From Taibaiella soli (GTDB lineage Bacteria; Bacteroidota; Bacteroidia; Chitinophagales; Chitinophagaceae): a stretch of 64,000 nucleotides of DNA. Made by a program: the position numbers and the translations under genes. The notes beneath the pieces were generated by a model. That model had not been told where the DNA came from, made no database searches, and worked only from the letters and a program-made list of their open reading frames with translations. Position 1 is the stretch's first letter. Each line of letters opens with the position of its first letter. Shown here piece by piece: positions 1 through 64,000 of this stretch. The DNA is taken from positions 187,902-251,901 of the forward strand of contig NZ_QKTW01000025.1 of the NCBI RefSeq assembly GCF_003236175.1. The letters run 5' to 3'.

Positions 1-56
1 GACGTCATGCTTTGGATTTGCGAATTATAAATAGCGCACAAGAAAACATTACCTAG

Positions 57-500
57 ATGCACAATTTCTCATTTTGCATACTTGTACTAATCGCACTGTT
101 GATCACCTCTGCATCAAAAGCTCAGGTGACAGCAGCCGACATTCCATCTGAATCCTGGGTAAGAGGCACACGTAAAATAACCGATGCATGCCTCCGGGTC
201 ACTGTTCTTGACGTCTGGAAAGACTCTTGCACAGACTGCACTTCGACTGGTGAGCTATTCATAGTGAGGTGTGCCGTCCGTCGTCGATATTTTAATAAGA
301 AAAGTACAACCATTCCTGATAGCTTCACTTACATGACCATATTGTCACCAGACTTCTATCGACATTCAAAAGATGTAATTGTGTTTTTACATTTCGATAA
401 AACACCTCGAAATACGCAATACGGGAAACAGCGATGGTTCGCAGTAGACGGCAGTCAATTTCTATACTCCCCCAAAACAGAGTCTTATATTTTTAAATAG
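57..500 (+). CDS. Secreted protein of unknown function
   Basis: This 147-residue protein starts with a clear signal peptide (about residues 1-22, hydrophobic core followed by SASKAQ), so it is probably exported. The mature part carries a cysteine cluster (WKDSCTDC, then a third Cys in VRCAV) and short beta-rich stretches. I do not recognise a family. It lies 32 bases from the convergent 3' end of the phosphopantetheinyl transferase gene. Nothing links it functionally to that gene. The reading frame is well supported by the signal peptide and by the absence of a competing frame of similar quality. Confidence 0.6.
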   Translation: MHNFSFCILVLIALLITSASKAQVTAADIPSESWVRGTRKITDACLRVTVLDVWKDSCTDCTSTGELFIVRCAVRRRYFNKKSTTIPDSFTYMTILSPDFYRHSKDVIVFLHFDKTPRNTQYGKQRWFAVDGSQFLYSPKTESYIFK

Positions 501-532
501 ACAACCGCTCCAGATAATAAGAGGAAATAGAA

Positions 533-1180
533 TTACAAATCAGCTTTCAGCAAATCAATCACCGCTATCTCTTCACAACTCACCGTTTCTCGCTCGGTCA
601 TAGCCACACAGGCCTGATAGCCGTCAGCGATATACAACTCTGTAAGATGATAAATCTGCCCTTCCGCTTCCACTTCATCCCCACAAACATCCACCCATGA
701 AAGATCTGCGTAAATTCCTTTGCCAATTGCCTTCAACAGAGATTCTTTGCGCGTCCAGAAACGATAAAAATTATTAAGTTCATTGCGCCCGCCCGTGATC
801 TGTTCCCATTCCTGCTGTGTAAAAAAATCTTTAAACTCCTCCACATCCACATCCTGAACTTTTTCGATATCCACGCCTATCCTGCCTTTTTTTGTGGCGG
901 CACAGACCGATATCTCACCGGAATGCGCTATATTAAAGTCAAAATCATTTCCGAAATAAGGCCGGAGGTATTCATCGAAGCGCAAATAGTCCAAAGCCCA
1001 GGGAAGAGAATAACCGGACAATATTTGTTGTAACAAAACTTTTCCGCAAGCCGAGCGCTGCTGTTCACCTATATCCTGAAAATTATTCAGGTGCGAACGC
1101 AGTTCCGGAGGCAACAATGACAATAGCTGTTTTTGCTGTTTTTTTTCAATCGGTATTTTAGTCCAGTAGCAGAGCGGCAT
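533..1180 (-). CDS. 4'-phosphopantetheinyl transferase, Sfp type
   Basis: This enzyme moves the phosphopantetheine arm of CoA onto a serine of a carrier protein, turning it from apo to holo form. The 215-residue length fits Sfp-type enzymes. The diagnostic Mg/CoA-binding motifs are present: NIAHSGE near residue 83, GVDIE (Asp104, Glu106), and FWTRKESLLKAIGKG from residue 141 (the W-x-x-K-E-S motif). It is transcribed divergently from the NRPS-like gene at 1322, with 141 bases between the starts, so its natural partner is very likely the carrier domain of that enzyme (Ser552). It could also serve a fatty acid or other carrier protein. The family call is secure; the partner is inferred from context. 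Confidence 0.92.
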   Translation of the reverse strand: MPLCYWTKIPIEKKQQKQLLSLLPPELRSHLNNFQDIGEQQRSACGKVLLQQILSGYSLPWALDYLRFDEYLRPYFGNDFDFNIAHSGEISVCAATKKGRIGVDIEKVQDVDVEEFKDFFTQQEWEQITGGRNELNNFYRFWTRKESLLKAIGKGIYADLSWVDVCGDEVEAEGQIYHLTELYIADGYQACVAMTERETVSCEEIAVIDLLKADL

Positions 1181-1256
1181 AAAAACAATTTTGAAACGAA
1201 CAACTCAAAAAGTTTTGACAAAGTCTGTCGAACTTTATAAAACTACAACATAAATG

Positions 1257-1288
1257 TTGCTGACGTAAAGTTATTTAAGTTATCATTG
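1257..1288 (+). promoter_or_regulatory. Candidate promoter of the NRPS-like gene
   Basis: A TTG at 1257-1259 is followed after 21 bases by TATCATTG (1281-1288), which is seven of eight to the Bacteroidota -7 box TAnnTTTG when the n positions are counted as matches. The start codon follows at 1322. A purine-rich stretch (GGAAAAAGAAG) lies directly before the ATG and may act as a ribosome binding site. This is a pattern match only. Confidence 0.35.
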
Positions 1289-1321
1289 CGCCTAATAGAG
1301 GAAGTATAAGGAAAAAGAAGT

Positions 1322-4300
1322 ATGAATTTTGTCAGTATCGTTAAAGGCCCCAACAGACCGGATCTGATTCGCGAAGAAACACTAGCGGAAATGTTCCGTC
1401 AAACGGCTGCTGCCCACCCTCAAAATATCGCTTTGATATTTGGGAAGCAGTCGCTTACCTATGCCCAGCTTGACCAGTGGAGCGATGCCGTTGCCGTTTA
1501 CCTGCATGAAAAAGGAATAGGCCGCGGAGCGAAAATTGGTTTCTGGTGGCCACGCAGTATCGAATTGCATGTTGCCATTCTCGGTACCATCAAAGCCGGC
1601 GCCTCCTATGTGCCGCTCGATCGCGAAATGCCTGCGGAACGTGTGGAAATTGTGATGGAAGAAGTAAAAGCCGATGCATGCTTCAGCCAGGACCCGCTCA
1701 ATGTGCACTGCCCTTTACTGACTGTTCCGCCAAGCCCCGCGGCTGACACAAAATTCGAAATTACCGAAGGCCCACTTCCTGAAAACTACGCATACATCTT
1801 ATACACTTCGGGCAGTACCGGCAAACCAAAAGGTATTCCGATCAATCACCGCCAGATCTGCCATCTGGTGCGTGCCGAAGAAAGTATTTTCAACATTCAG
1901 CCTGCCGATAAAGTATATCAGGGTTTCTCCGTATCATTTGATATGTGGTGCGAGGAAACATGGGTAAGCTACCTCGTGGGCGCTACGCTTTGGGTTGCAG
2001 ATGCTACCACTGCCAAATCTATCGACGAGCTCGACAGTGTACTGCGCGATAATAAGATTACTATTCTCCATGCTGTGCCAAGTTTATTGGCGGTAATGGA
2101 TGACAATATTCCTTCGTTGCGATTAATCAACGCCGGAGGCGAAGCTTGTACCAGACAAGTGCTGGATCGCTGGGCCACGCCACAGCGGGAATTTTTCAAC
2201 AGCTACGGTCCAACTGAAACAACGGTAAGCGCAACGATGGCAAAACTCAAACCGGGCGATGTCATAACGATCGGCCAGCCGTTGCCAAACTACAACCTCG
2301 CTGTTGTCGATGAACATTTTGCACCATTGCCTTTTGGCGAGCGCGGCGAACTCATCATTACCGGACCAGGCGTTTCTGACGGATACGTAAATCTGCCTCA
2401 ACTCACTGCTGAAAAATTCGTCAACAAACCGGAAACACTACACGAATTACCTGGCGACCGTTTATACCGCACTGGTGATGCCGCTGTGATTACCCCGGAT
2501 GGAGCTGTTGACTTTCAGGGCCGTATCGATGATCAGATCAAACTGCGTGGTTATCGCATTGAGCTCGGCGAAATTGAAACAAGACTGAGTCATTTGCCAA
2601 ACGTTGCTGCCGCCGCAGTTGCCGTAAAGAAAGACGCGAATGACCAGGATCAGCTAGTCGGCTATGTGGTTCCCGAAGATGAAGTGAATTTCAGCGAAAG
2701 CGAACTACGTCTGGAGCTGGCTAAATTCCTGCCGCCATATATGGTTCCCGGCACCATCGTGTCATTGAAAGAAATGCCACGTATGCCAAGCGGAAAGATC
2801 AGCCGCAAAGCATTACCAGTACCGGAATCATTTGCATTCAAAGCAGATACCGATACTGGCTCCATAGATAATACGGCTCCGATGCCGGCGCGGGTATTGC
2901 AGGTGTTACACAAAATGTTCCCAGGTAGGGAAATTGATCTCCAACAGGATTTCTTCACAGATCTAGGGGGGCACTCATTGTTGGCTGCTGCACTGGTTTC
3001 CCGTTTACGACGTGATGCAGGTGTACCACAGGCTTCGTTAAAAGATGTGTATTTGCATCGTCCGTTGGCCGTATTAGCTGCCAATTGGGAAGTGAAAGCG
3101 ACGCAAACCGAAAAGAAAGAAAAAGCAGCATTCAACAGCGTACCTACCTATCGTTTTTTGCTTTGCTGGCTCGCGCAAACGGTTTCATTATTATTTTTCT
3201 TCGGCCTTTTCGCCGTGCAGATATTTATACCATACCTCGGCTATTATTATATAGCGGAAGATGATCCGAACAAACTAGGAACAGCCATTTTTACGGCGTT
3301 GTCCATGTTCTGTATTATACCACCGTTTTTCTCTGCATTAAGCATCATTATAAAATGGCTGGTAATCGGGAAATTCAAAGAAGGCGATTACCCGCTCTGG
3401 GGCAGTTATTATTTCCGCTGGTGGTTTGTGAAAACCATGCAGCGTCTGCTGCCTTCTCAATTCCTGAATGGCACGCCGCTTTTTCCTACTTACCTCCGTC
3501 TGCTTGGTGTGAAAGTTGCGAAGGACGCACAACTGAGTAATATGACTATTGGCGCAGAAGATCTGGTAACGATTGACAGCGATGCAAGCCTTAGTTCGCA
3601 GACGGTAATTAATAATGCCTGGGTAGAAGACGGTTTGCTTAAAATCCGTTCCACATATATTGGCGCACACGCCTACATTGGCAGTAGCGCGGTGATTGCA
3701 GGTGATGCACGTGTAGAAGACTGGGGTGAATTGCAAGATTTGAGTTATTTGCCAGCCGGTAAAGTCATCGGCGAAGCGGAAGTATGGCAGGGAAGTCCGG
3801 CGCAACTGAAAGAGAAAAAGTCGGTGGCTGATCTCCCGCAACCTTTGCAAGTTTCAGCATTTACACGAGGCAAGTACAGCATGTTTTTCCTGCTTACTTT
3901 GCTGGTATTCCCATTCGTGGTTTTATTACCGTTGTTGCCTACGGTCCTTATCATTCACCACATGGATGAAGCGGCGCCAGCGTACAACTTTAATTACTTC
4001 AGTGTAATGCCGGCATTGGCATTGGCCTACATCATTCTGTTCGCTTTCGTAACCATTTTCCTGACACGCTTTTTACAAGCGGGCATCAGACCCGGAAAAT
4101 ATCCGATCTATAGCTTGTTTTACTTACGGAAATGGTTTGCCGACCAGTTGATGTCGCTATCATTAATTGTACTCCACCCGATTTACGCAACGCTGTTTGT
4201 CAGTAATTTCTTCCGTGCACTCGGTGCCAAAATTGGTAAAAACACAGAGATATCCACTGCAAGTAGCGTAACACACCCGTTGCTGAAAATCGGTCATGAT

Positions 4301-5266
4301 GCTTTCGTGGCTGATGCCGTCACATTAGGAGAAGCCGATGTGCGCGGTCAGCAATTAATTCTGAGCAATACCATTATCGAGGATACCAGCTTTGTGGGTA
4401 ACAGTGCCTTAATTCCGCAAGGTTATCATCTCGGTTCCAATATGCTGATTGGCGTACTTTCTACGCCGCCAAGTCAGGAACAACTCAACGAAAACGCCGC
4501 TCATGATTGGTTTGGTTCGCCGGCCATAGCATTGCCACGTCGTCAGCAAAGTAATCCGTTCCCGGAAGAACTTACTTCCAGACCCTCGCCTATGCGCAGA
4601 TTTGCTCGTGGCGTGGTGGAGTTTATCCGTATTATTCTTCCGGAAACAGCAATTCTCTGTTGCAGTATCCTGTTCATCGCATACACACATGATCTGGTAA
4701 CACAAAAACCTTTGTGGCAAATCCTGCTCAATTTCCCGCTGTATTACCTATTCTTCATGGGTATTCCGGCATTCGCCATTACCATGGCTTTAAAATGGTT
4801 ATTTGTAGGTAAATACAAACCGCAACAAAAACCGATGTGGACCTGGAAAGTTTGGCGCAGTGAGGCTATCACTTCTACTTACGAAGCTCTGTCAGTACCG
4901 TTCTTGCTCGATTACTTGCGCGGCACGCCATGGTTGCCGATTTTCCTTCGCTTCCTTGGCGTTAAAATCGGCCGCAGGGTTTGGATGAACTCTACCGATA
5001 TCACCGAATACGACATGGTCTCTATTGGCGACGATAGTGCCTTAAATGAAGACTGCGGACCGCAAACGCACTTATTCGAAGACCGCGTCATGAAAGTTGG
5101 TCCGGTGAAAATTGGTGAACGTTGCAGCGTAGGCGCACGTACCATCATTCTCTACGATAGCGAAATCGGCAACGACGTAAAACTCGAAGCACTTTCACTC
5201 GTGATGAAAGGTGAAAACCTTTCGCCGTCCACAAACTGGATTGGCAGCCCGGTACAACCGAATTAA
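1322..5266 (+). CDS. NRPS-like, membrane-anchored amino acid polymerase/ligase (Pls-like)
   Basis: Single-module, 1314-residue nonribosomal peptide synthetase-like enzyme. Residues 1-500 form an adenylation domain that should activate an amino acid as its adenylate: YTSGSTGKPKG at 161, FDMWCEE at 206, SYGPTETT at 294, YRTGD at 382, GRIDDQIKLRGYRIELGEIE at 400 and PSGKISRKALP at 489. A carrier domain follows with DLGGHSLLA; Ser552 takes the phosphopantetheine arm. There is no condensation or thioesterase domain. Instead, residues 605-1314 hold three repeats of a transmembrane helix pair followed by a left-handed beta-helix (about 610-830, 850-1075 and 1100-1314), each repeat ending in W-x-GSP. 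This is the architecture of epsilon-poly-L-lysine synthetase and the 'NRPS terminal domain' family. Acidic residues in the A4 pocket region hint at a basic substrate. The product is unknown. Confidence 0.9.
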   Translation: MNFVSIVKGPNRPDLIREETLAEMFRQTAAAHPQNIALIFGKQSLTYAQLDQWSDAVAVYLHEKGIGRGAKIGFWWPRSIELHVAILGTIKAGASYVPLDREMPAERVEIVMEEVKADACFSQDPLNVHCPLLTVPPSPAADTKFEITEGPLPENYAYILYTSGSTGKPKGIPINHRQICHLVRAEESIFNIQPADKVYQGFSVSFDMWCEETWVSYLVGATLWVADATTAKSIDELDSVLRDNKITILHAVPSLLAVMDDNIPSLRLINAGGEACTRQVLDRWATPQREFFNSYGPTETTVSATMAKLKPGDVITIGQPLPNYNLAVVDEHFAPLPFGERGELIITGPGVSDGYVNLPQLTAEKFVNKPETLHELPGDRLYRTGDAAVITPDGAVDFQGRIDDQIKLRGYRIELGEIETRLSHLPNVAAAAVAVKKDANDQDQLVGYVVPEDEVNFSESELRLELAKFLPPYMVPGTIVSLKEMPRMPSGKISRKALPVPESFAFKADTDTGSIDNTAPMPARVLQVLHKMFPGREIDLQQDFFTDLGGHSLLAAALVSRLRRDAGVPQASLKDVYLHRPLAVLAANWEVKATQTEKKEKAAFNSVPTYRFLLCWLAQTVSLLFFFGLFAVQIFIPYLGYYYIAEDDPNKLGTAIFTALSMFCIIPPFFSALSIIIKWLVIGKFKEGDYPLWGSYYFRWWFVKTMQRLLPSQFLNGTPLFPTYLRLLGVKVAKDAQLSNMTIGAEDLVTIDSDASLSSQTVINNAWVEDGLLKIRSTYIGAHAYIGSSAVIAGDARVEDWGELQDLSYLPAGKVIGEAEVWQGSPAQLKEKKSVADLPQPLQVSAFTRGKYSMFFLLTLLVFPFVVLLPLLPTVLIIHHMDEAAPAYNFNYFSVMPALALAYIILFAFVTIFLTRFLQAGIRPGKYPIYSLFYLRKWFADQLMSLSLIVLHPIYATLFVSNFFRALGAKIGKNTEISTASSVTHPLLKIGHDAFVADAVTLGEADVRGQQLILSNTIIEDTSFVGNSALIPQGYHLGSNMLIGVLSTPPSQEQLNENAAHDWFGSPAIALPRRQQSNPFPEELTSRPSPMRRFARGVVEFIRIILPETAILCCSILFIAYTHDLVTQKPLWQILLNFPLYYLFFMGIPAFAITMALKWLFVGKYKPQQKPMWTWKVWRSEAITSTYEALSVPFLLDYLRGTPWLPIFLRFLGVKIGRRVWMNSTDITEYDMVSIGDDSALNEDCGPQTHLFEDRVMKVGPVKIGERCSVGARTIILYDSEIGNDVKLEALSLVMKGENLSPSTNWIGSPVQPN

Positions 5267-5328
5267 AGCAATGGTTAATGGTCAATGGTGAATAGTGGTC
5301 AAAGGTGAAACGTCAAACGTCAAATGCT

Positions 5329-5354
5329 GTAGAGACGTTGCATGCAGCGTCTCC
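5329..5354. repeat. GTAGAGACGTTGCATGC palindrome
   Basis: Inverted repeat with arms GAGACG and CGTCTC around TTGCATGCAG. It resembles a short palindrome that recurs in intergenic regions of Bacteroidota and cyanobacteria (recalled, not searched). Only one copy was seen in this window. Confidence 0.5.
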
Positions 5355-5426
5355 AGATAACACGAGGCCGTAGTGCCGCCGCGAGAAAAAAACTTACCCT
5401 CTTGCGAAAAACTCACGCACGTTGGA

Positions 5427-5460
5427 AGTTCTCCTCCTTTGAAGGAGTTAGAGGAGGCTT
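5427..5460. repeat. CTCCTCC-GGAGGAG dispersed palindrome, copy 1
   Basis: The core GTTCTCCTCCTTTGAAGGAG is followed by TTAGAGGAGGCTT. The same unit recurs at 10883, 62934 and, inverted, 62757. Three of the copies are preceded by a degenerate GCGAAAA/CGCAC stretch. Confidence 0.65.
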
Positions 5461-5560
5461 CAAGTTTTAAGTTTTAGGCAACACCCATCCTACCGTAGTG
5501 TCGCCGTGAGAAAAAATGCTGCTTTGCTCCTTATGTAGCTTTGCGGAAAATCCACTCGTG

Positions 5561-5589
5561 TTTGGAAAAACGTTAGGCTTTTAGCTTTG
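5561..5589 (+). promoter_or_regulatory. Promoter with Bacteroidota consensus
   Basis: TTTG at 5561-5564, a 17-base spacer, then TAGCTTTG at 5582-5589. This matches the Bacteroidota sigma-ABfr type promoter (-33 TTTG, -7 TAnnTTTG) well. The downstream start codon is at 5634, giving a leader of about 40 bases. Confidence 0.5.
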
Positions 5590-5633
5590 TGTATTTCCCC
5601 CATTTTTCGTAAATTAGTAGAAATTAAACGCAT

Positions 5634-6353
5634 ATGAACCTGAGTGAAACCTGGTTTATAGAAGGGGATATCGATTTCGAGCTGCAGAAATATAAACTAC
5701 TCGCCTACTTACAGGAAGTTCAGACTTATTTCAACGAAACGAAGCTCTATCCGAAGCTTTCCGATCTCATTTTCCATTACAACAACCTTACTTCTTTCCG
5801 CAAGAATAAGAAGCTGTTGCAGGACCATTTTCCTAAACGTATTGACGAAGTAAATGCCGAAAAACTAGAACTGGTGTATCAGCAGATGCTCGCCGATAGC
5901 GAATTGATGCAGGAACTGGAAAATATTATTGCCTTCGCTATCGCCAATATCCGACCGATCATTGAAGACGGAACAGGCATCTATGAATTTGTAGAAAAGC
6001 AACTGCATATTGAACCCGTTGGCATTTTACCGCTGTACAAAAACGAAGGCTATGTATTGCTGCGTTACGGCAGCGTACAGGAAGTGCGCGTCTATTCTTA
6101 CACCATTACCCTTTACGAGCACAAAGACGCGCGTTACAGAGGTATAAAAATGGATCTCATCAGCAGTATCGACGGCGGCGTTATCTACACCTCCGAAATG
6201 ATCAAACGCGAGATTATCCGTAATAATCCACAGATGCCTAATCCGGCTGTTTATAGTATCGATACAGAATATAGCTTCCCGCTGGATGAAACTTTATTAC
6301 CTATTGCTAAACGTCTTTTAGTACAATACATAGGCCGGGAAAAGGCGGCATAA
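5634..6353 (+). CDS. Conserved-looking cytoplasmic protein of unknown function
   Basis: A 239-residue soluble protein without signal peptide or membrane segment. The N-terminal half (about 1-115) is charged and probably helical. The C-terminal half (about 130-239) is beta-rich, with PLYKNEGYVLLRYG and VYSYTITLYEH. I do not recognise a named domain; it looks like a Bacteroidota housekeeping hypothetical. A good promoter precedes it, so it is probably transcribed on its own. Its closeness to the NRPS-like gene may be coincidental, because a repeat-rich gap separates them. Confidence 0.75.
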   Translation: MNLSETWFIEGDIDFELQKYKLLAYLQEVQTYFNETKLYPKLSDLIFHYNNLTSFRKNKKLLQDHFPKRIDEVNAEKLELVYQQMLADSELMQELENIIAFAIANIRPIIEDGTGIYEFVEKQLHIEPVGILPLYKNEGYVLLRYGSVQEVRVYSYTITLYEHKDARYRGIKMDLISSIDGGVIYTSEMIKREIIRNNPQMPNPAVYSIDTEYSFPLDETLLPIAKRLLVQYIGREKAA

Positions 6354-6438
6354 AAAGGGGTATTTTCACTTATTACTCCCTGCAAATCAATTTTCTTCGG
6401 CGGTTTTATATACATTTATCATAATACAATATGTAATT

Positions 6439-8358
6439 ATGAATAAACTTATGCTGCTAATTTCGGCAGGGATATTGTTTACATACAGCAGTTGTAAACA
6501 ACCCGAAGCCAAAGAAACCCCTGCGCCGCACATCGACATGAAGTTATTCTTCAAAAATCCGGCTAAAGCAGGCTTCCGTATTTCCCCCGACGGACAATAT
6601 TTTTCCTACCGTGCCGACTACAAAGGCAAAACCAACATTTACGTTCAAAAAACAACCGACACAACGCCAGTACGCGTTACTAACGACACATTGCGCAGCA
6701 TCTCCTCCTATTTCTGGAAAGGTGATCGCATCGTATATGCCCAGGATATTGGCGGCGATGAAAACTTCCAGGTCTTTTCGGTAAAACCGGATGGATCAGA
6801 CATGAAAGCGCTGACGCCATTCCCTGGTTTCCGTTCGGACGTGTATGACGATTTCCGTTTTATTCCCGGAAAGGAAAAATTAATGCTGGTCGGTATTAAT
6901 AAACGTAACAAAGAATATTTTGATCCTTATTTGCTGAATATCGAAACCGGCGAACTGACGCTGCTTTACGACAACAAACAAAACTTCGACAGCTGGTATC
7001 CGGACAATACAGGTATGCTTCGGATGGCTACCAAAACAGATGGCGTCAACATTACTTATCTATATAGAAATACCGACAAAGACAGTTTTCAGACCCTATT
7101 GACCACCAATTTTAAAGAAGGGTTTTATCCACAGGCTTTCGATGCTGAAAATAAAACCATCTATGTGATGAGCAATCTGGGCCGTGATAAACTGACTTTA
7201 GTACGCTATGATCCGGTGGCCAAAAAAGAAGTAGAAGAATTGTTTAAAAATAACGATTACGATCTGCAAGGCATCGACTATGACCGCAAAACCAATAAGC
7301 TGATCAGCGTGAGCTGGGAAGGCGAAAAAACGGAAGAACATTATTTCGACAAAGATCGTGGCGACCGCATCGCTGAGCTGAAAAAAAAGTTTCCGGGTTT
7401 TGATGTGATGCTCACTACCTACGACGACAATATGACCAAAGGCATCGTCTGGACAGGAAATGATGTAACACCGGCAAAATATTATCTCTACGATTTTGCC
7501 ACACGCGATGCAAAGGAAGTTGCAAATGCCTATCCATGGCTTAATGCAGAAGACCTTGCACCAATGAAACCAATTCAGTACAAAACCAGAGATGGCCTAA
7601 CCGTACACGCTTACCTTACATTACCGAAAGGTGTTGCTGCTAAAAATCTGCCAGTGGTCATTAACCCACATGGCGGTCCTTGGGCCAGAGATGGTTGGGG
7701 GTACGATCCCGAAGTACAGTTCCTGGCCAACAGAGGTTATGCTGTCTTACAAATGAACTATCGCGGTAGTACAGGTTATGGAAAACAATTCTGGGAATCT
7801 TCATTCAAACAATGGGGCAAAAAAATGCAGGATGATATCACCGATGGTGTTGAATACCTAAAAAAAGAAGGCATCGCGGATCCTAAGCGTATTGCCATTT
7901 ACGGCGGCAGTTACGGAGGTTACGCAACGTTGGCGGGTGTTACATTCACTCCCGATCTATACGCCTGTGCCGTGGATTATGTAGGCGTGAGCAATCTGTT
8001 TACGTTTATGAAAACAATTCCACCATACTGGAAACCTTACCTCGATCAGTTTTATGAAATGGTAGGCTCGCCAACTAAAGACAGTCTATTGCTGGCCGAA
8101 GCTTCGCCGGTTTTGCATGTCGATAAAATAAAAACGCCGTTGTTTATTGCCCAGGGCGCTAATGATCCGCGCGTGAATAAAGCTGAAAGCGATCAGATGG
8201 TTGCTGCGCTGAAAGCACGTGGCGTTGATGTACAGTACATGGTAAAAAACAACGAAGGGCATGGCTTTCACAATGAAGACAATCGTTTCGATTTTTATGG
8301 CGCTATGGAACAATTCCTGGCAAAATATCTGAAACCGCAAGCGGTAGCTGAGAAATAA
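6439..8358 (+). CDS. S9 family prolyl oligopeptidase / acylaminoacyl-peptidase-like lipoprotein
   Basis: This 639-residue serine peptidase is probably a surface or periplasmic lipoprotein: the N-terminus runs hydrophobic into TYSSC (lipobox, Cys19). Residues about 35-360 look like a WD/PD40-type beta-propeller. The C-terminal alpha/beta-hydrolase domain holds GGSYGGYA with nucleophile Ser491, Asp576 in GANDPRV and His608 in EGHGF, so the triad is complete. Family members remove dipeptides or acyl-amino acids from short peptides. It stands alone, followed by a strong hairpin terminator at 8412. Confidence 0.92.
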   Translation: MNKLMLLISAGILFTYSSCKQPEAKETPAPHIDMKLFFKNPAKAGFRISPDGQYFSYRADYKGKTNIYVQKTTDTTPVRVTNDTLRSISSYFWKGDRIVYAQDIGGDENFQVFSVKPDGSDMKALTPFPGFRSDVYDDFRFIPGKEKLMLVGINKRNKEYFDPYLLNIETGELTLLYDNKQNFDSWYPDNTGMLRMATKTDGVNITYLYRNTDKDSFQTLLTTNFKEGFYPQAFDAENKTIYVMSNLGRDKLTLVRYDPVAKKEVEELFKNNDYDLQGIDYDRKTNKLISVSWEGEKTEEHYFDKDRGDRIAELKKKFPGFDVMLTTYDDNMTKGIVWTGNDVTPAKYYLYDFATRDAKEVANAYPWLNAEDLAPMKPIQYKTRDGLTVHAYLTLPKGVAAKNLPVVINPHGGPWARDGWGYDPEVQFLANRGYAVLQMNYRGSTGYGKQFWESSFKQWGKKMQDDITDGVEYLKKEGIADPKRIAIYGGSYGGYATLAGVTFTPDLYACAVDYVGVSNLFTFMKTIPPYWKPYLDQFYEMVGSPTKDSLLLAEASPVLHVDKIKTPLFIAQGANDPRVNKAESDQMVAALKARGVDVQYMVKNNEGHGFHNEDNRFDFYGAMEQFLAKYLKPQAVAEK

Positions 8359-8411
8359 TATTGTGAACGGTGAATTGTCAGTTGTGAGTTTTCACTTATT
8401 ATTATAACAAA

Positions 8412-8448
8412 ACGGTCAGACACTTTAATTGTCTGACCGTCTTTTTTT
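8412..8448 (+). terminator. Terminator formed by the GGTCAGAC palindrome
   Basis: Arms ACGGTCAGACA and TGTCTGACCGT pair perfectly around CTTTAAT and are followed by C and seven T. It ends the S9 peptidase transcript. The stem is also a copy of the dispersed GGTCAGACGACT palindrome seen at 10811, 36078, 57790 and 63857. Confidence 0.85.
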
Positions 8449-8449
8449 G

Positions 8450-8586
8450 GCGAGTGTTCTTTCCACAATACAGTAGGGACTCAGATGTCTATGAGTTCTG
8501 CCGGATTACATCAGGGCATTACAGGTCTGATGCAATCAGATTGAATTATTCAGACACGAGTGATCCTATGGAACACTCGCACCAGA
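8450..8586. repeat. GCGAGTGTTC / GAACACTCG repeat cluster
   Basis: GGCGAGTGTTCTTTCC at 8449 and the complementary GGAACACTCGCACC at about 8569-8582 bound a segment with TCTGATGCAATCAG. Related copies lie at 10168-10198 and 41588-41650, where CTGATGCAAT also precedes the arm. No coding potential was seen. Confidence 0.5.
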
Positions 8587-8605
8587 CTTTTGACTTTTGA
8601 CTTAA
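8586..8605 (-). repeat. TAAGTCAAAAGTCAAAAGTC element at the ndh stop codon
   Basis: Read on the minus strand, the ndh stop codon TAA is the start of TAAGTCAAAAGTCAAAAGTC. The same 22 bases (with one more C in front) occur at the 3' end of aroQ (35642-35664). The element therefore supplies the ndh stop codon. Confidence 0.6.
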
Positions 8606-9900
8606 GCATCCGCCGGCAATTCCTTATATTCCTTCGCCAATTCCACTTCCTTCTTCGTCGGTAATAAAATCAATCGCAGCGTGGTATCATTCGTGAAATA
8701 ACTGATCGCCCAATTGATAAAAATGATGAGTCTGTTTTTCACACTTACAATCAGCATCAGGTGCAGAAACATCCAGGTCAACCACGCAAACACACCCTGA
8801 AAACTAACCCAGGGTAAATCAACTACAGCTTTACGTTTACCCACAGTCGCCATTGTACCGGGATTCTTATAAGTAAACGGCTCCATCTTTTTATCGTGCA
8901 AAAGATGCTTCAGATTGCCCGCTAAATGTGCAGCTTGTTTGATCGCAACATTCGCCAGTTGCGGATGTCCTTTCGGCCAATCTTTCGTTTCCATATACGC
9001 AATGTCACCAATAGCAAAAACATTCTTCAAACCATCTACCTGACTCATTTCATCCACCTTCAGGCGGTTGCCACGCACCACAGGTTCTTTCGGAATTCCG
9101 GGCGGAACATTTCCGGAAACACCCGCAGCCCAAATGAGATTATGCGTATCAATCGTCCTCCCATCCTGCATTTCCACTTTCCTGCCATCATAGTCTTTTA
9201 CCAACGCATTCGTCCATACTTGTACACCCAGCTTTTCCAGATACTCCTGTGATTTTTTCTGAGACGCTTCACTCATCGCAAGCAACGTATGCGGACTACC
9301 TTCCACCAGATAAATCGTAAGCTTTGAAAAATCCATATCCGGATAATCCTTTGGCAATACATTCTTTTTCATTTCCGCCAACGCACCTGCAAGCTCTACG
9401 CCTGTTGGGCCACCACCCGCCACCACTATATTCATGATACGTTTGGTTTCTTCTTCATCGGCATTTAATGCTTCTTCAAAATTGAGCAGAATACGATTAC
9501 GCAACGCAATCGCTTCGGTACTCGACTTCATCGGAAACGCATATTTTTCAAGGTTTTTATTCCCGAAAAAATTAGAGGTACATCCTGTTGCAATGACGAG
9601 ATAATCATAGGGAAAATAACCCGCCACATCCGTGTAAACCACCTGATTATTGGTATTAATATTGGTCACTTTACCAATACGGATGTGTACGTTTTCTTTC
9701 TTCTGAAAAACCTTACGAAGCGGAAAAGAAATGGAACTTGGTTCAAGCCTGGCGGTAGCTACCTGATAGAAAAGCGGCTGAAACTGGTGGAAATTATACT
9801 GGTCAATCAAGGTGATTTCATACTCACTGTTCTTGATTCTGCGGGCTAGTTGTAACCCCGCAAATCCCGCACCCAAAATGACGATACGACGTTTGTCCAT
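8602..9900 (-). CDS. ndh: Type II NADH:quinone oxidoreductase
   Basis: A single-subunit, non-proton-pumping NADH dehydrogenase that passes electrons from NADH to membrane quinone. The 432-residue length is typical. The FAD-binding GAGFAG (residues 10-15) is at the N-terminus. A second dinucleotide fold, VVAGGGPTGVELAG around residue 160, binds NADH. The FAD-contacting VFAIGD follows near residue 294. The C-terminal 80 residues contain a hydrophobic patch (FAWLTWMFLHLMLIVSV) that should seat the enzyme on the membrane. A consensus promoter lies just upstream (9923-9954). Transcription is monocistronic as far as can be seen. Confidence 0.9.
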   Translation of the reverse strand: MDKRRIVILGAGFAGLQLARRIKNSEYEITLIDQYNFHQFQPLFYQVATARLEPSSISFPLRKVFQKKENVHIRIGKVTNINTNNQVVYTDVAGYFPYDYLVIATGCTSNFFGNKNLEKYAFPMKSSTEAIALRNRILLNFEEALNADEEETKRIMNIVVAGGGPTGVELAGALAEMKKNVLPKDYPDMDFSKLTIYLVEGSPHTLLAMSEASQKKSQEYLEKLGVQVWTNALVKDYDGRKVEMQDGRTIDTHNLIWAAGVSGNVPPGIPKEPVVRGNRLKVDEMSQVDGLKNVFAIGDIAYMETKDWPKGHPQLANVAIKQAAHLAGNLKHLLHDKKMEPFTYKNPGTMATVGKRKAVVDLPWVSFQGVFAWLTWMFLHLMLIVSVKNRLIIFINWAISYFTNDTTLRLILLPTKKEVELAKEYKELPADA

Positions 9901-9922
9901 GGGTATTAATTATTTGGTTAAG

Positions 9923-9954
9923 CAAAATTACAGCGGCCCAGAGGTCTTGTCAAA
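9923..9954 (-). promoter_or_regulatory. ndh promoter
   Basis: On the minus strand, TTTG (9954-9951), a 20-base spacer, then TAATTTTG (9930-9923), 22 bases before the ndh ATG. Both boxes match the Bacteroidota consensus exactly. Confidence 0.6.
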
Positions 9955-10035
9955 CAGGCTTTATCTAAGGCTGCGTAAACATTCTCTATAATAGCAAGAC
10001 AACAAGATCATACCAGCAAAATTATCCGATAACAG

Positions 10036-10065
10036 AACTGCTCCCGATTTACAGGAGCAGTTTTT
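10036..10065 (+). terminator. Orphan plus-strand terminator
   Basis: AACTGCTCC pairs with GGAGCAGTT, followed by TTT. The T-run is on the plus strand only, yet ndh and the VOC gene on both sides are on the minus strand. It may end a small unannotated plus-strand RNA that starts between 9901 and 10030. Confidence 0.5.
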
Positions 10066-10167
10066 AAATAATTATTTAGTCAGTGCCTTTGCTACTATTA
10101 AACTTCGTTGCGTCGCTCCGTTCATCAACATTGCTACTATAGAGCATCCCTCTACAGGCCCCTTACT

Positions 10168-10198
10168 GGCGCGAGTGTTCCGAAGGGCACTCGTGCAG
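10168..10198. repeat. GCGAGTGTTC palindrome, compact copy
   Basis: CGAGTGTTC-CGAAG-GGCACTCG is a near-perfect hairpin and the compact form of the repeat at 8450 and 41588. Confidence 0.5.
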
Positions 10199-10225
10199 TC
10201 TCCCGACTGCTACTAAGACAACTTC

Positions 10226-10609
10226 CTATGAAGACGCATGCAATCCCATCTTATTACCCTCAGTATCTGTAAAGAAAGCCATGTAGCCCACTTGCTCATT
10301 GATCAATGTTTTCGGCATCACAACTTTGCCGCCTGCGCTTTCTACACGATCCACCACCTTCTGAATATCCGGATTCGCGTTCAGATAAACCAACGCACCA
10401 TCCATCGAAGGTTTGTGCATATCGCTTTTCACCAACGCGCCAGACACTTTACCATTGCCATCCTCAAAAGGAAGAAACCCCATTTCCATACCCATCATGT
10501 TGTCAACAGCAATGTTGATGTCAAAAACTTTATCATAAAAGTTCTTCGCTCTTTGCATATCGGTTACTGGTATTTCAAACCAGTTTAAAGCATTTGCATC
10601 TTTATTCAT
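10226..10609 (-). CDS. VOC superfamily (glyoxalase/bleomycin-resistance-like) protein
   Basis: This 127-residue protein has the vicinal oxygen chelate fold signature: NWFEIPVTDMQRAKNFYDKVF at the N-terminus, GALVYLNANPDIQKVVDRVESAGGKV in the middle and GYMAFFTDTEGNKMGLH at the C-terminus. The last motif carries a Glu and the fold's typical DxxGN turn. Family members bind metal and act on small substrates such as methylglyoxal adducts or antibiotics, but the substrate cannot be read from sequence. A TAATTTTG box at 10634-10627 (minus strand) lies 18 bases before the ATG. Confidence 0.85.
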   Translation of the reverse strand: MNKDANALNWFEIPVTDMQRAKNFYDKVFDINIAVDNMMGMEMGFLPFEDGNGKVSGALVKSDMHKPSMDGALVYLNANPDIQKVVDRVESAGGKVVMPKTLINEQVGYMAFFTDTEGNKMGLHASS

Positions 10610-10626
10610 GACGAAATATTTTAATT

Positions 10627-10634
10627 CAAAATTA
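10627..10634 (-). promoter_or_regulatory. -7 box before the VOC gene
   Basis: TAATTTTG on the minus strand, 17 bases upstream of the ATG. It fits TAnnTTTG. No clear -33 TTTG was found at the right distance. Confidence 0.4.
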
Positions 10635-10810
10635 TCATTAAAGGAGGGCTTCTGGAGTTAATTTTAAAACAATTCAGGAATGAGTTTTGAACGGTGAATG
10701 ATCAACCATTGAACCTGCGAGTGTTTAATAACATGTCTCCTCGACGCAGGGGAGGTCCCGCAAAATGTGTACCTTGAATAACCCGCATCTCTTTACGTTC
10801 CTAAGTTTAA

Positions 10811-10838
10811 TGGTCAAACGACTTGGAGTCGTCCGACC
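10811..10838. repeat. GGTCAGACGACT palindrome, copy 2
   Basis: TGGTCAAACGACT-TGG-AGTCGTCCGACCA. The arms differ from perfect pairing at one position. There is no T-run, so it is not an obvious terminator. Confidence 0.6.
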
Positions 10839-10882
10839 AATAAAAGCGCCGTGCCTTTATACCTCCGCGAGAACCGCACTAG

Positions 10883-10915
10883 GAGTTCTCCTCCTCCGAA
10901 GGAGCTGGAGGAAGC
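10883..10915. repeat. CTCCTCC-GGAGGAG palindrome, copy 2
   Basis: AGTTCTCCTCCTCCGAAGGAG followed by CTGGAGGAAGCC. It directly abuts the T-run of the rny terminator when read on the minus strand, so it lies just past the end of the rny transcript. Confidence 0.65.
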
Positions 10916-10916
10916 C

Positions 10917-10945
10917 AAAAAAACGGCGACCATCTGGCCGCCGTT
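10917..10945 (-). terminator. rny terminator
   Basis: On the minus strand AACGGCG pairs with CGCCGTT across GCCAGATGGT, followed by seven T. It lies 25 bases past the rny stop codon. Confidence 0.8.
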
Positions 10946-10970
10946 CTCAAAATATAATGTGTGTAGTAAA

Positions 10971-12545
10971 TTATCGTGCAATATTTACCGCGCGTAGTTC
11001 ACGGATTACAGTCACTTTAATCTGACCCGGATACTGCATTTCCTTCTGGATTTTATCTGCAATTTCAAATGACAAACGATCACTATCTGCATCAGTTACT
11101 TTGTCAGCTTCTACAATCACACGCAGTTCACGGCCCGCCTGAATCGCATACGCTTTTTCAACGCCATTGTAAGCCATTGCCAAACCTTCGAGATCCTTGA
11201 TACGTTGCAGGTAGCTTTGCATCATTTCGCGACGCGCACCCGGACGTGCACCGCTAATTGCATCACAAGCCTGAACGATCGGAGAAATGATATAAGTCAT
11301 TTCCATTTCATCGTGGTGTGCACCGATCGCATTCACGATCGCAGCATGTTCACCAGCTTTCTCCGCCAGTTTAGCACCCAGCAATGCGTGGCTCAGTTCA
11401 GTTTCCTCATCAGGCACTTTACCAATATCGTGGAGTAAACCAGCGCGTTTTGCAAGCTTCACCACTTTCTGACCAAGACCCAGTTCAGCAGCCATGATAC
11501 CACAAAGGTTCGCGGTTTCTTTAGAGTGCATCAACAGGTTTTGACCATAAGAAGAACGGAAACGCATTTTACCCACCATACGCACCAGATCTTTGTGCAA
11601 ACCGTGAATACCAAGTTCAATGATGGTACGTTCACCGATTTCCATCACCTGCTCTTCCATTTGTTTCTTGGTTTTTTCAACCACTTCCTCAATACGTGCC
11701 GGGTGAATACGACCATCCTGAACGAGGCGCTGCAGCGACAAACGCGCTACTTCACGACGAAGTGGATCAAAACAGCTCAGTACAATTGCTTCAGGAGTAT
11801 CGTCAATAATCAGATCAACACCGGTTGCTGCTTCCAGCGCACGGATATTACGGCCTTCACGACCAATGATCTGACCTTTGATTTCATCGCTTTCCAGATT
11901 GAAAACAGTAATCGCATTTTCAATAGTTTGTTCTGCGGCAGTACGTTGAATAGTCTGGATAACGATCTTTTTCGCTTCTTTTGACGCATTCAGCTTAGCT
12001 TCTTCCATGATCTCTTTCACATGGGCCATAGCGCGGGTGCGTGCTTCTTCTTTCACCACTTCTACCAGCTCTGCTTTTGCTTCTTCAGCGCTCAGACCTG
12101 ATACTTTTTCAAGACGTTTGATGTGTTCTTCCTGGTGTTTTTCCAGTTCAGTACGTTTAATAGCAACTACTTCGAGTTGTTTATCCAGGTTTTCCTTCAG
12201 TTGATCATATTCCTGGATTTGTTTCTGAAGGTTCGCATTTTTGTCGTTGAGGCTCTGTTGCTGTTGCTTGGTACGATTTTCAAGCTCTACCACTTTCTGA
12301 TTGCGCTGCATGATCTCTTTCTCGTTCTCAGATTTCAGCTGCAGAAAATGTTCTTTTGCTTCCAGTATTTTCTTTTCTTTTAAAGTTTCACCATGCACCT
12401 TAGCATCTTCTATAATCTTCTTGCTCTGCTGGTTAGCCTCATCGATTTGTATTTGTGTATTTTTTGCAAAAATGAATTTCCCCAGAAAAATACCTATTAA
12501 GATAGCCACTACCGCGACGACAGCAGCAATAATTGTTGATCCCAT
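10971..12545 (-). CDS. rny: Ribonuclease Y
   Basis: Membrane-anchored endoribonuclease that starts mRNA decay. The 524-residue protein has the standard domain order: one N-terminal transmembrane helix (about 3-25), a long charged coiled coil (about 30-205), a KH RNA-binding domain ([13 protein letters not shown] near residue 225) and an HD metal-phosphohydrolase domain with LLHDIGK and the later GAHHDEME. Length and motif order match the family. The gene stands alone and ends at a clear hairpin terminator. The start with [16 protein letters not shown] directly opens the membrane anchor. Confidence 0.95.
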
Positions 12546-12803
12546 AATTTTTTTTAATGTTTAACCAATAATGAATCTGTTTAGTCCGTTTAAAAGCCAA
12601 CTTCTATATAAAAATAAAAATACGGTCGACGTTTAGCGTGCTAAGTTAATAAAAGATTGTGATTAAATTAATCGCGTCCCGACAACACATATTGCACATT
12701 GTCAGTTATGTGATTATAATATTCAATTTCGCCACTATGTTATTAAAAATTTGACAAAGCGGTGTACTTTTAACCGGCTAAAATTTCCACCGCTATAGTT
12801 CAC

Positions 12804-13595
12804 ATGTTTTCAATGGTCCTCACATACGCTGTCTGCAATGTTCCTGTAATGCCTTTGCGCAGCGAACCGAGTCATCATGCGGAGCAAACCAGCCAGCTAC
12901 TTTTCGGAGAAAGAGCCGAGGTCCTGGAAATTGACAACAATGAATGGGCTCGCGTCCGTTGCTACTGGGATGACTATATTGGTTGGTGCAAAGCCTCTCA
13001 GCTCAGTTTTATCTCTCGTAAGGAATACGGGAAACATGCCAAATTTCTCGCGGCAAGCCATTCTGGTAAGCTCATCTTCGACGAAGCGGAAATGCAGCTG
13101 CCTTTAGGTGCCGAAATTCACCTCAAATCGGGTAAAGTCACCGCGGGTTTTTTCCACGGAAAATTCAAAGGCAAAAGATATTCTGTAAAAAAATTAAATA
13201 TTGCGGAAGCAAATCTAAAGCAGACTGCCATGTTATACATGAACGCGCCTTATCAATGGGGCGGCCGTTCTGTATCAGGAATTGATTGTTCAGGGCTTTC
13301 GCAGATGGTTTATAAACTCTCCGGCCAGAAACTGCAGCGTGATGCGTGGCAACAGGCATTGGAAGGCGAAACCGTCGATTTCCTGCAAAATGCACGTTGT
13401 GGCGATCTCGCTTTCTTTGACAACGCAGACGGAAAAATAACGCATGTGGGCATGCTACTGGATGAGGCAACCATCATCCATGCAACTGAAATTGCCGGCC
13501 GTGTAGTAGTAGATCGCATCGACCCGGGAGGGATTATCAGCACCACGCTCAAAAAGCGAACGCACAACCTGCGTTTAGTGAAACGGTTCTTTTAG
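12804..13595 (+). CDS. C40 (NlpC/P60) peptidase with N-terminal SH3-like region
   Basis: Predicted cell-wall peptidase that cuts peptidoglycan stem peptides. In the 263-residue protein, about residues 10-130 are SH3-like (VMPLRSEPSHHAEQTSQLLFGE, W-x-R-V-R-C). The NlpC/P60 domain follows from about residue 145 with the catalytic Cys in GIDCSGLSQ, His in THVGM and the third residue in IIHATE. No classical signal peptide is visible, so export is uncertain. A second ATG at 12813 (Met4) is an equally plausible start. Relatives in Bacteroidota have the same layout. Confidence 0.88.
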   Translation: MFSMVLTYAVCNVPVMPLRSEPSHHAEQTSQLLFGERAEVLEIDNNEWARVRCYWDDYIGWCKASQLSFISRKEYGKHAKFLAASHSGKLIFDEAEMQLPLGAEIHLKSGKVTAGFFHGKFKGKRYSVKKLNIAEANLKQTAMLYMNAPYQWGGRSVSGIDCSGLSQMVYKLSGQKLQRDAWQQALEGETVDFLQNARCGDLAFFDNADGKITHVGMLLDEATIIHATEIAGRVVVDRIDPGGIISTTLKKRTHNLRLVKRFF

Positions 13596-13878
13596 ACGCA
13601 CATTTAGATTTCACATTTCTTTATATTTTACCAAAACGTTGGTTTCTACCGTCGTAGCAATAACTACACGTTAACTTTTCGTTCCTTTCCTTTTTTTTAA
13701 AGAAAAGTATTTTTTGGTTGAGAACTTTTCCATAATTTCGAATTCTGAGAAAGAGTTATATAAGCAAATATTCTCCCCCCGACATCATTTGTTATTTGCT
13801 TCTATTACTTACCTGAAATAACCCACATTTTACGAGGTAACGTAGTTATCATTTTTTTTAATCCATTTTAACATTAAA

Positions 13879-14937
13879 ATGAAGAGCATTCTTATTGCCA
13901 GCCTAATGGGGTTAGGTCTGACGACATTAAATCCGTCTGCGTCAAAAGCAGCTGACAGCAACACTATTGTCAACAAAGACAGTTCTGAGCATTACTACAC
14001 TTTGGGGAAGGATGAGTATAATGCGCGCAAATACTCAAACGCATGGAAGTATTTTGAAAAAGCGGCGGGATTCGACGCCAACAATGAAAATATACAACGC
14101 AGCATTGCTGATGTGTGTATGTTGATGAATAAACCTGCGCCCGCCATTAAAGCGCTGGAAAGTGCATATCGCATCAACCAGAACAATGAAGAGGTATTGG
14201 TAAAACTCAATCAACTTTATTTCAATTTCGGCAACTGGGACAAAACCATTGAAATGAGCACGAAGATCAAAAAGAAAATGCCACAACAAAAAGGCATTGA
14301 CTTCATGCTCGGTAAAGCATACTACACGCAGCAAGATTTCGGTAAATCAATACCGGCATTACAAGCCGCAATTAAAGAAGACCCGAAAAATGCGGAGGCC
14401 AATTATATGATCGGCCGTATGTATGTGCAAATGTCTAACTATTCAACTGCCGTTCCGTACTATGACATGGCAATGAAACTGGACACTACGCAGCCGCAAA
14501 GATTCTACGAATATGCAATGGTACTGGCTACTGCTGAACAATTCGACAAATCGCTTATATGGTTTGAAACGGCTTTACAGAAAGGCTACAAACCTCGCGA
14601 CGATTTCTTTATGAACATGGCCTATACAATGGCCGATGCTAAGAAATCAGATAAGGCAATAGCTATTCTTCAGGATATCCTGAAACGCAGGCCACAAGAC
14701 ATGAGTCTGTTGAATGGTCTCGCAGATATCAGCTACCACGCCGGTAAATACAAGGAAGCAATCGGCTATTGGGATGATGTACTTGCTAACGACGAAAAGA
14801 ACGCACGTGCACTTTATATGATCGGCGTTACTTATATCCATATGGGTAAAGATGTCGACGGTAAGCAACTCTGCGATCGTGCTATCCAGATGGATCCGTC
14901 ACTGGCAGTTCTCAAACACGAGAAACGCCTTCAATAA
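13879..14937 (+). CDS. Exported tetratricopeptide repeat protein
   Basis: 352 residues with a signal peptide (MKSILIASLMGLGLTTLNPSASKA). The mature protein is built almost entirely of TPR units, about nine, for example YYTLGKDEYNARKYSNAWKYFEKA near the N-terminus and ARALYMIGVTYIHMGKDVDGKQLCDRAI near the C-terminus. TPR arrays hold protein partners; no catalytic motif is present. The gene is followed by its own terminator at 14968. It could be a periplasmic assembly or cell-envelope scaffold, but the partner is unknown. Confidence 0.88.
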   Translation: MKSILIASLMGLGLTTLNPSASKAADSNTIVNKDSSEHYYTLGKDEYNARKYSNAWKYFEKAAGFDANNENIQRSIADVCMLMNKPAPAIKALESAYRINQNNEEVLVKLNQLYFNFGNWDKTIEMSTKIKKKMPQQKGIDFMLGKAYYTQQDFGKSIPALQAAIKEDPKNAEANYMIGRMYVQMSNYSTAVPYYDMAMKLDTTQPQRFYEYAMVLATAEQFDKSLIWFETALQKGYKPRDDFFMNMAYTMADAKKSDKAIAILQDILKRRPQDMSLLNGLADISYHAGKYKEAIGYWDDVLANDEKNARALYMIGVTYIHMGKDVDGKQLCDRAIQMDPSLAVLKHEKRLQ

Positions 14938-14967
14938 TCAGTCTCTTATTACAAAACCACCAATAAG

Positions 14968-14999
14968 AAAAGCACCGTTTATACGGTGCTTTTCTGCTT
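14968..14999 (+). terminator. Terminator after the TPR gene
   Basis: AAAAGCACCGT pairs with ACGGTGCTTTT around TTAT. The T-run belongs to the descending arm. The hairpin is nearly symmetric and could serve both strands. Confidence 0.8.
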
Positions 15000-15094
15000 T
15001 TATGTATAGTTCTCAATTATTACTTAACTACCTCTTGACTCTAAATACGTAAGGCAAGAATTGCCGGCAATCCCCATCGTCAATTAAAAGAAAG

Positions 15095-15118
15095 ATTCCC
15101 TTGAGGGATGGGTGACTA
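15095..15118 (-). repeat. CCCTTNAGGG element at the stop codon of the repeat-protein gene
   Basis: On the minus strand the stop codon TAG runs straight into TCACCCATCCCTCAAGGGAA. The MarC gene at 63058 has the same junction, TAG followed by TCACCCCTAGCCCCTAGAGGG. It belongs to the family listed at 34275, 48830, 49238, 49290 and 63026. Confidence 0.55.
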
Positions 15119-16201
15119 TTCATACTCCCTTCCCTGATAAAACACCCGGAAAATATTCTGTCCGATCTGGTATTGAACCACATCATAAAAAAGATCCCAG
15201 TTAACCAAATCTGCTGTTGTCACATCATAAGTTTCCCCTTCAGAAAACATACGCAGCGTATTTGTACGATTTACATAAGCGAGTGAATTGTATTTGATCT
15301 TGAAGTTCTCAGGATAATAACTTTCAAGTGTATAAATTTCGCCTTTGTAGAATACTTTAAAATAACCGCTCGGATCTTCGTAGGCTACAATGTAATCACC
15401 CACCTGATAGGTTGGTGTAAAAAAGCCGATATTATATACACTGTCGTTATAATAGATTTTGAAGTGGTTATCACTGCCTACAAAAGCGACCAGATTATCC
15501 CCCACCACGTAACTCGCAGGTTTAAAATCGTCCACTTTTCTTGTTTTTCCGTTCTGGAAAATCCGGAACTGATTGTTGATATCAACGTAAGCGACCGTAT
15601 TACGGCCCACATCAAAACTATTCACCTGGTAGTTGTCCTGATTAATAATATTTCCATGATAGAAAAAATGGAATTGCCCCGCATAATTGATATATGCCGC
15701 AATATTGTCAGACACTTTAATCACATCGATTGGCGCACCAGCCAGGAAGTTTTCGATTGGGTAAACATTACCGTTATAGTATGCCTTGTATTCGCTTCGA
15801 ACACCATCGTAAAACAAAACCAGACTATCGCCCATAAAATATTGCTGACACATGCCAGAAAGATTCTTCACATTACCATGGTCAAAAACATTCAATGAAC
15901 TGGCGTTCAAAAATGTCACCAGATTATCCGATACATCAAAAGAATTGGTAAAACCAACATTGATCGTCTTCACACCGCCACCATAGTAAATCTTGAATGA
16001 CCGGGAATTGTCGAGATATGGGATTGCCGTTCGGCCTACTTTCGTCTGAATTGGCTGCAGATAATCTACCTTCCGAATCATCCCATTGTCCCAAACCATC
16101 ATCTGATTTTGGATATTGGTGAATGTGGTAAGCGGCTGCGCAATTGCGTAGTTAAAAGAGAGCAGAATGAATGCTAACAGGAAGGCCGGTTTTCGTAGCA
16201 T
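15116..16201 (-). CDS. Secreted beta-repeat protein of unknown function
   Basis: 361 residues with a signal peptide (MLRKPAFLLAFILLSFNYAIAQ). The rest is eight to nine copies of a unit of about 35 residues with the pattern VGDNLVAFVG...FKIYYNDSVY, typically opening with V-G/S-D-N and carrying an aromatic pair before N/G-G. Such regular units usually fold as a beta-propeller or solenoid. No sorting domain or catalytic motif is visible. The gene occupies the place downstream of infC where rpmI and rplT are normally found. Function is unknown. Confidence 0.8.
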   Translation of the reverse strand: MLRKPAFLLAFILLSFNYAIAQPLTTFTNIQNQMMVWDNGMIRKVDYLQPIQTKVGRTAIPYLDNSRSFKIYYGGGVKTINVGFTNSFDVSDNLVTFLNASSLNVFDHGNVKNLSGMCQQYFMGDSLVLFYDGVRSEYKAYYNGNVYPIENFLAGAPIDVIKVSDNIAAYINYAGQFHFFYHGNIINQDNYQVNSFDVGRNTVAYVDINNQFRIFQNGKTRKVDDFKPASYVVGDNLVAFVGSDNHFKIYYNDSVYNIGFFTPTYQVGDYIVAYEDPSGYFKVFYKGEIYTLESYYPENFKIKYNSLAYVNRTNTLRMFSEGETYDVTTADLVNWDLFYDVVQYQIGQNIFRVFYQGREYE

Positions 16202-16246
16202 AAAAAGCTGAGTTTGGCATGTAAAATACGAGGATAATCGTAAAAT

Positions 16247-16301
16247 AAAAAAGCCAGCCTGAGAACAGGCCAGCCCCTATAAACCCTATCACTATGAAAA
16301 C
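16247..16301 (-). repeat. 55-bp terminator-like element, infC-distal copy
   Basis: Read on the minus strand: a conserved lead containing GATAGGGTTTATAGGGGC, then GCTGGCCTG-TTCT-CAGGCTGGC, then a T-run. The stem is nine pairs if two G-U wobbles are allowed. Those wobbles become A-C mismatches on the plus strand, so the functional RNA is on the minus strand. Confidence 0.7.
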
Positions 16302-16367
16302 TGTTACAAAATTAAAAATGAATCCTGTTTTTCCAAACAAAATGATTTGTAATAACAAAACAAAAAC

Positions 16368-16422
16368 AAAAAAGCCAGCCTGAGAACAGGCCAGCCCCTA
16401 TAAACCCTATCACCATGAAAAC
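16368..16422 (-). repeat. 55-bp terminator-like element, infC-proximal copy
   Basis: Identical to the copy 121 bases away at 54 of 55 positions (a C/T difference two bases before ATG on the plus strand). On the plus strand each copy ends in ATGAAAAC, opening mini-frames of 29 codons (16294-16383) and 13 codons (16415-16456). There is no evidence that these are translated. Confidence 0.7.
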
Positions 16423-16615
16423 ATCTTGGTTGCTATATATGCAAAAATGTCTTTGAGATCACGTTATTTGAAGGCACAAAGTTACGTTTATTTTATTTTT
16501 CAAACAAGGAATTGCTAAAGCCACCCTATAACAGAAAAATCTAAAGTACCTAAAGATTCAACGAATTATATAGAATGACTAAACACAATTAACTTATTTC
16601 CAACAAATATAAATT

Positions 16616-17173
16616 TTACTTCTTCTTCTTAGGTGTAAAAATCACCAGCATTCTACGGCCTTCCATCTTTGGCATTGATTCCAGTGAACCGAATTCAGCC
16701 AGACGCTCCGCGAATTTGAGCAGCAACAGCTCCCCTCTTTCCTGGAACATGATGGCACGTCCTTTAAACTGAACGTAACATTTTACTTTATTTCCTTCCT
16801 GAAGGAACTTTTCGGCGTGCTTGGCTTTAAAATCAAAGTCATGCTCGTCGGTATTTGGCGTAAAACGAATTTCTTTTACCTCAGACTGTTTTGCTTTTGC
16901 CTTTTGTTCTTTATCCTTTTTCTTTTTCTCGTAAAGGAATTTTTTATAATCTATAAGACGGCAAACAGGCGGTACTGCATTAGGAGAAATTTCTACGAGA
17001 TCCACTTCTTTTTCGCGCGCCATCCGCAATGCATCTTGCAGCGAGTAAACGGCAGGCTCGACGTCCTCGCCTACTAAGCGTACTTCCGGTGCGGTGATTT
17101 CTTCATTGAGACGGTGCTCATTTTGTGGTACTCTAGGCCGAAATGGCGGTTTTCCTTTGCTTCTTTTTTGCAT
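16616..17173 (-). CDS. infC: Translation initiation factor IF-3
   Basis: IF-3 binds the 30S subunit, keeps it apart from 50S and checks start codon pairing. The 185-residue protein has both domains: N-terminal RLNEEITAPEVRLVGEDVEP through LVEISPNAVPPVCRLIDYKKF, and C-terminal KEIRFTPNTDEHDFDFKAKHAEKFLQEG through EFGSLESMPKMEGRRMLVIFTPKKKK. It starts with a normal ATG. A TAA lies three codons upstream in frame, so no rare AUU start is hidden upstream. It sits 72 bases downstream of thrS, the usual operon order. The usual next genes rpmI and rplT are missing. Confidence 0.96.
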   Translation of the reverse strand: MQKRSKGKPPFRPRVPQNEHRLNEEITAPEVRLVGEDVEPAVYSLQDALRMAREKEVDLVEISPNAVPPVCRLIDYKKFLYEKKKKDKEQKAKAKQSEVKEIRFTPNTDEHDFDFKAKHAEKFLQEGNKVKCYVQFKGRAIMFQERGELLLLKFAERLAEFGSLESMPKMEGRRMLVIFTPKKKK

Positions 17174-17245
17174 TAATGGTTATTAAAATGATGGCAAAAA
17201 TAGTGCATTTGTATTATCAAAACACTTTTGCCGTTAGTAAAAACT

Positions 17246-19204
17246 TTATGCCAGTGCGTTTACTTTTTTGCCGCTGGTCTGATGCGCTACCAGTTCTCTC
17301 ATTTCAGAAACAAATGCTTCGAACAACATAGTTCCTTTGTCTCCTTCTCCGTGTTTGCGCACAGCAACTGCGTTATCGTTCATTTCTTTTTCACCGATAA
17401 CAAGCATGTAAGGCACTTTCATCAATTCTGTATCGCGGATTTTCTTACCGATTTTCTCATTACGGTCATCCACTTCCGCGCGGATGTCTGCTGCTTTCAG
17501 CTGATTGGCAACCAGATGTGCATATTCGCTGAATTTTTCGCTGATCGGCAACACTTTTACCTGTACCGGCGCCAGCCAGAAAGGCAAATTACCACCACAG
17601 TGTTCCAGCAATACGGCGATAAAACGTTCCATAGAACCAAACGGCGCACGGTGGATCATTACCGGACGTTTGCGGGAATTATCTGAATCAACGTATTCCA
17701 GTTCAAAACGCTCAGGCAGGTTGTAATCTACCTGAATGGTACCAAGCTGCCAGCTGCGGCCCAGCGCGTCTTTCACCATAAAATCGAGCTTAGGACCGTA
17801 AAACGCTGCTTCACCGTACTCAATAACGGTTTTCAGGCCTTTTTCCTGCGCTGCTTCCATGATAGCGCTTTCTGCAATCTGCCAGTTTTCTTCGCTACCA
17901 ATGTATTTGCTGCGGTTTTCTTTATCGCGCAGAGAGATCTGAGCTGTAAAGTCAGGGAAATCAAGTGAATTCAATACAAACAATACGAGATCGATTACTT
18001 TCTTGAATTCTTCTTTTACCTGATCCGGACGACAGAACAAGTGTGCATCATCCTGAGTAAATCCACGTACACGAGTCAGGCCGTGCAATTCCCCGCTTTG
18101 TTCGTAACGGTAAACAGTACCGAATTCAGCCAAACGCAATGGCAGATCTTTATAAGAACGCGGTGAAGACTTGTAGATTTCACAGTGGTGCGGACAGTTC
18201 ATCGGTTTCAGCATAAACTCTTCGCCTTCCTGTGGTGTAGTAATCGGGCGGAATGAATCCGCACCGTATTTCTCCCAGTGACCAGAAGTTACGTAAAGCT
18301 GTTTGCTACCGATATGCGGAGTAATTACCGGCAGATAGCCGCTCTGCATCTGCGCTTTCTGCAAGAATTGCTGTAATCTTTCGCGAAGTAATGCACCTTT
18401 TGGCAACCACATTGGCAAGCCGCTACCTACTTTTTCGGAGAAAGTAAACAGTTCCAGTTCTTTACCGAGTTTGCGGTGATCACGTTTTTTAGCTTCTTCC
18501 AGCAAAGTCAGGTATTCGTCCAGTTCTTTCTGAGCCGGGAATGTAACACCATAAATGCGGGTAAGCATTTTATTTTTCTCATTACCACGCCAGTATGCAC
18601 CGGCAATGTTCATGAGTTTGATCGCCTTGATAAAGCCTGTATTCGGGATGTGCGGGCCACGGCAGAGATCGGTAAAATCACCTTGTGTATAAAAAGTGAT
18701 TTCGCCATCTTTCAATCCTTCCAGCAATTCCAGTTTATACTGATCGTCTTTTTCTGTGAAATAAGCGACAGCTTTATCTTTTGGCATATCCTGACGGAGA
18801 TAGGCACTATTCTTCTTCGCCAGTTCTTTCATTTTGTCTTCCAGCTTTTTCAGGTCTTCTTCACCAATGGTACGGTCGCCCAGATCCACGTCGTAATAAA
18901 AACCATTTTCGATAGAAGGGCCGATACCGAATTTTACACCCGGCATTGTTGCTTCCAGCGCTTCTGCCAGCAGGTGGGCAGATGAGTGCCAAAACGTTGA
19001 TTTTGCACCTTTGTCATCCCACGTCAGCAAACGCAGCGTAGCATCACTATTAATAGGACGGGTTGCGTCCCAAACTTCTCCGTTAACTTCTGCGGCCAAT
19101 ACTTTACGTGCAAGGCCTTCGCTGATCGATTTTGCGACATCAAGGGAGCTTACCCCTTCCTGATACTCGCGCACTGAGCCATCTGGCAAAGTAATATGTA
19201 TCAT
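17246..19204 (-). CDS. thrS: Threonyl-tRNA synthetase
   Basis: Charges tRNA-Thr with threonine and edits mischarged serine. Starting at the ATG at 19204 ([14 protein letters not shown]) the protein is 652 residues. The frame opens 13 codons further upstream, but those codons ([13 protein letters not shown]) do not fit the family and lie on top of the likely promoter, so the internal ATG is preferred. Domains in order: TGS (1-65), editing domain ([11 protein letters not shown]), class II catalytic core with [10 protein letters not shown] and [12 protein letters not shown], and a C-terminal anticodon-binding domain. It is followed by infC. Confidence 0.96.
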
Positions 19205-19232
19205 AAAATAAAAAAACTCGTTAGAATGGATG

Positions 19233-19240
19233 CAAAGGTA
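19233..19240 (-). promoter_or_regulatory. thrS -7 box
   Basis: TACCTTTG on the minus strand, 28 bases before the chosen thrS ATG. A TTTA lies 21 bases further upstream as a weak -33 element. Confidence 0.4.
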
Positions 19241-19271
19241 CAATTTGCGCTCTGCATTCGATAAATGCTAT

Positions 19272-19304
19272 AAAAAACCACCGGTTAGCAAAACTAACCG
19301 GTGG
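19272..19304 (-). terminator. Terminator of the 19327-19830 lipoprotein gene
   Basis: On the minus strand CCACCGGTTAG pairs with CTAACCGGTGG across TTTTG and is followed by TTTTTTA. It shields thrS from read-through. Confidence 0.88.
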
Positions 19305-19326
19305 CAAATGTAAAATATCTGACCGG

Positions 19327-19830
19327 TTAAAACTTGTTATACGTGCTAGCAATGTGTGCCGTATCTATATCGCCGAGCTTGCCGTTCGGATTTGGATAAT
19401 ACACATCATAGCGGATAGAAAAACTGTTGTCTGAAAAACTTACAATAGCTCCTTTTACTTCATCCGTATTAAAATAAGACGGCGCACCCGATATAATTAA
19501 CTCATTATCACTATTTACGATCTGCCAGGTAAAAGGCAGCGTCGGCTGATCGGTCGGAGAACATTTTCTCGTACCGCCGTTTACGTCGCCGGTATAGTTA
19601 ACACCAAATTCCAAATAGTTGTCTGCTTCGCAGGAATCCATGTATGATGTACCGATTCCGTTGAAAGAAGAGTCACCTTGCTTAGTGCCATATTTTTTCG
19701 TCGTGACCCTGAAACTACCAAGGTTCCATTTGCCGCTGCGCAGCGTGTCCTGACGACTGGTGGGTTCATCTACTTTTTTGCAGGAATAAACGAGGGTTGC
19801 CAGTAAAAAAACAACTAAAGTTTGTTTCAT
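19327..19830 (-). CDS. Small lipoprotein, possibly lipocalin-like
   Basis: 167 residues with a lipoprotein signal (LVYSC, Cys17) and a short linker. The remainder alternates hydrophobic beta strands (GKWNLGSFRVTTKKYG, LPFTWQIVNSDNELIISG), as in the small lipocalin-like proteins common in Bacteroidota. Two further cysteines (SCEADN, KCSPTD) may form a disulfide. No active site is seen. It has its own terminator and is not co-transcribed with thrS. Confidence 0.75.
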   Translation of the reverse strand: MKQTLVVFLLATLVYSCKKVDEPTSRQDTLRSGKWNLGSFRVTTKKYGTKQGDSSFNGIGTSYMDSCEADNYLEFGVNYTGDVNGGTRKCSPTDQPTLPFTWQIVNSDNELIISGAPSYFNTDEVKGAIVSFSDNSFSIRYDVYYPNPNGKLGDIDTAHIASTYNKF

Positions 19831-20051
19831 TGCTTACTTCTGATTAAAAAACACCTAAAGCTAATGAATTAATTATGTTTACAAAATATTCCGATCAAAA
19901 CTATTATTTCGCAGAAACCATACGCGGGAATCATTATCTTGACCTTCGCCACCGGATTTCCGCAGGCAAAACGAATTAATAAACATTTCACATGAAGTTA
20001 AAACCGCGTTAAACCGTTCATTCCCTGATGCATCGGGCTGTTTTGCTTATG

Positions 20052-20059
20052 TAAATTTG
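20052..20059 (+). promoter_or_regulatory. -7 box abutting the sensor kinase start
   Basis: TAAATTTG ends seven bases before the ATG at 20067. With a typical start a few bases downstream of this box, the mRNA would be leaderless or nearly so. No clear -33 TTTG was found. Confidence 0.35.
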
Positions 20060-20066
20060 TTGCTGC

Positions 20067-21338
20067 ATGAAAAAAGTTTTCCCCGTAATAGTCTTACTGA
20101 TCACCCTTTCCGTACTCGGCATCATGTTCATTCAGATGCAATGGATACGTAATGCCATTATTGTAAAAAAAGATCAGTATACGCGTGACATCCAGAATAC
20201 GCTGGAAGATGTAAAGGAAGATACTTACAAAGGCTTTCTCGCGGGCCGCAATGTAAATTATGTCAGCACGCCGGAAGACCGCGAAATGCTGCTGGAACAC
20301 CTGTACAGTTCGCAATATTTCTCGGTGGAGGAAATGTCGCACTACATCGAAAAAGACCTGAAAGCGAACAACATCAAGCAAACTTTCGAATTCAGCATTG
20401 TGAATTTTATGAATACACAAGTGCTGTACTCACCTGGTTTTAGAAACGAATATTTCAAAACGGCCAATCATATTCTGTTGACACCGGACAATTCTTTTAA
20501 CCAGGAAGTTCTTTACCTGCACTTAAAAGAGCCGCAGAATTATATCATCAGCAAAATGGGCTGGATGATTGCTGCGTCTATCCTTTTCACCTGTATTATC
20601 ATTTCTGCTTTCGCATTAACCATTCGTACCATGTTCAATCAGAAAAAACTTTCCGAAGTGAAATCTGATTTTATCAACAATATGACGCACGAATTTAAGA
20701 CGCCGCTGGCAACTATTTCTTTAGCGGTTGATGCGCTGAATAATGATAAGGTCATTCACGATGAATCAAAAATCCGTTATTACAGCGGCATCATCAAAGA
20801 CGAAAACAAACGCATGAACAAGCAGGTCGAAAAAATCCTGCAGGCAGCCCGCATCGAGCGTCAGGACATTAAACTGAACTTACAGACACTGGACGTACAT
20901 GAAGTAATCCGTAAAGTGGCTGATAATTTCGCGCTGCAGATTCAGGAAAAATCCGGCACGCTCAATCTTGACCTTCATGCTACAAAACATGTGATTCAGG
21001 CCGATGACGTGCATTTCTCCAACATTATTTTTAACCTGCTGGATAATGCCATTAAATACTCAAAAGAGAACCCGAAAATCGAGGTAGAAACCCTGATGGC
21101 CGGCAATCAGCTTGCGATCCGTTTTAAGGATAATGGTATCGGTATGAATAAGGAAACGCAGGCAAGAATCTTCGAGAAATTCTACCGGGCACATACGGGC
21201 AATCTCCACAATGTAAAAGGTTTCGGGCTTGGGCTCAGTTATGTAAAAGTCATGATTGAAGCACATGAAGGCCGGATCAAAGTGGATAGTACACCTGGCA
21301 AAGGAAGTATTTTTACGATAACATTACCAGCCACTTAA
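20067..21338 (+). CDS. Membrane sensor histidine kinase (orphan in this window)
   Basis: 423 residues. Transmembrane helix 1 spans about 4-27, a periplasmic sensing region runs to about 165, and helix 2 spans about 170-192. The dimerisation/phosphoacceptor motif is NNMTHEFKTPLA with His208. The ATPase domain shows the N box (NLLDNAIKYS), DNGIGM and GFGLGLSYV. No HAMP domain is obvious. The layout resembles the RprX group of Bacteroidota kinases, whose regulator gene is normally next door. Here no response regulator follows; a terminator does. Its partner is therefore elsewhere. Confidence 0.9.
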   Translation: MKKVFPVIVLLITLSVLGIMFIQMQWIRNAIIVKKDQYTRDIQNTLEDVKEDTYKGFLAGRNVNYVSTPEDREMLLEHLYSSQYFSVEEMSHYIEKDLKANNIKQTFEFSIVNFMNTQVLYSPGFRNEYFKTANHILLTPDNSFNQEVLYLHLKEPQNYIISKMGWMIAASILFTCIIISAFALTIRTMFNQKKLSEVKSDFINNMTHEFKTPLATISLAVDALNNDKVIHDESKIRYYSGIIKDENKRMNKQVEKILQAARIERQDIKLNLQTLDVHEVIRKVADNFALQIQEKSGTLNLDLHATKHVIQADDVHFSNIIFNLLDNAIKYSKENPKIEVETLMAGNQLAIRFKDNGIGMNKETQARIFEKFYRAHTGNLHNVKGFGLGLSYVKVMIEAHEGRIKVDSTPGKGSIFTITLPAT

Positions 21339-21395
21339 TCGTTGATTTCTGATCGCTGAGTTTTGATTTTGTTCAGCGCTAAAATACATTTTCAA

Positions 21396-21435
21396 AGTAA
21401 AAGCGGATCAAAATTCGATCCGCTTTTACTTTTTT
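21396..21435 (+). terminator. Strong hairpin after the sensor kinase gene
   Basis: AGTAAAAGCGGATC pairs perfectly with GATCCGCTTTTACT around AAAATTC, followed by six T. A 14-pair stem. Confidence 0.88.
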
Positions 21436-21479
21436 ATTAATACCCATAAACCAGAATTCGGGAACTCGGCCGTCAGCGA

Positions 21480-22064
21480 TTAAAGAATGACCGCCAGGCT
21501 TTTGATCACTGCAACCAGGCGGATCGCATCATAGATACGTTGTTCCGAAGCGCCATGTTGTTTTACAGAAGCTTCGTGAGAAGTCACGCAACGTTCGCAT
21601 CCGTTAAGTGCGGAAACTGCCAGACTCATCAGTTCAAAAAATTCTTTACCCAATACCGGATTCATCATAATACTCATGCGAAGGCCGGCAGGTTGGTTAT
21701 TGTAGAAATCCACATTATGCATATAGTGACGGAAACGGTAGAACACGTTATTTGTGTTCATCAACGCTGTACAAGCATGTGTTTCTGCGATTTCCGCGTC
21801 CGTAGCACCTTCTTTACGTGCCAGCGCATCAAATGCGTCAATCAGGATTGTATGCTTTTCATTTACCGCAACGGACAACGCCAGCAGATATGCCTCTTTT
21901 TTATTAAGGTTGGTACTATTCAAAGTCGTACTGACATTCAGCTTTAAATCTTTAATAAAGCGGCTGTCTGCAGCGGCCAGTTTTTCAAGACTGATGCTGT
22001 TTATAGACACATCAATCCCCAGATCGTTCAGCATATTCTGAACGGTTTCATTTTGTATTGGCAT
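21480..22064 (-). CDS. Carboxymuconolactone decarboxylase / AhpD-like protein
   Basis: 194 residues from the ATG at 22064 (MPIQNETVQNML). The frame extends 18 codons upstream, but those codons overlap a hairpin and do not look native. The AhpD-type redox motif is intact: CERCVTSHE near residue 155, the C-x-x-C-x-x-x-H of alkylhydroperoxidase D. AhpD proteins recycle the peroxiredoxin AhpC. The AhpC gene lies directly upstream on the same strand, which supports the pairing. The inter-gene hairpin at 22095 suggests reduced rather than equal expression. Confidence 0.9.
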   Translation of the reverse strand: MPIQNETVQNMLNDLGIDVSINSISLEKLAAADSRFIKDLKLNVSTTLNSTNLNKKEAYLLALSVAVNEKHTILIDAFDALARKEGATDAEIAETHACTALMNTNNVFYRFRHYMHNVDFYNNQPAGLRMSIMMNPVLGKEFFELMSLAVSALNGCERCVTSHEASVKQHGASEQRIYDAIRLVAVIKSLAVIL

Positions 22065-22094
22065 AATTGATTCTTTTGAAAGGAAATTCATAAT

Positions 22095-22130
22095 AAAGCA
22101 CCTGCTGAAAAAGCTCAAAACAGGTGCTTT
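22095..22130 (-). terminator. Hairpin between ahpC and the CMD gene
   Basis: AAAGCACCTG pairs with CAGGTGCTTT across 16 bases. The T-run on the minus strand is only three long, so it may attenuate rather than stop transcription between the two genes. Confidence 0.5.
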
Positions 22131-22176
22131 GTATGATTGATAACTAAGACATGACGTCTGTTGTAAAAGAGAAGAA

Positions 22177-22740
22177 CTAAGCTACTTCTTCAGCCATTTG
22201 CTGAGACAGCGTAGTTTCGCCTTTGTTCCAGTTACAAGGACAAAGTTCGTCAGTTTGCAGAGCATCCAGTACACGCAGTACTTCAGCTACGTTACGGCCT
22301 ACACTCAGGTCGTTTACATTCACCCAACGGATGATGCCTTCCGGATCAATGATGAATGTAGCACGGTAAGCGATTTTTTCGCTTTCTTCGAGGATACCCA
22401 GATCTTCAGCGAGGCTTTTTGAAGTGTCAGCGATCATTGGGAAACGCAGACCACGCAGATCAGCGTGATCATGACGCCAGGCGAGGTGAACGAATTCGCT
22501 ATCTGTAGAAGCACCCAAAAGCAGTGTGTCGCGGTCTTCGAAATTGGTAAAGTTTTTGTTGAATTCAGCGATTTCCGTAGGACAAACGAATGTAAAATCT
22601 TTTGGCCACCAGAACATTACTGACCATTTGCCAGCGATATCCGCACTTCCGATTTCTTGAAATTCTTTACCTTTTTCTAAAGATACTACTGCCTTTTTCT
22701 TGAATTCAGGAAACTTCTTTCCTACAGTTGCAATGCTCAT
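22177..22740 (-). CDS. ahpC: Peroxiredoxin, AhpC family
   Basis: Thiol peroxidase that reduces hydrogen peroxide and alkyl hydroperoxides. From the ATG at 22740 (MSIATVGKKFPEF) the protein is 187 residues, the usual size; 21 codons of open frame upstream do not fit the family. The peroxidatic Cys53 is in FVCPTE and the resolving Cys is in ELCPCNW near the C-terminus. An imperfect TAnnTTTG box (GAACTTTG) with an upstream TTTG precedes the start. The AhpD-like gene follows at 112 bases and probably supplies reducing power. Confidence 0.94.
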   Translation of the reverse strand: MSIATVGKKFPEFKKKAVVSLEKGKEFQEIGSADIAGKWSVMFWWPKDFTFVCPTEIAEFNKNFTNFEDRDTLLLGASTDSEFVHLAWRHDHADLRGLRFPMIADTSKSLAEDLGILEESEKIAYRATFIIDPEGIIRWVNVNDLSVGRNVAEVLRVLDALQTDELCPCNWNKGETTLSQQMAEEVA

Positions 22741-22863
22741 AAATTGTGTTTGTTTTTTGATTGATAACGACGCAAAGTTCGTACGAAAACACAAAAGCTG
22801 CAACGCCTACGTCTTCTATTTTGACTATTAAAAAATAGGCGTTATCAATCTATCTTCCAATAG

Positions 22864-23166
22864 ATGAAACAAATAGGCAAAATTTGTCTTATTGGTATGA
22901 CCCCGTCTGATTGGAAGCAGCGCGTTCAGGGAACTAAGCGTCTGCGCGAAGATATTAGTCATCCGCACGAAGGAACTAACCGTCCGCACGAAGGAACTAA
23001 CCGTCTGCACGAAGGAAGTAACCGTCTGCACGAAGGAAGTAAGCATCTGCACGAAGGAAGTAAGCGTCTGCACGAAGGAACTAACCGTCTGCACGGAGGA
23101 AATAAGCGTCTGCACGAAGGAAGTAATCGTCCATTATGGCAAATAAAAAAGGATGTTTCTGATTGA
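22864..23166 (+). other. 21-bp tandem repeat with an overlapping open frame
   Basis: About nine near-perfect copies of a 21-base unit (AACCGTCTGCACGAAGGAAC and variants) fill 22939-23127. A plus-strand frame of 100 codons crosses it and encodes heptads R-L-H-E-G-[ST]-[NK]. The opposite strand is also open (S-F-V-Q-T-V-T heptads). Differences between copies change amino acids in both readings, so there is no sign of selection for one coding frame. A hairpin (23147-23176) overlaps the plus-strand stop codon. It may be a small gene, a non-coding repeat, or a variable-number locus. Confidence 0.55.
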
Positions 23167-23176
23167 AACATCCTTT
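23147..23176 (+). terminator. Bidirectional hairpin after the tandem repeat
   Basis: AAAAGGATGTTTC pairs with GAAACATCCTTTT around TGATT. It would end transcripts from both sides and lies between the tandem repeat and the 23185 gene. Confidence 0.75.
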
Positions 23177-23184
23177 TGAGGTAT

Positions 23185-23481
23185 TTAATTCATTGAAATA
23201 TCTGGCATTGAGGTGGAAAACTCGTGATGGTAAAGCAAAAGATGGCATTGCACATCAGAAAAAAACGAAAAAAGAGGAAAATCCGCAATGTATCCTGAAG
23301 CTTCTGTCTCGTCTTCGGCACGAATAATGCACCAGATAAAATTTTTCAGCGCCGCCACACTGTAGGAAAGTAATCTTCCATCAGACGCCAGCCTGTCTAT
23401 ATGCTGTTTTTGTTCTTCTACTGCAGTTACCGGAATTTCGGCATATTGCGGTAAGGAAAGCTGAAAAAAGAATGCTGCCAT
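23185..23481 (-). CDS. Small dimeric alpha/beta-barrel protein (muconolactone isomerase/YciI-like)
   Basis: 98 residues without signal peptide. The pattern (Q-x-x-H-I-x-x-L near residue 25, DGRLLSYSVAALKNFIWCII, ETEASGYIADFPLFSFF, then a final beta strand) matches ferredoxin-like small proteins of the muconolactone isomerase or YciI group. A catalytic role cannot be read. It lies 17 bases downstream of the T9SS cargo gene on the same strand and may be read through from it. Confidence 0.6.
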   Translation of the reverse strand: MAAFFFQLSLPQYAEIPVTAVEEQKQHIDRLASDGRLLSYSVAALKNFIWCIIRAEDETEASGYIADFPLFSFFSDVQCHLLLYHHEFSTSMPDISMN

Positions 23482-23498
23482 TTCTATTCGTTTTTAAA

Positions 23499-25514
23499 TC
23501 ATCGTAGCAAAGTAACGTTTCCTTTTTTAGTAAGGCGTTGGCCCGTAGTACAGAAACCGTCCGCTTCCCACACGTAGACACCTACTGCTGCAGGATCGCC
23601 GTTGATTTTTCCATCCCATTGTTTAGTAGGATCAGTCGTAGAAAACACTTGTTTGCCCCAACGGTCATAAATATTGAAGTAATTCAGCTTTATGATTTGT
23701 TTGTTGAGCAGACCAAAACGATTCTGGCCGGCCACATTGGTTTCTGGCGCGAAAGCATTAGGCAGTACGAGATCTTCGCAAGAAAGATGTACCACTACGG
23801 TATCGATCGCGGCACAATGTAATGTATCATTCAATTCAGTTACCTGCAGATAATAAGTCATATCCTGCAGCGGTGTTGCCACCGGATTAGTGATCATCGT
23901 ATTGCTCAGGTACTGACCTGGCGTCCAGGTGTACATAAAATTGCCGTTAGTACTTGTAAGCGGGCCGCCAAGTACGGTAGATGAACCATCAGCAAGCACG
24001 CGATCCGGACCAGCATCGGCTACCACTTTACTTACATTTACATGAATTGGCGTATCTACAATACAACCGTTCGGGTAAGTAAGTGTTACGTAGTAAGCAT
24101 TAGAATATGTCGGCCATACTTTTACTTTCAGACCTGTAGTGTCATCAATATTATAATACGGATGCCACAGGTATTTTGCCTGATAAGACTGAATAAACAG
24201 GTTAATGCTGTCGCCCTGGCAAATAGTAGTATCATTACTGATATTCATTTTCGGGATCGGCAACACTGTAATTTGTTTACATTCTACAGACATCGTTGGC
24301 AAACCTTCATCTACTGCGAGATAAACCGTATAGGTACCTGGTGCATTATAGATAACAGAAGGAGGTGTTGCGGTGTTAGAAGAAGCTACACTGGAATTGG
24401 TACACTGAGGAAAACCAACCTGAGTGAGTGAATTGTCGGCATTTGTAGCATAAGCATACAATTGATCACCCATGCGCATTACGTTGGAAAGACCCGCCGG
24501 ATTAATAAACGCACCGCTACCGGTACCATATAAATGAGCAGAGAAAGTACCACCTGTGAAAGAAGGAATATCAATACGAGTCAGTTCGCTGCTTACGTAA
24601 TCAGTAATAAACGCATAAGTACTACCGCAGTCCTTAATAACAGAGATTGCAGAAGGGCCGAACAGTTTGCCATCCACATTACCTACGTTCGCGCCAGTAG
24701 GTGTACCAGACAGACCAGTGCCCATATCTAATACAGAAAGAGAACTGTTTGTTTCGTTAGTCACCAGGAAATACCAGTTACCGGCGTCCATCACGGCAGC
24801 CATATCGCTTGGACCAGAAAGGCTACCCACGTTTCCTAATGTAGTAATGATCGGCGTAAATGAGATATTATTACCAAAGTTGAGTCGGATCAATTCATCT
24901 TTTTGCTGATCTACGAGATAACCGTAATAGTTAAAGCCGTCACTCGCAACAAAAAGACCGCGTGGTGCTTCCATCAGGCCGCCCGGGTTACCGAAGTTCA
25001 CACCGCTTGGTGTGTTTGCCAGCGTGTTTCTGAAATCATAGCGCGCCACAGATGCGTTCCCAGCGCTGGTACCACCTGCTACAAACACATACCACTTACT
25101 GGAATCCTGTATGATATAGATGGAAGAAACAGAATCTGGCAGCGTCCCTTCTACATTACCGAAATTGGTAACTGTAGGGATATTTGTAAGACTGTTACCA
25201 TAATCGAGACGCAACAATTCCGACGAATACTGATTTGCTACGAACCCATAATAATTACCGCCGTCTTTAGCGATTTCGATACCTGCAGGGCCATTGAAAG
25301 AGAAACCTTTTCCTTGATTAGTCAATACCGGCGTATTGGTAAGATAGCCAGAGCAAAAACCCCAGTAATAAGAAGAGGCGTTTGTGGTATTGTTGGTCAG
25401 GTAAACAGGTTGTCGCACACAGACAGTGTCGGGCGCGTCAAACAGGTTTTGGGCTTTCAAAATATTCAGTTGTGACACTATCAGGAGTGCTACAAAGAGT
25501 AGGCATTTTCTCAT
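23499..25514 (-). CDS. T9SS-exported protein with propeller repeats, PKD-like domains and type B sorting domain
   Basis: 671 residues. Signal peptide 1-21 (ending ILKAQ). Residues about 60-370 contain five units of about 57 residues with the pattern FGNV.G.L..P..I....D...WY.FV, an NHL-like beta-propeller. PKD/Ig-like segments follow (about 375-580; APGTYTVYLAVDEG, CQGDSINLFI). The C-terminal 85 residues are the gliding-motility-type (type B) sorting signal: LPNAFAPETN, YFNIYDRWGKQVFST, GVYVWEADG. The protein should cross the outer membrane through the type IX system and stay on the surface or be released. Its ligand is unknown. Confidence 0.92.
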   Translation of the reverse strand: MRKCLLFVALLIVSQLNILKAQNLFDAPDTVCVRQPVYLTNNTTNASSYYWGFCSGYLTNTPVLTNQGKGFSFNGPAGIEIAKDGGNYYGFVANQYSSELLRLDYGNSLTNIPTVTNFGNVEGTLPDSVSSIYIIQDSSKWYVFVAGGTSAGNASVARYDFRNTLANTPSGVNFGNPGGLMEAPRGLFVASDGFNYYGYLVDQQKDELIRLNFGNNISFTPIITTLGNVGSLSGPSDMAAVMDAGNWYFLVTNETNSSLSVLDMGTGLSGTPTGANVGNVDGKLFGPSAISVIKDCGSTYAFITDYVSSELTRIDIPSFTGGTFSAHLYGTGSGAFINPAGLSNVMRMGDQLYAYATNADNSLTQVGFPQCTNSSVASSNTATPPSVIYNAPGTYTVYLAVDEGLPTMSVECKQITVLPIPKMNISNDTTICQGDSINLFIQSYQAKYLWHPYYNIDDTTGLKVKVWPTYSNAYYVTLTYPNGCIVDTPIHVNVSKVVADAGPDRVLADGSSTVLGGPLTSTNGNFMYTWTPGQYLSNTMITNPVATPLQDMTYYLQVTELNDTLHCAAIDTVVVHLSCEDLVLPNAFAPETNVAGQNRFGLLNKQIIKLNYFNIYDRWGKQVFSTTDPTKQWDGKINGDPAAVGVYVWEADGFCTTGQRLTKKGNVTLLR

Positions 25515-25618
25515 AATACTGAAAAGAGTTTCACTTTCTAATCGGCTAATATAACAAAATGACTAAAACTTTTATAGCAATGGACATTTTTTATTTTCTT
25601 TAGGCCCAAATTCAGACT

Positions 25619-27796
25619 ATGTCTCAAACCACACTAATTTCCCGCGTGTTATCGCGCACTGCGGTCCTGATTTTATCGGTGGCTTCCAGTTTCACTACAC
25701 ATGCAAAAGAAGGTATGTGGCTGCCTCCTACCGTTAAAAATCGCGAAGCTGACATGAAAGCGATGGGGCTCGAAATCCCTGTTGAAAAATTATACAACGA
25801 CAATGGTACCGGCTTCAATAATGCGGTGGTATTGTTTGGTAAAGGTTGCACCGGCGAACTCGTTTCATCCAAGGGGCTGATCCTTACCAACCACCATTGC
25901 GGTTATGGTTCTGTACAAGCTTTAAGCGGACCAGGTAAAGATTATTTTGCCAACGGTTTCTGGGCGATGAACAATGGCGAAGAACTTCCATGTCCGGGTC
26001 TCACGGTTACATTCATCCGTAAAATGGAAAATGTGACAGACAATATCCTCAGCAATCTCGCAGATACTATGAGCGGTCCGTCCCGCGACAGCATCATTGC
26101 ACGCCGCATTAAAAATCTGGAAAAAGGATATCAGTATGCCACAAAACTGGATGCCATGATCAAACCGTATTTTAATGGCAACCAATATTGGGTCATCGTC
26201 AGCGAAACTTACCGCGATATCCGTCTGGTTGGTTTTCCGCCAAACGGTGTAGGTGTTTTCGGTGGCGATTATGACAACTGGATGTGGCCGCGCCATAACG
26301 GCGATTTCAGCGTGTTCCGCATTTACGCAGGCAAAGACAACAAACCTGCTGACTACGCGAAAGACAACAAACCTTACGAAGCCAAACAATTCTTTACCAT
26401 CAACGCCAAAGGTTATAAAGAAGGTGATTTCACCATGGTTTATGGTTTCCCCGGCACTACGCAGGAATATATTTCTTCGTTTCAGCTGAACCAGATTTAT
26501 TCCGTCACCGATCCGATCCGCATTGAAGCGCGCACCAAAAAACTGGATGTGTGGGGTAAAAACATGAAAGCTAATCGTGATATTTTCCTGAAGTATACTT
26601 CTAAACGTGCTGGTATTGCTAACGGCTGGAAAAAATGGCAAGGTGAAGTACGAGGTTTGCAGATCAACAATGTGATGAGCAAAAAACAGGGTTTTGAAAC
26701 TGACTTCCAGGAATGGGCTTCGCGCGATACATCTACTCCATTTGCAGAGAACCTGCTTGCGGAACTGGAAGCTTCTGCGACGGCTGCCGACAGCCTTATC
26801 AAAGCAGAGGAATATATCCGCGAAGCAGTACTTGGCATTGAACTCATCAATGAAGGATCAGCACTCAACGAAATGATGATGCAGTTCCGCAAAGGCAAAA
26901 GCGCTGCCAACGGCGGTGCTGACTGGGAACGCATGGTCAATAACTGGGCTGGTTTCTATAAAAATTATGACCTCAACACCGACAAACAGGTATTCACTAC
27001 ATTGATGCCTTTCTTCTTTGATAAAGCCGGAAACTTTGTCCCTGATTATTTCAAACAGGAATACAAACGCCACGGAAGTGATTTTAATAAATGGGCGGAT
27101 GATATTTACAGTAGTTCGCTTTTAACTAGTGCAGACAAACTAAATGAATTTGCACAAAAAGCATCGCCAGCCGACAGCAACGAAATCAAAAAAGATCTGG
27201 CTTATCAATTATATAAATCAATTATCGTTGAGCGTAATGAACGTGTCGTACCAAAACTGAGCGCCTTCAACGCCCGGCTGGCAACATTGAATCGCCTTTA
27301 TATGAAGAGTCAGATGAACAAAGATGAAGGCAAAAAAGCTTTTTATCCGGATGCGAATCTGACGCTGCGCCTTACTTATGGCAAAGTTCAGGGTATTGAT
27401 CCCGATGGACCAGCGCCCTATAGTTTCCAGACCAATCTCGACGAGATCATGACGAGAGAAAATCCGGCGATCGAAGAATTTCATGTTCCGGCTAAATTGA
27501 AAGAACTGCACGACAAGAAAAATTACGGCAAATGGGCTGCAAATGGAACAGTGCCTGTAGCATTTACAGCCAGCAATCATACTTCAGGCGGAAACTCCGG
27601 TAGTCCGGTGCTGAATGCAAAAGGAGAACTGATTGGTATCAACTTCGATCGTATCTGGGAAGGAACGATGAGCGATCTCTATTTTGACCCGAATCTTTGC
27701 CGCAATATTTCAGTGGATATTCGCTACACGCTTTTCATCATTGAAAAATTTGGTGGTGCAGGCTGGTTACTGAAAGAAATGAAATTTGCGAAGTAA
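25619..27796 (+). CDS. S46 dipeptidyl-peptidase, DPP11-type
   Basis: Periplasmic enzyme that clips dipeptides from peptide N-termini. 725 residues, normal for S46. Signal peptide 1-29. The chymotrypsin-like triad parts are visible: His in LTNHHCG (residues 92-93), the conserved GGDYDNWMWPRHNGDFSVFRIYAG block carrying the Asp, and Ser660 in TSGGNSGSP. The residue 18 positions after the serine is Arg678 (NFDRIWEG). In this family Arg here marks DPP11 (cleavage after Asp/Glu) and Gly marks DPP7, so acidic P1 preference is predicted. The gene is followed by a hairpin terminator at 27888. Confidence 0.93.
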   Translation: MSQTTLISRVLSRTAVLILSVASSFTTHAKEGMWLPPTVKNREADMKAMGLEIPVEKLYNDNGTGFNNAVVLFGKGCTGELVSSKGLILTNHHCGYGSVQALSGPGKDYFANGFWAMNNGEELPCPGLTVTFIRKMENVTDNILSNLADTMSGPSRDSIIARRIKNLEKGYQYATKLDAMIKPYFNGNQYWVIVSETYRDIRLVGFPPNGVGVFGGDYDNWMWPRHNGDFSVFRIYAGKDNKPADYAKDNKPYEAKQFFTINAKGYKEGDFTMVYGFPGTTQEYISSFQLNQIYSVTDPIRIEARTKKLDVWGKNMKANRDIFLKYTSKRAGIANGWKKWQGEVRGLQINNVMSKKQGFETDFQEWASRDTSTPFAENLLAELEASATAADSLIKAEEYIREAVLGIELINEGSALNEMMMQFRKGKSAANGGADWERMVNNWAGFYKNYDLNTDKQVFTTLMPFFFDKAGNFVPDYFKQEYKRHGSDFNKWADDIYSSSLLTSADKLNEFAQKASPADSNEIKKDLAYQLYKSIIVERNERVVPKLSAFNARLATLNRLYMKSQMNKDEGKKAFYPDANLTLRLTYGKVQGIDPDGPAPYSFQTNLDEIMTRENPAIEEFHVPAKLKELHDKKNYGKWAANGTVPVAFTASNHTSGGNSGSPVLNAKGELIGINFDRIWEGTMSDLYFDPNLCRNISVDIRYTLFIIEKFGGAGWLLKEMKFAK

Positions 27797-27887
27797 GCCC
27801 AAGGCGTAAAACTGAAAGTGATCCCACAACGTTAATATCACGAGAGACACCTTCTTTCGTCCATGGCATATAAAAATTGGAAAAAGT

Positions 27888-27919
27888 AAAAGGTCAATGA
27901 AATTTCATTGGCCTTTTTT
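27888..27919 (+). terminator. AAAGGTCAATGAAA hairpin, copy 1
   Basis: AAAAGGTCAATGAAA pairs with TTTCATTGGCCTTTT (one G-U), followed by T. It ends the S46 gene. A near-identical hairpin at 29716 ends the next gene, and both are followed by a GTCCA motif. Confidence 0.82.
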
Positions 27920-28047
27920 ATGTCCAACCGCTATCAATTTTACACACAACTTCCCTGCTTCTCATTCTTAAACATCCACTTTTAAATAAACCGGCACGTT
28001 TTTTGATAGGTCTTAAATAATTATACATATACATTAATACACACACA

Positions 28048-29673
28048 ATGAAAACCATTTTTACACCATTCATCAACCTACTATTTTTTTTTCTACTCTT
28101 AACGACTGTTGCAACCGCGCAACCAACTAGTGCTCCTATTTCAGCCCAGCCCTCCCTATTTACTTACTTCACGCCGTTATCTCCAGACATGCCCGAAGGA
28201 TCTAATATGGCTAGTAAAGCAATCGTTCTTTTGAATAGAGGTTTTCCTTATCCAGAGATGTACGGAAATGAGTGGCTTAGAGGCGCAGATGGTACTGCAT
28301 TTTTTATTCGTACATTTTTAGATAATACGTCCGACGCTAATAAATTATGTATATGCATGACCGGCCATCAGATAGCTAATTTGTTTCCTGATGGCACTAC
28401 ACCCACCATAGGAAGTAATCTACTTTTATACACGGATATATACATGGGTTATTTAGGACAAGCTATTACTGATTCGCGCGGCAATTCAATAAACCGTACC
28501 ACAAATTTTTCAAAAAGTTATTTAGCTTCAGCCAAGCTTCTTGAATATTTCAAAGAAGGCACGAGTAAAGATATCGCTCTTCTGCTGGTTGATAAACGAG
28601 ACTTACCATCGGCCTGGATCGGGACATTAGGTTACGATTTTGACGACGACAACAGCAGCTGGATCGGGAATGCTTTCTATACACTTGCGCACCCACACTA
28701 TTACCCACAGCGACTTACGAACAACGAGACGGTTACGAATAATGCAACAAACTTCGTTCAACTTTCCAGCAGTGCACCTTATGCCGGCGGTTCTGTAGGC
28801 TCCGGTGCGCCACTAGTGATATCTTCGGCAACCACCGGTACTACTCCCATAGTAAAAGGCGTAGTTTCAGGCGGAGTCGACAATCTATGGTTTAATGACC
28901 TCAACGGCATTAGATATTATTATGGGTTCAATTCAAACGCTACTAAAATCAAAGCGTTGGAGCAAGCCATCCGTCAAAATTGCTGGAACAAAAGAGATAG
29001 TTTTAATATCTCTGTCGGTGGCTTATATCGCATATCGGCTGTCAAAGACAATCAAAGCACAACGAACGCATATAGTCAAAATGTGTCCCTAAACAATGCA
29101 TCTTCACTTGTTGGTTCCGCAACTTCCGCTTATACAGAAACTACCGAAGACCTGGAAGTGACCCATTTGCATGGAAACATATGCACGATCGGGGACTTTA
29201 CGCTACCGGTTAATCACCCAACAAGCAGTAAACCTTGGCAGGTTGCCATTGCTTGTAAAGAAATTGATGTAAGCACTGATTTTACTTATACAGCGTCGGG
29301 CGAGTCAGAATTAAATCTATCGTCAGTAGTAATTGATGCGGAAACAAGCCCTTCTTCCCGTCAAACTGATAGTACAGTAAAATTAATCACAACAACCAAT
29401 CTCGAAACAGAGAATCGATTGAGTGTCTATCCAAACCCAAGCAATACAGGTGTATTCAATATCACGGTACAGCTTAAAGGTTCAAACACCCAGCAGAACT
29501 ATACGCTGCAAATGCTTTCGGCTGACGGCAAAATCATTTATCAGACAACGGGACAGAGTGGGATGCAGCATACTGTGGACATTCACCAATATGCAACTGG
29601 CTTTTACTTTGTCACCGTCAGAGATAATAAAGGAAATATACTGCAACGTGCGACTGTTGCATACGGCAACTAA
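28048..29673 (+). CDS. T9SS-exported trypsin-like serine protease
   Basis: 541 residues with a signal peptide (ends VATAQ). Residues about 75-300 read as a chymotrypsin-fold protease: CMTGHQIAN for the His, DIALLLVDKRD for the Asp and GGSVGSGAPLV for the Ser. The serine motif GSVGSGAP departs from the usual GDSGGP, so activity is likely but not certain. The C-terminal 85 residues are a type A sorting domain (LSVYPNPSNTGVFNITV ... GFYFVTVRDNKGNILQR). Codon choice is more AT-rich than in neighbouring genes, and matching terminators flank the gene, so it may be a later acquisition. Confidence 0.85.
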   Translation: MKTIFTPFINLLFFFLLLTTVATAQPTSAPISAQPSLFTYFTPLSPDMPEGSNMASKAIVLLNRGFPYPEMYGNEWLRGADGTAFFIRTFLDNTSDANKLCICMTGHQIANLFPDGTTPTIGSNLLLYTDIYMGYLGQAITDSRGNSINRTTNFSKSYLASAKLLEYFKEGTSKDIALLLVDKRDLPSAWIGTLGYDFDDDNSSWIGNAFYTLAHPHYYPQRLTNNETVTNNATNFVQLSSSAPYAGGSVGSGAPLVISSATTGTTPIVKGVVSGGVDNLWFNDLNGIRYYYGFNSNATKIKALEQAIRQNCWNKRDSFNISVGGLYRISAVKDNQSTTNAYSQNVSLNNASSLVGSATSAYTETTEDLEVTHLHGNICTIGDFTLPVNHPTSSKPWQVAIACKEIDVSTDFTYTASGESELNLSSVVIDAETSPSSRQTDSTVKLITTTNLETENRLSVYPNPSNTGVFNITVQLKGSNTQQNYTLQMLSADGKIIYQTTGQSGMQHTVDIHQYATGFYFVTVRDNKGNILQRATVAYGN

Positions 29674-29715
29674 TATCGATCAAGCGAAAAACATGCAAAG
29701 CTTCTTGAACAACCT

Positions 29716-29750
29716 AAAAAAGGTCAATGAAAATTTCATTGACCTTTTTT
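29716..29750 (+). terminator. AAAGGTCAATGAAA hairpin, copy 2
   Basis: AAAAAAGGTCAATGAAA pairs perfectly with TTTCATTGACCTTTTTT. It terminates the trypsin-like protease gene and repeats the hairpin at 27888. Confidence 0.85.
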
Positions 29751-29784
29751 AGGTCCATCCCATTCATGAAAATACAAACCAGCG

Positions 29785-30717
29785 TTACGGCCGGTAGCTC
29801 AGCTCACACCAAACCTTTGTCTCATTCACGCCCAGGGCATTTCTTCCATAGCTACTAATACCGATCAGCGCATTGTAATACTGCTTTGTCTGTGGCATTG
29901 GGCCGAGCACTTTTACGTAAATCACTTTTTCATTGCCCGGATTGAAAACCTTTATAATCGTGCCTTTGGGCGCATTGTTGAAAAATGCAAAATATGGTTC
30001 GCCCTTGCTCTTCGACTGACCATCAAAAAATACAGCGGCGCCTTTTTCCGTAGTGATATTCTGACCGTTACTCGTTTGCTCATCAAACAGAGCCATAGCA
30101 TTTGATTTAGGCGTTGCCACCATTGTATCTGCGAGACGCAAGGTATCTGCAGGTATCACTGCCCTCGTCGTTTCTACCGCTGTTGACGGAATTGGTAAAG
30201 AAGCAACAGACTTAACTGCATTGGTTGTTTTTGGCGTGGTACTTACCGGAAGCTGCATATCAGTAGCATCGTACATGATCCATCCGATCAATAATGTGCT
30301 GCCTGGCGTCACCGCGTTATCTGGTAAATGATTCCACTCCTGGAGGCTGCGTTGCGAAACGCCCATAATTCTGGCCAGCGAAGAAAGCTGATCATCCGTT
30401 TTCACATGACGGAAAAGCGGTCGTGTCTCCGAGCCAATCACCGGTGGTTTCGTGATTTTATTATAGGCACCGAGTGGCACGTAAATAACCTTGTGATCTG
30501 CGAGATTGTCCTGATAATTGATCTGATTGGCATCCGCAAGCATAGCAGGCGGCACATGATATCTGCGGGCAATTGAAAACACGGTTTCGCCGGGCTTTAC
30601 CGCATGTTTCAACATCCAGTCATTATCATGACTGACCACAAATAAACTATCATTTTTCTGTGCACGTGAAGAAAAGCAAATGCAACAAAAAACAAATGCA
30701 AAGAGGAATTTATACAT
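29785..30717 (-). CDS. Exported protein with two LysM domains and an RlpA-like barrel
   Basis: 310 residues from the ATG at 30717 (MYKFLFAFVFCCICFSSRAQ, a clean signal peptide); the 18 codons upstream would overlap the rRNA methyltransferase gene and spoil the signal. Two LysM peptidoglycan-binding domains follow (HAVKPGETVFSIARRYHVP and RHVKTDDQLSSLARIMGVS). After a Thr/Ala-rich linker the C-terminal 95 residues look like an RlpA-type double-psi barrel (GTIIKVFNPGNEKVIYVKVLG ... GRNALGV). It probably binds cell-wall glycan in the periplasm, either as a lytic enzyme or a structural factor. A conserved catalytic Asp is not evident. Confidence 0.82.
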   Translation of the reverse strand: MYKFLFAFVFCCICFSSRAQKNDSLFVVSHDNDWMLKHAVKPGETVFSIARRYHVPPAMLADANQINYQDNLADHKVIYVPLGAYNKITKPPVIGSETRPLFRHVKTDDQLSSLARIMGVSQRSLQEWNHLPDNAVTPGSTLLIGWIMYDATDMQLPVSTTPKTTNAVKSVASLPIPSTAVETTRAVIPADTLRLADTMVATPKSNAMALFDEQTSNGQNITTEKGAAVFFDGQSKSKGEPYFAFFNNAPKGTIIKVFNPGNEKVIYVKVLGPMPQTKQYYNALIGISSYGRNALGVNETKVWCELSYRP

Positions 30718-30754
30718 GAAGGATAAAATTATTGCACACTTGAAGGTACAATAA

Positions 30755-32122
30755 TTATGCCCAATCCGCATCGCTGATATCCATGCGAATACGCCAATGT
30801 TTTGGCAGATAATTGTTGAAACGGTTGCCCAATGATTTTACCCAACCAAGTCCCCAACCTTTGTAAGTTACCAGCAGCCAGCCTTTCGGAGCAGCGTCAA
30901 CGCCAAAGTCTTCTTTCTTTAAGAAACGTAGCGCTTGTTCTTTTTCAAGTTCAATTTTGGCGATGTCTGGGTGAATATCAATGCTCATCGCCAACTCATG
31001 CGCCGGCAACCATTCTTTAGCTGTGGGACTACCTAACGTAATACCGGTTTTACGCAAGTAAACAGCTTTCGATAAGATGTGAAAATCTGCTTCGTGAACT
31101 GAGTTGATCGCAAAAAATTCTTCTTTACCCGGCAGACATAAATAGTCTACACCCGGTTTTAGCAAAGAGGTTGTTTGTGCATGTACAGTTTTATTGTGCA
31201 GCGTTTTGAATTTGGGAGCGCGTATCTCGTCCGTTTCATCCTTCTTACGAATCGCAGCAATGAAGAAACCTTCACCTTTTACCAGATGCGGCATAAAACG
31301 ATAACCCGCCATTTTTCCTTGAGCAGAATAGGTTTTTACAACATTCCAATTTTCCGGCACATCGATGTCTAATGTCTCGACTTCATAGGTTTCAGCCAGC
31401 CAATCCAGAATTTGTTCGTCTTCCTCCGGCGAGTATGAACAAGTAGCATAAAACAAAACACCTTCTTCTTTAAGTGCAGGCCATACATCAGCTAAAATCC
31501 GCTGCTGACGCTGACTACAAAGTGCTACGTTATTTTCGCTCCATTCTTCTAATGCACGTGCATCTTTACGAAACAGCCCAGAACCGCTACAAGGCGCATC
31601 CACAACAATAGCATCAAAATAACCTTCCAGTTTACCAAAATCACGAGGATCATTACTAGTCACCCAGGTATTCATAAAGCCCCAGCGCGTCATATTCTCT
31701 TCCAGAATAGAAGCGCGCGTACGAATAACTTCATTAGAAACCAGGAGACTTTCGCCAGTCAATGCAGATGCGAGCAATGTGCTTTTTCCGCCAGGGGCGG
31801 CGCAGAGATCCAGCACTCTTAATTTATCTCTTTCAGGATAAACGGCGCGGAACAAATAATCCAGAAACATCGATGAGGCTTCCTGTACGTAGTAGGCGCC
31901 TGCATGATACGCAGGATCGAGCGTAAAGACTGGACGCTCAGGCAATACTCTCCCCTCTGCACACCAAGGCACGATTGCATTTCGCACCAGCGATTGCATT
32001 TGCTTTACGGGATGCAAACGCACGCTGGTAACTGCCGGCAGCTGATGCGCCGCCAGAAAGGCTTTTTCATCGAAGCCTTTTACGGATTGGAGATCGTGTA
32101 TGAGTGATGCCGGAATACTCAA
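30755..32122 (-). CDS. RsmB/RsmF-type 16S rRNA (cytosine-C5) methyltransferase
   Basis: 455 residues. The NOL1/NOP2/Sun methyltransferase core is clear: SAM-binding VLDLCAAPGGKS, DAPCSGSGLFRKD with one catalytic Cys, and ATCSYSPEEDEQ with the other. A C-terminal 150-residue PUA-like RNA-binding part follows (GWLLVTYKGWGLGWVK). Only a TTG codon (32122-32120) is available as a start near the expected N-terminus, since the next ATG is about 40 codons into the domain. A non-ATG start is therefore likely. The LysM gene follows after 37 bases. Confidence 0.92.
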   Translation of the reverse strand: MSIPASLIHDLQSVKGFDEKAFLAAHQLPAVTSVRLHPVKQMQSLVRNAIVPWCAEGRVLPERPVFTLDPAYHAGAYYVQEASSMFLDYLFRAVYPERDKLRVLDLCAAPGGKSTLLASALTGESLLVSNEVIRTRASILEENMTRWGFMNTWVTSNDPRDFGKLEGYFDAIVVDAPCSGSGLFRKDARALEEWSENNVALCSQRQQRILADVWPALKEEGVLFYATCSYSPEEDEQILDWLAETYEVETLDIDVPENWNVVKTYSAQGKMAGYRFMPHLVKGEGFFIAAIRKKDETDEIRAPKFKTLHNKTVHAQTTSLLKPGVDYLCLPGKEEFFAINSVHEADFHILSKAVYLRKTGITLGSPTAKEWLPAHELAMSIDIHPDIAKIELEKEQALRFLKKEDFGVDAAPKGWLLVTYKGWGLGWVKSLGNRFNNYLPKHWRIRMDISDADWA

Positions 32123-32135
32123 ATTGTTACTTATT

Positions 32136-32266
32136 TTGCTTAAAGCTCAAAGCCTAAAGCTTGAAGCTGTGTGATTACAAATTTGCTTAAAGCCTAAGGC
32201 TTAAAACTGTGTTATTACTTTCTTTGCTCAAAGCTTGACACTTAAAACTTAAAACTGCGTTGTTAC
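32136..32266. repeat. Three imperfect tandem copies of a TTTGCTTAAAGC unit
   Basis: Units of about 40-45 bases start at 32136, 32182 and 32224. Each opens with TTGCT(T/C)AAAGC and closes with CTG(T/C)GT-N-(A/T)TTAC. They lie between the rRNA methyltransferase start and the four-helix bundle gene. No coding potential was seen. Confidence 0.55.
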
Positions 32267-32278
32267 CAATAGCTGTTC

Positions 32279-32656
32279 TTAGCGAATAGCACTTGTGTTT
32301 TTTGCCCGAATAGATTTTATAAGCCCAATGAGCATTGCCTTTACTGCGTTTATTTTTTCGGAAGCAATATCGTACTTCGGCTTTGGTATAAAATCCAAAT
32401 CAAAAGCAAGTAATAGACAGTACTCAGTTTCATTAAGCGATCCTAATGCAATATCCAAAAAGTGTACAAAGTCTTTTTCAGAATTTCTTCCACACCCCTC
32501 TACGATGTTTAACGGTGTAGAAGCACTTGAACGTTTCAGTTGTGAGGTCAATCCAAACCGCTCGTCGGTTGGAAATCCTGATGCTATTTCCTTATAAATA
32601 AACAGACAAAATTCATGCGCCCTTTGCCGAACTTCATAATTTCGATAATTCCTCAT
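32279..32656 (-). CDS. Four-helix bundle protein (23S rRNA IVS-type family)
   Basis: 125 residues matching the four-helix bundle family often found in rRNA intervening sequences: RNYRNYEVRQRAHEFCLFIYKEIASGFPTDERFGLTSQLKRSS, then STPLNIVEGCGRNSEKDFVHFLDIALGSLNETEYCLLLA. The protein forms a small helical bundle, and pentamers are known for relatives. Its biochemical role is unknown. Here it is not inside an rRNA gene but sits alone between repeat-rich gaps, which fits a mobile or freely inserted gene. Confidence 0.85.
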   Translation of the reverse strand: MRNYRNYEVRQRAHEFCLFIYKEIASGFPTDERFGLTSQLKRSSASTPLNIVEGCGRNSEKDFVHFLDIALGSLNETEYCLLLAFDLDFIPKPKYDIASEKINAVKAMLIGLIKSIRAKNTSAIR

Positions 32657-32736
32657 AGCATCAAATGTATGCCATTAAAAGCCTGACAATCAAAGCAAAA
32701 AGCTTGAATTCTGCTACAATTTGACGCTTCAAATAT

Positions 32737-32791
32737 AAAGCTCAAAACTCGTTATCGGGAGATTGCGCTCCACGGGCAAGTTTTGAGCTTT
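32737..32791. repeat. Inverted repeat AAAGCTCAAAACT / AGTTTTGAGCTTT
   Basis: Perfect 13-base arms enclose about 29 bases containing GATTGCGCTCCACGGG. It lies just past the purB stop codon (minus strand). The long loop and missing T-run argue against a standard terminator. Confidence 0.5.
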
Positions 32792-32809
32792 AGGCGTTAA
32801 GCTTTCAGC

Positions 32810-34159
32810 TTAATAAGGAAACTCCACACCTGTATAGTTATGCGGCGTAATCGCTTTCAGCTCTTTTTTGAGCTTTGCATTAATTTTCAGCGTATCGATG
32901 AATTCGTGAATATCCTGTTTAGAGATACCTGCTTTACCGCGGGTCAGCGCTTTCAGCGCTTCGTACGGCTGCGGATAATTTTCACGACGCAACACTGTTT
33001 GAATTGCTTCTGCAACTACCGCCCAGTTGTGCTCCAGATCTTCTTTCATTTTGCTGTCGTTCAGCAATAATTTACCAAGACCTTTTTCCAGTGAACGAAG
33101 TGCAAGGAAGCTATGCGCCATTGGCACACCTACGTTACGCAATACAGTGCTGTCGGTAAGATCGCGCTGCAAACGACTGATCGGCAGTTTCGCTGCGAGG
33201 TGCTCGTACAATGCATTTGCAATACCGAAGTTACCTTCTGCATTTTCGAAATCGATCGGATTTACTTTATGCGGCATCGCGGAAGAACCAACCTCACCTG
33301 CTTTTACTTTTTGCTTAAAGTATTCCATCGAAATGTATGTCCACATATCACGACAGAAATCGACCAGGATGGTATTGATGCGTTTCAGCGCATCAAATTG
33401 CGCAGCGAGGTTATCATAATGCTCAATCTGCGTGGTGTATTGCATACGTTCCAGACCCAGTTTGCGGCTTACGAAATCGTTACCGAAACGAATCCAGTCG
33501 ATCGCAGGAAACGCCACGTGGTGCGCATTGAAGTTACCGGTAGCACCGCCGAACTTTGCAGCAAACGGCACGTGCGACAGTTGACGAATCTGACCCTCGA
33601 GACGTTCTACAAACACCATAATCTCTTTACCGAGCGTAGTTGGAGACGCCGGCTGACCGTGTGTACGCGCCAACAGGGAGATTTTTTTCCAGTCTTTTGC
33701 CATTTTGCGCAGTTGCAGCAAAATGTTTTCCAACGCAGGCATATATTGTTCTTCCAGTGCTTCTTTCCAGGAAAGCGGCACTGCAGTATTGTTCACATCT
33801 TGAGAAGTAAGGCCAAAGTGTACCCACTCTGCTACATCTCCTGCGCCCATTTCATTGAGCTTTTCTTTGATGAAATATTCAACAGCCTTTACGTCGTGGT
33901 TCGTGGTACGTTCAATGGTTTTGATCTGCTGAGCGTCTGCTTCAGTGAAGTTTTCATAAATGCTACGCAGTTTCGCAGCTTTTACTTTTGCCGGCAGGAC
34001 AAAGATTTTCTTTTCAGCGAGGAAAATGAAATATTCGATCTCTACACGAACGCGATAACGGATCAGGCCAAATTCTGAAAAATACGGAGCCAGTGAGGCA
34101 AGCTGGGCACGGTAGCGGCCATCTACCGGGCTAATTGCTGTAAGCGCTGTTAAATCCAT
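32810..34159 (-). CDS. purB: Adenylosuccinate lyase
   Basis: Cleaves SAICAR and adenylosuccinate, releasing fumarate, in purine synthesis. 449 residues, close to the E. coli-type enzyme (RYRAQLASLAPYFSEFGLIRYRV at the N-terminus). The fumarase/aspartase superfamily signature GSSAMPHKVNPIDFEN lies around residue 290, and TSQDVNNTA and TARTHGQPASPTT-type motifs are present. A TATCTTTG box ends five bases before the ATG, so the mRNA may be leaderless. Single-gene unit. Confidence 0.96.
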   Translation of the reverse strand: MDLTALTAISPVDGRYRAQLASLAPYFSEFGLIRYRVRVEIEYFIFLAEKKIFVLPAKVKAAKLRSIYENFTEADAQQIKTIERTTNHDVKAVEYFIKEKLNEMGAGDVAEWVHFGLTSQDVNNTAVPLSWKEALEEQYMPALENILLQLRKMAKDWKKISLLARTHGQPASPTTLGKEIMVFVERLEGQIRQLSHVPFAAKFGGATGNFNAHHVAFPAIDWIRFGNDFVSRKLGLERMQYTTQIEHYDNLAAQFDALKRINTILVDFCRDMWTYISMEYFKQKVKAGEVGSSAMPHKVNPIDFENAEGNFGIANALYEHLAAKLPISRLQRDLTDSTVLRNVGVPMAHSFLALRSLEKGLGKLLLNDSKMKEDLEHNWAVVAEAIQTVLRRENYPQPYEALKALTRGKAGISKQDIHEFIDTLKINAKLKKELKAITPHNYTGVEFPY

Positions 34160-34164
34160 GGCTG

Positions 34165-34172
34165 CAAAGATA
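34165..34172 (-). promoter_or_regulatory. purB -7 box
   Basis: TATCTTTG on the minus strand. The last G is five bases before the ATG. No good -33 element is visible. Confidence 0.4.
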
Positions 34173-34274
34173 ACCTGATTGGGGTAATTAGTTAAATAGG
34201 TAAATAGGCAAATATGTCAATGTGCTGAATGTGGGAGAATGTGTCTTTGCGAGAAACCCTCGTTATATGAAGCA

Positions 34275-34311
34275 GACTCGCGCTGAGATCCCCTTCAGGG
34301 GTTAAGGGTTA
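34275..34311 (-). repeat. CCCCTNAAGGGG element over the xerD stop codon
   Basis: On the minus strand xerD ends ...AACCCTTAACCCCTGAAGGGG and runs on into ATCTCAGCGCGAGT. The stop codon TAA lies inside the repeat. Same orientation relative to its gene as the copies at 48830, 49238 and 63026. Confidence 0.55.
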
Positions 34312-35204
34312 AATCTCGGATGATATTTCTCCATGGTATTTCGCAGAAAACTCCGATCCAGATGCGTATAAATCTCAGTAGTGGTAATACTTTTGTGGCC
34401 CATCATTTCCTGAACAGCACGCAGATCAGCGCCGGCTTCTACAAGATGCGTGGCAAAAGAATGTCGTAGCGTGTGCGGATGGATTGTCTTTTTCAAACCG
34501 GCTTTTATCGCCAGATCTTTTAGAATCATAAAGACCATTACCCTTGACAATGAACTGTTTCGGCGATTCAGAAACAAAATATCTTCGTTTCCTTTCTTCG
34601 GTTCCATTTTAGCACGTATATGCTCCCGGTAAATACGGATATGCTTTACAGCTTCGCCTCCAATCGGCACGAGCCGTTCTTTATTCCCCTTCCCTACTAC
34701 CCGTACAAAACCGATATCGAGATATAAATGAGAAATAGCCAGCGAAATCAATTCACTCACACGCAAACCGCAACTGTACATTGTTTCCAGCATTGCGCGA
34801 TTGCGTAATCCTTCCGGTGTACTGTGGTCAATCTGTGCAAAAAGCATATCAAGCTCTTCTATGCTCAATACAACCGGCAATGCCCTTTTCAGCTTGGGCG
34901 CCTCTAGCATTTCCGTAGGATCTTCTGCCAACATACCTTCCAGCTCCAGATACGCGTAAAAAGATTTGAGTCCGCTGAGAATGCGGGCTTGTGTACCAGC
35001 CGAAAGTTCCAGTTCGTTGACGTATTGAAGAAATAATTGTAAATCCTGAAGGCAAAGTGTATTCGCACTTTTATCGGCAAGCGACTGATGTGCGTAATCA
35101 CGAAGCATGGTCACATCATGCAGATAAGCTTCTACTGTATTTTCAGACATCGACCGCTCGATCCGCAGATATGCCTTAAAACCGTTTATGTTCGCATCCC
35201 ACAT
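34302..35204 (-). CDS. xerD: Tyrosine recombinase XerD-type
   Basis: Site-specific recombinase that resolves chromosome dimers. 300 residues. All catalytic residues are in place: Arg148 (SCGLRVSE), Lys172 (GKGNKER), His244 and Arg247 (HPHTLRHSF), His270 (MGHKSITTTEIYTH) and Tyr279. The N-terminal SAM-like domain (1-105) is complete. It is divergent from aroQ with 26 bases between starts, a gene pairing I associate with the chromosomal XerD of Bacteroidota, so this is a housekeeping recombinase and not a mobile-element integrase. Confidence 0.93.
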   Translation of the reverse strand: MWDANINGFKAYLRIERSMSENTVEAYLHDVTMLRDYAHQSLADKSANTLCLQDLQLFLQYVNELELSAGTQARILSGLKSFYAYLELEGMLAEDPTEMLEAPKLKRALPVVLSIEELDMLFAQIDHSTPEGLRNRAMLETMYSCGLRVSELISLAISHLYLDIGFVRVVGKGNKERLVPIGGEAVKHIRIYREHIRAKMEPKKGNEDILFLNRRNSSLSRVMVFMILKDLAIKAGLKKTIHPHTLRHSFATHLVEAGADLRAVQEMMGHKSITTTEIYTHLDRSFLRNTMEKYHPRFNP

Positions 35205-35230
35205 TTTATTCTGAGCCTTATCTTTACTTT

Positions 35231-35671
35231 ATGATTACGATCGCAATTGTGAATGGCCCAAATTTAAATCTTTTAGGCACGCGTGAGCCGGAGATTTACG
35301 GAAACCAGACCTTCGAAGCTTACTTCGAAGAGTTGAAAACTATGTTTCCGCAGGTTCAATTGCAGTATTACCAATCGAATGTGGAAGGTGAACTGATCAA
35401 TTTCCTGCACAACTGCATGGGCAAGGTAAATGGGATTGTGCTGAATGCAGGCGCTTATACCCATACCAGCATTGCGCTCGCTGACGCTATCGCAGCAATT
35501 ATTATTCCAACCATTGAGGTGCATATTTCCAATGTAATGGCACGTGAAGATTTCCGCAAAACCTCTTATATCGCAGCAAAATGTGTGGGTTCAATTTCTG
35601 GTTTGGGTATGATGGGATATAAACTGGCGGTGGAATACTTCTTAAGTCAAAAGTCAAAAGTCAAAAACTAA
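35231..35671 (+). CDS. aroQ: 3-dehydroquinate dehydratase, type II
   Basis: Third step of the shikimate pathway: trans-dehydration of 3-dehydroquinate. 146 residues with GPNLNLLGTREPEIYG (catalytic Tyr), LNAGAYTHTSIALADA, HISNVMAREDFRKTS and the dodecamer-forming C-terminus. The last nine residues (LSQKSKVKN) are encoded by a TTAAGTCAAAAGTCAAAAGT repeat that also sits at the end of ndh, where it provides the stop. Here the frame reads through to a later TAA, so the tail is repeat-derived. Confidence 0.95.
   Translation: MITIAIVNGPNLNLLGTREPEIYGNQTFEAYFEELKTMFPQVQLQYYQSNVEGELINFLHNCMGKVNGIVLNAGAYTHTSIALADAIAAIIIPTIEVHISNVMAREDFRKTSYIAAKCVGSISGLGMMGYKLAVEYFLSQKSKVKN
35642..35664 (+). repeat. 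CTTAAGTCAAAAGTCAAAAG element inside the aroQ 3' end
   Basis: 22 bases identical to the ndh 3' end (8584-8605, minus strand), same orientation relative to the gene. Related AGTCAAAA or TTTGACTTTTGAATT runs occur near 45990 and 48925. Confidence 0.6.
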
Positions 35672-35682
35672 AACTATTGACA

Positions 35683-36039
35683 ATGAAATGCATCCTGGTT
35701 GCTTTATTTCTCATTGTTTCCACTTGCATTTCTTGTAAACCGGACATGCAATTTGATAAAGAGAAATGGAATTATCAAACTGATCCTGCATTCCCACCAG
35801 ACTATAGAAACCGTATGGTAAATGACCTTACCCAACATCATCAGCTCGTCGGACTTCATTATCCACAATTGATTCAACTTTTAGATCAGCCTAGTTTTAT
35901 TGATAGCGCCGCAGTTAGCTATGAATTAGACGTTGACTATGGTAGAGACATTGATCCTGTTTACATAAAAAACTTAAACTTCTACTTATCGAAAGACTCG
36001 ATTGTTACTTCATTTAAGATAGAAGAATGGAGGAAATAG
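35683..36039 (+). CDS. Small lipoprotein of unknown function
   Basis: 118 residues from the ATG at 35683, 11 bases after aroQ. Lipoprotein signal: MKCILVALFLIVSTCISC. The mature part is acidic and short (RNRMVNDLTQHHQLVG, then three beta strands ending IVTSFKIEEW). I do not recognise a family with confidence; small Bacteroidota lipoproteins of this shape often bind an inhibitor or substrate. An in-frame TTG at 35677 is a less likely start. Co-transcription with aroQ is probable from the spacing. Confidence 0.7.
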   Translation: MKCILVALFLIVSTCISCKPDMQFDKEKWNYQTDPAFPPDYRNRMVNDLTQHHQLVGLHYPQLIQLLDQPSFIDSAAVSYELDVDYGRDIDPVYIKNLNFYLSKDSIVTSFKIEEWRK

Positions 36040-36077
36040 CTAGCTAACTCATCAACTCTGCCATTCTACCCAACGAA

Positions 36078-36109
36078 ACGGTCAGACGACTCGAAGCCGT
36101 CCGACCGTT
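36078..36109. repeat. GGTCAGACGACT palindrome, copy 3
   Basis: AACGGTCAGACG-ACTCGAAG-CCGTCCGACCGTT. It lies between the convergent lipoprotein gene and recN and probably terminates one or both, although T-runs are short. Confidence 0.6.
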
Positions 36110-36163
36110 ATACAAAAATTTCCATGCCACTCCAATCATCAATCTCAAATATTAAATCGCAAA

Positions 36164-37822
36164 TTAGTTAACCAGTTCTCTTGCATTCTGCAACGCAGCG
36201 TCACTTGGTTGTTCGCCACCGATCATACGCGCTATGGCCAGCACACGTTCATCCGGCTTCAGTTCACGAACCTGTGTAGTAATGCGCTGATCTTTACCTG
36301 ATTCTTTATACACATAAAAATGACGCGAGCCTTTAGCTGCAACCTGCGGCTGATGCGTGATACAGATCACCTGATGGTATTGTGCCAGATCGCGGAGCAG
36401 CACACCTACCTGACGCGCGGCTTCACCCGAGATACCCGTATCCACCTCGTCAAAAATCAATGTTGGCAAATGCATGGCTTTCGCCGTGAGTGATTTTATA
36501 GAAAGCATGATTCGACTCATTTCACCACCAGATGCAGCTTTATGAATTGGTAAGAACTGACCGCTTTTATTGGCGTCGAGCAAAAACTGAACTTCATCCA
36601 TACCCAATAGTACAGGCGCTTTCAGCGGTTGCAATTCTATTTTGAATTGTGCATTCGGCATACCTACCAATGCCAATAATTTATTTACTTCCTTCGAAAT
36701 TTCCGGAGCAATTGCTTTGCGTTGTCTGGAAAGCTTTTCTGCTGCGGTTTCCAATTGCTTATAAACTACGCCTTGTTCTTTGGCGAGCTTTTCAATGGTA
36801 TCATTTAAGTCAAGTGTAGCCTGTAGTTCATTGCTCAGTGTCGCCTGCAACGCCAACAGTTCATTGGTCGTTTGCACACCATGTTTTTTCAACATTTTAT
36901 ACCCTGCGTCCAGACGTTCCTGCAACTCCTGCATTTGCTGCGGATCAATGTCCACATGGCCTTCCAGTGTTTCCAGTTCACCCGCAATATCCTTCAGTTC
37001 TGCCCATACAGACGTCAGACGTTCACTCACCGCATTTACTTCCGGCATTACATCCGTAATACTTTGCAGCTGCTGACTCACACGTTTTAATTCATTAATC
37101 AGTGGCTGTTCACCTTCTTCTAAACTATACCGACCACTTTGCAATACCGAATGAATCCGCTCTGCATGTGACATCTGCTTCATTTGCTGCGCCGCGTTTT
37201 CCAGTTCGTCCTCAACAAAATTCATTTGCGCCAATTCATCCAGTAAAAACTGTTTGTAATCTGCTTCCTTTTGAAACTGCGCTTGTTTGGAAATGCTTTC
37301 GGTCAGTTGCTGTGAAATCTTGCGGTATTGACGGTACAATTGCTGGTAATCTTTGAGCAAGGCGCTGTTCTGCGCAACGGCATCCAGCACATCCATCTGA
37401 AAATTATCATCCTCAAGTGCTAAATGATCAAATTGCTGATGGAGATCTACCAACAGCGAACTAATACGATTGAGCGTCTGCAGATTTACCGGCGTGTCAT
37501 TGATAAAAGCACGGGATTTACCACTGGCGCTGATTTCGCGACGGATAATACATTGCGATTCTTCATCGAGCTCCGCTTCGCGCAATGCTTTCTGAAACGT
37601 ATCATTATTACGGACATCAAAATGACCTTCTACCACACATTTTTCATCTTTATTGATGAGTACAGACGTGTCGGCTCTTTCGCCTAAAATCAGCGATAGT
37701 GCTCCGAGAATAATACTTTTACCAGCGCCGGTTTCACCTGTTACAATATTCAGATGCGCGTCTGGCGTGACGGTAAGATGATCAATGATGGCGTAGTTTC
37801 GAATGATAAGTTTCTGCAGCAT
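36164..37822 (-). CDS. recN: DNA repair protein RecN
   Basis: SMC-like ATPase for double-strand break repair. 552 residues. Walker A GETGAGKS near residue 30, coiled-coil arms about 160-360, ABC signature SGGEMSRIMLSIK and Walker B LIFDEVDTGISG, then THQPQVAA. Complete. In many Bacteroidota recN follows the coaBC-DUF4835 genes; here those lie about 22 kb away (57.9-60.3 kb), so the cluster is split. Confidence 0.96.
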   Translation of the reverse strand: MLQKLIIRNYAIIDHLTVTPDAHLNIVTGETGAGKSIILGALSLILGERADTSVLINKDEKCVVEGHFDVRNNDTFQKALREAELDEESQCIIRREISASGKSRAFINDTPVNLQTLNRISSLLVDLHQQFDHLALEDDNFQMDVLDAVAQNSALLKDYQQLYRQYRKISQQLTESISKQAQFQKEADYKQFLLDELAQMNFVEDELENAAQQMKQMSHAERIHSVLQSGRYSLEEGEQPLINELKRVSQQLQSITDVMPEVNAVSERLTSVWAELKDIAGELETLEGHVDIDPQQMQELQERLDAGYKMLKKHGVQTTNELLALQATLSNELQATLDLNDTIEKLAKEQGVVYKQLETAAEKLSRQRKAIAPEISKEVNKLLALVGMPNAQFKIELQPLKAPVLLGMDEVQFLLDANKSGQFLPIHKAASGGEMSRIMLSIKSLTAKAMHLPTLIFDEVDTGISGEAARQVGVLLRDLAQYHQVICITHQPQVAAKGSRHFYVYKESGKDQRITTQVRELKPDERVLAIARMIGGEQPSDAALQNARELVN

Positions 37823-38005
37823 ATGTGTAAATCAGGACAAAAATAGGAGGATTGGATGTATTATAACAGGATTGATTTCAGATGTGCGGAAAAGTTAATT
37901 CTGTTCCGTGTTTTAGCCTTAAAACGCACATGTCTTCAATGTTTTTTCTTACGAAACGAGATCGATAAATGGCTTAGCAATTCAAACTATTCCAAAAATC
38001 AAACA

Positions 38006-39883
38006 TTAGCGATTACCGTTTTTTAATGTACCCGTACCACGCATTTTTACGAAAATTTCATTGAGCACTTTCATTGTTTGCGGCGCTGTTTCTTTTGCAT
38101 AAAGAATCGAAGCATACAAATTGATATGGTTTGCATCGCAATAAATCAGTGAATCATGGTAAAAAGGAGCATCTTTAAATATTTCAGCCTGCGATATATT
38201 CAAATAATAGCAATTAGGAAGTGAATCTATCGCCTTCAATAATTTTTTATCGATCACTTCGTCGTTAACCGTTTTTTGAAACCTGGTCTCCTTATTCTTC
38301 CGGACAATTGATTTATTGGCTTTGTACGGATTTCTAAAAAGGTTCGGCCAGTCAGACATCAGAATAAAGGATTGATCCGGCCGAAGGCTTTTAATAAAAT
38401 TGATAATGACAGGCGTAAAGTTTTTTCTGCTTTCATTTATTTTCATTTGAAAAATAATGATGCGACTGTTCGCGATCTCACGTTCCGCAATTGGGATAAG
38501 TTTATTGTAACTTTCTGTCGTTGTTTCACCCGAAACACCTGGGATAAGCGGCACTTCGCTGGCAGAAATTGTTCTGAACCTGAATTTTTCAATTTTGCCC
38601 AGGTAATCAAAATAAGCATTCATACAAAAAGCGTGACTGTCGCCGATCAGCAGTATTTTTTTATCATCATTTCTAAGTGTCGTATCACCGAATGTCCCAA
38701 CCTGTTTGAAATAGGCTCCGTGCGAATCCCGGCCCAGCTGTTTTGAAATATCTAAAAAGGCCGGTATTGGTGGCACTTGTACGAGTCGTTCGTTTAAAGG
38801 TTTCAGGCTAAAAAACAAAATCCCAAAGACCGCAACCGATGAGATAAGGTAGCCGTAGAGCATTTTATTCCCAACTTTCCGCATTGGCTTTTCGATACCA
38901 TAAAAAGAAAGCAATGCCAAAAAACTGGTCAATACTATTATGTACAGCAGATGTGCCGGTGCAAACTCATATTCTACAAAATAATACCTGAAAAAAGCCA
39001 TGATCGGCCAATGCCATAAATAGATAGCATAAGACAATTCTCCAGTGTATATCATTGCCCTGGTTTCCAATATTCTTTTCGCCGTATTGTCAGGAGACAA
39101 GAGTAACAACGCAGCACCACCACAAGGCAGTAATGATAATACCCCGGGAAATGGCGAAGATTCACTGAGGCAAAAACAACTGATCACGATCAGCGCGATT
39201 CCCGTGCAACTCATCAGCAGGCCATATTTTCTGGAAATTGTGTTATTGGCAGAACCGATGCTTAGCAGGGAACCAATTAAAAATTCGGGCATTCGGGCCA
39301 GCAACGAATAATACATAATACTTTTAGCACCGCTAAAAATTTTAAATGTGCTATAAGCCAGCAAAGCAGCAATCAAAAAGCTGATAACAGGTAGCAGCCA
39401 TTTCCTTTTCACGAAGACCAGCAGCAGTGGCAAGAACAAATAAAACTGCATCTCTACCGCAAGGGTCCAGGTATGTAAAAAAGGGTTTTCTGTGTTTTGT
39501 GTCCCGAAATAAGTATTCAGCGCGGCAAACCAGTGATTGTTATAAAATACGGCACCACGAATCACAGGGCTCCAGATTGTTACCATGATATCCGTAGACA
39601 GGTACACAAACGCCGCAGCGATCGTTACAATAATTAATAACGCATAATAAGCAGGTACAATTCGTTTAATTCTACGTTTATAAAAATCTATAAACGAAAA
39701 ATGGCCCTGTTCCGTTTCGGATAAAATGATGGAACTGATGAGATAACCCGATATCACGAAAAAAATATCCACCCCGACAAAGCCGCCAGGCAACCAGTTT
39801 CTATTGAGATGAAAAATAAAGACGCACAATACAGCAACGGCCCGTAAGCCTTGTATGTCCTTTCTGTAATGTGCCAATGCCAT
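38006..39883 (-). CDS. Acyltransferase 3 (OafA-type) with C-terminal SGNH domain
   Basis: 625 residues. An N-terminal acyltransferase-3 membrane domain with about ten helices opens with YRKDIQGLRAVAVLCVFIFH and GGFVGVDIFFVISGYL, the standard motifs. A C-terminal SGNH hydrolase-like domain from about residue 395 carries ILLIGDSHAFCMNAY (catalytic Ser). The two-domain layout O-acetylates surface glycans such as LPS O-antigen or peptidoglycan-linked sugars; the exact acceptor is unknown. It stands alone, not in a visible polysaccharide cluster. Confidence 0.93.
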   Translation of the reverse strand: MALAHYRKDIQGLRAVAVLCVFIFHLNRNWLPGGFVGVDIFFVISGYLISSIILSETEQGHFSFIDFYKRRIKRIVPAYYALLIIVTIAAAFVYLSTDIMVTIWSPVIRGAVFYNNHWFAALNTYFGTQNTENPFLHTWTLAVEMQFYLFLPLLLVFVKRKWLLPVISFLIAALLAYSTFKIFSGAKSIMYYSLLARMPEFLIGSLLSIGSANNTISRKYGLLMSCTGIALIVISCFCLSESSPFPGVLSLLPCGGAALLLLSPDNTAKRILETRAMIYTGELSYAIYLWHWPIMAFFRYYFVEYEFAPAHLLYIIVLTSFLALLSFYGIEKPMRKVGNKMLYGYLISSVAVFGILFFSLKPLNERLVQVPPIPAFLDISKQLGRDSHGAYFKQVGTFGDTTLRNDDKKILLIGDSHAFCMNAYFDYLGKIEKFRFRTISASEVPLIPGVSGETTTESYNKLIPIAEREIANSRIIIFQMKINESRKNFTPVIINFIKSLRPDQSFILMSDWPNLFRNPYKANKSIVRKNKETRFQKTVNDEVIDKKLLKAIDSLPNCYYLNISQAEIFKDAPFYHDSLIYCDANHINLYASILYAKETAPQTMKVLNEIFVKMRGTGTLKNGNR

Positions 39884-39941
39884 AAACTATAAAAATAATA
39901 ACATTAATAAAGCGTCTGATTTAATTTTCTTTTGCCTGTTG

Positions 39942-39973
39942 TTGCGTTGTTATGGATGCACAACTTACTTTTG
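39942..39973 (+). promoter_or_regulatory. Promoter of the 23S rRNA methyltransferase gene
   Basis: TTG (39942-39944), 21-base spacer, TACTTTTG (39966-39973). The ATG at 39978 follows four bases later, so the message is probably leaderless. Confidence 0.5.
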
Positions 39974-39977
39974 CGCC

Positions 39978-41150
39978 ATGGCAAAATTTTTTCTGAGAAA
40001 AAAAATTGGTGATCGTGTTGTAAATGGCCATCCGTGGATATTTGCAAATGAATTGGGTGACAGTGACGGCACTGCAGAACCCGGAGACATCGTAGAAGTA
40101 TATTCTTATAATGGCTCTTTTATCGGGAAAGGATACATCAACCCTGCTTCGCAAATCCGCATTCGCCTGGTAACACGCGAAAAAAACGAAGAAGTAAATG
40201 ATGAGTTTTTCTATAACCGCATCCTCGAAGCATGGGAATACCGCAAGCAGATCGGCTATGTGGAAAACTGCCGTCTGATCTTTGGTGAAGCAGACGGATT
40301 GCCGGCACTGGTGATCGACAAATTTAATGACCATCTGGTAGTACAGACATTAGCCCTGGGTATGGACCGTTGGAAAACCGCCATCGTAGCGGCTTTGCAA
40401 AAGATATTTAACCCAAAAGGTATTTACGAACGGAATGATGTTCCGGTACGTGAACTGGAAGGTTTACCGCAGCAAAAAGGATTTCTTTCCGCGCCGTTTG
40501 ATACCAATATTGTCATCAACGAAAACGGTCTGAAATTTCACGTAGATATTGAAAATGGCCAAAAAACAGGTTATTTCCTCGATCAGCAGGATAACCGCCG
40601 CGCTATTCAGCATATTGTAAAAGGAGCGGACGTACTGGGTGCATTTACCTACACCGGCACTTTCGAAATCCACGCCGCGCATTACGGTGCCAAATCCGTA
40701 TTAGGCCTGGATATTTCTGAAAACGCGGTTGCGCAGGCAAACAAAAATGCCGCGCTCAACGGACTCGAAAATATTGTAAAGTTTGAGGCGATGAACGCCT
40801 TTGACGTGCTGAAGCAATGGGGTAAAGAAGGGCGCAAATGGGACGTTGTAATGCTTGACCCGCCTGCGTTTACCAAAAGCCGCGAAAACATCCAGAAAGC
40901 AATTACCGGCTATAAAGAAATTAACCTGCGTGGTATGAAACTGATCAAACCGGGCGGCTTCCTGGTAACGTCTTCTTGTACCAATCTGGTGCCACCGGAA
41001 TTGTTCCTGCAGATTATTGAGATGGCTGCCAAAGATGCGCGCCGCAAAATCCGTCAGGTGACCTGGCAGACACAATCTTCCGATCACCCGATCTTATGGC
41101 ACGTGCCGAATACGCAATACCTGAAATTCTTGATCGTACAAGTAATGTAA
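39978..41150 (+). CDS. rlmI: Class I SAM-dependent rRNA methyltransferase, RlmI-like
   Basis: Predicted 23S rRNA cytosine-C5 methyltransferase. 390 residues from the ATG at 39978 (MAKFFLRKKIGDRVVNGHPWIFANE). Thirteen open codons upstream overlap the promoter and are rejected. An N-terminal PUA domain (1-75) is followed by an RlmI-specific middle part (RLIFGEADGLPALVIDKF) and a Rossmann methyltransferase with VLGAFTYTGTFEIHAAHYGA, VMLDPPAFTKSR and VTSSCTN. All family motifs are present. Ends at a strong terminator. Confidence 0.93.
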   Translation: MAKFFLRKKIGDRVVNGHPWIFANELGDSDGTAEPGDIVEVYSYNGSFIGKGYINPASQIRIRLVTREKNEEVNDEFFYNRILEAWEYRKQIGYVENCRLIFGEADGLPALVIDKFNDHLVVQTLALGMDRWKTAIVAALQKIFNPKGIYERNDVPVRELEGLPQQKGFLSAPFDTNIVINENGLKFHVDIENGQKTGYFLDQQDNRRAIQHIVKGADVLGAFTYTGTFEIHAAHYGAKSVLGLDISENAVAQANKNAALNGLENIVKFEAMNAFDVLKQWGKEGRKWDVVMLDPPAFTKSRENIQKAITGYKEINLRGMKLIKPGGFLVTSSCTNLVPPELFLQIIEMAAKDARRKIRQVTWQTQSSDHPILWHVPNTQYLKFLIVQVM

Positions 41151-41166
41151 GAAGCGTTTTATAGTA

Positions 41167-41195
41167 AAGACCAGCTCAAGGGCTGGTCTTTTTTT
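41167..41195 (+). terminator. rlmI terminator
   Basis: AAGACCAGC pairs with GCTGGTCTT across TCAAGG, followed by five more T. Confidence 0.85.
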
Positions 41196-41587
41196 ATTGA
41201 CGAAGCTGCAATTACTGCCATGATTCAATCAACTACTTTCCCCACTCATGTCATACTGACTTTGACGAGTCTAAAATGGCAGTAGAAATTATGTTCATAC
41301 AAACTTAAAACTGCCTGTTTCAGTATAAAATGTCACTGGCTTTCCCTGTATTCAAATATTTATAAAAATATACAACCTTCCTTAACGCCAAAAGCGGAAA
41401 GCCTGCGGGCATAGTCTATTCTGAAATATTCCAATTACAGAAAAATATAGCCAGTGAACGTGACCAGAATCAAGCCTTTTATCCTACAGATAATTATCCA
41501 GAAGGTAGGTTCACCTCAATGCGATTAGTCTGCACACAGTAGCACCTTGCACAATTAGCGACCGCGTAGGGCGGCGAGCCCGTTCAC

Positions 41588-41650
41588 AGCCTGATGCAAT
41601 TGGAAAGAATTTGGTTGGCGCGTAGTACTTCGGGATACTCGCACCGACAC
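41588..41650. repeat. CTGATGCAAT...GCGAGTRCTTC repeat, copy 3
   Basis: AGCCTGATGCAATTGG precedes GGCGCGTAGTACTTCGGGAT and ACTCGCACC. It shares both parts with the cluster at 8450-8586. Confidence 0.45.
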
Positions 41651-41652
41651 GC

Positions 41653-41678
41653 AAAAAAGGTTGCCTTGCGGCAACCTT
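41653..41678 (-). terminator. Terminator of the 41705 gene
   Basis: On the minus strand AAGGTTGCC pairs with GGCAACCTT around GCAA, followed by TTTT. Confidence 0.85.
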
Positions 41679-41704
41679 AAAAAAGCTTATTTATGATCGG
41701 AAAA

Positions 41705-42241
41705 TTATAATTGGTTGTACACTACAACGTCAGTAGCTCTCGGAATACCGTAGTACTGGTATGTTTTGTGTCTGTAGCCTTTCTTGATGTAAGCGTCTGT
41801 ATCACCTTCTTCTGGGATAGTAACCCAATCGTCACCTTTGTGCCAGCGATAAACAGCGATTGTATTAGGACCACGGCGAGTCAGTGCATAAAACTGGAGT
41901 TTTTTACCAGTATAGCCCATTTTCAGCATTTGGTCATCAGTATATTCATCTTCAGCGATGCTTGCCTGATCTTTCGTTACCGGGTTAAACCAGCTGTTTA
42001 CAGCTACGCGGTCAGGAGCCGGATTGCGGTAAGCAGTGAAAATTTGTGTTTTGTTTTTCCAACCCCAGTTCAGCATCTGGCCTTCCTGATATTCACCATC
42101 GGCAACGGTCACAAAGTTTTTATCCGCTGCATTATACCAACGATAAACAGAAACAAGCTCATCACTTCCCTGAGAAAAGCCTTTGTTTGTATATAGAGCC
42201 GTAGCCAATACAGTGGTTAAGAGGAAGAAAGTTTTTTTCAT
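41705..42241 (-). CDS. Secreted protein with three DUF5648-like repeats
   Basis: 178 residues from the ATG at 42241 (MKKTFFLLTTVLATALYTNKGFSQ, signal peptide). The upstream 20 codons are rejected because they would hide the signal. Three units of about 47 residues follow, each with VYRW(Y/H), a charged loop, an acidic stretch with GQMLNWG/DQMLKMG/AYIKKG, then a Y/F-rich strand. This repeat is found in secreted lectin-like or wall-associated proteins. Function is unknown. Single-gene unit with its own terminator. Confidence 0.75.
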   Translation of the reverse strand: MKKTFFLLTTVLATALYTNKGFSQGSDELVSVYRWYNAADKNFVTVADGEYQEGQMLNWGWKNKTQIFTAYRNPAPDRVAVNSWFNPVTKDQASIAEDEYTDDQMLKMGYTGKKLQFYALTRRGPNTIAVYRWHKGDDWVTIPEEGDTDAYIKKGYRHKTYQYYGIPRATDVVVYNQL

Positions 42242-42349
42242 AATTAAAACGCTTTTTCTAAAATCGCTTCCAAAATACATAAAAATTTTTTTGACCTGCA
42301 ATAGCTGCCAGCATTTTTTTTCAGAGTTTTTTAACAGTATCCCCTCACC

Positions 42350-42380
42350 TTGTTCAAATCCGGCAATTGGCGTAGCTTTG
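42350..42380 (+). promoter_or_regulatory. secA promoter
   Basis: TTG (42350-42352), 20-base spacer, TAGCTTTG (42373-42380). The secA ATG is at 42513, so the leader is about 125 bases, unusually long for this window. The leader contains a stem with arms AAGCTGT and ACAGCTT (about 42398-42427). Confidence 0.45.
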
Positions 42381-42512
42381 GACCCTTATGTGCCAAGCTG
42401 TCAGTTTTTAAAAATTAGCACAGCTTTTGATGTATCATATGAAGTACGTGGGAGTTAAAGGATTAGACAATTTGCCCAGGTTAAACAACTAATTAGTAAA
42501 ACACAAAAGACA

Positions 42513-45500
42513 ATGATTGGTTTTCTTTCAAAATTATTCGGCGGAAGCAAGTCTGATAAAGACGTAAAACGCATTACGCCGCTGGTTTCAGAAATCAACC
42601 GTGTGTACGGTGAACTGAAATCCCTATCCAATGATGAGCTGCGTAACAAAACTCAGGAATTCCGCCAACGCATCCGCGAGCATCTGAAAGGTATTGATGA
42701 AGAGATTGCAGCAAAAAAGGCTGAAGGAGAACAACATAGCGAAGATGAAATTCAAAACCGCGAAGCGATTTATGATGAAGTAGACAAACTTATCAAAAAG
42801 CGCGACGAACAAATAGAAGAAGTTCTGGAAGAAATCCTTCCGGAAGCATTTGCAGTAGTAAAAGAAACAGCACGCCGCTTTTCCGAAAACCAGCAAATGG
42901 AAGCTACCGCTACCGAACTGGACATGGCGCTGGCTGGCCAGGGCCGTGAATACGTCCGTATCGACGGTCAAAAATCTTACTTTAATAATACCTGGTCTGC
43001 TGCAGGCAGCGTGGTTACCTGGAACATGGTACACTACGACGTACAGCTGATCGGTGGTATCACACTCCATCAGGGTAAAATCGCTGAGATGGCGACGGGT
43101 GAAGGTAAAACACTCGTATCTACCCTGCCTTCTTACCTGAATGCACTCGCCGGCGAAGGCGTACACCTGGTAACGGTGAATGATTATCTCGCCCGTCGTG
43201 ACCAGGAATGGAACGGCCCGCTGTTCGAATGGCTCGGCATTACTGTTGATTGTATCGATAAACACCAGCCAAACTCTCCGGAACGCCGCAAGGCTTATAT
43301 GGCCGATATCGTTTACGGTACAAACAATGAATTCGGTTTCGATTACCTGCGTGACAACATGGTGCATCATCCGGAAGAAATGGTACAACGCAAACACCAT
43401 TTCGCAATGGTCGATGAGGTGGATAGCGTATTGATCGATGATGCGCGTACTCCGCTCATCATTTCCGGTCCGGTACCACGTGGCGACGAACAACAGTTCC
43501 ACATCCTGAAACCGCGCATTGAACGCCTTCTCGAAGCACAGCGCCGTATTACCAACCAAGCGCTCACAGAAGCTAAAAAACTAATTGCCGAAGGCAAAAC
43601 AGATAAAGAAACAGGTGGCCTGGCATTATACCGCTCATTCCGCGGCTTGCCTAAAAACTCTGCGCTCATCAAGTATCTGAGTGAAGAAGGTAACCGTCAG
43701 ATCCTGCAAAAAGCAGAAAACTATTTTATCGGCGAGCAACAACGCAACATGCCGAAAGTAGACGCTGAGCTCTTCTTCGCTATCGATGAAAAAAACAATA
43801 GCGTAGATCTTACAGAAAAAGGTCTTGCGCTGATCACCGGTTCTGGTGAAGATCCAAACTTCTTTATCCTCCCGGATATCGCTACGGCGCTGGCAGACAT
43901 CGAAAAAATGCCTGTTCCCGAAGATGAAAGAAGACAACGCAAAGACGCTCTGATACAGGAATACGCGACCAAAACCGACCGTATCCATTCCGTTCAGCAA
44001 TTGCTGAAAGCATATACCCTCTTCGAAAAAGATGTGGAATATGTAGTAATGGAGGGTAAAGTAAAAATCGTTGACGAACAGACTGGTCGTATTCTTGACG
44101 GTCGTCGTTACAGCGACGGTCTGCACCAGGCGATCGAAGCGAAAGAAAACGTAACAGTGGAAGCTGCTACGCAAACCTTCGCAACAGTAACGCTGCAGAA
44201 CTACTTCCGTATGTACCACAAACTTGGTGGTATGACCGGTACCGCGGAAACTGAAGCAGGTGAATTCTGGGAAATCTACAAACTCGATGTAGTAACGATT
44301 CCAACCAACAGAGTGATCTCACGTAAAGATCAGCAAGATCTGGTGTACAAAACCAAACGTGAAAAATATAAAGCCGTAATTGACGAAATCGAAGCAATGA
44401 CCAGCGTGGGCCGTCCGGTACTCGTAGGTACTACTTCGGTGGAGGTTTCTGAATTGCTGGGCCGTATGCTGCAGCAAAAGAAAATTGCGCATAACGTACT
44501 CAACGCGAAACAACACTCTCGTGAAGCGCAGATCGTTGCTGAAGCCGGTTTGGCTGGCGCGGTGACCATCGCTACCAACATGGCGGGTCGTGGTACGGAT
44601 ATCAAACTCGGCCCTGGTGTGAAAGAAGCGGGTGGTCTGGCCATTATCGGTACAGAACGCCACGAAAGCCGCCGTGTTGACCGCCAGCTGCGTGGTCGTG
44701 CCGGTCGTCAGGGAGATCCGGGTTCTTCTCAGTTCTTCGTTTCTCTGGAAGATGAACTGATGCGCCTCTTCGGTTCTGAGCGTATTGCCGGACTGATGGA
44801 CAAAATGGGCCATAAGGAAGGTGAAGTGCTGCAACACAGCATGATCTCCAAATCCATTGAGCGCGCACAGAAAAAAGTAGAAGAAAACAACTTCGGTACG
44901 CGTAAGCACTTGCTGGAATACGATGACGTAATGAACGCGCAACGTGACGTAATCTACAAACGTCGCAATCACGCGCTGTTTGGCGACCGTCTCAGCATTG
45001 ACCTCGATAACGCAATGTTTGATGTATGCGTAGACGTCGTAGCTCAGTTTGAAGACAACCGCGATTTCGAAGCGTTCAAACTGGAAGTGATGAAACATCT
45101 GGCAATTGAGCCGGAAATCGCCGCAGAAGAATTTGCAAAAAGTGATATCAACACTATTGGTGATAAACTGTACCATCAGGCAAAAACATTCTACACACGC
45201 AAAACCACTGCTATCCGCGAACATATGCTGCCAACACTGGCACAGATTCTGGAGCAGAACGGCGAACGTGTCGAAAACATCGTAATTCCGTTTACCGACG
45301 GTGTCCGCGGTGTTCAGGTGTATGCTAATCTGAAAGAATCAGTAGATTCAGCAGGCCGTCCGATCATCCAGACTCTGGAAAAAACCATGACACTGGGTAT
45401 GATCGACGAATCATGGAAAGACCACCTCCGTGCAATGGACGATCTCCGTCAGTCTGTACAGATGGCACGTATGGAGCAGAAAGATCCGCTTTTGATCTAC

Positions 45501-45842
45501 AAATTCGAAGCGTTCAATCTCTTCAAACAAATGCTGCTGGAAACTAATCGCAATATCGTTTCATTCTTGCTGCGCTCTGGCATTCCAATGCAGGAAGCAC
45601 CGCAGGAAGCACAGGAACTCCCTGAATACCATACCGACATGAGTGACCTCTATGACAACAGAGAGGAAATTGATGAGGCTGGTCAGGATTATGCTGCTGA
45701 CGAACACGATTATTACACGGAACCGGGTGGTGAGGCAAGACAACCAGTACAGGCAGGTCCAAAAATCGGCCGTAATGATCCTTGTCCTTGCGGAAGCGGT
45801 AAGAAATACAAAAACTGCCACGGTCGCGGATTAGTAAGCTAA
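42513..45842 (+). CDS. secA: Preprotein translocase ATPase SecA
   Basis: ATP-driven motor of the Sec translocon. 1109 residues, at the long end of the family as usual in Bacteroidota. Walker A is in [14 protein letters not shown], the DEAD-like motif is [19 protein letters not shown], and the second helicase domain has [16 protein letters not shown] and [16 protein letters not shown]. The C-terminal zinc-binding SEC-C tail is complete ([14 protein letters not shown]). The gene is monocistronic, with its own promoter and terminator. Confidence 0.97.
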
Positions 45843-45868
45843 TTTTTCATAACCGTACATAAAGAGAA

Positions 45869-45898
45869 GCCGCTGTAAGCAATTACAGCGGCTTTTTT
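45869..45898 (+). terminator. secA terminator
   Basis: GCCGCTGTAA pairs perfectly with TTACAGCGGC around GCAA, followed by six T. Confidence 0.92.
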
Positions 45899-45918
45899 AT
45901 TTGGGCGCCCTAAGTAGG

Positions 45919-45955
45919 TTTCCCGCAAAGACGCGTAAGAGGCAAAGACGCAAAG
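45919..45955. repeat. CCCGCAAAGACGCNAAGAGG element, copy 1
   Basis: TTCCCGCAAAGACGC, then TAAGAGGCAAAGACGCAAAG. It is a direct echo of GCAAAGACGCAAAG and recurs at 48869 and 63779. I recall similar elements from many Bacteroidota intergenic regions. Confidence 0.6.
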
Positions 45956-46032
45956 CTCTCACAACAGATCACTCCCTTTCAGGTTTTGAATTTTGACTTT
46001 TAAATTTCGCAAACACCATACCTTTAAACAAT

Positions 46033-47529
46033 ATGATCCGAGCTATTCTGTTTTCTTCCCTGATTCTTGCTGCAACGCTGGCCAATGCCCAAACAAACTG
46101 GCAATTAAAAAGTCCGGCGAAAAATAAAATCTGCGGCGCGTCAGTTGAAGAGGCTTATAAAAAACTCAATGACAGAACTGCTAAAAACGTAATTGTCGCC
46201 GTGATTGATATTGGCACCGACATTACGCATGAAGACCTGAAAGGCATGATCTGGACCAATCCCAGGGAGATTGCAGGCAATGGCATTGATGACGACCACA
46301 ACGGTTATATCGATGATATCAACGGCTGGAATTTTATCGGAGGTAAAAACGGTAACCTGCTATACGAAGCGACCGAAGAAACCCGCATGTATCAAACATT
46401 ACGCAAACAATGGTTCGGCCGGGATACAACCAATCTCAAAGAAGCTGACAGTGCAGCGTTCGCCCAATTTAAAAAAGCAAAAAAACAATACATCGTTGCA
46501 CAAAAACAACGTGACGGCGACGCCAAATCGATGACCACGATCTACAATCTCAATCAGCATTGGTTCTGGCGGCAAATCTTTCATATGGCAGCGGGCGGTA
46601 AACAATTTGACACAGACATCGCAGAAGCCAAAGAGATGACGGTACAAGGCGCTGCCTACAATAAAATCAATGTCGATTCACAACGCATCGCTATTGTGGG
46701 CGATGACCCAACCAATCCGCACGAACGCTATTATGGCAATAACGAAGTGTACACGTCAGCATCCACACATGGCACCCATACTGCGGGCATTATTGCAGCC
46801 GTGCGAAACAATAACATTGGCATCAATGGCGTCAGTAACGATGTGCGCATCATGGTGCTCCGTGCGGTGCCCTGGGGCGATGAGCGCGATAAAGATATTG
46901 CCAATGCGATTCGCTACGCGGCTGACAATGGTGCATCGATCATCAATATGAGTTTTGGCAAGTACAAATCTCCGGATAAATCGGTGGTAGATTCCGCGAT
47001 TGCTTACGCGACTGCAAAAGATGTATTGTTCATACATTCTGCCGGCAACGAATCAAAAAATATTGACACGGTAAATTGTTATCCAAATCCACGCAGTTCA
47101 GCTGCAGATGCTAACGACAGTAACTGGATTGAAGTAGGTGCCAATGGCAAAAAGAAAGGCAAAAAGCTACCGGCGAGTTTCTCCAATTATGGTCAACATG
47201 CTGTGGATATTTTTGCACCGGGTGAAAACATCTACGCTACATTGCCCGGGAACCAATACGGCAAAGAATCCGGCACGAGTATGGCCGGCCCTGTAGTGGC
47301 AGGTGTTGCAGCAATCATCCGTGCTTATTTCCCCGACCTTTCAGCAGCGGAAGTAAAATCACTCCTGGTAAAAACTGCGTACAAATACGATGGTAAAGTG
47401 CGCACACCCGGACACAAAAAAATGAAGGTGAAGTTTTCTACGCTTAGTGTAGCCGGAGGCATTGTAGATGCAGCAGCAGCGGTAGATGCAGCGAAGAAAG
47501 AGAAAACCCTTATTTCTTTGCAAAAGTAA
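46033..47529 (+). CDS. Subtilisin-like S8 peptidase
   Basis: 498 residues with a signal peptide (1-19). Catalytic triad: Asp59 in VIDIGTD, His246 in THGTHTAGI, Ser416 in SGTSMAGPVVAG. About 185 residues separate Asp and His, much more than in ordinary subtilisins. The extra part (about 90-215) is Lys/Gln-rich and probably a helical insertion. There is no C-terminal sorting domain, so it is probably periplasmic. Its last codons overlap the converging RNA ligase gene by 20 bases. Confidence 0.92.
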   Translation: MIRAILFSSLILAATLANAQTNWQLKSPAKNKICGASVEEAYKKLNDRTAKNVIVAVIDIGTDITHEDLKGMIWTNPREIAGNGIDDDHNGYIDDINGWNFIGGKNGNLLYEATEETRMYQTLRKQWFGRDTTNLKEADSAAFAQFKKAKKQYIVAQKQRDGDAKSMTTIYNLNQHWFWRQIFHMAAGGKQFDTDIAEAKEMTVQGAAYNKINVDSQRIAIVGDDPTNPHERYYGNNEVYTSASTHGTHTAGIIAAVRNNNIGINGVSNDVRIMVLRAVPWGDERDKDIANAIRYAADNGASIINMSFGKYKSPDKSVVDSAIAYATAKDVLFIHSAGNESKNIDTVNCYPNPRSSAADANDSNWIEVGANGKKKGKKLPASFSNYGQHAVDIFAPGENIYATLPGNQYGKESGTSMAGPVVAGVAAIIRAYFPDLSAAEVKSLLVKTAYKYDGKVRTPGHKKMKVKFSTLSVAGGIVDAAAAVDAAKKEKTLISLQK

Positions 47530-48079
47530 AATGCCCCACGGGCGTCCAGACACCATCGTCTAGCCGTAACAAGGTGAAATTTTCCTGCATAAAGGCCGCA
47601 TCAAACACGCGGTCTTTAAATCTGGCCCAGAGCTCCCGGAATTTTCGCGGTTCGGTATCTCTGTAGGCAACGGTGACATGCGGCGTAAAATGCTTCATCC
47701 AGATCACCTGCGCACTGCGCGTTTCTTCCCAGATGCGCTGCAAGGTTTGAAATAAATGAACCAATTCGGGATTGTCTTCCAGATGCATAAACAGCACTGG
47801 TGTCTTTGGATTGGGAAAGCAAGAAAAATCCCGCAATACAATTTTGAATGGATGGATTAAATCAGCAACTTGTTGAAAAACCGGACTTTTCTCAACAGCT
47901 GCCGTCGCTTTAAACGGCGGAATAAGCGTAATATGAACCGGCCGGGAAAGTGATTTTTTAAACCCGAAATCCTGACTGATCTCACGTTGCACAATCCTGA
48001 CTTTTTCATTCACACCTTCAGGAAACAGTAATGCTACCAGGTAAAGGTTAGTTCCGGCAGTCTGTTCGGGATGATTCAT
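47510..48079 (-). CDS. 2'-5' RNA ligase / cyclic phosphodiesterase family protein
   Basis: 189 residues with the two HxTx motifs of the 2H phosphoesterase superfamily: HITLIPPF near residue 48 and HVTVAYRD near residue 133. Members ligate or hydrolyse 2'-5' or 2',3'-cyclic phosphate ends of RNA (ThpR-like). Spacing between the motifs is normal. It overlaps the subtilisin gene tail to tail by 20 bases. Confidence 0.88.
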   Translation of the reverse strand: MNHPEQTAGTNLYLVALLFPEGVNEKVRIVQREISQDFGFKKSLSRPVHITLIPPFKATAAVEKSPVFQQVADLIHPFKIVLRDFSCFPNPKTPVLFMHLEDNPELVHLFQTLQRIWEETRSAQVIWMKHFTPHVTVAYRDTEPRKFRELWARFKDRVFDAAFMQENFTLLRLDDGVWTPVGHFTFAKK

Positions 48080-48188
48080 AGCTGACCAATGGCTGTTTCC
48101 TACACATTTATAATAACATACAAAAGAAACGAAATATATTTACAAAAAGCAATTATCAAGCCGTTTTTCATTTTTAATCATTAGTTTT

Positions 48189-48196
48189 TACCTTTG
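48189..48196 (+). promoter_or_regulatory. -7 box before the DUF6580 gene
   Basis: TACCTTTG, 19 bases before the ATG at 48216. No clear -33 TTTG. Confidence 0.4.
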
Positions 48197-48215
48197 TTTC
48201 CAGAAGATTAATCAG

Positions 48216-48770
48216 ATGAAACGTAACTATTCAAATATCCTGATCGCTGCCGGCCTTATTTTCATGGCTGCGGCTACGCGCGTATTAAATGCAGATATGC
48301 ACCTGTACAACTTTGCTCCTGTTGCCGCACTCGGCCTGTTCAGCGGTGCAGTGATCAAAGACAAGCGTTATGCATTCCTGCTGGCGCTGCTCGGTCAGTT
48401 CGCTGCAGATCTGTATTTCCAGCTGTTCACCAACGTACAAGGTTTCTACGGCATATCTCAACTGTTCACTTATGCAGGGCTGATCTCCGCTACATTCCTC
48501 GGGACTAAAATGGGTGCTGTAAAACCAGTAAAAGTATTGGGTTACACACTTGGCGCTTCTACCCTTTTCTTCATCGTTTCTAACTTTGGTGTTTGGGCAG
48601 AAGGCATGTATGGTTACAACTTTGCCGGACTGGTAAAAACTTACACAATGGGTTTGCCATTCTTTAAAAACACCATTCTGGGTGATCTTTCAGGTAGTGT
48701 AGTATTATTTGGCCTGTACACTTTATTGCAACGTTCTTTCTTCTCGAAAATGGAAAAAGCAACTGCTTAA
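48216..48770 (+). CDS. DUF6580-type putative transport membrane protein
   Basis: 184 residues with five to six hydrophobic segments (about 8-24, 33-50, 55-75, 83-100, 108-128, 150-170). The pattern RVLNADMHLYNFAPVAALGLFSGA and GDLSGSVVLFGLY is that of the DUF6580 family, which resembles the substrate-binding S subunits of ECF vitamin transporters. No energy-coupling genes are nearby, and the upstream 136 bases show no riboswitch I can recognise, so the substrate is unknown. Confidence 0.8.
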   Translation: MKRNYSNILIAAGLIFMAAATRVLNADMHLYNFAPVAALGLFSGAVIKDKRYAFLLALLGQFAADLYFQLFTNVQGFYGISQLFTYAGLISATFLGTKMGAVKPVKVLGYTLGASTLFFIVSNFGVWAEGMYGYNFAGLVKTYTMGLPFFKNTILGDLSGSVVLFGLYTLLQRSFFSKMEKATA

Positions 48771-48793
48771 TTCCTTTCTCGAGATTTTTATAG

Positions 48794-48824
48794 AAGCGCA
48801 TTCCTCACGGGTGCGCTTTTTTTA
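48794..48824 (+). terminator. Terminator after the DUF6580 gene
   Basis: AAGCGCA pairs with TGCGCTT around TTCCTCACGGG, followed by five T. Confidence 0.78.
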
Positions 48825-48829
48825 TAATA

Positions 48830-48868
48830 CCCCAATACCCTAAAGGGGAATTTCAGCGCGAGTAATAA
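48830..48868 (+). repeat. CCCCTNAAGGGG element, copy after DUF6580
   Basis: ACCCCAATACCCTAAAGGGG then AATTTCAGCGCGAGTAA. Same orientation relative to its gene as the xerD copy (AGCGCGAGT tail). Confidence 0.55.
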
Positions 48869-48906
48869 TTTCCCGCAAAGATGCATAAGTGGCAAAGGGC
48901 GCAAAG
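48869..48906. repeat. CCCGCAAAGACGCNAAGAGG element, copy 2
   Basis: TTCCCGCAAAGATGCATAAG then TGGCAAAGGGCGCAAAG. It abuts the preceding repeat directly. Confidence 0.6.
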
Positions 48907-48939
48907 CACTCGCAATTTTTTACTTTTGAATTTTGACTT

Positions 48940-49248
48940 TTGAATTTAAACGAAGTAAAGATCAAAGAAAACTCATGGTTTGCCCGGCTCGCAGCGGCAA
49001 AACTCGGCAGTGAGCGGGTAGCGATTGTCTGGCGACACACCATTCATCTGCACAATACTACAAAATCTGAATTCCTTGCAGATCAAAGATGGGTAGATCA
49101 CGAACTAAAACATGTGGAACAATTTGAACGCTATGGCTGGCTGCAATTTGCCTTTTTGTATCTCATAGAGAGTATCCGCCACGGTTATTTCAATAATAAA
49201 TTTGAACAAGAAGCCAGAGAAGCAGAAAACGCCAAATCTCACCCCTGA
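48940..49248 (+). CDS. Small protein with HExxH motif
   Basis: 102 residues. VDHELKHVEQFERYG contains HELKH, the zinc-binding HExxH of metallopeptidases, followed by IRHGYFNN and an EAREAE stretch that could give the third ligand. It looks like a minimal zincin domain without the usual extra modules. No ATG precedes the conserved part; the only nearby start in frame is TTG at 48940, which lies in repeat-like sequence (TTTGACTTTTGAATT). The last codons (SHP-stop) come from a CCCC/GGGG repeat at 49238. Both ends of the gene thus seem to be repeat-derived. Confidence 0.65.
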   Translation: MNLNEVKIKENSWFARLAAAKLGSERVAIVWRHTIHLHNTTKSEFLADQRWVDHELKHVEQFERYGWLQFAFLYLIESIRHGYFNNKFEQEAREAENAKSHP

Positions 49249-49272
49249 TTTCTAAAGGGGAATCTCTGCGCA
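49238..49272 (+). repeat. CCCCTNAAGGGG element over the stop codon of the HExxH gene
   Basis: TCTCACCCCTGATTTCTAAAGGGGA. The stop TGA lies inside. It forms an inverted pair with the copy at 49290. Confidence 0.55.
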
Positions 49273-49289
49273 GGTCGGCCCACAAAATT

Positions 49290-49330
49290 TACTCGCACCG
49301 GAACTCCTCTTTAGGGGTTTTGGGGCTAGG
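49290..49330 (-). repeat. CCCCTNAAGGGG element, inverted copy
   Basis: TTACTCGCACCGGAACTCCT then CTTTAGGGGTTTTGGGG, the reverse of the copies above. Confidence 0.5.
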
Positions 49331-49376
49331 ATAATTCAGTCGCGGGTATTATCTTTGCCGGAAATTAGAATTTTCC

Positions 49377-49631
49377 ATGCCACAAAAAATAAAACCAACA
49401 AGTCGTCAAAAGAGCATGTTTTTTCTGCATGTGGTTGTTTACTTCGTAGCTATGGCCGCAATCTGGTATCTCTATAAAGCAGAAGGCGATCGTACGCACA
49501 AATGGGTTTATCCTTGGCAGGCATGGATTACAGCAGCATGGGGCCTCGGTATCATCGGCCACGCTTGTTCGCTGTTTACATTCTACGAAGACAAAGGTCT
49601 GGACGAATACCACCGTCAAATGCACAATTAG
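49377..49631 (+). CDS. 2TM-domain protein
   Basis: 84 residues with two membrane helices (about 14-34 and 49-69), joined by KAEGDRTHKWVYPWQAW. This is the 2TM domain seen alone or fused to LytTR regulators in Bacteroidota. It is a small inner-membrane protein; its role is unknown. TATCTTTG at 49350 could be its -7 box. A terminator follows at 49660. Confidence 0.8.
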   Translation: MPQKIKPTSRQKSMFFLHVVVYFVAMAAIWYLYKAEGDRTHKWVYPWQAWITAAWGLGIIGHACSLFTFYEDKGLDEYHRQMHN

Positions 49632-49659
49632 TATCAGGTTCCTGATAAAAATCATATAT

Positions 49660-49690
49660 AAAACCCCTTGCATTAACGCGAGGGGTTTTT
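49660..49690 (+). terminator. Terminator after the 2TM gene
   Basis: AAAACCCCT pairs with AGGGGTTTT across TGCATTAACGCG, with a further T. It isolates the 2TM gene from the kinase gene. Confidence 0.8.
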
Positions 49691-49717
49691 AATTTTAGAC
49701 TATATCGCTATATAATC

Positions 49718-52348
<2,631 letters not shown>

Positions 52349-52355
52349 TAAATAG

Positions 52356-52400
52356 CCTGTTTGTGAATAATTAAAGAATACTTAATCACAAACAGGTTTT
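52356..52400 (+). terminator. Hairpin between the hybrid kinase and the receiver gene
   Basis: CCTGTTTGTGA pairs perfectly with TCACAAACAGG across 19 bases, followed by TTTT. It would separate or attenuate expression of the two signalling genes. Confidence 0.72.
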
Positions 52401-52449
52401 GGCATTTTAATATATTTATCTATTTTTCTACAAAATCTAATCAATTTCT

Positions 52450-52962
52450 ATGGCAGACCAAAAGCGCGTCATTTTCCTGGTCGATGATGAACCTATTCAG
52501 AACGAAATGTTGAAGGACTACCTGTCTGAACGTTTTTTGTATGATATCAAGGTTTACGACAATGGCGAAGAAGCATTGCAAAACCTGAATCTGAACCCGG
52601 AAATTGTTGTGCTGGATTACCATCTGAATGCACATCGCGCTGACGCAAAAAACGGCGTGGAAATCCTGAAGGAGATCAAAGACAAAGCACCAGACACTCA
52701 GGTGATTATGCTTTCTGGTCAGGATAAAATCGAAGTTGCTGTAGACAGTATCAAATATGGTGCTTACGACTACGTGGTAAAAGGCGAAACTGCTTTTTCA
52801 CGTACAGAAAACATCCTGAATAATATCAGCGAACTGCACAAAGTAAAAACCATCAATAATGCATATAAAAAGACCATTATCCTGCTTGCCGTAGGTATTG
52901 GCCTGATCATTCTGCTGGCGTTTTACCTGATGTTCTTCACAGACGCTTATTCCCATTTATAA
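52450..52962 (+). CDS. Receiver-domain protein with a C-terminal membrane helix
   Basis: 170 residues. The receiver domain (1-130) has the acidic pair in LVDDEP, phospho-acceptor Asp56 in VVLDYH, MLSGQD and the conserved Lys in VVKGE. There is no DNA-binding or enzymatic output. Instead a single hydrophobic helix (about 144-166, TIILLAVGIGLIILLAFYLMF) anchors the protein with a seven-residue tail. That is unusual for a response regulator. It is likely to take phosphate from the HPt domain encoded just upstream, acting as a membrane-localised sink or allosteric partner. Confidence 0.9.
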   Translation: MADQKRVIFLVDDEPIQNEMLKDYLSERFLYDIKVYDNGEEALQNLNLNPEIVVLDYHLNAHRADAKNGVEILKEIKDKAPDTQVIMLSGQDKIEVAVDSIKYGAYDYVVKGETAFSRTENILNNISELHKVKTINNAYKKTIILLAVGIGLIILLAFYLMFFTDAYSHL

Positions 52963-52999
52963 ACCTTGACCCGCGTCTCCTTTTTTACAGCATCTTATT

Positions 53000-53007
53000 T
53001 ACATTTG
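53000..53007 (+). promoter_or_regulatory. -7 box before the aminotransferase gene
   Basis: TACATTTG, 27 bases before the ATG at 53035. A TTG at 52966 is about 31 bases further upstream, longer than the usual spacing. Confidence 0.35.
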
Positions 53008-53034
53008 CTGCTTCTATTTTATTAAGTGCACATC

Positions 53035-54225
53035 ATGCAATTAGCAGACAGACTGAAAAGATTCTCTGAGCCACAAACGATTCGTATGGCCAAACTCAGC
53101 CGCGAACTGAAAGCTCAGGGTCTGGATATTATTGATTTAAGCCTCGGCGAACCGGACTTCCGTACGCCTGAACATATTTGCAACGCCGCTACTGAAGCGA
53201 TGAACGCCGGTTATACCAAGTATCCGCCGGTAGCTGGTATCCCAGAATTACGTGCAGCGATCTGCACCAAATTACAACGCGACAACGGCCTGCAATATGC
53301 ACCGGAAGAAGTAATGGTATCCACTGGCGCAAAACAATCTCTGGCTAACGCAATTCTCTGTACGATTAATCCGGGTGATGAAGTAATCATCCCTACTCCA
53401 TTCTGGGTTACTTATGGCGCACTTGTACAATTAGCAGAAGGCACGAACGTGTTTGTGGATTGCACCATCGATACGGATTTTAAAATTACACCCGCGCAAC
53501 TGGAAGCAGCGATTACAGAGAAAACAAGAATGTTTATTTTCTCTTCGCCTTGCAACCCAACAGGTACCGTTTATAGCAAAGAAGACCTCGCTGCATTGGT
53601 AGCAGTTTTCGAACGCTATCCGAATATCCTGGTCATCAGCGACGAGATTTACGAATACATCAATTTCCGCGGCGGGCATGAAAGCATTGCTCAGTTCCCG
53701 TCCATGCGCAACCGTACAGTTGTTGTCAACGGATTCTCTAAAGGGTTCGCGATGACTGGCTGGCGTCTGGGTTATATGGCTGGTCCGAAAGAAATTGTAC
53801 AAGCCTGTGAAAAATTCCAGGGGCAGTTTACATCGGGTGCCAATTCTATTTCGCAGCGGGCGGGCGTGGTAGCGCTCACTGGCGATATGGCACCAACGAA
53901 GCTGATGACTGAAGCATTTCTGCAACGTCGTGATTTTATCATTCCGGCACTGGCGAATATTCCAGGTGTGAAGATCAATAATCCGGAAGGCGCGTTTTAT
54001 GCATTTCCCGATATCAGCTCTTTCTTTGGAAAATCTTTCGGAGAAACGACCATCAACAACGATGAAGAAATGGCAATGTATCTGCTCCACGAAGGTCATG
54101 TAACAACCGTAATGGGCAGCGCTTTCGGTGCAAACAGGTGTCTCCGTCTTTCTTTTGCCACCAGCATGGGAAATCTGGAGAACGCTGTAAAACGCATTGC
54201 AGAAGCATTGGGCAAATTGAAATAG
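53035..54225 (+). CDS. Class I/II PLP-dependent aminotransferase (aspartate aminotransferase-like)
   Basis: 396 residues from the ATG at 53035 (MQLADRLKRFSEPQT); three codons upstream start at GTG and add nothing. Fold type I features: LGEPDF, STGAKQSLANAIL, SSPCNPTG, SDEIYE and the PLP lysine in NGFSKGFAMTGWRLGY. C-terminal FGANRCLRLSFA carries the substrate-carboxylate Arg. It resembles subgroup I-gamma aspartate transaminases. Substrate preference between Asp and other dicarboxylic or aromatic amino acids cannot be decided here. Confidence 0.93.
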   Translation: MQLADRLKRFSEPQTIRMAKLSRELKAQGLDIIDLSLGEPDFRTPEHICNAATEAMNAGYTKYPPVAGIPELRAAICTKLQRDNGLQYAPEEVMVSTGAKQSLANAILCTINPGDEVIIPTPFWVTYGALVQLAEGTNVFVDCTIDTDFKITPAQLEAAITEKTRMFIFSSPCNPTGTVYSKEDLAALVAVFERYPNILVISDEIYEYINFRGGHESIAQFPSMRNRTVVVNGFSKGFAMTGWRLGYMAGPKEIVQACEKFQGQFTSGANSISQRAGVVALTGDMAPTKLMTEAFLQRRDFIIPALANIPGVKINNPEGAFYAFPDISSFFGKSFGETTINNDEEMAMYLLHEGHVTTVMGSAFGANRCLRLSFATSMGNLENAVKRIAEALGKLK

Positions 54226-54251
54226 TTTTTTAGGTTTCCTCTTTTATAGTG

Positions 54252-54281
54252 AAAGGCTGTCTGGATCAGACGGCCTTTTTA
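54252..54281 (+). terminator. Terminator after the aminotransferase gene
   Basis: AAAGGCTGTCTG and CAGACGGCCTTT pair (one T-G) around GAT, followed by TT. Confidence 0.82.
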
Positions 54282-54320
54282 GTTTTTATCGATAATATTG
54301 CGGCCTAATAAACATTCCTG

Positions 54321-55067
54321 ATGAACCCTAAAAAATTCATTGTCGGCTTCTTTACTAATTGGACCAGACCAATTCTTTTCTTCGCTTTCAGTTTGGTTTT
54401 ATTGGTTTGCATTCACTGGCTTTCCGGCAATTTCACCGCTGAGGGAATTGCATTCTTAATTTGCTGTTTCGCAATGCTGCCAATCATTTTTTCCATTATC
54501 TATCAATTAGTAAAAAGGCAGTTTAAAAAATCTCTGTTGAGTTTCGGGGCGTTAATCGTTGGAATGGTAATGATTGCTGTGATTTCAATTATGGCATTTT
54601 TAAAAGAACAATTTTCACCCGACCATTATGCTGACAAACTGATTATTCCCCATAATATTACTATCAACATACCGTCAGATACCACATTCTCACCATCAGA
54701 CATATTATCTGACTTCCAGCTTTATAAAGGAGGACAGCGAGGCTTTTACAACTATGCCATTTGGATAAAAAACATCGAAAAGGGATATTGTTATTTGAAA
54801 GCATTTGAAATAACGCACAATGATCCGTTGTCTGCTAAAGAGCTAAAAGCTGATAGTAGAATTGATGTTTTTAATCCTTCTGATACCACGATACATCTAG
54901 GGATGGGCCTGAATAAATATGGAGGACCAAAAAATTTTATCATTTATGAAGGCGATTGGGGCAAATTTTATGCCGCCAGATTTGAACTATGGTTTGTACC
55001 AGCAAACGGTGCACCAGAGCGTAAAATTGCGGAGAAGAATTTTAAAATTGAAGGCTGGATGCGGTAA
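54321..55067 (+). CDS. Membrane protein of unknown function
   Basis: 248 residues. Three hydrophobic helices (about 17-37, 43-65, 74-96) are followed by a soluble C-terminal domain of about 150 residues, probably periplasmic and beta-rich (FQLYKGGQRGFYNYAIWIKN ... YEGDWGKFYAARFELWFVP). I do not recognise a family. It opens the accessory patch that also holds two nuclease genes; codon use is more AT-rich than in the aminotransferase before it. No functional link can be claimed. Confidence 0.7.
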   Translation: MNPKKFIVGFFTNWTRPILFFAFSLVLLVCIHWLSGNFTAEGIAFLICCFAMLPIIFSIIYQLVKRQFKKSLLSFGALIVGMVMIAVISIMAFLKEQFSPDHYADKLIIPHNITINIPSDTTFSPSDILSDFQLYKGGQRGFYNYAIWIKNIEKGYCYLKAFEITHNDPLSAKELKADSRIDVFNPSDTTIHLGMGLNKYGGPKNFIIYEGDWGKFYAARFELWFVPANGAPERKIAEKNFKIEGWMR

Positions 55068-55323
55068 ACAATAAACAGTTGACAATAGACAATGCAACAA
55101 CATAGCTTACGTTTTTTCATGCCATTTCTTCGAAAGAGAAATCTCGTGGAATAAGTACACTAAACATCAATACAGTTGCGGTCAGAGACCGCTTCCGCAC
55201 GAACGAAGTCTGGAGACTTCGCTCAACTGAATCCGATTTCGCGAGGTGAAAAGAATTACTATTTTAGGCTTCAATGTTTTTAATCGACAGAAAAACTTCG
55301 CAAACCCGCTAACACCTTGATAA

Positions 55324-56124
55324 ATGATAACCATTCAGGAACTCCTCTTCAATCGTGGACTCGACCAATCCGCAAAAATTAAACTCGTGAGGCATAAGGA
55401 CAGCCGAACAGATATATACAGTTTGTACAGAACGGACCGCGCTGCTTTTTTAGCCTATCAAAATTCTCAAACAAAAGATATATTCAATAGTGTTGATTAT
55501 ATTGTTTCATTCGTTGGTGAAGAAGGCTTGCTGTCGCGTTTTATAGGAGTTTACAAAGTAACAGACAAGCTATTTTCAGCATCGGGCCGTTTTGAATATC
55601 AGATGGAAGAGGTTGCCGGATTTGAAGACTTGAAGGAACGGGTCATTATAAGATGGGAAAACGCTATTTCCTGGCATCAGTGGATAAAAAATGAAATGGA
55701 AGTAATAGAAATCCATCCCGGACTTCATTACAAACAGTTTACTGACTATTCGGACTTCATTTTGAATTTTGACGAGCTGAAAGAAATTGTGACAAGGCAA
55801 TATAGCGATTGGAAGAAAATGCTTTCCGCCACAAAAGGCATCTATTTAATCAACGACACAAAAACAGGTAAACTATATGTTGGCTCTGCTTATGGAGAAA
55901 ATGGAATTTGGGGGCGTTGGTGCGATTATGTTTCCACTAATGGGCATGGCAACAACAAAATGTTGAAGGAACTTATCACTAATGACCCAACTCACGGAAA
56001 TCATTTTCAATTTTCTGTTCTAATGCTTCTCCCACGAACAATTACAAATGATGAAGCCATAAAAAAAGAAACCCTGTTTAAAAGAAAACTCGGAACAAAC
56101 TCTTTCGGACTTAACGATAATTAG
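55324..56124 (+). CDS. GIY-YIG nuclease with N-terminal extension
   Basis: 266 residues. The nuclease domain is at the C-terminus: KGIYLINDTKTGKLYVGSAYG (Tyr174, Tyr185), GIWGRW with catalytic Arg198, and Glu249 in IKKETLFKRKLG with FGLNDN at the end, so the expected catalytic set is present. Residues 1-150 form a separate domain with DYIVSFVGEEGLLSRFIGVY and RVIIRWENAISWHQW, which reads like a PUA/EVE-type binding fold (inference). The protein could cut DNA carrying particular modifications or structures. A PD-(D/E)XK nuclease gene follows 77 bases downstream. Confidence 0.82.
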   Translation: MITIQELLFNRGLDQSAKIKLVRHKDSRTDIYSLYRTDRAAFLAYQNSQTKDIFNSVDYIVSFVGEEGLLSRFIGVYKVTDKLFSASGRFEYQMEEVAGFEDLKERVIIRWENAISWHQWIKNEMEVIEIHPGLHYKQFTDYSDFILNFDELKEIVTRQYSDWKKMLSATKGIYLINDTKTGKLYVGSAYGENGIWGRWCDYVSTNGHGNNKMLKELITNDPTHGNHFQFSVLMLLPRTITNDEAIKKETLFKRKLGTNSFGLNDN

Positions 56125-56201
56125 CAACTTAATATCCGGCGCATTTATTCAACCATCTCGCCTTACGAAGAGAGATCTATACTCATTAAATCCCAATAAA
56201 A

Positions 56202-57452
56202 ATGGTAACCAAAGGAAACAGAAGCAACGGACAACCCATCCATGTAGAAAATGGAACTGCTACCAATCTCGTACGACTTCCATTAGACGGAAAAGACTTT
56301 AATGAAGAATGGATACAGAAACTAGTCCACAATAATCCAGCGATCTTACCTACTAATGAAATTGAACCTAGCTTCAGTCCACTGATTGCTATTGGTCGGG
56401 AAATTGCAACAGCCGCAGGTTATCTCGATAATTTGTTTGTTTCGCCCGACGGATATCTGACTATCGTAGAAACAAAACTTTGGCGAAATCCAGAAGCAAG
56501 ACGTGAAGTTGTAGGGCAAATAATAGACTATGCAAAGGAGTTACACAAATGGAATTTTACCGACTTAAATAATGCCATCGTCGCGTATAATCGCCTTCAC
56601 AATAGTAATTCAGACGGACTTTGGGCAACTGTTCAAAAGCAATCAAACCTCAATGAATCTGACGAGCAATTTTTTGTAGACAACATCAGCAAAAACTTAA
56701 AACGCGGACGGTTCCTGCTCCTCATTGTAGGAGATGGCATTCGGGAAAGTGTGGAAGATATGGTTGACTATTTAAGTCAATCACCTCAATTACATTTTAC
56801 GTTAGCATTAATTGAATTGCAAGTCTTCAAGCTAAGCGCGGATAACAATTCACTTATCGTGATTCCACAAATCGTAACACGAACAAAGGAAATCACAAGA
56901 GCAATCGTACGAATTGAAGGATCCAATGCTGATGATTTGAAAATTAATATTGAGACAGATCTTGGAAATGAAGCAACGGATAAAAAAACAGCTACGGCCA
57001 GACTCTCCATTACTGCCGAAGATTATCTGGCGCGGCTGGAATTGAAGACGACCGGACAAATCGCCGATTTTGCAAAACAGATAATAAAAGATGCTCAGGA
57101 TGCCGGTTATTACATCGAATGGAACTCCGGCAGCTTTGGCGTTAAACTACCCGATCCGCAGGGAAGCGATGTAAAAATAGCTTTATTCACCGTCGACAAA
57201 ACAGGAATGGTGTATCTGGGATTTTCGCAGGGACAATTAATTAAACTCGGGCTACCTCTGGAATTAAGTTATGATCTGGCAAAAGACACTGCGGCCATTC
57301 TTCCCGGTATCCAACAAAATCTAGTGACAAAAAACAGCTGGAATAAATATTCAAATCTTTCTGACCTCAAACCTGTGTACGCACAATTTATGGATAGAAT
57401 GAAAAGTTACGTTGATGAGATTACGCTTACCGGACAAAAAAACGGCTCGTAG
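56202..57452 (+). CDS. PD-(D/E)XK nuclease family protein
   Basis: 416 residues. The nuclease core is residues about 55-115: AAGYLDNLFVSPDG with Asp76, TIVETKLW with Glu90-Thr-Lys92, then GQIIDYAKEL with Gln106 and Tyr110, the D, E-x-K, Q-x-x-x-Y set of RecB-like nucleases. A second region (about 265-410) contains YYIEWNSGSFGVKLPDPQ and may bind nucleic acid or a partner. No helicase or methylase is attached. Adjacent to and probably co-transcribed with the GIY-YIG gene. A defence or repair role is plausible but unproven. Confidence 0.8.
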   Translation: MVTKGNRSNGQPIHVENGTATNLVRLPLDGKDFNEEWIQKLVHNNPAILPTNEIEPSFSPLIAIGREIATAAGYLDNLFVSPDGYLTIVETKLWRNPEARREVVGQIIDYAKELHKWNFTDLNNAIVAYNRLHNSNSDGLWATVQKQSNLNESDEQFFVDNISKNLKRGRFLLLIVGDGIRESVEDMVDYLSQSPQLHFTLALIELQVFKLSADNNSLIVIPQIVTRTKEITRAIVRIEGSNADDLKINIETDLGNEATDKKTATARLSITAEDYLARLELKTTGQIADFAKQIIKDAQDAGYYIEWNSGSFGVKLPDPQGSDVKIALFTVDKTGMVYLGFSQGQLIKLGLPLELSYDLAKDTAAILPGIQQNLVTKNSWNKYSNLSDLKPVYAQFMDRMKSYVDEITLTGQKNGS

Positions 57453-57618
57453 GAAATTGAATCAAAGAGTGCTATTTCGCGGGACCCTTCCTGCGTGCCA
57501 ATGACACATTTAAAATTGAGTTCAATTTCAAGGCTCTTAGTTTGGCAGCACAGTAGCAATGAAGCTCAATCAAGCGACCGTCTAAGCCACGGAGTGATCT
57601 GGGTTAGACTGCCCTTTT

Positions 57619-57651
57619 TTGCCTACTTTTTTTGGCATAAAAAAAGTAGGA
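57619..57651. repeat. CCTACTTTTTTT / AAAAAAAGTAGG inverted repeat
   Basis: Twelve-base arms around GGCAT. Terminator-like in either direction. I recall similar GCCTACTTTTTTTGGC runs elsewhere in Bacteroidota genomes. Confidence 0.55.
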
Positions 57652-57789
57652 GAATGATGGTTCGAAGCCAGATTTGAAGGACTTTTGCTAAATCAAGGTG
57701 TCATTGTCTTTTGATTGCGGGTACCGAATAATTGGTCAGGGTGACCATATTATTATTGACATTCGCAAATTCACCCACTGTATCAAAGA

Positions 57790-57824
57790 AAACGGTCAGA
57801 CGACTCATGCCGTCTGACCGTTTT
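57790..57824 (-). terminator. GGTCAGACGACT hairpin, copy 4
   Basis: AAAACGGTCAGACG pairs perfectly with CGTCTGACCGTTTT around ACTCATGC. It probably ends the porD-DUF4296 transcript (minus strand) and could also serve the plus strand. Confidence 0.75.
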
Positions 57825-57869
57825 GCAATTAAATACCTTGACGTTTCACACTCACAACTCGGCGATTCA

Positions 57870-58232
57870 CTATTTCGTCGGATTACTGCCTTCCATTTTA
57901 TTAAAATCGCCCAACATACGCGCGTACACACTATCGATCTCGTCGGGATGCAGCTGGTACCATTTTATACTGCTCTGAAACTCTTCCTGCGTTACGTTGT
58001 AGTGCCGGAAAATCTCTTTATAGAAAAGCGCCAGCGAATCCATATTCTTATCGATAACCGGATGCGTGGAATCCTTTAGCACCATCGTCGAATACGTTTC
58101 CGCCAGCTGAATATCTGTAAGAATTGACCTCATCGTCTCTTGTGACAAATGCGGTTCTTCTTTCTTGCAGGAAAAAGCAAGACTGGTAAAAACAACGATC
58201 AGTAAAAAAGAACGGAAATATTTGAAGGCCAT
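57870..58232 (-). CDS. DUF4296 lipoprotein
   Basis: 120 residues with a lipoprotein signal (TSLAFSCKK, Cys22). The motif set SQETMRSILTDIQLAETYSTMVL, DSLALFYKEIFRHYNVTQEEF and KWYQLHPDEIDSVYARML is that of DUF4296, a small Bacteroidota lipoprotein family of unknown function. It follows porD with no gap between stop and start, so the two are translated from one message. Confidence 0.87.
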   Translation of the reverse strand: MAFKYFRSFLLIVVFTSLAFSCKKEEPHLSQETMRSILTDIQLAETYSTMVLKDSTHPVIDKNMDSLALFYKEIFRHYNVTQEEFQSSIKWYQLHPDEIDSVYARMLGDFNKMEGSNPTK

Positions 58233-59147
58233 TTATTTTAAGCTATTGTATTTAGTAGTATTGGGTACGTCCATCGCAGCAAGCATCGTCACATAAGTCC
58301 CACGTTCTTCACGTGGCAATTGTGCCACTGCGCTGGCAAGCTCTGTACTCTTTGCGGTAAAGAAAAACTGAATCAGCATCGCCGACGGATTGTCTTTGTT
58401 GAGCTGTGACAAGATTGGAATACCTGCCAGGATTTTCTTGCGTGCATCTGCCGGTTTCGAAAACATGTTATCCAAACCCTCGCGGTGCATACTGTACCAA
58501 TAAGTACGGAACGTAGAAAACCGCGGACTCAGCAACTGATCCACCAGCCAGTAACGATTCTTTTTATCTTCAAATGCTTTCCAGCCCGATATAGCTTTAG
58601 ATTCCGGTGCATTATTCACAACATTCTGTGCCTTTTTAAAATAAGCATTGCCTCCATTCGGTGAAAAACTATCATAGTCCAGACCGAGAACGACGTACGC
58701 ATAATAAGCCAGCACTGCAGTAAGGTTAGATTCCATCGGGTCTGTGCCGCTCACACGATTATCATCAAATGTAAGATTGCTGTATTGCGCGTAGTGAAAC
58801 ACAAGGTCACGATCCATATAATTGACCATAGACGTGTTGTAGTTCGTATTATACACCGGTCTTGTAGACTGGATATTAATCGTGGCTGAATAGATATCGT
58901 CAGATGTTTTATCCGTCAGGTTAATGAGCACGTTCACATCAATGCGTTCCGTTACCTGATATTCATCAGTTGTCCATTTACGCGTGTTCAGAAACTCCGT
59001 GATTGCACGTTCCATCGCGGTGAATACCTGCGGATCGGTGTTCTGTATTTTTTCATGCATCACTTTCACCTTACAGTTGAGTTCCTGTGCTTGCGCAAAC
59101 AAGCTGCAGGCCAGCAGGCAAAAGACACTAATTATTTTCCGGTACAT
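58233..59147 (-). CDS. porD: PorD-like type IX secretion protein (DUF4835)
   Basis: 304 residues with a signal peptide (1-20, ending AQAQ). ELNCKVKVMHEKIQNTDPQVF at the mature N-terminus and TDPMESNLTAVLAYYAYVVLGLDYDSFSP in the middle are hallmarks of the DUF4835/PorD family, required for type IX secretion in gliding and pathogenic Bacteroidota. It overlaps coaBC by 20 bases and directly abuts the DUF4296 gene. It fits the presence of two T9SS cargo genes in this window. Confidence 0.9.
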   Translation of the reverse strand: MYRKIISVFCLLACSLFAQAQELNCKVKVMHEKIQNTDPQVFTAMERAITEFLNTRKWTTDEYQVTERIDVNVLINLTDKTSDDIYSATINIQSTRPVYNTNYNTSMVNYMDRDLVFHYAQYSNLTFDDNRVSGTDPMESNLTAVLAYYAYVVLGLDYDSFSPNGGNAYFKKAQNVVNNAPESKAISGWKAFEDKKNRYWLVDQLLSPRFSTFRTYWYSMHREGLDNMFSKPADARKKILAGIPILSQLNKDNPSAMLIQFFFTAKSTELASAVAQLPREERGTYVTMLAAMDVPNTTKYNSLK

Positions 59148-60339
59148 GTTGTGTTTCCAGTATGTATTTTATGATCGCACCAGCCGCATCTTTTTTACTC
59201 TGCAAAGGCAAAGTAACATGCGATCCACTACGATCTAGGATGGTAATTTTGTTTGTATCGTGTCCGAAACCAGCACCTTCGTCCTGCAATGAGTTCAGCA
59301 CAATCATGTCTGCATTTTTATTTTGCAGCTTCTTCAGCGCATTGCTCATTTCATTATTCGTCTCAAGCGCAAAACCAACCAACAGTTGATTTTCCTTTTT
59401 TATCGCTCCGAGACTGGCTAGAATATCCGGATTTTTGGTAAACTTAACCTCTAACGTATCCGATTGCTTTTTTATTTTTTGCGGCGCCACCTCTTCCGGA
59501 CGGTAATCTGCCACAGCCGCAGCGAGAATTGAAATTTCAGCTCCGTCAAAATGTGCCATACAGGCGTCATACATCTGACGCGCACTTTCTACATGAATGG
59601 TTGTGATATTTTTATGAGTAGCACTGTAGTGCGACGGCCCCAAAACCAATGTTACTTCCGCGCCATTCGCTGCCAATTCTTCCGCTATCGCGATGCCCAT
59701 TTTGCCGGTAGAAAAATTACCGATAAAACGAACAGGATCAATGCGTTCATAAGTCGGCCCAGCCGTAACCAGCGCTTTCTTGCCCGCCAAAAGTTGTTTT
59801 TTTCCTAAAAAACTATCGAGATAAGAAACAATCATCTCCGGCTCCGCCATTCTCCCCTCTCCGATCAATCCGCTCGCGAGCTCGCCATGTGCCACAGGAA
59901 TGATATGGTTGCCAAAAGACTGCACTTTCTGCAGATTTGCTCGGGTGCTTGGGTGAATCCACATATCCTCGTCCATTGCCGGCGCAATAAAAACAGGACA
60001 TCTGGCTGAAAGATAAACTGCGTTGACCAGCGAATCGCAAAGGCCATTGGCCAATTTGGCTAAGGTATTAGCGCTGCAAGGTGCAATAATCATTGCATCC
60101 GCCCAAAGCCCCATTTCTACGTGATTATTCCAGGAAGCACCGTCGGTCACGCTATTGAGTACCGGATGTTTGGAAACGGTCGCCAATGAAAGCGGGCTCA
60201 CAAACTTTTCGGCCGCAGCAGTCGTAATCACCTTTACTTCGGCGCCTGCTTTTATGAGCAAACGAACCAGCTGCGGTGTTTTATAAGCTGCAATGCTGCC
60301 CGTGACGGACAATACGATCTTTTTACCTGATAAATTCAT
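59128..60339 (-). CDS. coaBC: Bifunctional phosphopantothenoylcysteine decarboxylase / phosphopantothenate-cysteine ligase
   Basis: Two consecutive steps of CoA synthesis. 403 residues. N-terminal CoaC flavoprotein: GSIAAYKTPQLVRLL, the active-site His in SWNNHVEMG, and APAMDEDMW. C-terminal CoaB: VTAGPTYERIDPVRFIGNFSTGKMG and AVADYRP, with the Lys-rich KKQSDTLEVKFTKNPDIL. Complete. First gene of a coaBC-porD-DUF4296 unit. In many Bacteroidota recN also belongs to this unit; here it is distant. Confidence 0.96.
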   Translation of the reverse strand: MNLSGKKIVLSVTGSIAAYKTPQLVRLLIKAGAEVKVITTAAAEKFVSPLSLATVSKHPVLNSVTDGASWNNHVEMGLWADAMIIAPCSANTLAKLANGLCDSLVNAVYLSARCPVFIAPAMDEDMWIHPSTRANLQKVQSFGNHIIPVAHGELASGLIGEGRMAEPEMIVSYLDSFLGKKQLLAGKKALVTAGPTYERIDPVRFIGNFSTGKMGIAIAEELAANGAEVTLVLGPSHYSATHKNITTIHVESARQMYDACMAHFDGAEISILAAAVADYRPEEVAPQKIKKQSDTLEVKFTKNPDILASLGAIKKENQLLVGFALETNNEMSNALKKLQNKNADMIVLNSLQDEGAGFGHDTNKITILDRSGSHVTLPLQSKKDAAGAIIKYILETQHVPENN

Positions 60340-60416
60340 CTGAAATGTGGCTGTAACTTCAATACTTGCTGCAAATTACGCTTTTTTGGGCGGTCTGGTT
60401 CCAGACTAAAGGGTAA

Positions 60417-61207
60417 TTATTCCAAACGGAAAGTGATCGGAAAAACTACTCTAGTATCGACTGGATTCCCTTCCACACGTGCTGGTTCCCAGTCAGGCAT
60501 AATCGAAATCAAGCGAGCGACTTCACGATCACAGCCTTTTGATACACTTTTTATAATATCATAATCTACCATTTTGCCATTTGCGTCAAGGAAGATTCTG
60601 ACATATACTTTACCTTGAATGCCTTCGTCCCGATCTTCTGGCGGATATTTAATATTGTCAACAATGAATTGGACCAAGCCACCCTTATATTTCAATTCAA
60701 TAACATTATCATAGGGTTTCCCGGTTGTGTCAATTTCCTTTTCACTTTCATCAAAAAAAGTCGAAGAAATAATTTTCCCTTCTTTATAAACAATTTTGTT
60801 AGACACAAATCCCTTCTCCGGATTATACCATTTTTCAGTATCGGTTAGAGACTCTCTCGTGTAAGGCGTCCCAGACTATCATAATATTTCCACAACCCTT
60901 TTTTGCGTCCATCCACAAAAGCACCTTCCTTTTTTTTCTTGCCGGTATGCCAATAGTAAATGCAAATACCATCCATTCCCCAATTCTCCTGATTGTTCGT
61001 TTGGGCTTCAAATTTTATTACACCATCCATCCAATACTGATTGACGGAATACTTCTTCTGTTTCCCTTCCTGATTTACCTGAAAATATTCAGCACTTCGC
61101 GCATCAACAAGCTGACCTTTCGAACTGATAAAAAGGGTATCGGTATTCGCTTTTACAAAACACGGCAGGCTCAACAGCACCACCAGATAAGGAAATAGTT
61201 TCTTCAC
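60417..61207 (-). pseudogene. MORN-repeat/TonB-C protein gene split by a 2-bp frameshift
   Basis: Two adjacent minus-strand frames together make one recognisable protein. The upstream part (61207-60845, 120 residues) has a signal peptide and MORN-like turns (ICIYYWHTGKKKKEGAF, KKGLWKYYDSLGRLTRESL). The downstream part (to 60417) has a TonB C-terminal-type domain (VQFIVDNIKYPPEDRDEGIQGKVYVRIFLDANGKMVDYDI). At the junction the minus strand reads CGAGAGAGTCTC. Removing one GA from the GAGAGA tract (plus 60852-60858) restores RLTRESLTDTEKWYNPEKGF in a single frame. Either a recent mutation, an assembly error, or slippage-controlled expression. Confidence 0.82.
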
Positions 61208-61296
61208 TTATAAAAAATTTACCTGCAAATATATTATTCCAAAAACTCCCATCATAACAACTCATAACTTCTAACTTAGAACTTATAACTCAAGCT

Positions 61297-61716
61297 ATGA
61301 TCCGCACTGCTACTCTCCAAGATCATTCTGCCATTTCCGAATTGCTCACCCAACTCGGCTATCCTGGCACAGAAGCCTTTCTTCCGGAAAAACTAGAACG
61401 CATGCTGCAAGATCCCGACGAATTGATGTTTGTTTATGAAACGGAAGAAAAAGTAGCTGGTTTTATGTCGGTACATTTCATTCCACAGATAGCACGTCGC
61501 GGCGATTATGCGACGATCAGCTTTTTCGCAGTTGATAACACCATGCGCAGCAAAGGAATTGGCAAAGCAATGGAAGATTACGCCACGGCAAAAGCTATAG
61601 AACGCGGTTGTGAAGGCATTTTCCTGCATTGCAATACACACCGTGCCGATGCACATCGTTTTTATTTTCGTCAGGGGTACACAGAATCTCCCAAATATTT
61701 ATTGAAGAAATTGTAG
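61297..61716 (+). CDS. GNAT family N-acetyltransferase
   Basis: 139 residues, one GNAT fold. MIRTATLQDHSAISELLTQLGYP at the N-terminus, FVYETEEKVAGFMSV, then the acetyl-CoA loop RSKGIGKAMEDYA (residues 84-96) and the closing HRADAHRFYFRQGYTESP. Substrate unknown. It is 19 bases upstream of the metallo-hydrolase gene, so the two are probably co-transcribed. Confidence 0.9.
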   Translation: MIRTATLQDHSAISELLTQLGYPGTEAFLPEKLERMLQDPDELMFVYETEEKVAGFMSVHFIPQIARRGDYATISFFAVDNTMRSKGIGKAMEDYATAKAIERGCEGIFLHCNTHRADAHRFYFRQGYTESPKYLLKKL

Positions 61717-61735
61717 TAGTCGCTACCTTCATATC

Positions 61736-62767
61736 ATGGCAAGAACTTTCGGCAAAAGACCTTCAGGAGCGCGGTTACAAAGAATGATGCAATCGCCTAA
61801 TTATAGAAAAGGGGTGTTTCATAATTTATCACCAACGCCAGTAATGGCCGAAGACGCCAGCTTCTGGAAAACATTGAAGGATTTCCTGAACAAGCCGAAG
61901 AATGTTCGCCCCGACAAACCACTGCCGGTAATTCATGCAGACCTGCGCAATTTACCAACTGATGCGCCGGTTATTGTTTGGTTTGGACACTCTAGCTATT
62001 ATCTGCAGATCAACGGTAAGAAAATACTGGTAGACCCTGTTTTCGGGAAAAATGCATCGCCAGTGCCGTTTATGATCAAACCATTTGCAGGTACTAATGT
62101 GTTTTCCATCGCTGATTTTCCAGACCTCGATATGGTGATCCTCACACACGATCACTATGATCATATGGATTACACGACCATGCTGCAAGTGAAACATAAA
62201 ACAACGCATTTCTATACCATGCTCGGCGTTGGTTCGCATCTGGAATATTGGGGCGTGCCGCCTGAAAATATTACCGAATTCGACTGGTGGGAATCGCAAC
62301 AAGTCGACAGCAACACAACGCTCACAGCTGCACCTGGTAGGCATTTCAGCGGTCGCGGACTAAAACGCGGCGAAACGCTCTGGGGTTCATTCATTCTCAA
62401 GACGGGCGATTACAATTTATATCTGGGTGGCGACTCTGGCTACGATTTTCACTTCAAAAAGATTGGCGAAGAATACGGTCCATTTGATCTTGCGATTCTA
62501 GAATGCGGACAATACAATAAAAACTGGCCGCATATCCACATGATGCCGGAAGAAACGGTACAAGCCGCGATTGATCTAAATGCAAAAGTTTTGCTGCCAG
62601 TACATTGGGGGAAATTCGACCTCGCACTACATCCGTGGGACGAACCAATCAAACGTCTGGTAAAACACGCTGCAGAACTAAATCAAAAAATCATCACACC
62701 GATGATTGGCGAACCGGTGAGAATTGGCAAAGATTTTCCGGATAAGCAATGGTGGAGCCTCCTCTAA
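61736..62767 (+). CDS. MBL-fold metallo-hydrolase (NAPE-PLD/UlaG-like)
   Basis: 343 residues. VIVWFGHSSYYLQINGKKILVDPVFG followed by THDHYDH (His138, His140, Asp142, His143) and later GGDSGYDFHFKKIG and PVHWGKFDLALHPWDEP give the metal-binding set of the NAPE-hydrolysing phospholipase D-like group. Substrates in bacteria are mostly unknown. The last two codons before the TAA (CTC CTC) belong to a CTCCTCC palindrome, so the C-terminal end is repeat-derived. Confidence 0.9.
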   Translation: MARTFGKRPSGARLQRMMQSPNYRKGVFHNLSPTPVMAEDASFWKTLKDFLNKPKNVRPDKPLPVIHADLRNLPTDAPVIVWFGHSSYYLQINGKKILVDPVFGKNASPVPFMIKPFAGTNVFSIADFPDLDMVILTHDHYDHMDYTTMLQVKHKTTHFYTMLGVGSHLEYWGVPPENITEFDWWESQQVDSNTTLTAAPGRHFSGRGLKRGETLWGSFILKTGDYNLYLGGDSGYDFHFKKIGEEYGPFDLAILECGQYNKNWPHIHMMPEETVQAAIDLNAKVLLPVHWGKFDLALHPWDEPIKRLVKHAAELNQKIITPMIGEPVRIGKDFPDKQWWSLL

Positions 62768-62788
62768 CTCCTCCGAAGGAGGAGGACA
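62757..62788 (+). repeat. CTCCTCC-GGAGGAG palindrome, inverted copy over a stop codon
   Basis: GCCTCCTCTAACTCCTCCGA then AGGAGGAGGAC; the TAA is the stop of the metallo-hydrolase gene. It is inverted relative to the copy at 62934, bounding about 145 bases. Confidence 0.65.
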
Positions 62789-62933
62789 CTCAACGCGAGC
62801 AAATCCCCAATAATGCAAGATATTTGCAACAAGCGGGAGCACTCCGGTAAAACATAGTTGCGTCGCACATTTCATCGCCAGAAAATCGATTATACAGAAC
62901 ATGCCACGAAATAGGAGCGAAGAACCCGCAGAA

Positions 62934-62967
62934 AGTTCTCCTCCTTCGGAGGAGCTGGAGGAGGCTA
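62934..62967. repeat. CTCCTCC-GGAGGAG palindrome, copy 4
   Basis: AGTTCTCCTCCTTCGGAGGAG followed by CTGGAGGAGGCT. With the inverted copy at 62757 it forms the ends of a 211-base segment. Confidence 0.65.
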
Positions 62968-63025
62968 CTACTCGCGTTTGTCACCCTGACGAAGGAAGGG
63001 TCCCGCGAAATGAGTACGAAGCTCA

Positions 63026-63060
63026 CGTTGTAATCTCCCTCTAGGGGCTAGGGGTGACTA
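63026..63060 (-). repeat. CCCCTNAAGGGG element at the marC stop codon
   Basis: Minus strand: TAG (stop) then TCACCCCTAGCCCCTAGAGG and GAGATTAC. Same junction as at 15116. Confidence 0.55.
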
Positions 63061-63741
63061 AAGAATATTGAGATGAAAAATCTTTGAAATCCCCGTCACC
63101 GCAATTTGTATTCCTACACAAAACGTAAGGAACGAAACCAGTTTCGTAATCACTACACCGCCGGATTCACCGAGGCGTTCCATCAGTTTTTGGCCCTGCA
63201 GACAGCAGATATAGATCAGGGCGCATAAAATAATCACGGCCAGGATAATGACACCGTAGCTCAACGCCAGTTCCACCATGTTATCACGTTTTGAAGGCAA
63301 GCTGGCCATGAGTGTAAAGATCACGGAAATGGTACCTGGCCCTAAACAGATCGGAAAAGAAAGCGGATAAAATATTTTGTTTTCAATTTTAGCAAATGTG
63401 CCACCGTCTGCTACCCTATTGCCCGATTTTTTATGTTCACTCTCTGCTTCGGAATCCTGCAATCCTTCAAATCCAGCTTTGCAGATGAGAATTCCGCCAG
63501 CCAGTTGTATGACGGGAATGGCAAGATTAAACAGTTGTAAAACGAGATGTCCGAGAATGAGGCTGATGATGCCAACCAGCATGCAGTTGCGCGTAATCCG
63601 CCATACAACCAGCTTTCGTTCACGCTCACTTAATCCTGTCAGATACCGGTTTACAATGAGCGCATCGCTTATCGGATTAACCGGCGGAAACAACGCCAGA
63701 AACGCAGAAGTAAAGCCGTAGATTAAATGATGTATCTGCAT
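63058..63741 (-). CDS. MarC family membrane protein
   Basis: 227 residues with six predicted helices. FLALFPPVNPISDALIV in helix 1 and AGGILICKAGFEGL, then FPICLGPGTISVIFTL, are the conserved MarC/NAAT motifs (proline- and glycine-rich re-entrant segments). The family is annotated as possible amino acid or neutral solute transporter; the older link to antibiotic resistance is not supported. A soluble linker with DSEAESEHKKSGN lies between helices 3 and 4. Confidence 0.92.
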   Translation of the reverse strand: MQIHHLIYGFTSAFLALFPPVNPISDALIVNRYLTGLSERERKLVVWRITRNCMLVGIISLILGHLVLQLFNLAIPVIQLAGGILICKAGFEGLQDSEAESEHKKSGNRVADGGTFAKIENKIFYPLSFPICLGPGTISVIFTLMASLPSKRDNMVELALSYGVIILAVIILCALIYICCLQGQKLMERLGESGGVVITKLVSFLTFCVGIQIAVTGISKIFHLNIL

Positions 63742-63778
63742 GAAAATGTGAGTTAGCGCAAATACTAATTTAAGATGT

Positions 63779-63813
63779 TTCCCGCAAAGATGCTAAGAGG
63801 CAAAGGCGCAAAG
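63779..63813. repeat. CCCGCAAAGACGCNAAGAGG element, copy 3
   Basis: TTCCCGCAAAGATGCTAAGA then GGCAAAGGCGCAAAG. Confidence 0.6.
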
Positions 63814-63856
63814 TTTTTCTCTCACGGCGATCACAACGCCACAACATGCATAATAA

Positions 63857-63881
63857 TCGGACGACTTCGAATCGTCTGGTT
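63857..63881. repeat. GGTCAGACGACT palindrome, copy 5
   Basis: TCGGACGACT-TCGA-ATCGTCTGG, a shortened copy lacking the outer GGTC arm. Confidence 0.5.
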
Positions 63882-64000
63882 GTTATTCATTGCATCAATT
63901 AATACACACATTTTGTGCAACCCCGCGGGTCATTGCGATGAGTTGGCAAACAGCAAAGCTGTGGAAACGAAGTGGCAACCTGATTTCGCGCCGGGTAAAA

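What the first reader, a model, noticed from the sequence alone, without database searches (positions are those of the whole stretch)
533..5266. Pls-like membrane NRPS with its own divergent phosphopantetheinyl transferase
The 1314-residue enzyme has adenylation and carrier domains but no condensation or thioesterase domain; the C-terminal 700 residues are three membrane/beta-helix units. In poly-lysine synthetase such units join monomers iteratively into a homopolymer. A Sfp-type transferase sits 141 bases away on the other strand, so the pair could be a self-contained two-gene system making a homo-poly(amino acid) or a short isopeptide. The domain order is seen in the sequence, the Pls parallel is family knowledge, and the product is inference.
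Basis: partly seen in the sequence, partly recalled or inferred. Interest (0 to 1): 0.8.

Follow-up and report, generated by a model that had tools for sequence, protein, structure and literature searches.

The report
Likely poly-ornithine synthetase with PPTase
This bacterial gene encodes a membrane-bound enzyme of the known poly-lysine synthetase family that is predicted to string ornithine units into a positively charged polymer, and beside it lies a gene for a helper enzyme that likely switches it on; it is a new member of a known kind, not a new kind.

Summary
Window 1322-5266 (+) encodes 1314 aa: adenylation, carrier, then a 694-residue terminal domain matching the curated Pls/PosA model at 665.5 bits (cut-off 423.1). 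Pfam finds no condensation or thioesterase domain. An Sfp-type phosphopantetheinyl transferase (533-1180, -) lies 141 bases away, divergent.

New here: (1) The substrate pocket reads DMEHNGSVSK, 9 of 10 positions identical to PosA, the proven delta-poly-L-ornithine synthetase (DMEHNGTVSK); the one change keeps a hydroxyl that PosA needs. DMEHNG[S/T]V[S/T]K is in 50 of 52 readable sequences. So delta-poly-L-ornithine, not poly-lysine, is the predicted product. (2) The transferase is the commonest neighbour of this gene: 21 of 56 loci in the same family; it also sits beside such genes in Rhizobium and Sphingomonas. (3) Of ten histidines in the terminal domain, one (H1250, third unit) is invariant in 24 diverse members; I propose it as catalytic.

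Pls/PosA enzymes of Bacteroidota are already auto-annotated. Verdict: ordinary family membership, a sharper product prediction and a real but non-obligate gene pairing. No product was shown.

The parts
1322..5266 (+). Pls/PosA-family non-ribosomal peptide synthetase, 1314 aa: adenylation, carrier, membrane terminal domain
1394..2797 (+). adenylation domain (AMP-binding residues 25-355, AMP-binding_C 417-492); pocket D207 M208 E211 H250 N270 G272 S294 V302 S303 K492
   Evidence: pocket by HMMER alignment to PosA 8g95/8g97 and family alignment
2912..3025 (+). carrier domain (residues 531-568); attachment serine S552 in DLGGHSLL
   Evidence: Pfam PF00550 26.6 bits, cut-off 20.8; motif place; the serine is present in the 24 rows printed
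3173..5254 (+). Pls/PosA terminal (polymerisation) domain, residues 618-1311: three units of a helix pair plus beta-helix
   Evidence: TIGR02353; internal repeats; AlphaFold2 model; left-handed beta-helix acyltransferase matches
5063..5086 (+). QTHLFEDR motif of unit 3 (residues 1248-1255) with H1250, the only invariant histidine; proposed catalytic residue (inference)
533..1180 (-). Sfp-type 4'-phosphopantetheinyl transferase, 215 aa, divergent; D104, E106, W142, E146, K150 are invariant in an alignment of 18 synthetase-adjacent transferases
   Evidence: PF01648; alignment A3; tree
1181..1321 (.). 141-base intergenic region, presumably holding both promoters; no promoter match found in it

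Best explanation
This is a Pls/PosA-family synthetase that is predicted to activate L-ornithine, load it on its own carrier domain and likely join it through side-chain amines into delta-poly-L-ornithine in its membrane terminal domain, after the transferase encoded next to it has, by inference, primed the carrier. Step 1 (inferred): the divergent Sfp-type transferase puts phosphopantetheine on S552. Step 2 (predicted from pocket residues): the adenylation domain selects L-ornithine, with D207 on the alpha-amine, E211 plus the hydroxyls of S294 and S303 on the delta-amine, and M208 limiting chain length, as measured in PosA. Step 3 (inferred): the three fused membrane/beta-helix units form one pseudo-trimeric acyltransferase in which H1250 of the third unit deprotonates the attacking delta-amine, and iteration gives a cationic oligomer. 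Shown directly: domain order, family membership, pocket residues, the predicted fold, invariance of H1250 in the rows compared, and linkage counts. Not shown: any enzyme activity, product, length or biological role.
For: Terminal domain over the curated Pls/PosA cut-off. Among solved structures the single-adenylation-domain chain closest to the core is PosA (8g95, 356.8 bits), then epsilon-poly-lysine synthase (7wew, 243 bits); two-domain linear gramicidin synthase chains total 375.7 but only 204 in their better domain. For the specificity region alone PosA leads with 165 bits against 102. Pocket 9 of 10 identical to PosA; T304A and S313A cost PosA 33- and 183-fold and both hydroxyls are kept here. 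DMEHNG[S/T]V[S/T]K in 50 of 52 readable sequences of 56 and 76 of 77 readable of 80 (the two sets share some genomes). An annotated Streptomyces pls reads DAESIGTVVK instead, and an Acinetobacter baumannii homologue reads the published PosA code. No condensation domain was found in the own genome, 98.7% complete, so no conventional NRPS is evident there. The transferase is adjacent in 21 of 56 loci, where a rough estimate expects 0.05-0.13, and in two Alphaproteobacteria; adjacent transferases cluster on the tree (3 label changes, shuffled mean 18.2, 0 of 500 as low). Four arginase-superfamily genes offer possible free ornithine.
Against: No assay. The T-to-S change at PosA position 304 is not among the mutants I saw described and could shift preference. 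35 of 56 loci lack a neighbouring transferase, so dedication is not shown, and the own genome has two other PF01648 genes. The neighbouring transferases are far more divergent (16-34% identity to the window's, 19 family members compared) than the synthetases (mostly 46-69%), which could mean turnover. Three of 51 synthetase-negative relatives also hold a transferase that scores 120 bits or more with the adjacent-type profile. Arginase-superfamily matches may be agmatinases or formimidoylglutamases. The role of H1250 rests on conservation only; no coordinates were available to measure its place, and a published mutational study of the three Pls domains (Kito 2013, seen only as a reference) was not available to me and may bear on it either way.
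Confidence: 0.68

Rival explanations
1. The enzyme makes a different cationic homopolymer, such as epsilon-poly-L-lysine or gamma-poly-diaminobutyrate.
For: PosA also binds D-ornithine and L-lysine in crystals; the S/T change in the pocket is untested; one more distant relative in the family (L099) has a lysine-like pocket DAESIGSVIK.
Against: M208 is the size gate that sets ornithine apart from lysine (Ala) and diaminopropionate/diaminobutyrate (Phe); window pocket 9 of 10 as PosA; Streptomyces examples read DAESIGTVVK and DFECLSAVTK.
Confidence: 0.13
2. The terminal domain, an acyltransferase fold, moves single ornithine units or a short chain onto another acceptor (lipid, sugar, peptide) and makes no free polymer.
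Against: Characterised members with this architecture make free homopolymers (PMC10522769, PMC4668381); among neighbour families within 5 kb the next after the transferase are one that looks like an SDR by eye (8 loci), SpoU (7) and GNAT (7) of 56, not a shared lipid or glycan pathway.
Confidence: 0.12
3. The neighbouring transferase is a general enzyme that happens to lie here; the synthetase is primed by any of the cell's transferases.
For: 35 of 56 loci have no transferase beside the gene; the genome has two others; the A. baumannii, Azospirillum, Rhodococcus and two Streptomyces stretches hold none within 2.5-3 kb.
Against: Adjacency in 21 of 56 loci is far above a rough chance estimate of 0.05-0.13, with 0-5 and on average 2 PF01648 genes per genome; adjacent ones cluster on the tree; the own genome's second transferase of that clade lies 4.9 kb from a polyketide synthase gene, leaving this one as the likely partner of the synthetase.
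Confidence: 0.22

Closest known systems
PosA, delta-poly-L-ornithine synthetase of Acinetobacter baumannii (PMC10522769; PDB 8g95-8g98)
   Same: Domain order, Pls/PosA terminal domain, ornithine pocket 9 of 10 identical; homologue L193 is 45% identical in the adenylation domain and 38% in the terminal domain.
   Different: Phylum Bacteroidota; S instead of T at position 304; a transferase gene next door, where PosA is a single-gene operon (passage).
Epsilon-poly-L-lysine synthetase Pls of Streptomyces albulus (PDB 7wew) and an annotated Streptomyces pls (L194)
   Same: Architecture: adenylation, carrier, six membrane helices around three tandem domains.
   Different: 30% identity in the terminal domain and a lysine pocket DAESIGTVVK in L194.
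Poly(L-diaminopropionate) synthetase of S. albulus PD-1 (PMC4668381, passages seen)
   Same: Same architecture; three tandem C-terminal domains of 22.6-26.1% mutual identity, like the 20-29% here.
   Different: Different monomer; seven membrane helices reported there, six in the model here.
NAPAA (non-alpha poly-amino acid) biosynthetic class (term in PMC13291983, passage)
   Same: Single module with Pls/PosA-like terminal domain.
   Different: None that I tested; this is the class under which genome miners would probably file it.

Membership tests
Pls/PosA family (TIGR02353) | Terminal domain over the curated cut-off | tested here: met
   665.5 bits, cut-off 423.1, positions 2-695 of 695
Pls/PosA family (TIGR02353) | Single adenylation plus carrier module, no condensation or thioesterase domain | tested here: met
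   no condensation-domain match in the own genome
Pls/PosA family (TIGR02353) | Six membrane helices in three pairs around three soluble domains | tested here: met
   predicted, not measured: hydropathy and repeats, AlphaFold2 model helices 613-647/652-682, 863-884/891-918, 1090-1128/1131-1162
Pls/PosA family (TIGR02353) | Makes an isopeptide homopolymer | not testable with these tools
   needs enzyme assay
Delta-poly-L-ornithine synthetase (PosA type) | Pocket D-M-E with side-chain hydroxyls at 304 and 313 | tested here: met
   D207 M208 E211 S294 S303
Delta-poly-L-ornithine synthetase (PosA type) | Branches with PosA rather than with Pls | tested here: inconclusive
   In a FastTree of 57 rows the PosA-like L193, with Azospirillum and Rhizobium, is sister to 49 of the 50 Bacteroidota-family rows (L099 branches earlier), but there are few anchors and long branches
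Delta-poly-L-ornithine synthetase (PosA type) | L-ornithine activation and delta-linked product | not testable with these tools
   needs enzyme assay
Sfp-type phosphopantetheinyl transferase | PF01648 match, about 200-240 aa, conserved acidic and lysine residues | tested here: met
   59.9 bits, cut-off 25; D104, E106, W142, E146, K150 invariant in 18 sequences; their equivalence to Sfp's metal and CoA residues is recalled
Sfp-type phosphopantetheinyl transferase | Modifies this carrier domain | not testable with these tools
   needs enzyme assay
Conserved two-gene unit | Transferase beside synthetase in relatives | tested here: inconclusive
   21 of 56 loci, 23 of 80 (sets overlap): recurrent, not obligate

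The most novel reading that the evidence does not exclude
Bacteroidota carry a widespread delta-poly-L-ornithine machine in which a fast-evolving transferase is the dedicated switch of a membrane-embedded hexapeptide acyltransferase that has become a polymerase, with all chain growth run by one histidine (H1250) in the third unit.
Probability: 0.33. Interest if true: 0.55.

Novelty: new member of a known kind. Interest (0 to 1): 0.37.

Why it matters
According to its authors' abstract, cationic isopeptide homopolymers had been reported among bacteria only from actinomycetes before PosA (PMC10522769). If the prediction holds, delta-poly-L-ornithine, whose synthetic 12-mer is antifungal, would be a common product of Bacteroidota: the gene is in 57 of 394 genomes sampled from this family, and named carriers include Chitinophaga, Mucilaginibacter, Pedobacter and Chryseobacterium. 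A compact, possibly self-priming two-gene unit and one candidate catalytic histidine make the polymerisation mechanism directly testable in a laboratory strain.

Tried and rejected
Promoters: a sigma-70-type scan of 400-5700 gave 4 sites against 8.3 expected, and a Bacteroidota-type pattern (recalled) gave 11 in the whole window against 12.2 expected; none lies in 1181-1321. No claim made.

Window neighbours as further members: the 147-aa (57-500), 239-aa (5634-6353) and S9 peptidase (6439-8358) proteins found no homologue at E<=1e-5 among the ORFs of the 55 other family loci and the 80 named loci; only the window's own copies matched. Rejected. I considered the S9 peptidase as a polymer-degrading enzyme because of weak NCBIfam resemblance to a lasso-peptide isopeptidase (72.9 bits, cut-off 400); not conserved, dropped.

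Transferase as exclusive partner: not upheld, see counts. In 59 near relatives, matches of 120 bits or more to the adjacent-transferase profile were in 4 of 8 synthetase-positive and 3 of 51 negative genomes (Fisher p=0.0045), but those four positives are themselves rows of the profile, so the test is partly circular. I do not lean on it.

Literature: ten searches. I saw no listed paper that characterises a Pls/PosA enzyme from Bacteroidota or reports its pairing with a transferase; the library lacks most subscription journals, and most listed papers were not opened. Opened: PMC10522769 (abstract, found passages and sections 8, 9, 10, 13, 14), PMC4668381, PMC13291983, PMC8949500 and PMC4361855 (found passages), PMC9248904 (a term search with no hits). 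The passages on phosphopantetheinyl transferases in PMC8949500 and PMC4361855 do not concern poly-lysine synthetase. [quoted passage not shown] PMC10522769's main text has no word beginning 'Bacteroid' or 'Flavobacter'; its supplementary tables were not read.

Full report
What is there. The two genes are at the stated coordinates: 533-1180 on the minus strand (215 aa) and 1322-5266 on the plus strand (1314 aa), 141 bases apart and divergent. The large protein has AMP-binding, AMP-binding_C and PP-binding domains and no condensation or thioesterase family. Its last 694 residues match the curated NCBI model for the Pls/PosA terminal domain from end to end, 665.5 bits against a cut-off of 423.1. 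The three C-terminal units are real repeats of one another, and an AlphaFold2 model from 59 sequences is confident (pLDDT 90.5, pTM 0.90) with three pairs of long helices, each pair followed by a run of short strands. That agrees with the description of PosA's terminal domain (PMC10522769, section read). The window lies in a 5.4 Mb genome of 32 contigs; the nearest protein with an organism name is from a Chitinophagaceae bacterium (79% in the terminal region).

Which monomer. Among single-adenylation-domain chains of known structure the adenylation core is closest to PosA (8g95), ahead of epsilon-poly-lysine synthase (7wew). Reading the ten pocket positions from the alignment gives DMEHNGSVSK here (D207, M208, E211, H250, N270, G272, S294, V302, S303, K492) against DMEHNGTVSK in PosA (section read). 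In PosA, D217 and E221 are essential, T304A and S313A cost 33- and 183-fold, and M218 sets chain length; Pls has alanine there and the diaminopropionate enzyme phenylalanine. All five contacts are kept here as identical or hydroxyl-for-hydroxyl residues. The pattern DMEHNG[S/T]V[S/T]K is found in 50 of 52 readable sequences of 56 loci from the same family, the window included; the exceptions are DMEHKGTVTK and the lysine-like DAESIGSVIK, and 4 loci were not fully readable. In 80 loci from named genome records it is in 76 of 77 readable, the exception being DMESNGSVSK, with 3 not fully readable (the two sets overlap). Anchors behave as expected: an A. baumannii homologue has the PosA code and an annotated Streptomyces pls has DAESIGTVVK. 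I therefore predict L-ornithine, and by family knowledge a delta-linked homopolymer.

The transferase. It is an Sfp-size PF01648 protein whose D104, E106, W142, E146 and K150 are invariant in an alignment of 18 synthetase-adjacent transferases. Of 394 genomes sampled from the family, 57 hold the synthetase at E<=1e-60 (56 over the curated cut-off). I examined flanks for 56 of the 57, leaving out one genome in which the gene is split over two contigs. A transferase lies beside the synthetase in 21 of 56: 15 divergent upstream, 5 convergent downstream, 1 downstream on the same strand; one of the 21 is cut by a contig end, and 6 of the 56 synthetase genes are themselves cut. A separate whole-genome PF01648 search gives positions that I matched by hand to 19 of these. 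With 0-5, on average 2, such genes per genome, a rough estimate expects 0.05-0.13 such neighbours in 56. It is the commonest neighbour by far: 20 loci in the BLAST clustering, the next being 8, 7 and 7. In named loci it is 23 of 80. Outside the phylum, Rhizobium and Sphingomonas plasmids carry synthetase-transferase operons, the latter with a GNAT gene, whereas A. baumannii, Azospirillum, Rhodococcus and both Streptomyces stretches hold no transferase-like frame within 2.5-3 kb. On a tree of 63 transferases the 22 adjacent ones fall in one weakly supported group (91/85) with 7 unlinked ones; the label needs 3 changes against a shuffled mean of 18.2, 0 of 500 as low. In the own genome one of those 7 lies 4.9 kb from the 3' end of a polyketide synthase gene with five carrier domains, and the third falls in a clade made only of unlinked ones. 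So the genome looks as if each large carrier enzyme has its own transferase. On the synthetase tree the linked state changes 11 times over 57 rows, so the pairing has been lost or gained repeatedly. It is recurrent, not obligate.

How the polymer may form. The beta-helix units resemble hexapeptide acyltransferases: maltose and galactoside acetyltransferases for unit 1, and a sugar N-acyltransferase, acetyltransferases and gamma-carbonic anhydrases for a profile of unit 3. Across 24 sequences, 17 from Bacteroidota and 7 anchors including PosA-like and Pls-like ones, only one of the ten histidines in the window's terminal domain is invariant: H1250, in the motif QTHLFEDR of unit 3. Units 1 and 2 have no invariant histidine. 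Because such acyltransferases commonly use a histidine base (general knowledge), I propose H1250 as the base that activates the incoming amine, with units 1 and 2 as structural partners. That is an inference from conservation. PMC4668381 says, citing earlier work, that all three domains are needed in epsilon-poly-lysine synthesis (passage), which fits a single composite active site. That earlier mutational work (Kito 2013, listed) was not available to me, so I cannot say whether this residue has already been tested.

Novelty. NCBI already names such proteins from Chitinophaga and Mucilaginibacter 'Pls/PosA family non-ribosomal peptide synthetase' (120 of 2551 matches were listed), and genome miners use the class NAPAA (passage). 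This is a new member of a known kind. What I add is the ornithine prediction for this clade, the measured but partial linkage to a transferase, and a candidate catalytic residue. I saw the first two in none of the listings of my ten literature searches, which cover open-licence papers only.

Limits. No assay was possible. Trees are approximate, with long branches flagged by the tool.

Noticed in passing
L070, L087, L088, L092, L093, L097, L098 (relatives): In 7 of 56 family loci a gene of one homologous cluster starts -33 to 232 bases downstream of the synthetase on the same strand; the one member scanned (L092) matches the GNAT acetyltransferase family. A Sphingomonas operon also has a GNAT gene. 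It might acetylate the polymer for self-protection. None was seen beside the window's gene.
   Followed up: partly
L250 2462-18313 (own genome, C16): A 3425-aa polyketide synthase with three ketosynthase and five carrier domains and a thioesterase, a separate acyltransferase protein and an acyl-CoA dehydrogenase, with its own PF01648 transferase nearby.
   Followed up: partly
L099: A distant relative in the same family, 1524 aa, 35% identical overall, with a lysine-like pocket DAESIGSVIK: a possible epsilon-poly-lysine synthetase in Bacteroidota.
   Followed up: no
window 6439-8358: S9 prolyl-oligopeptidase with a lipoprotein-like start (judged by eye) and sub-threshold resemblance to lasso-peptide isopeptidase.
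   Followed up: partly
window 5634-6353: 239-aa protein with no Pfam or NCBIfam match, not found beside relatives of the synthetase.
   Followed up: partly
L194 6873-8285: An M1-family metallopeptidase gene overlaps the end of an annotated Streptomyces pls gene; possibly a polymer-degrading enzyme.
   Followed up: no
L197 7751-8986: A Rhodococcus Pls/PosA gene is followed two genes on by one annotated as a heparan-alpha-glucosaminide N-acetyltransferase domain protein, a third lineage with an acetyltransferase close to the synthetase.
   Followed up: no
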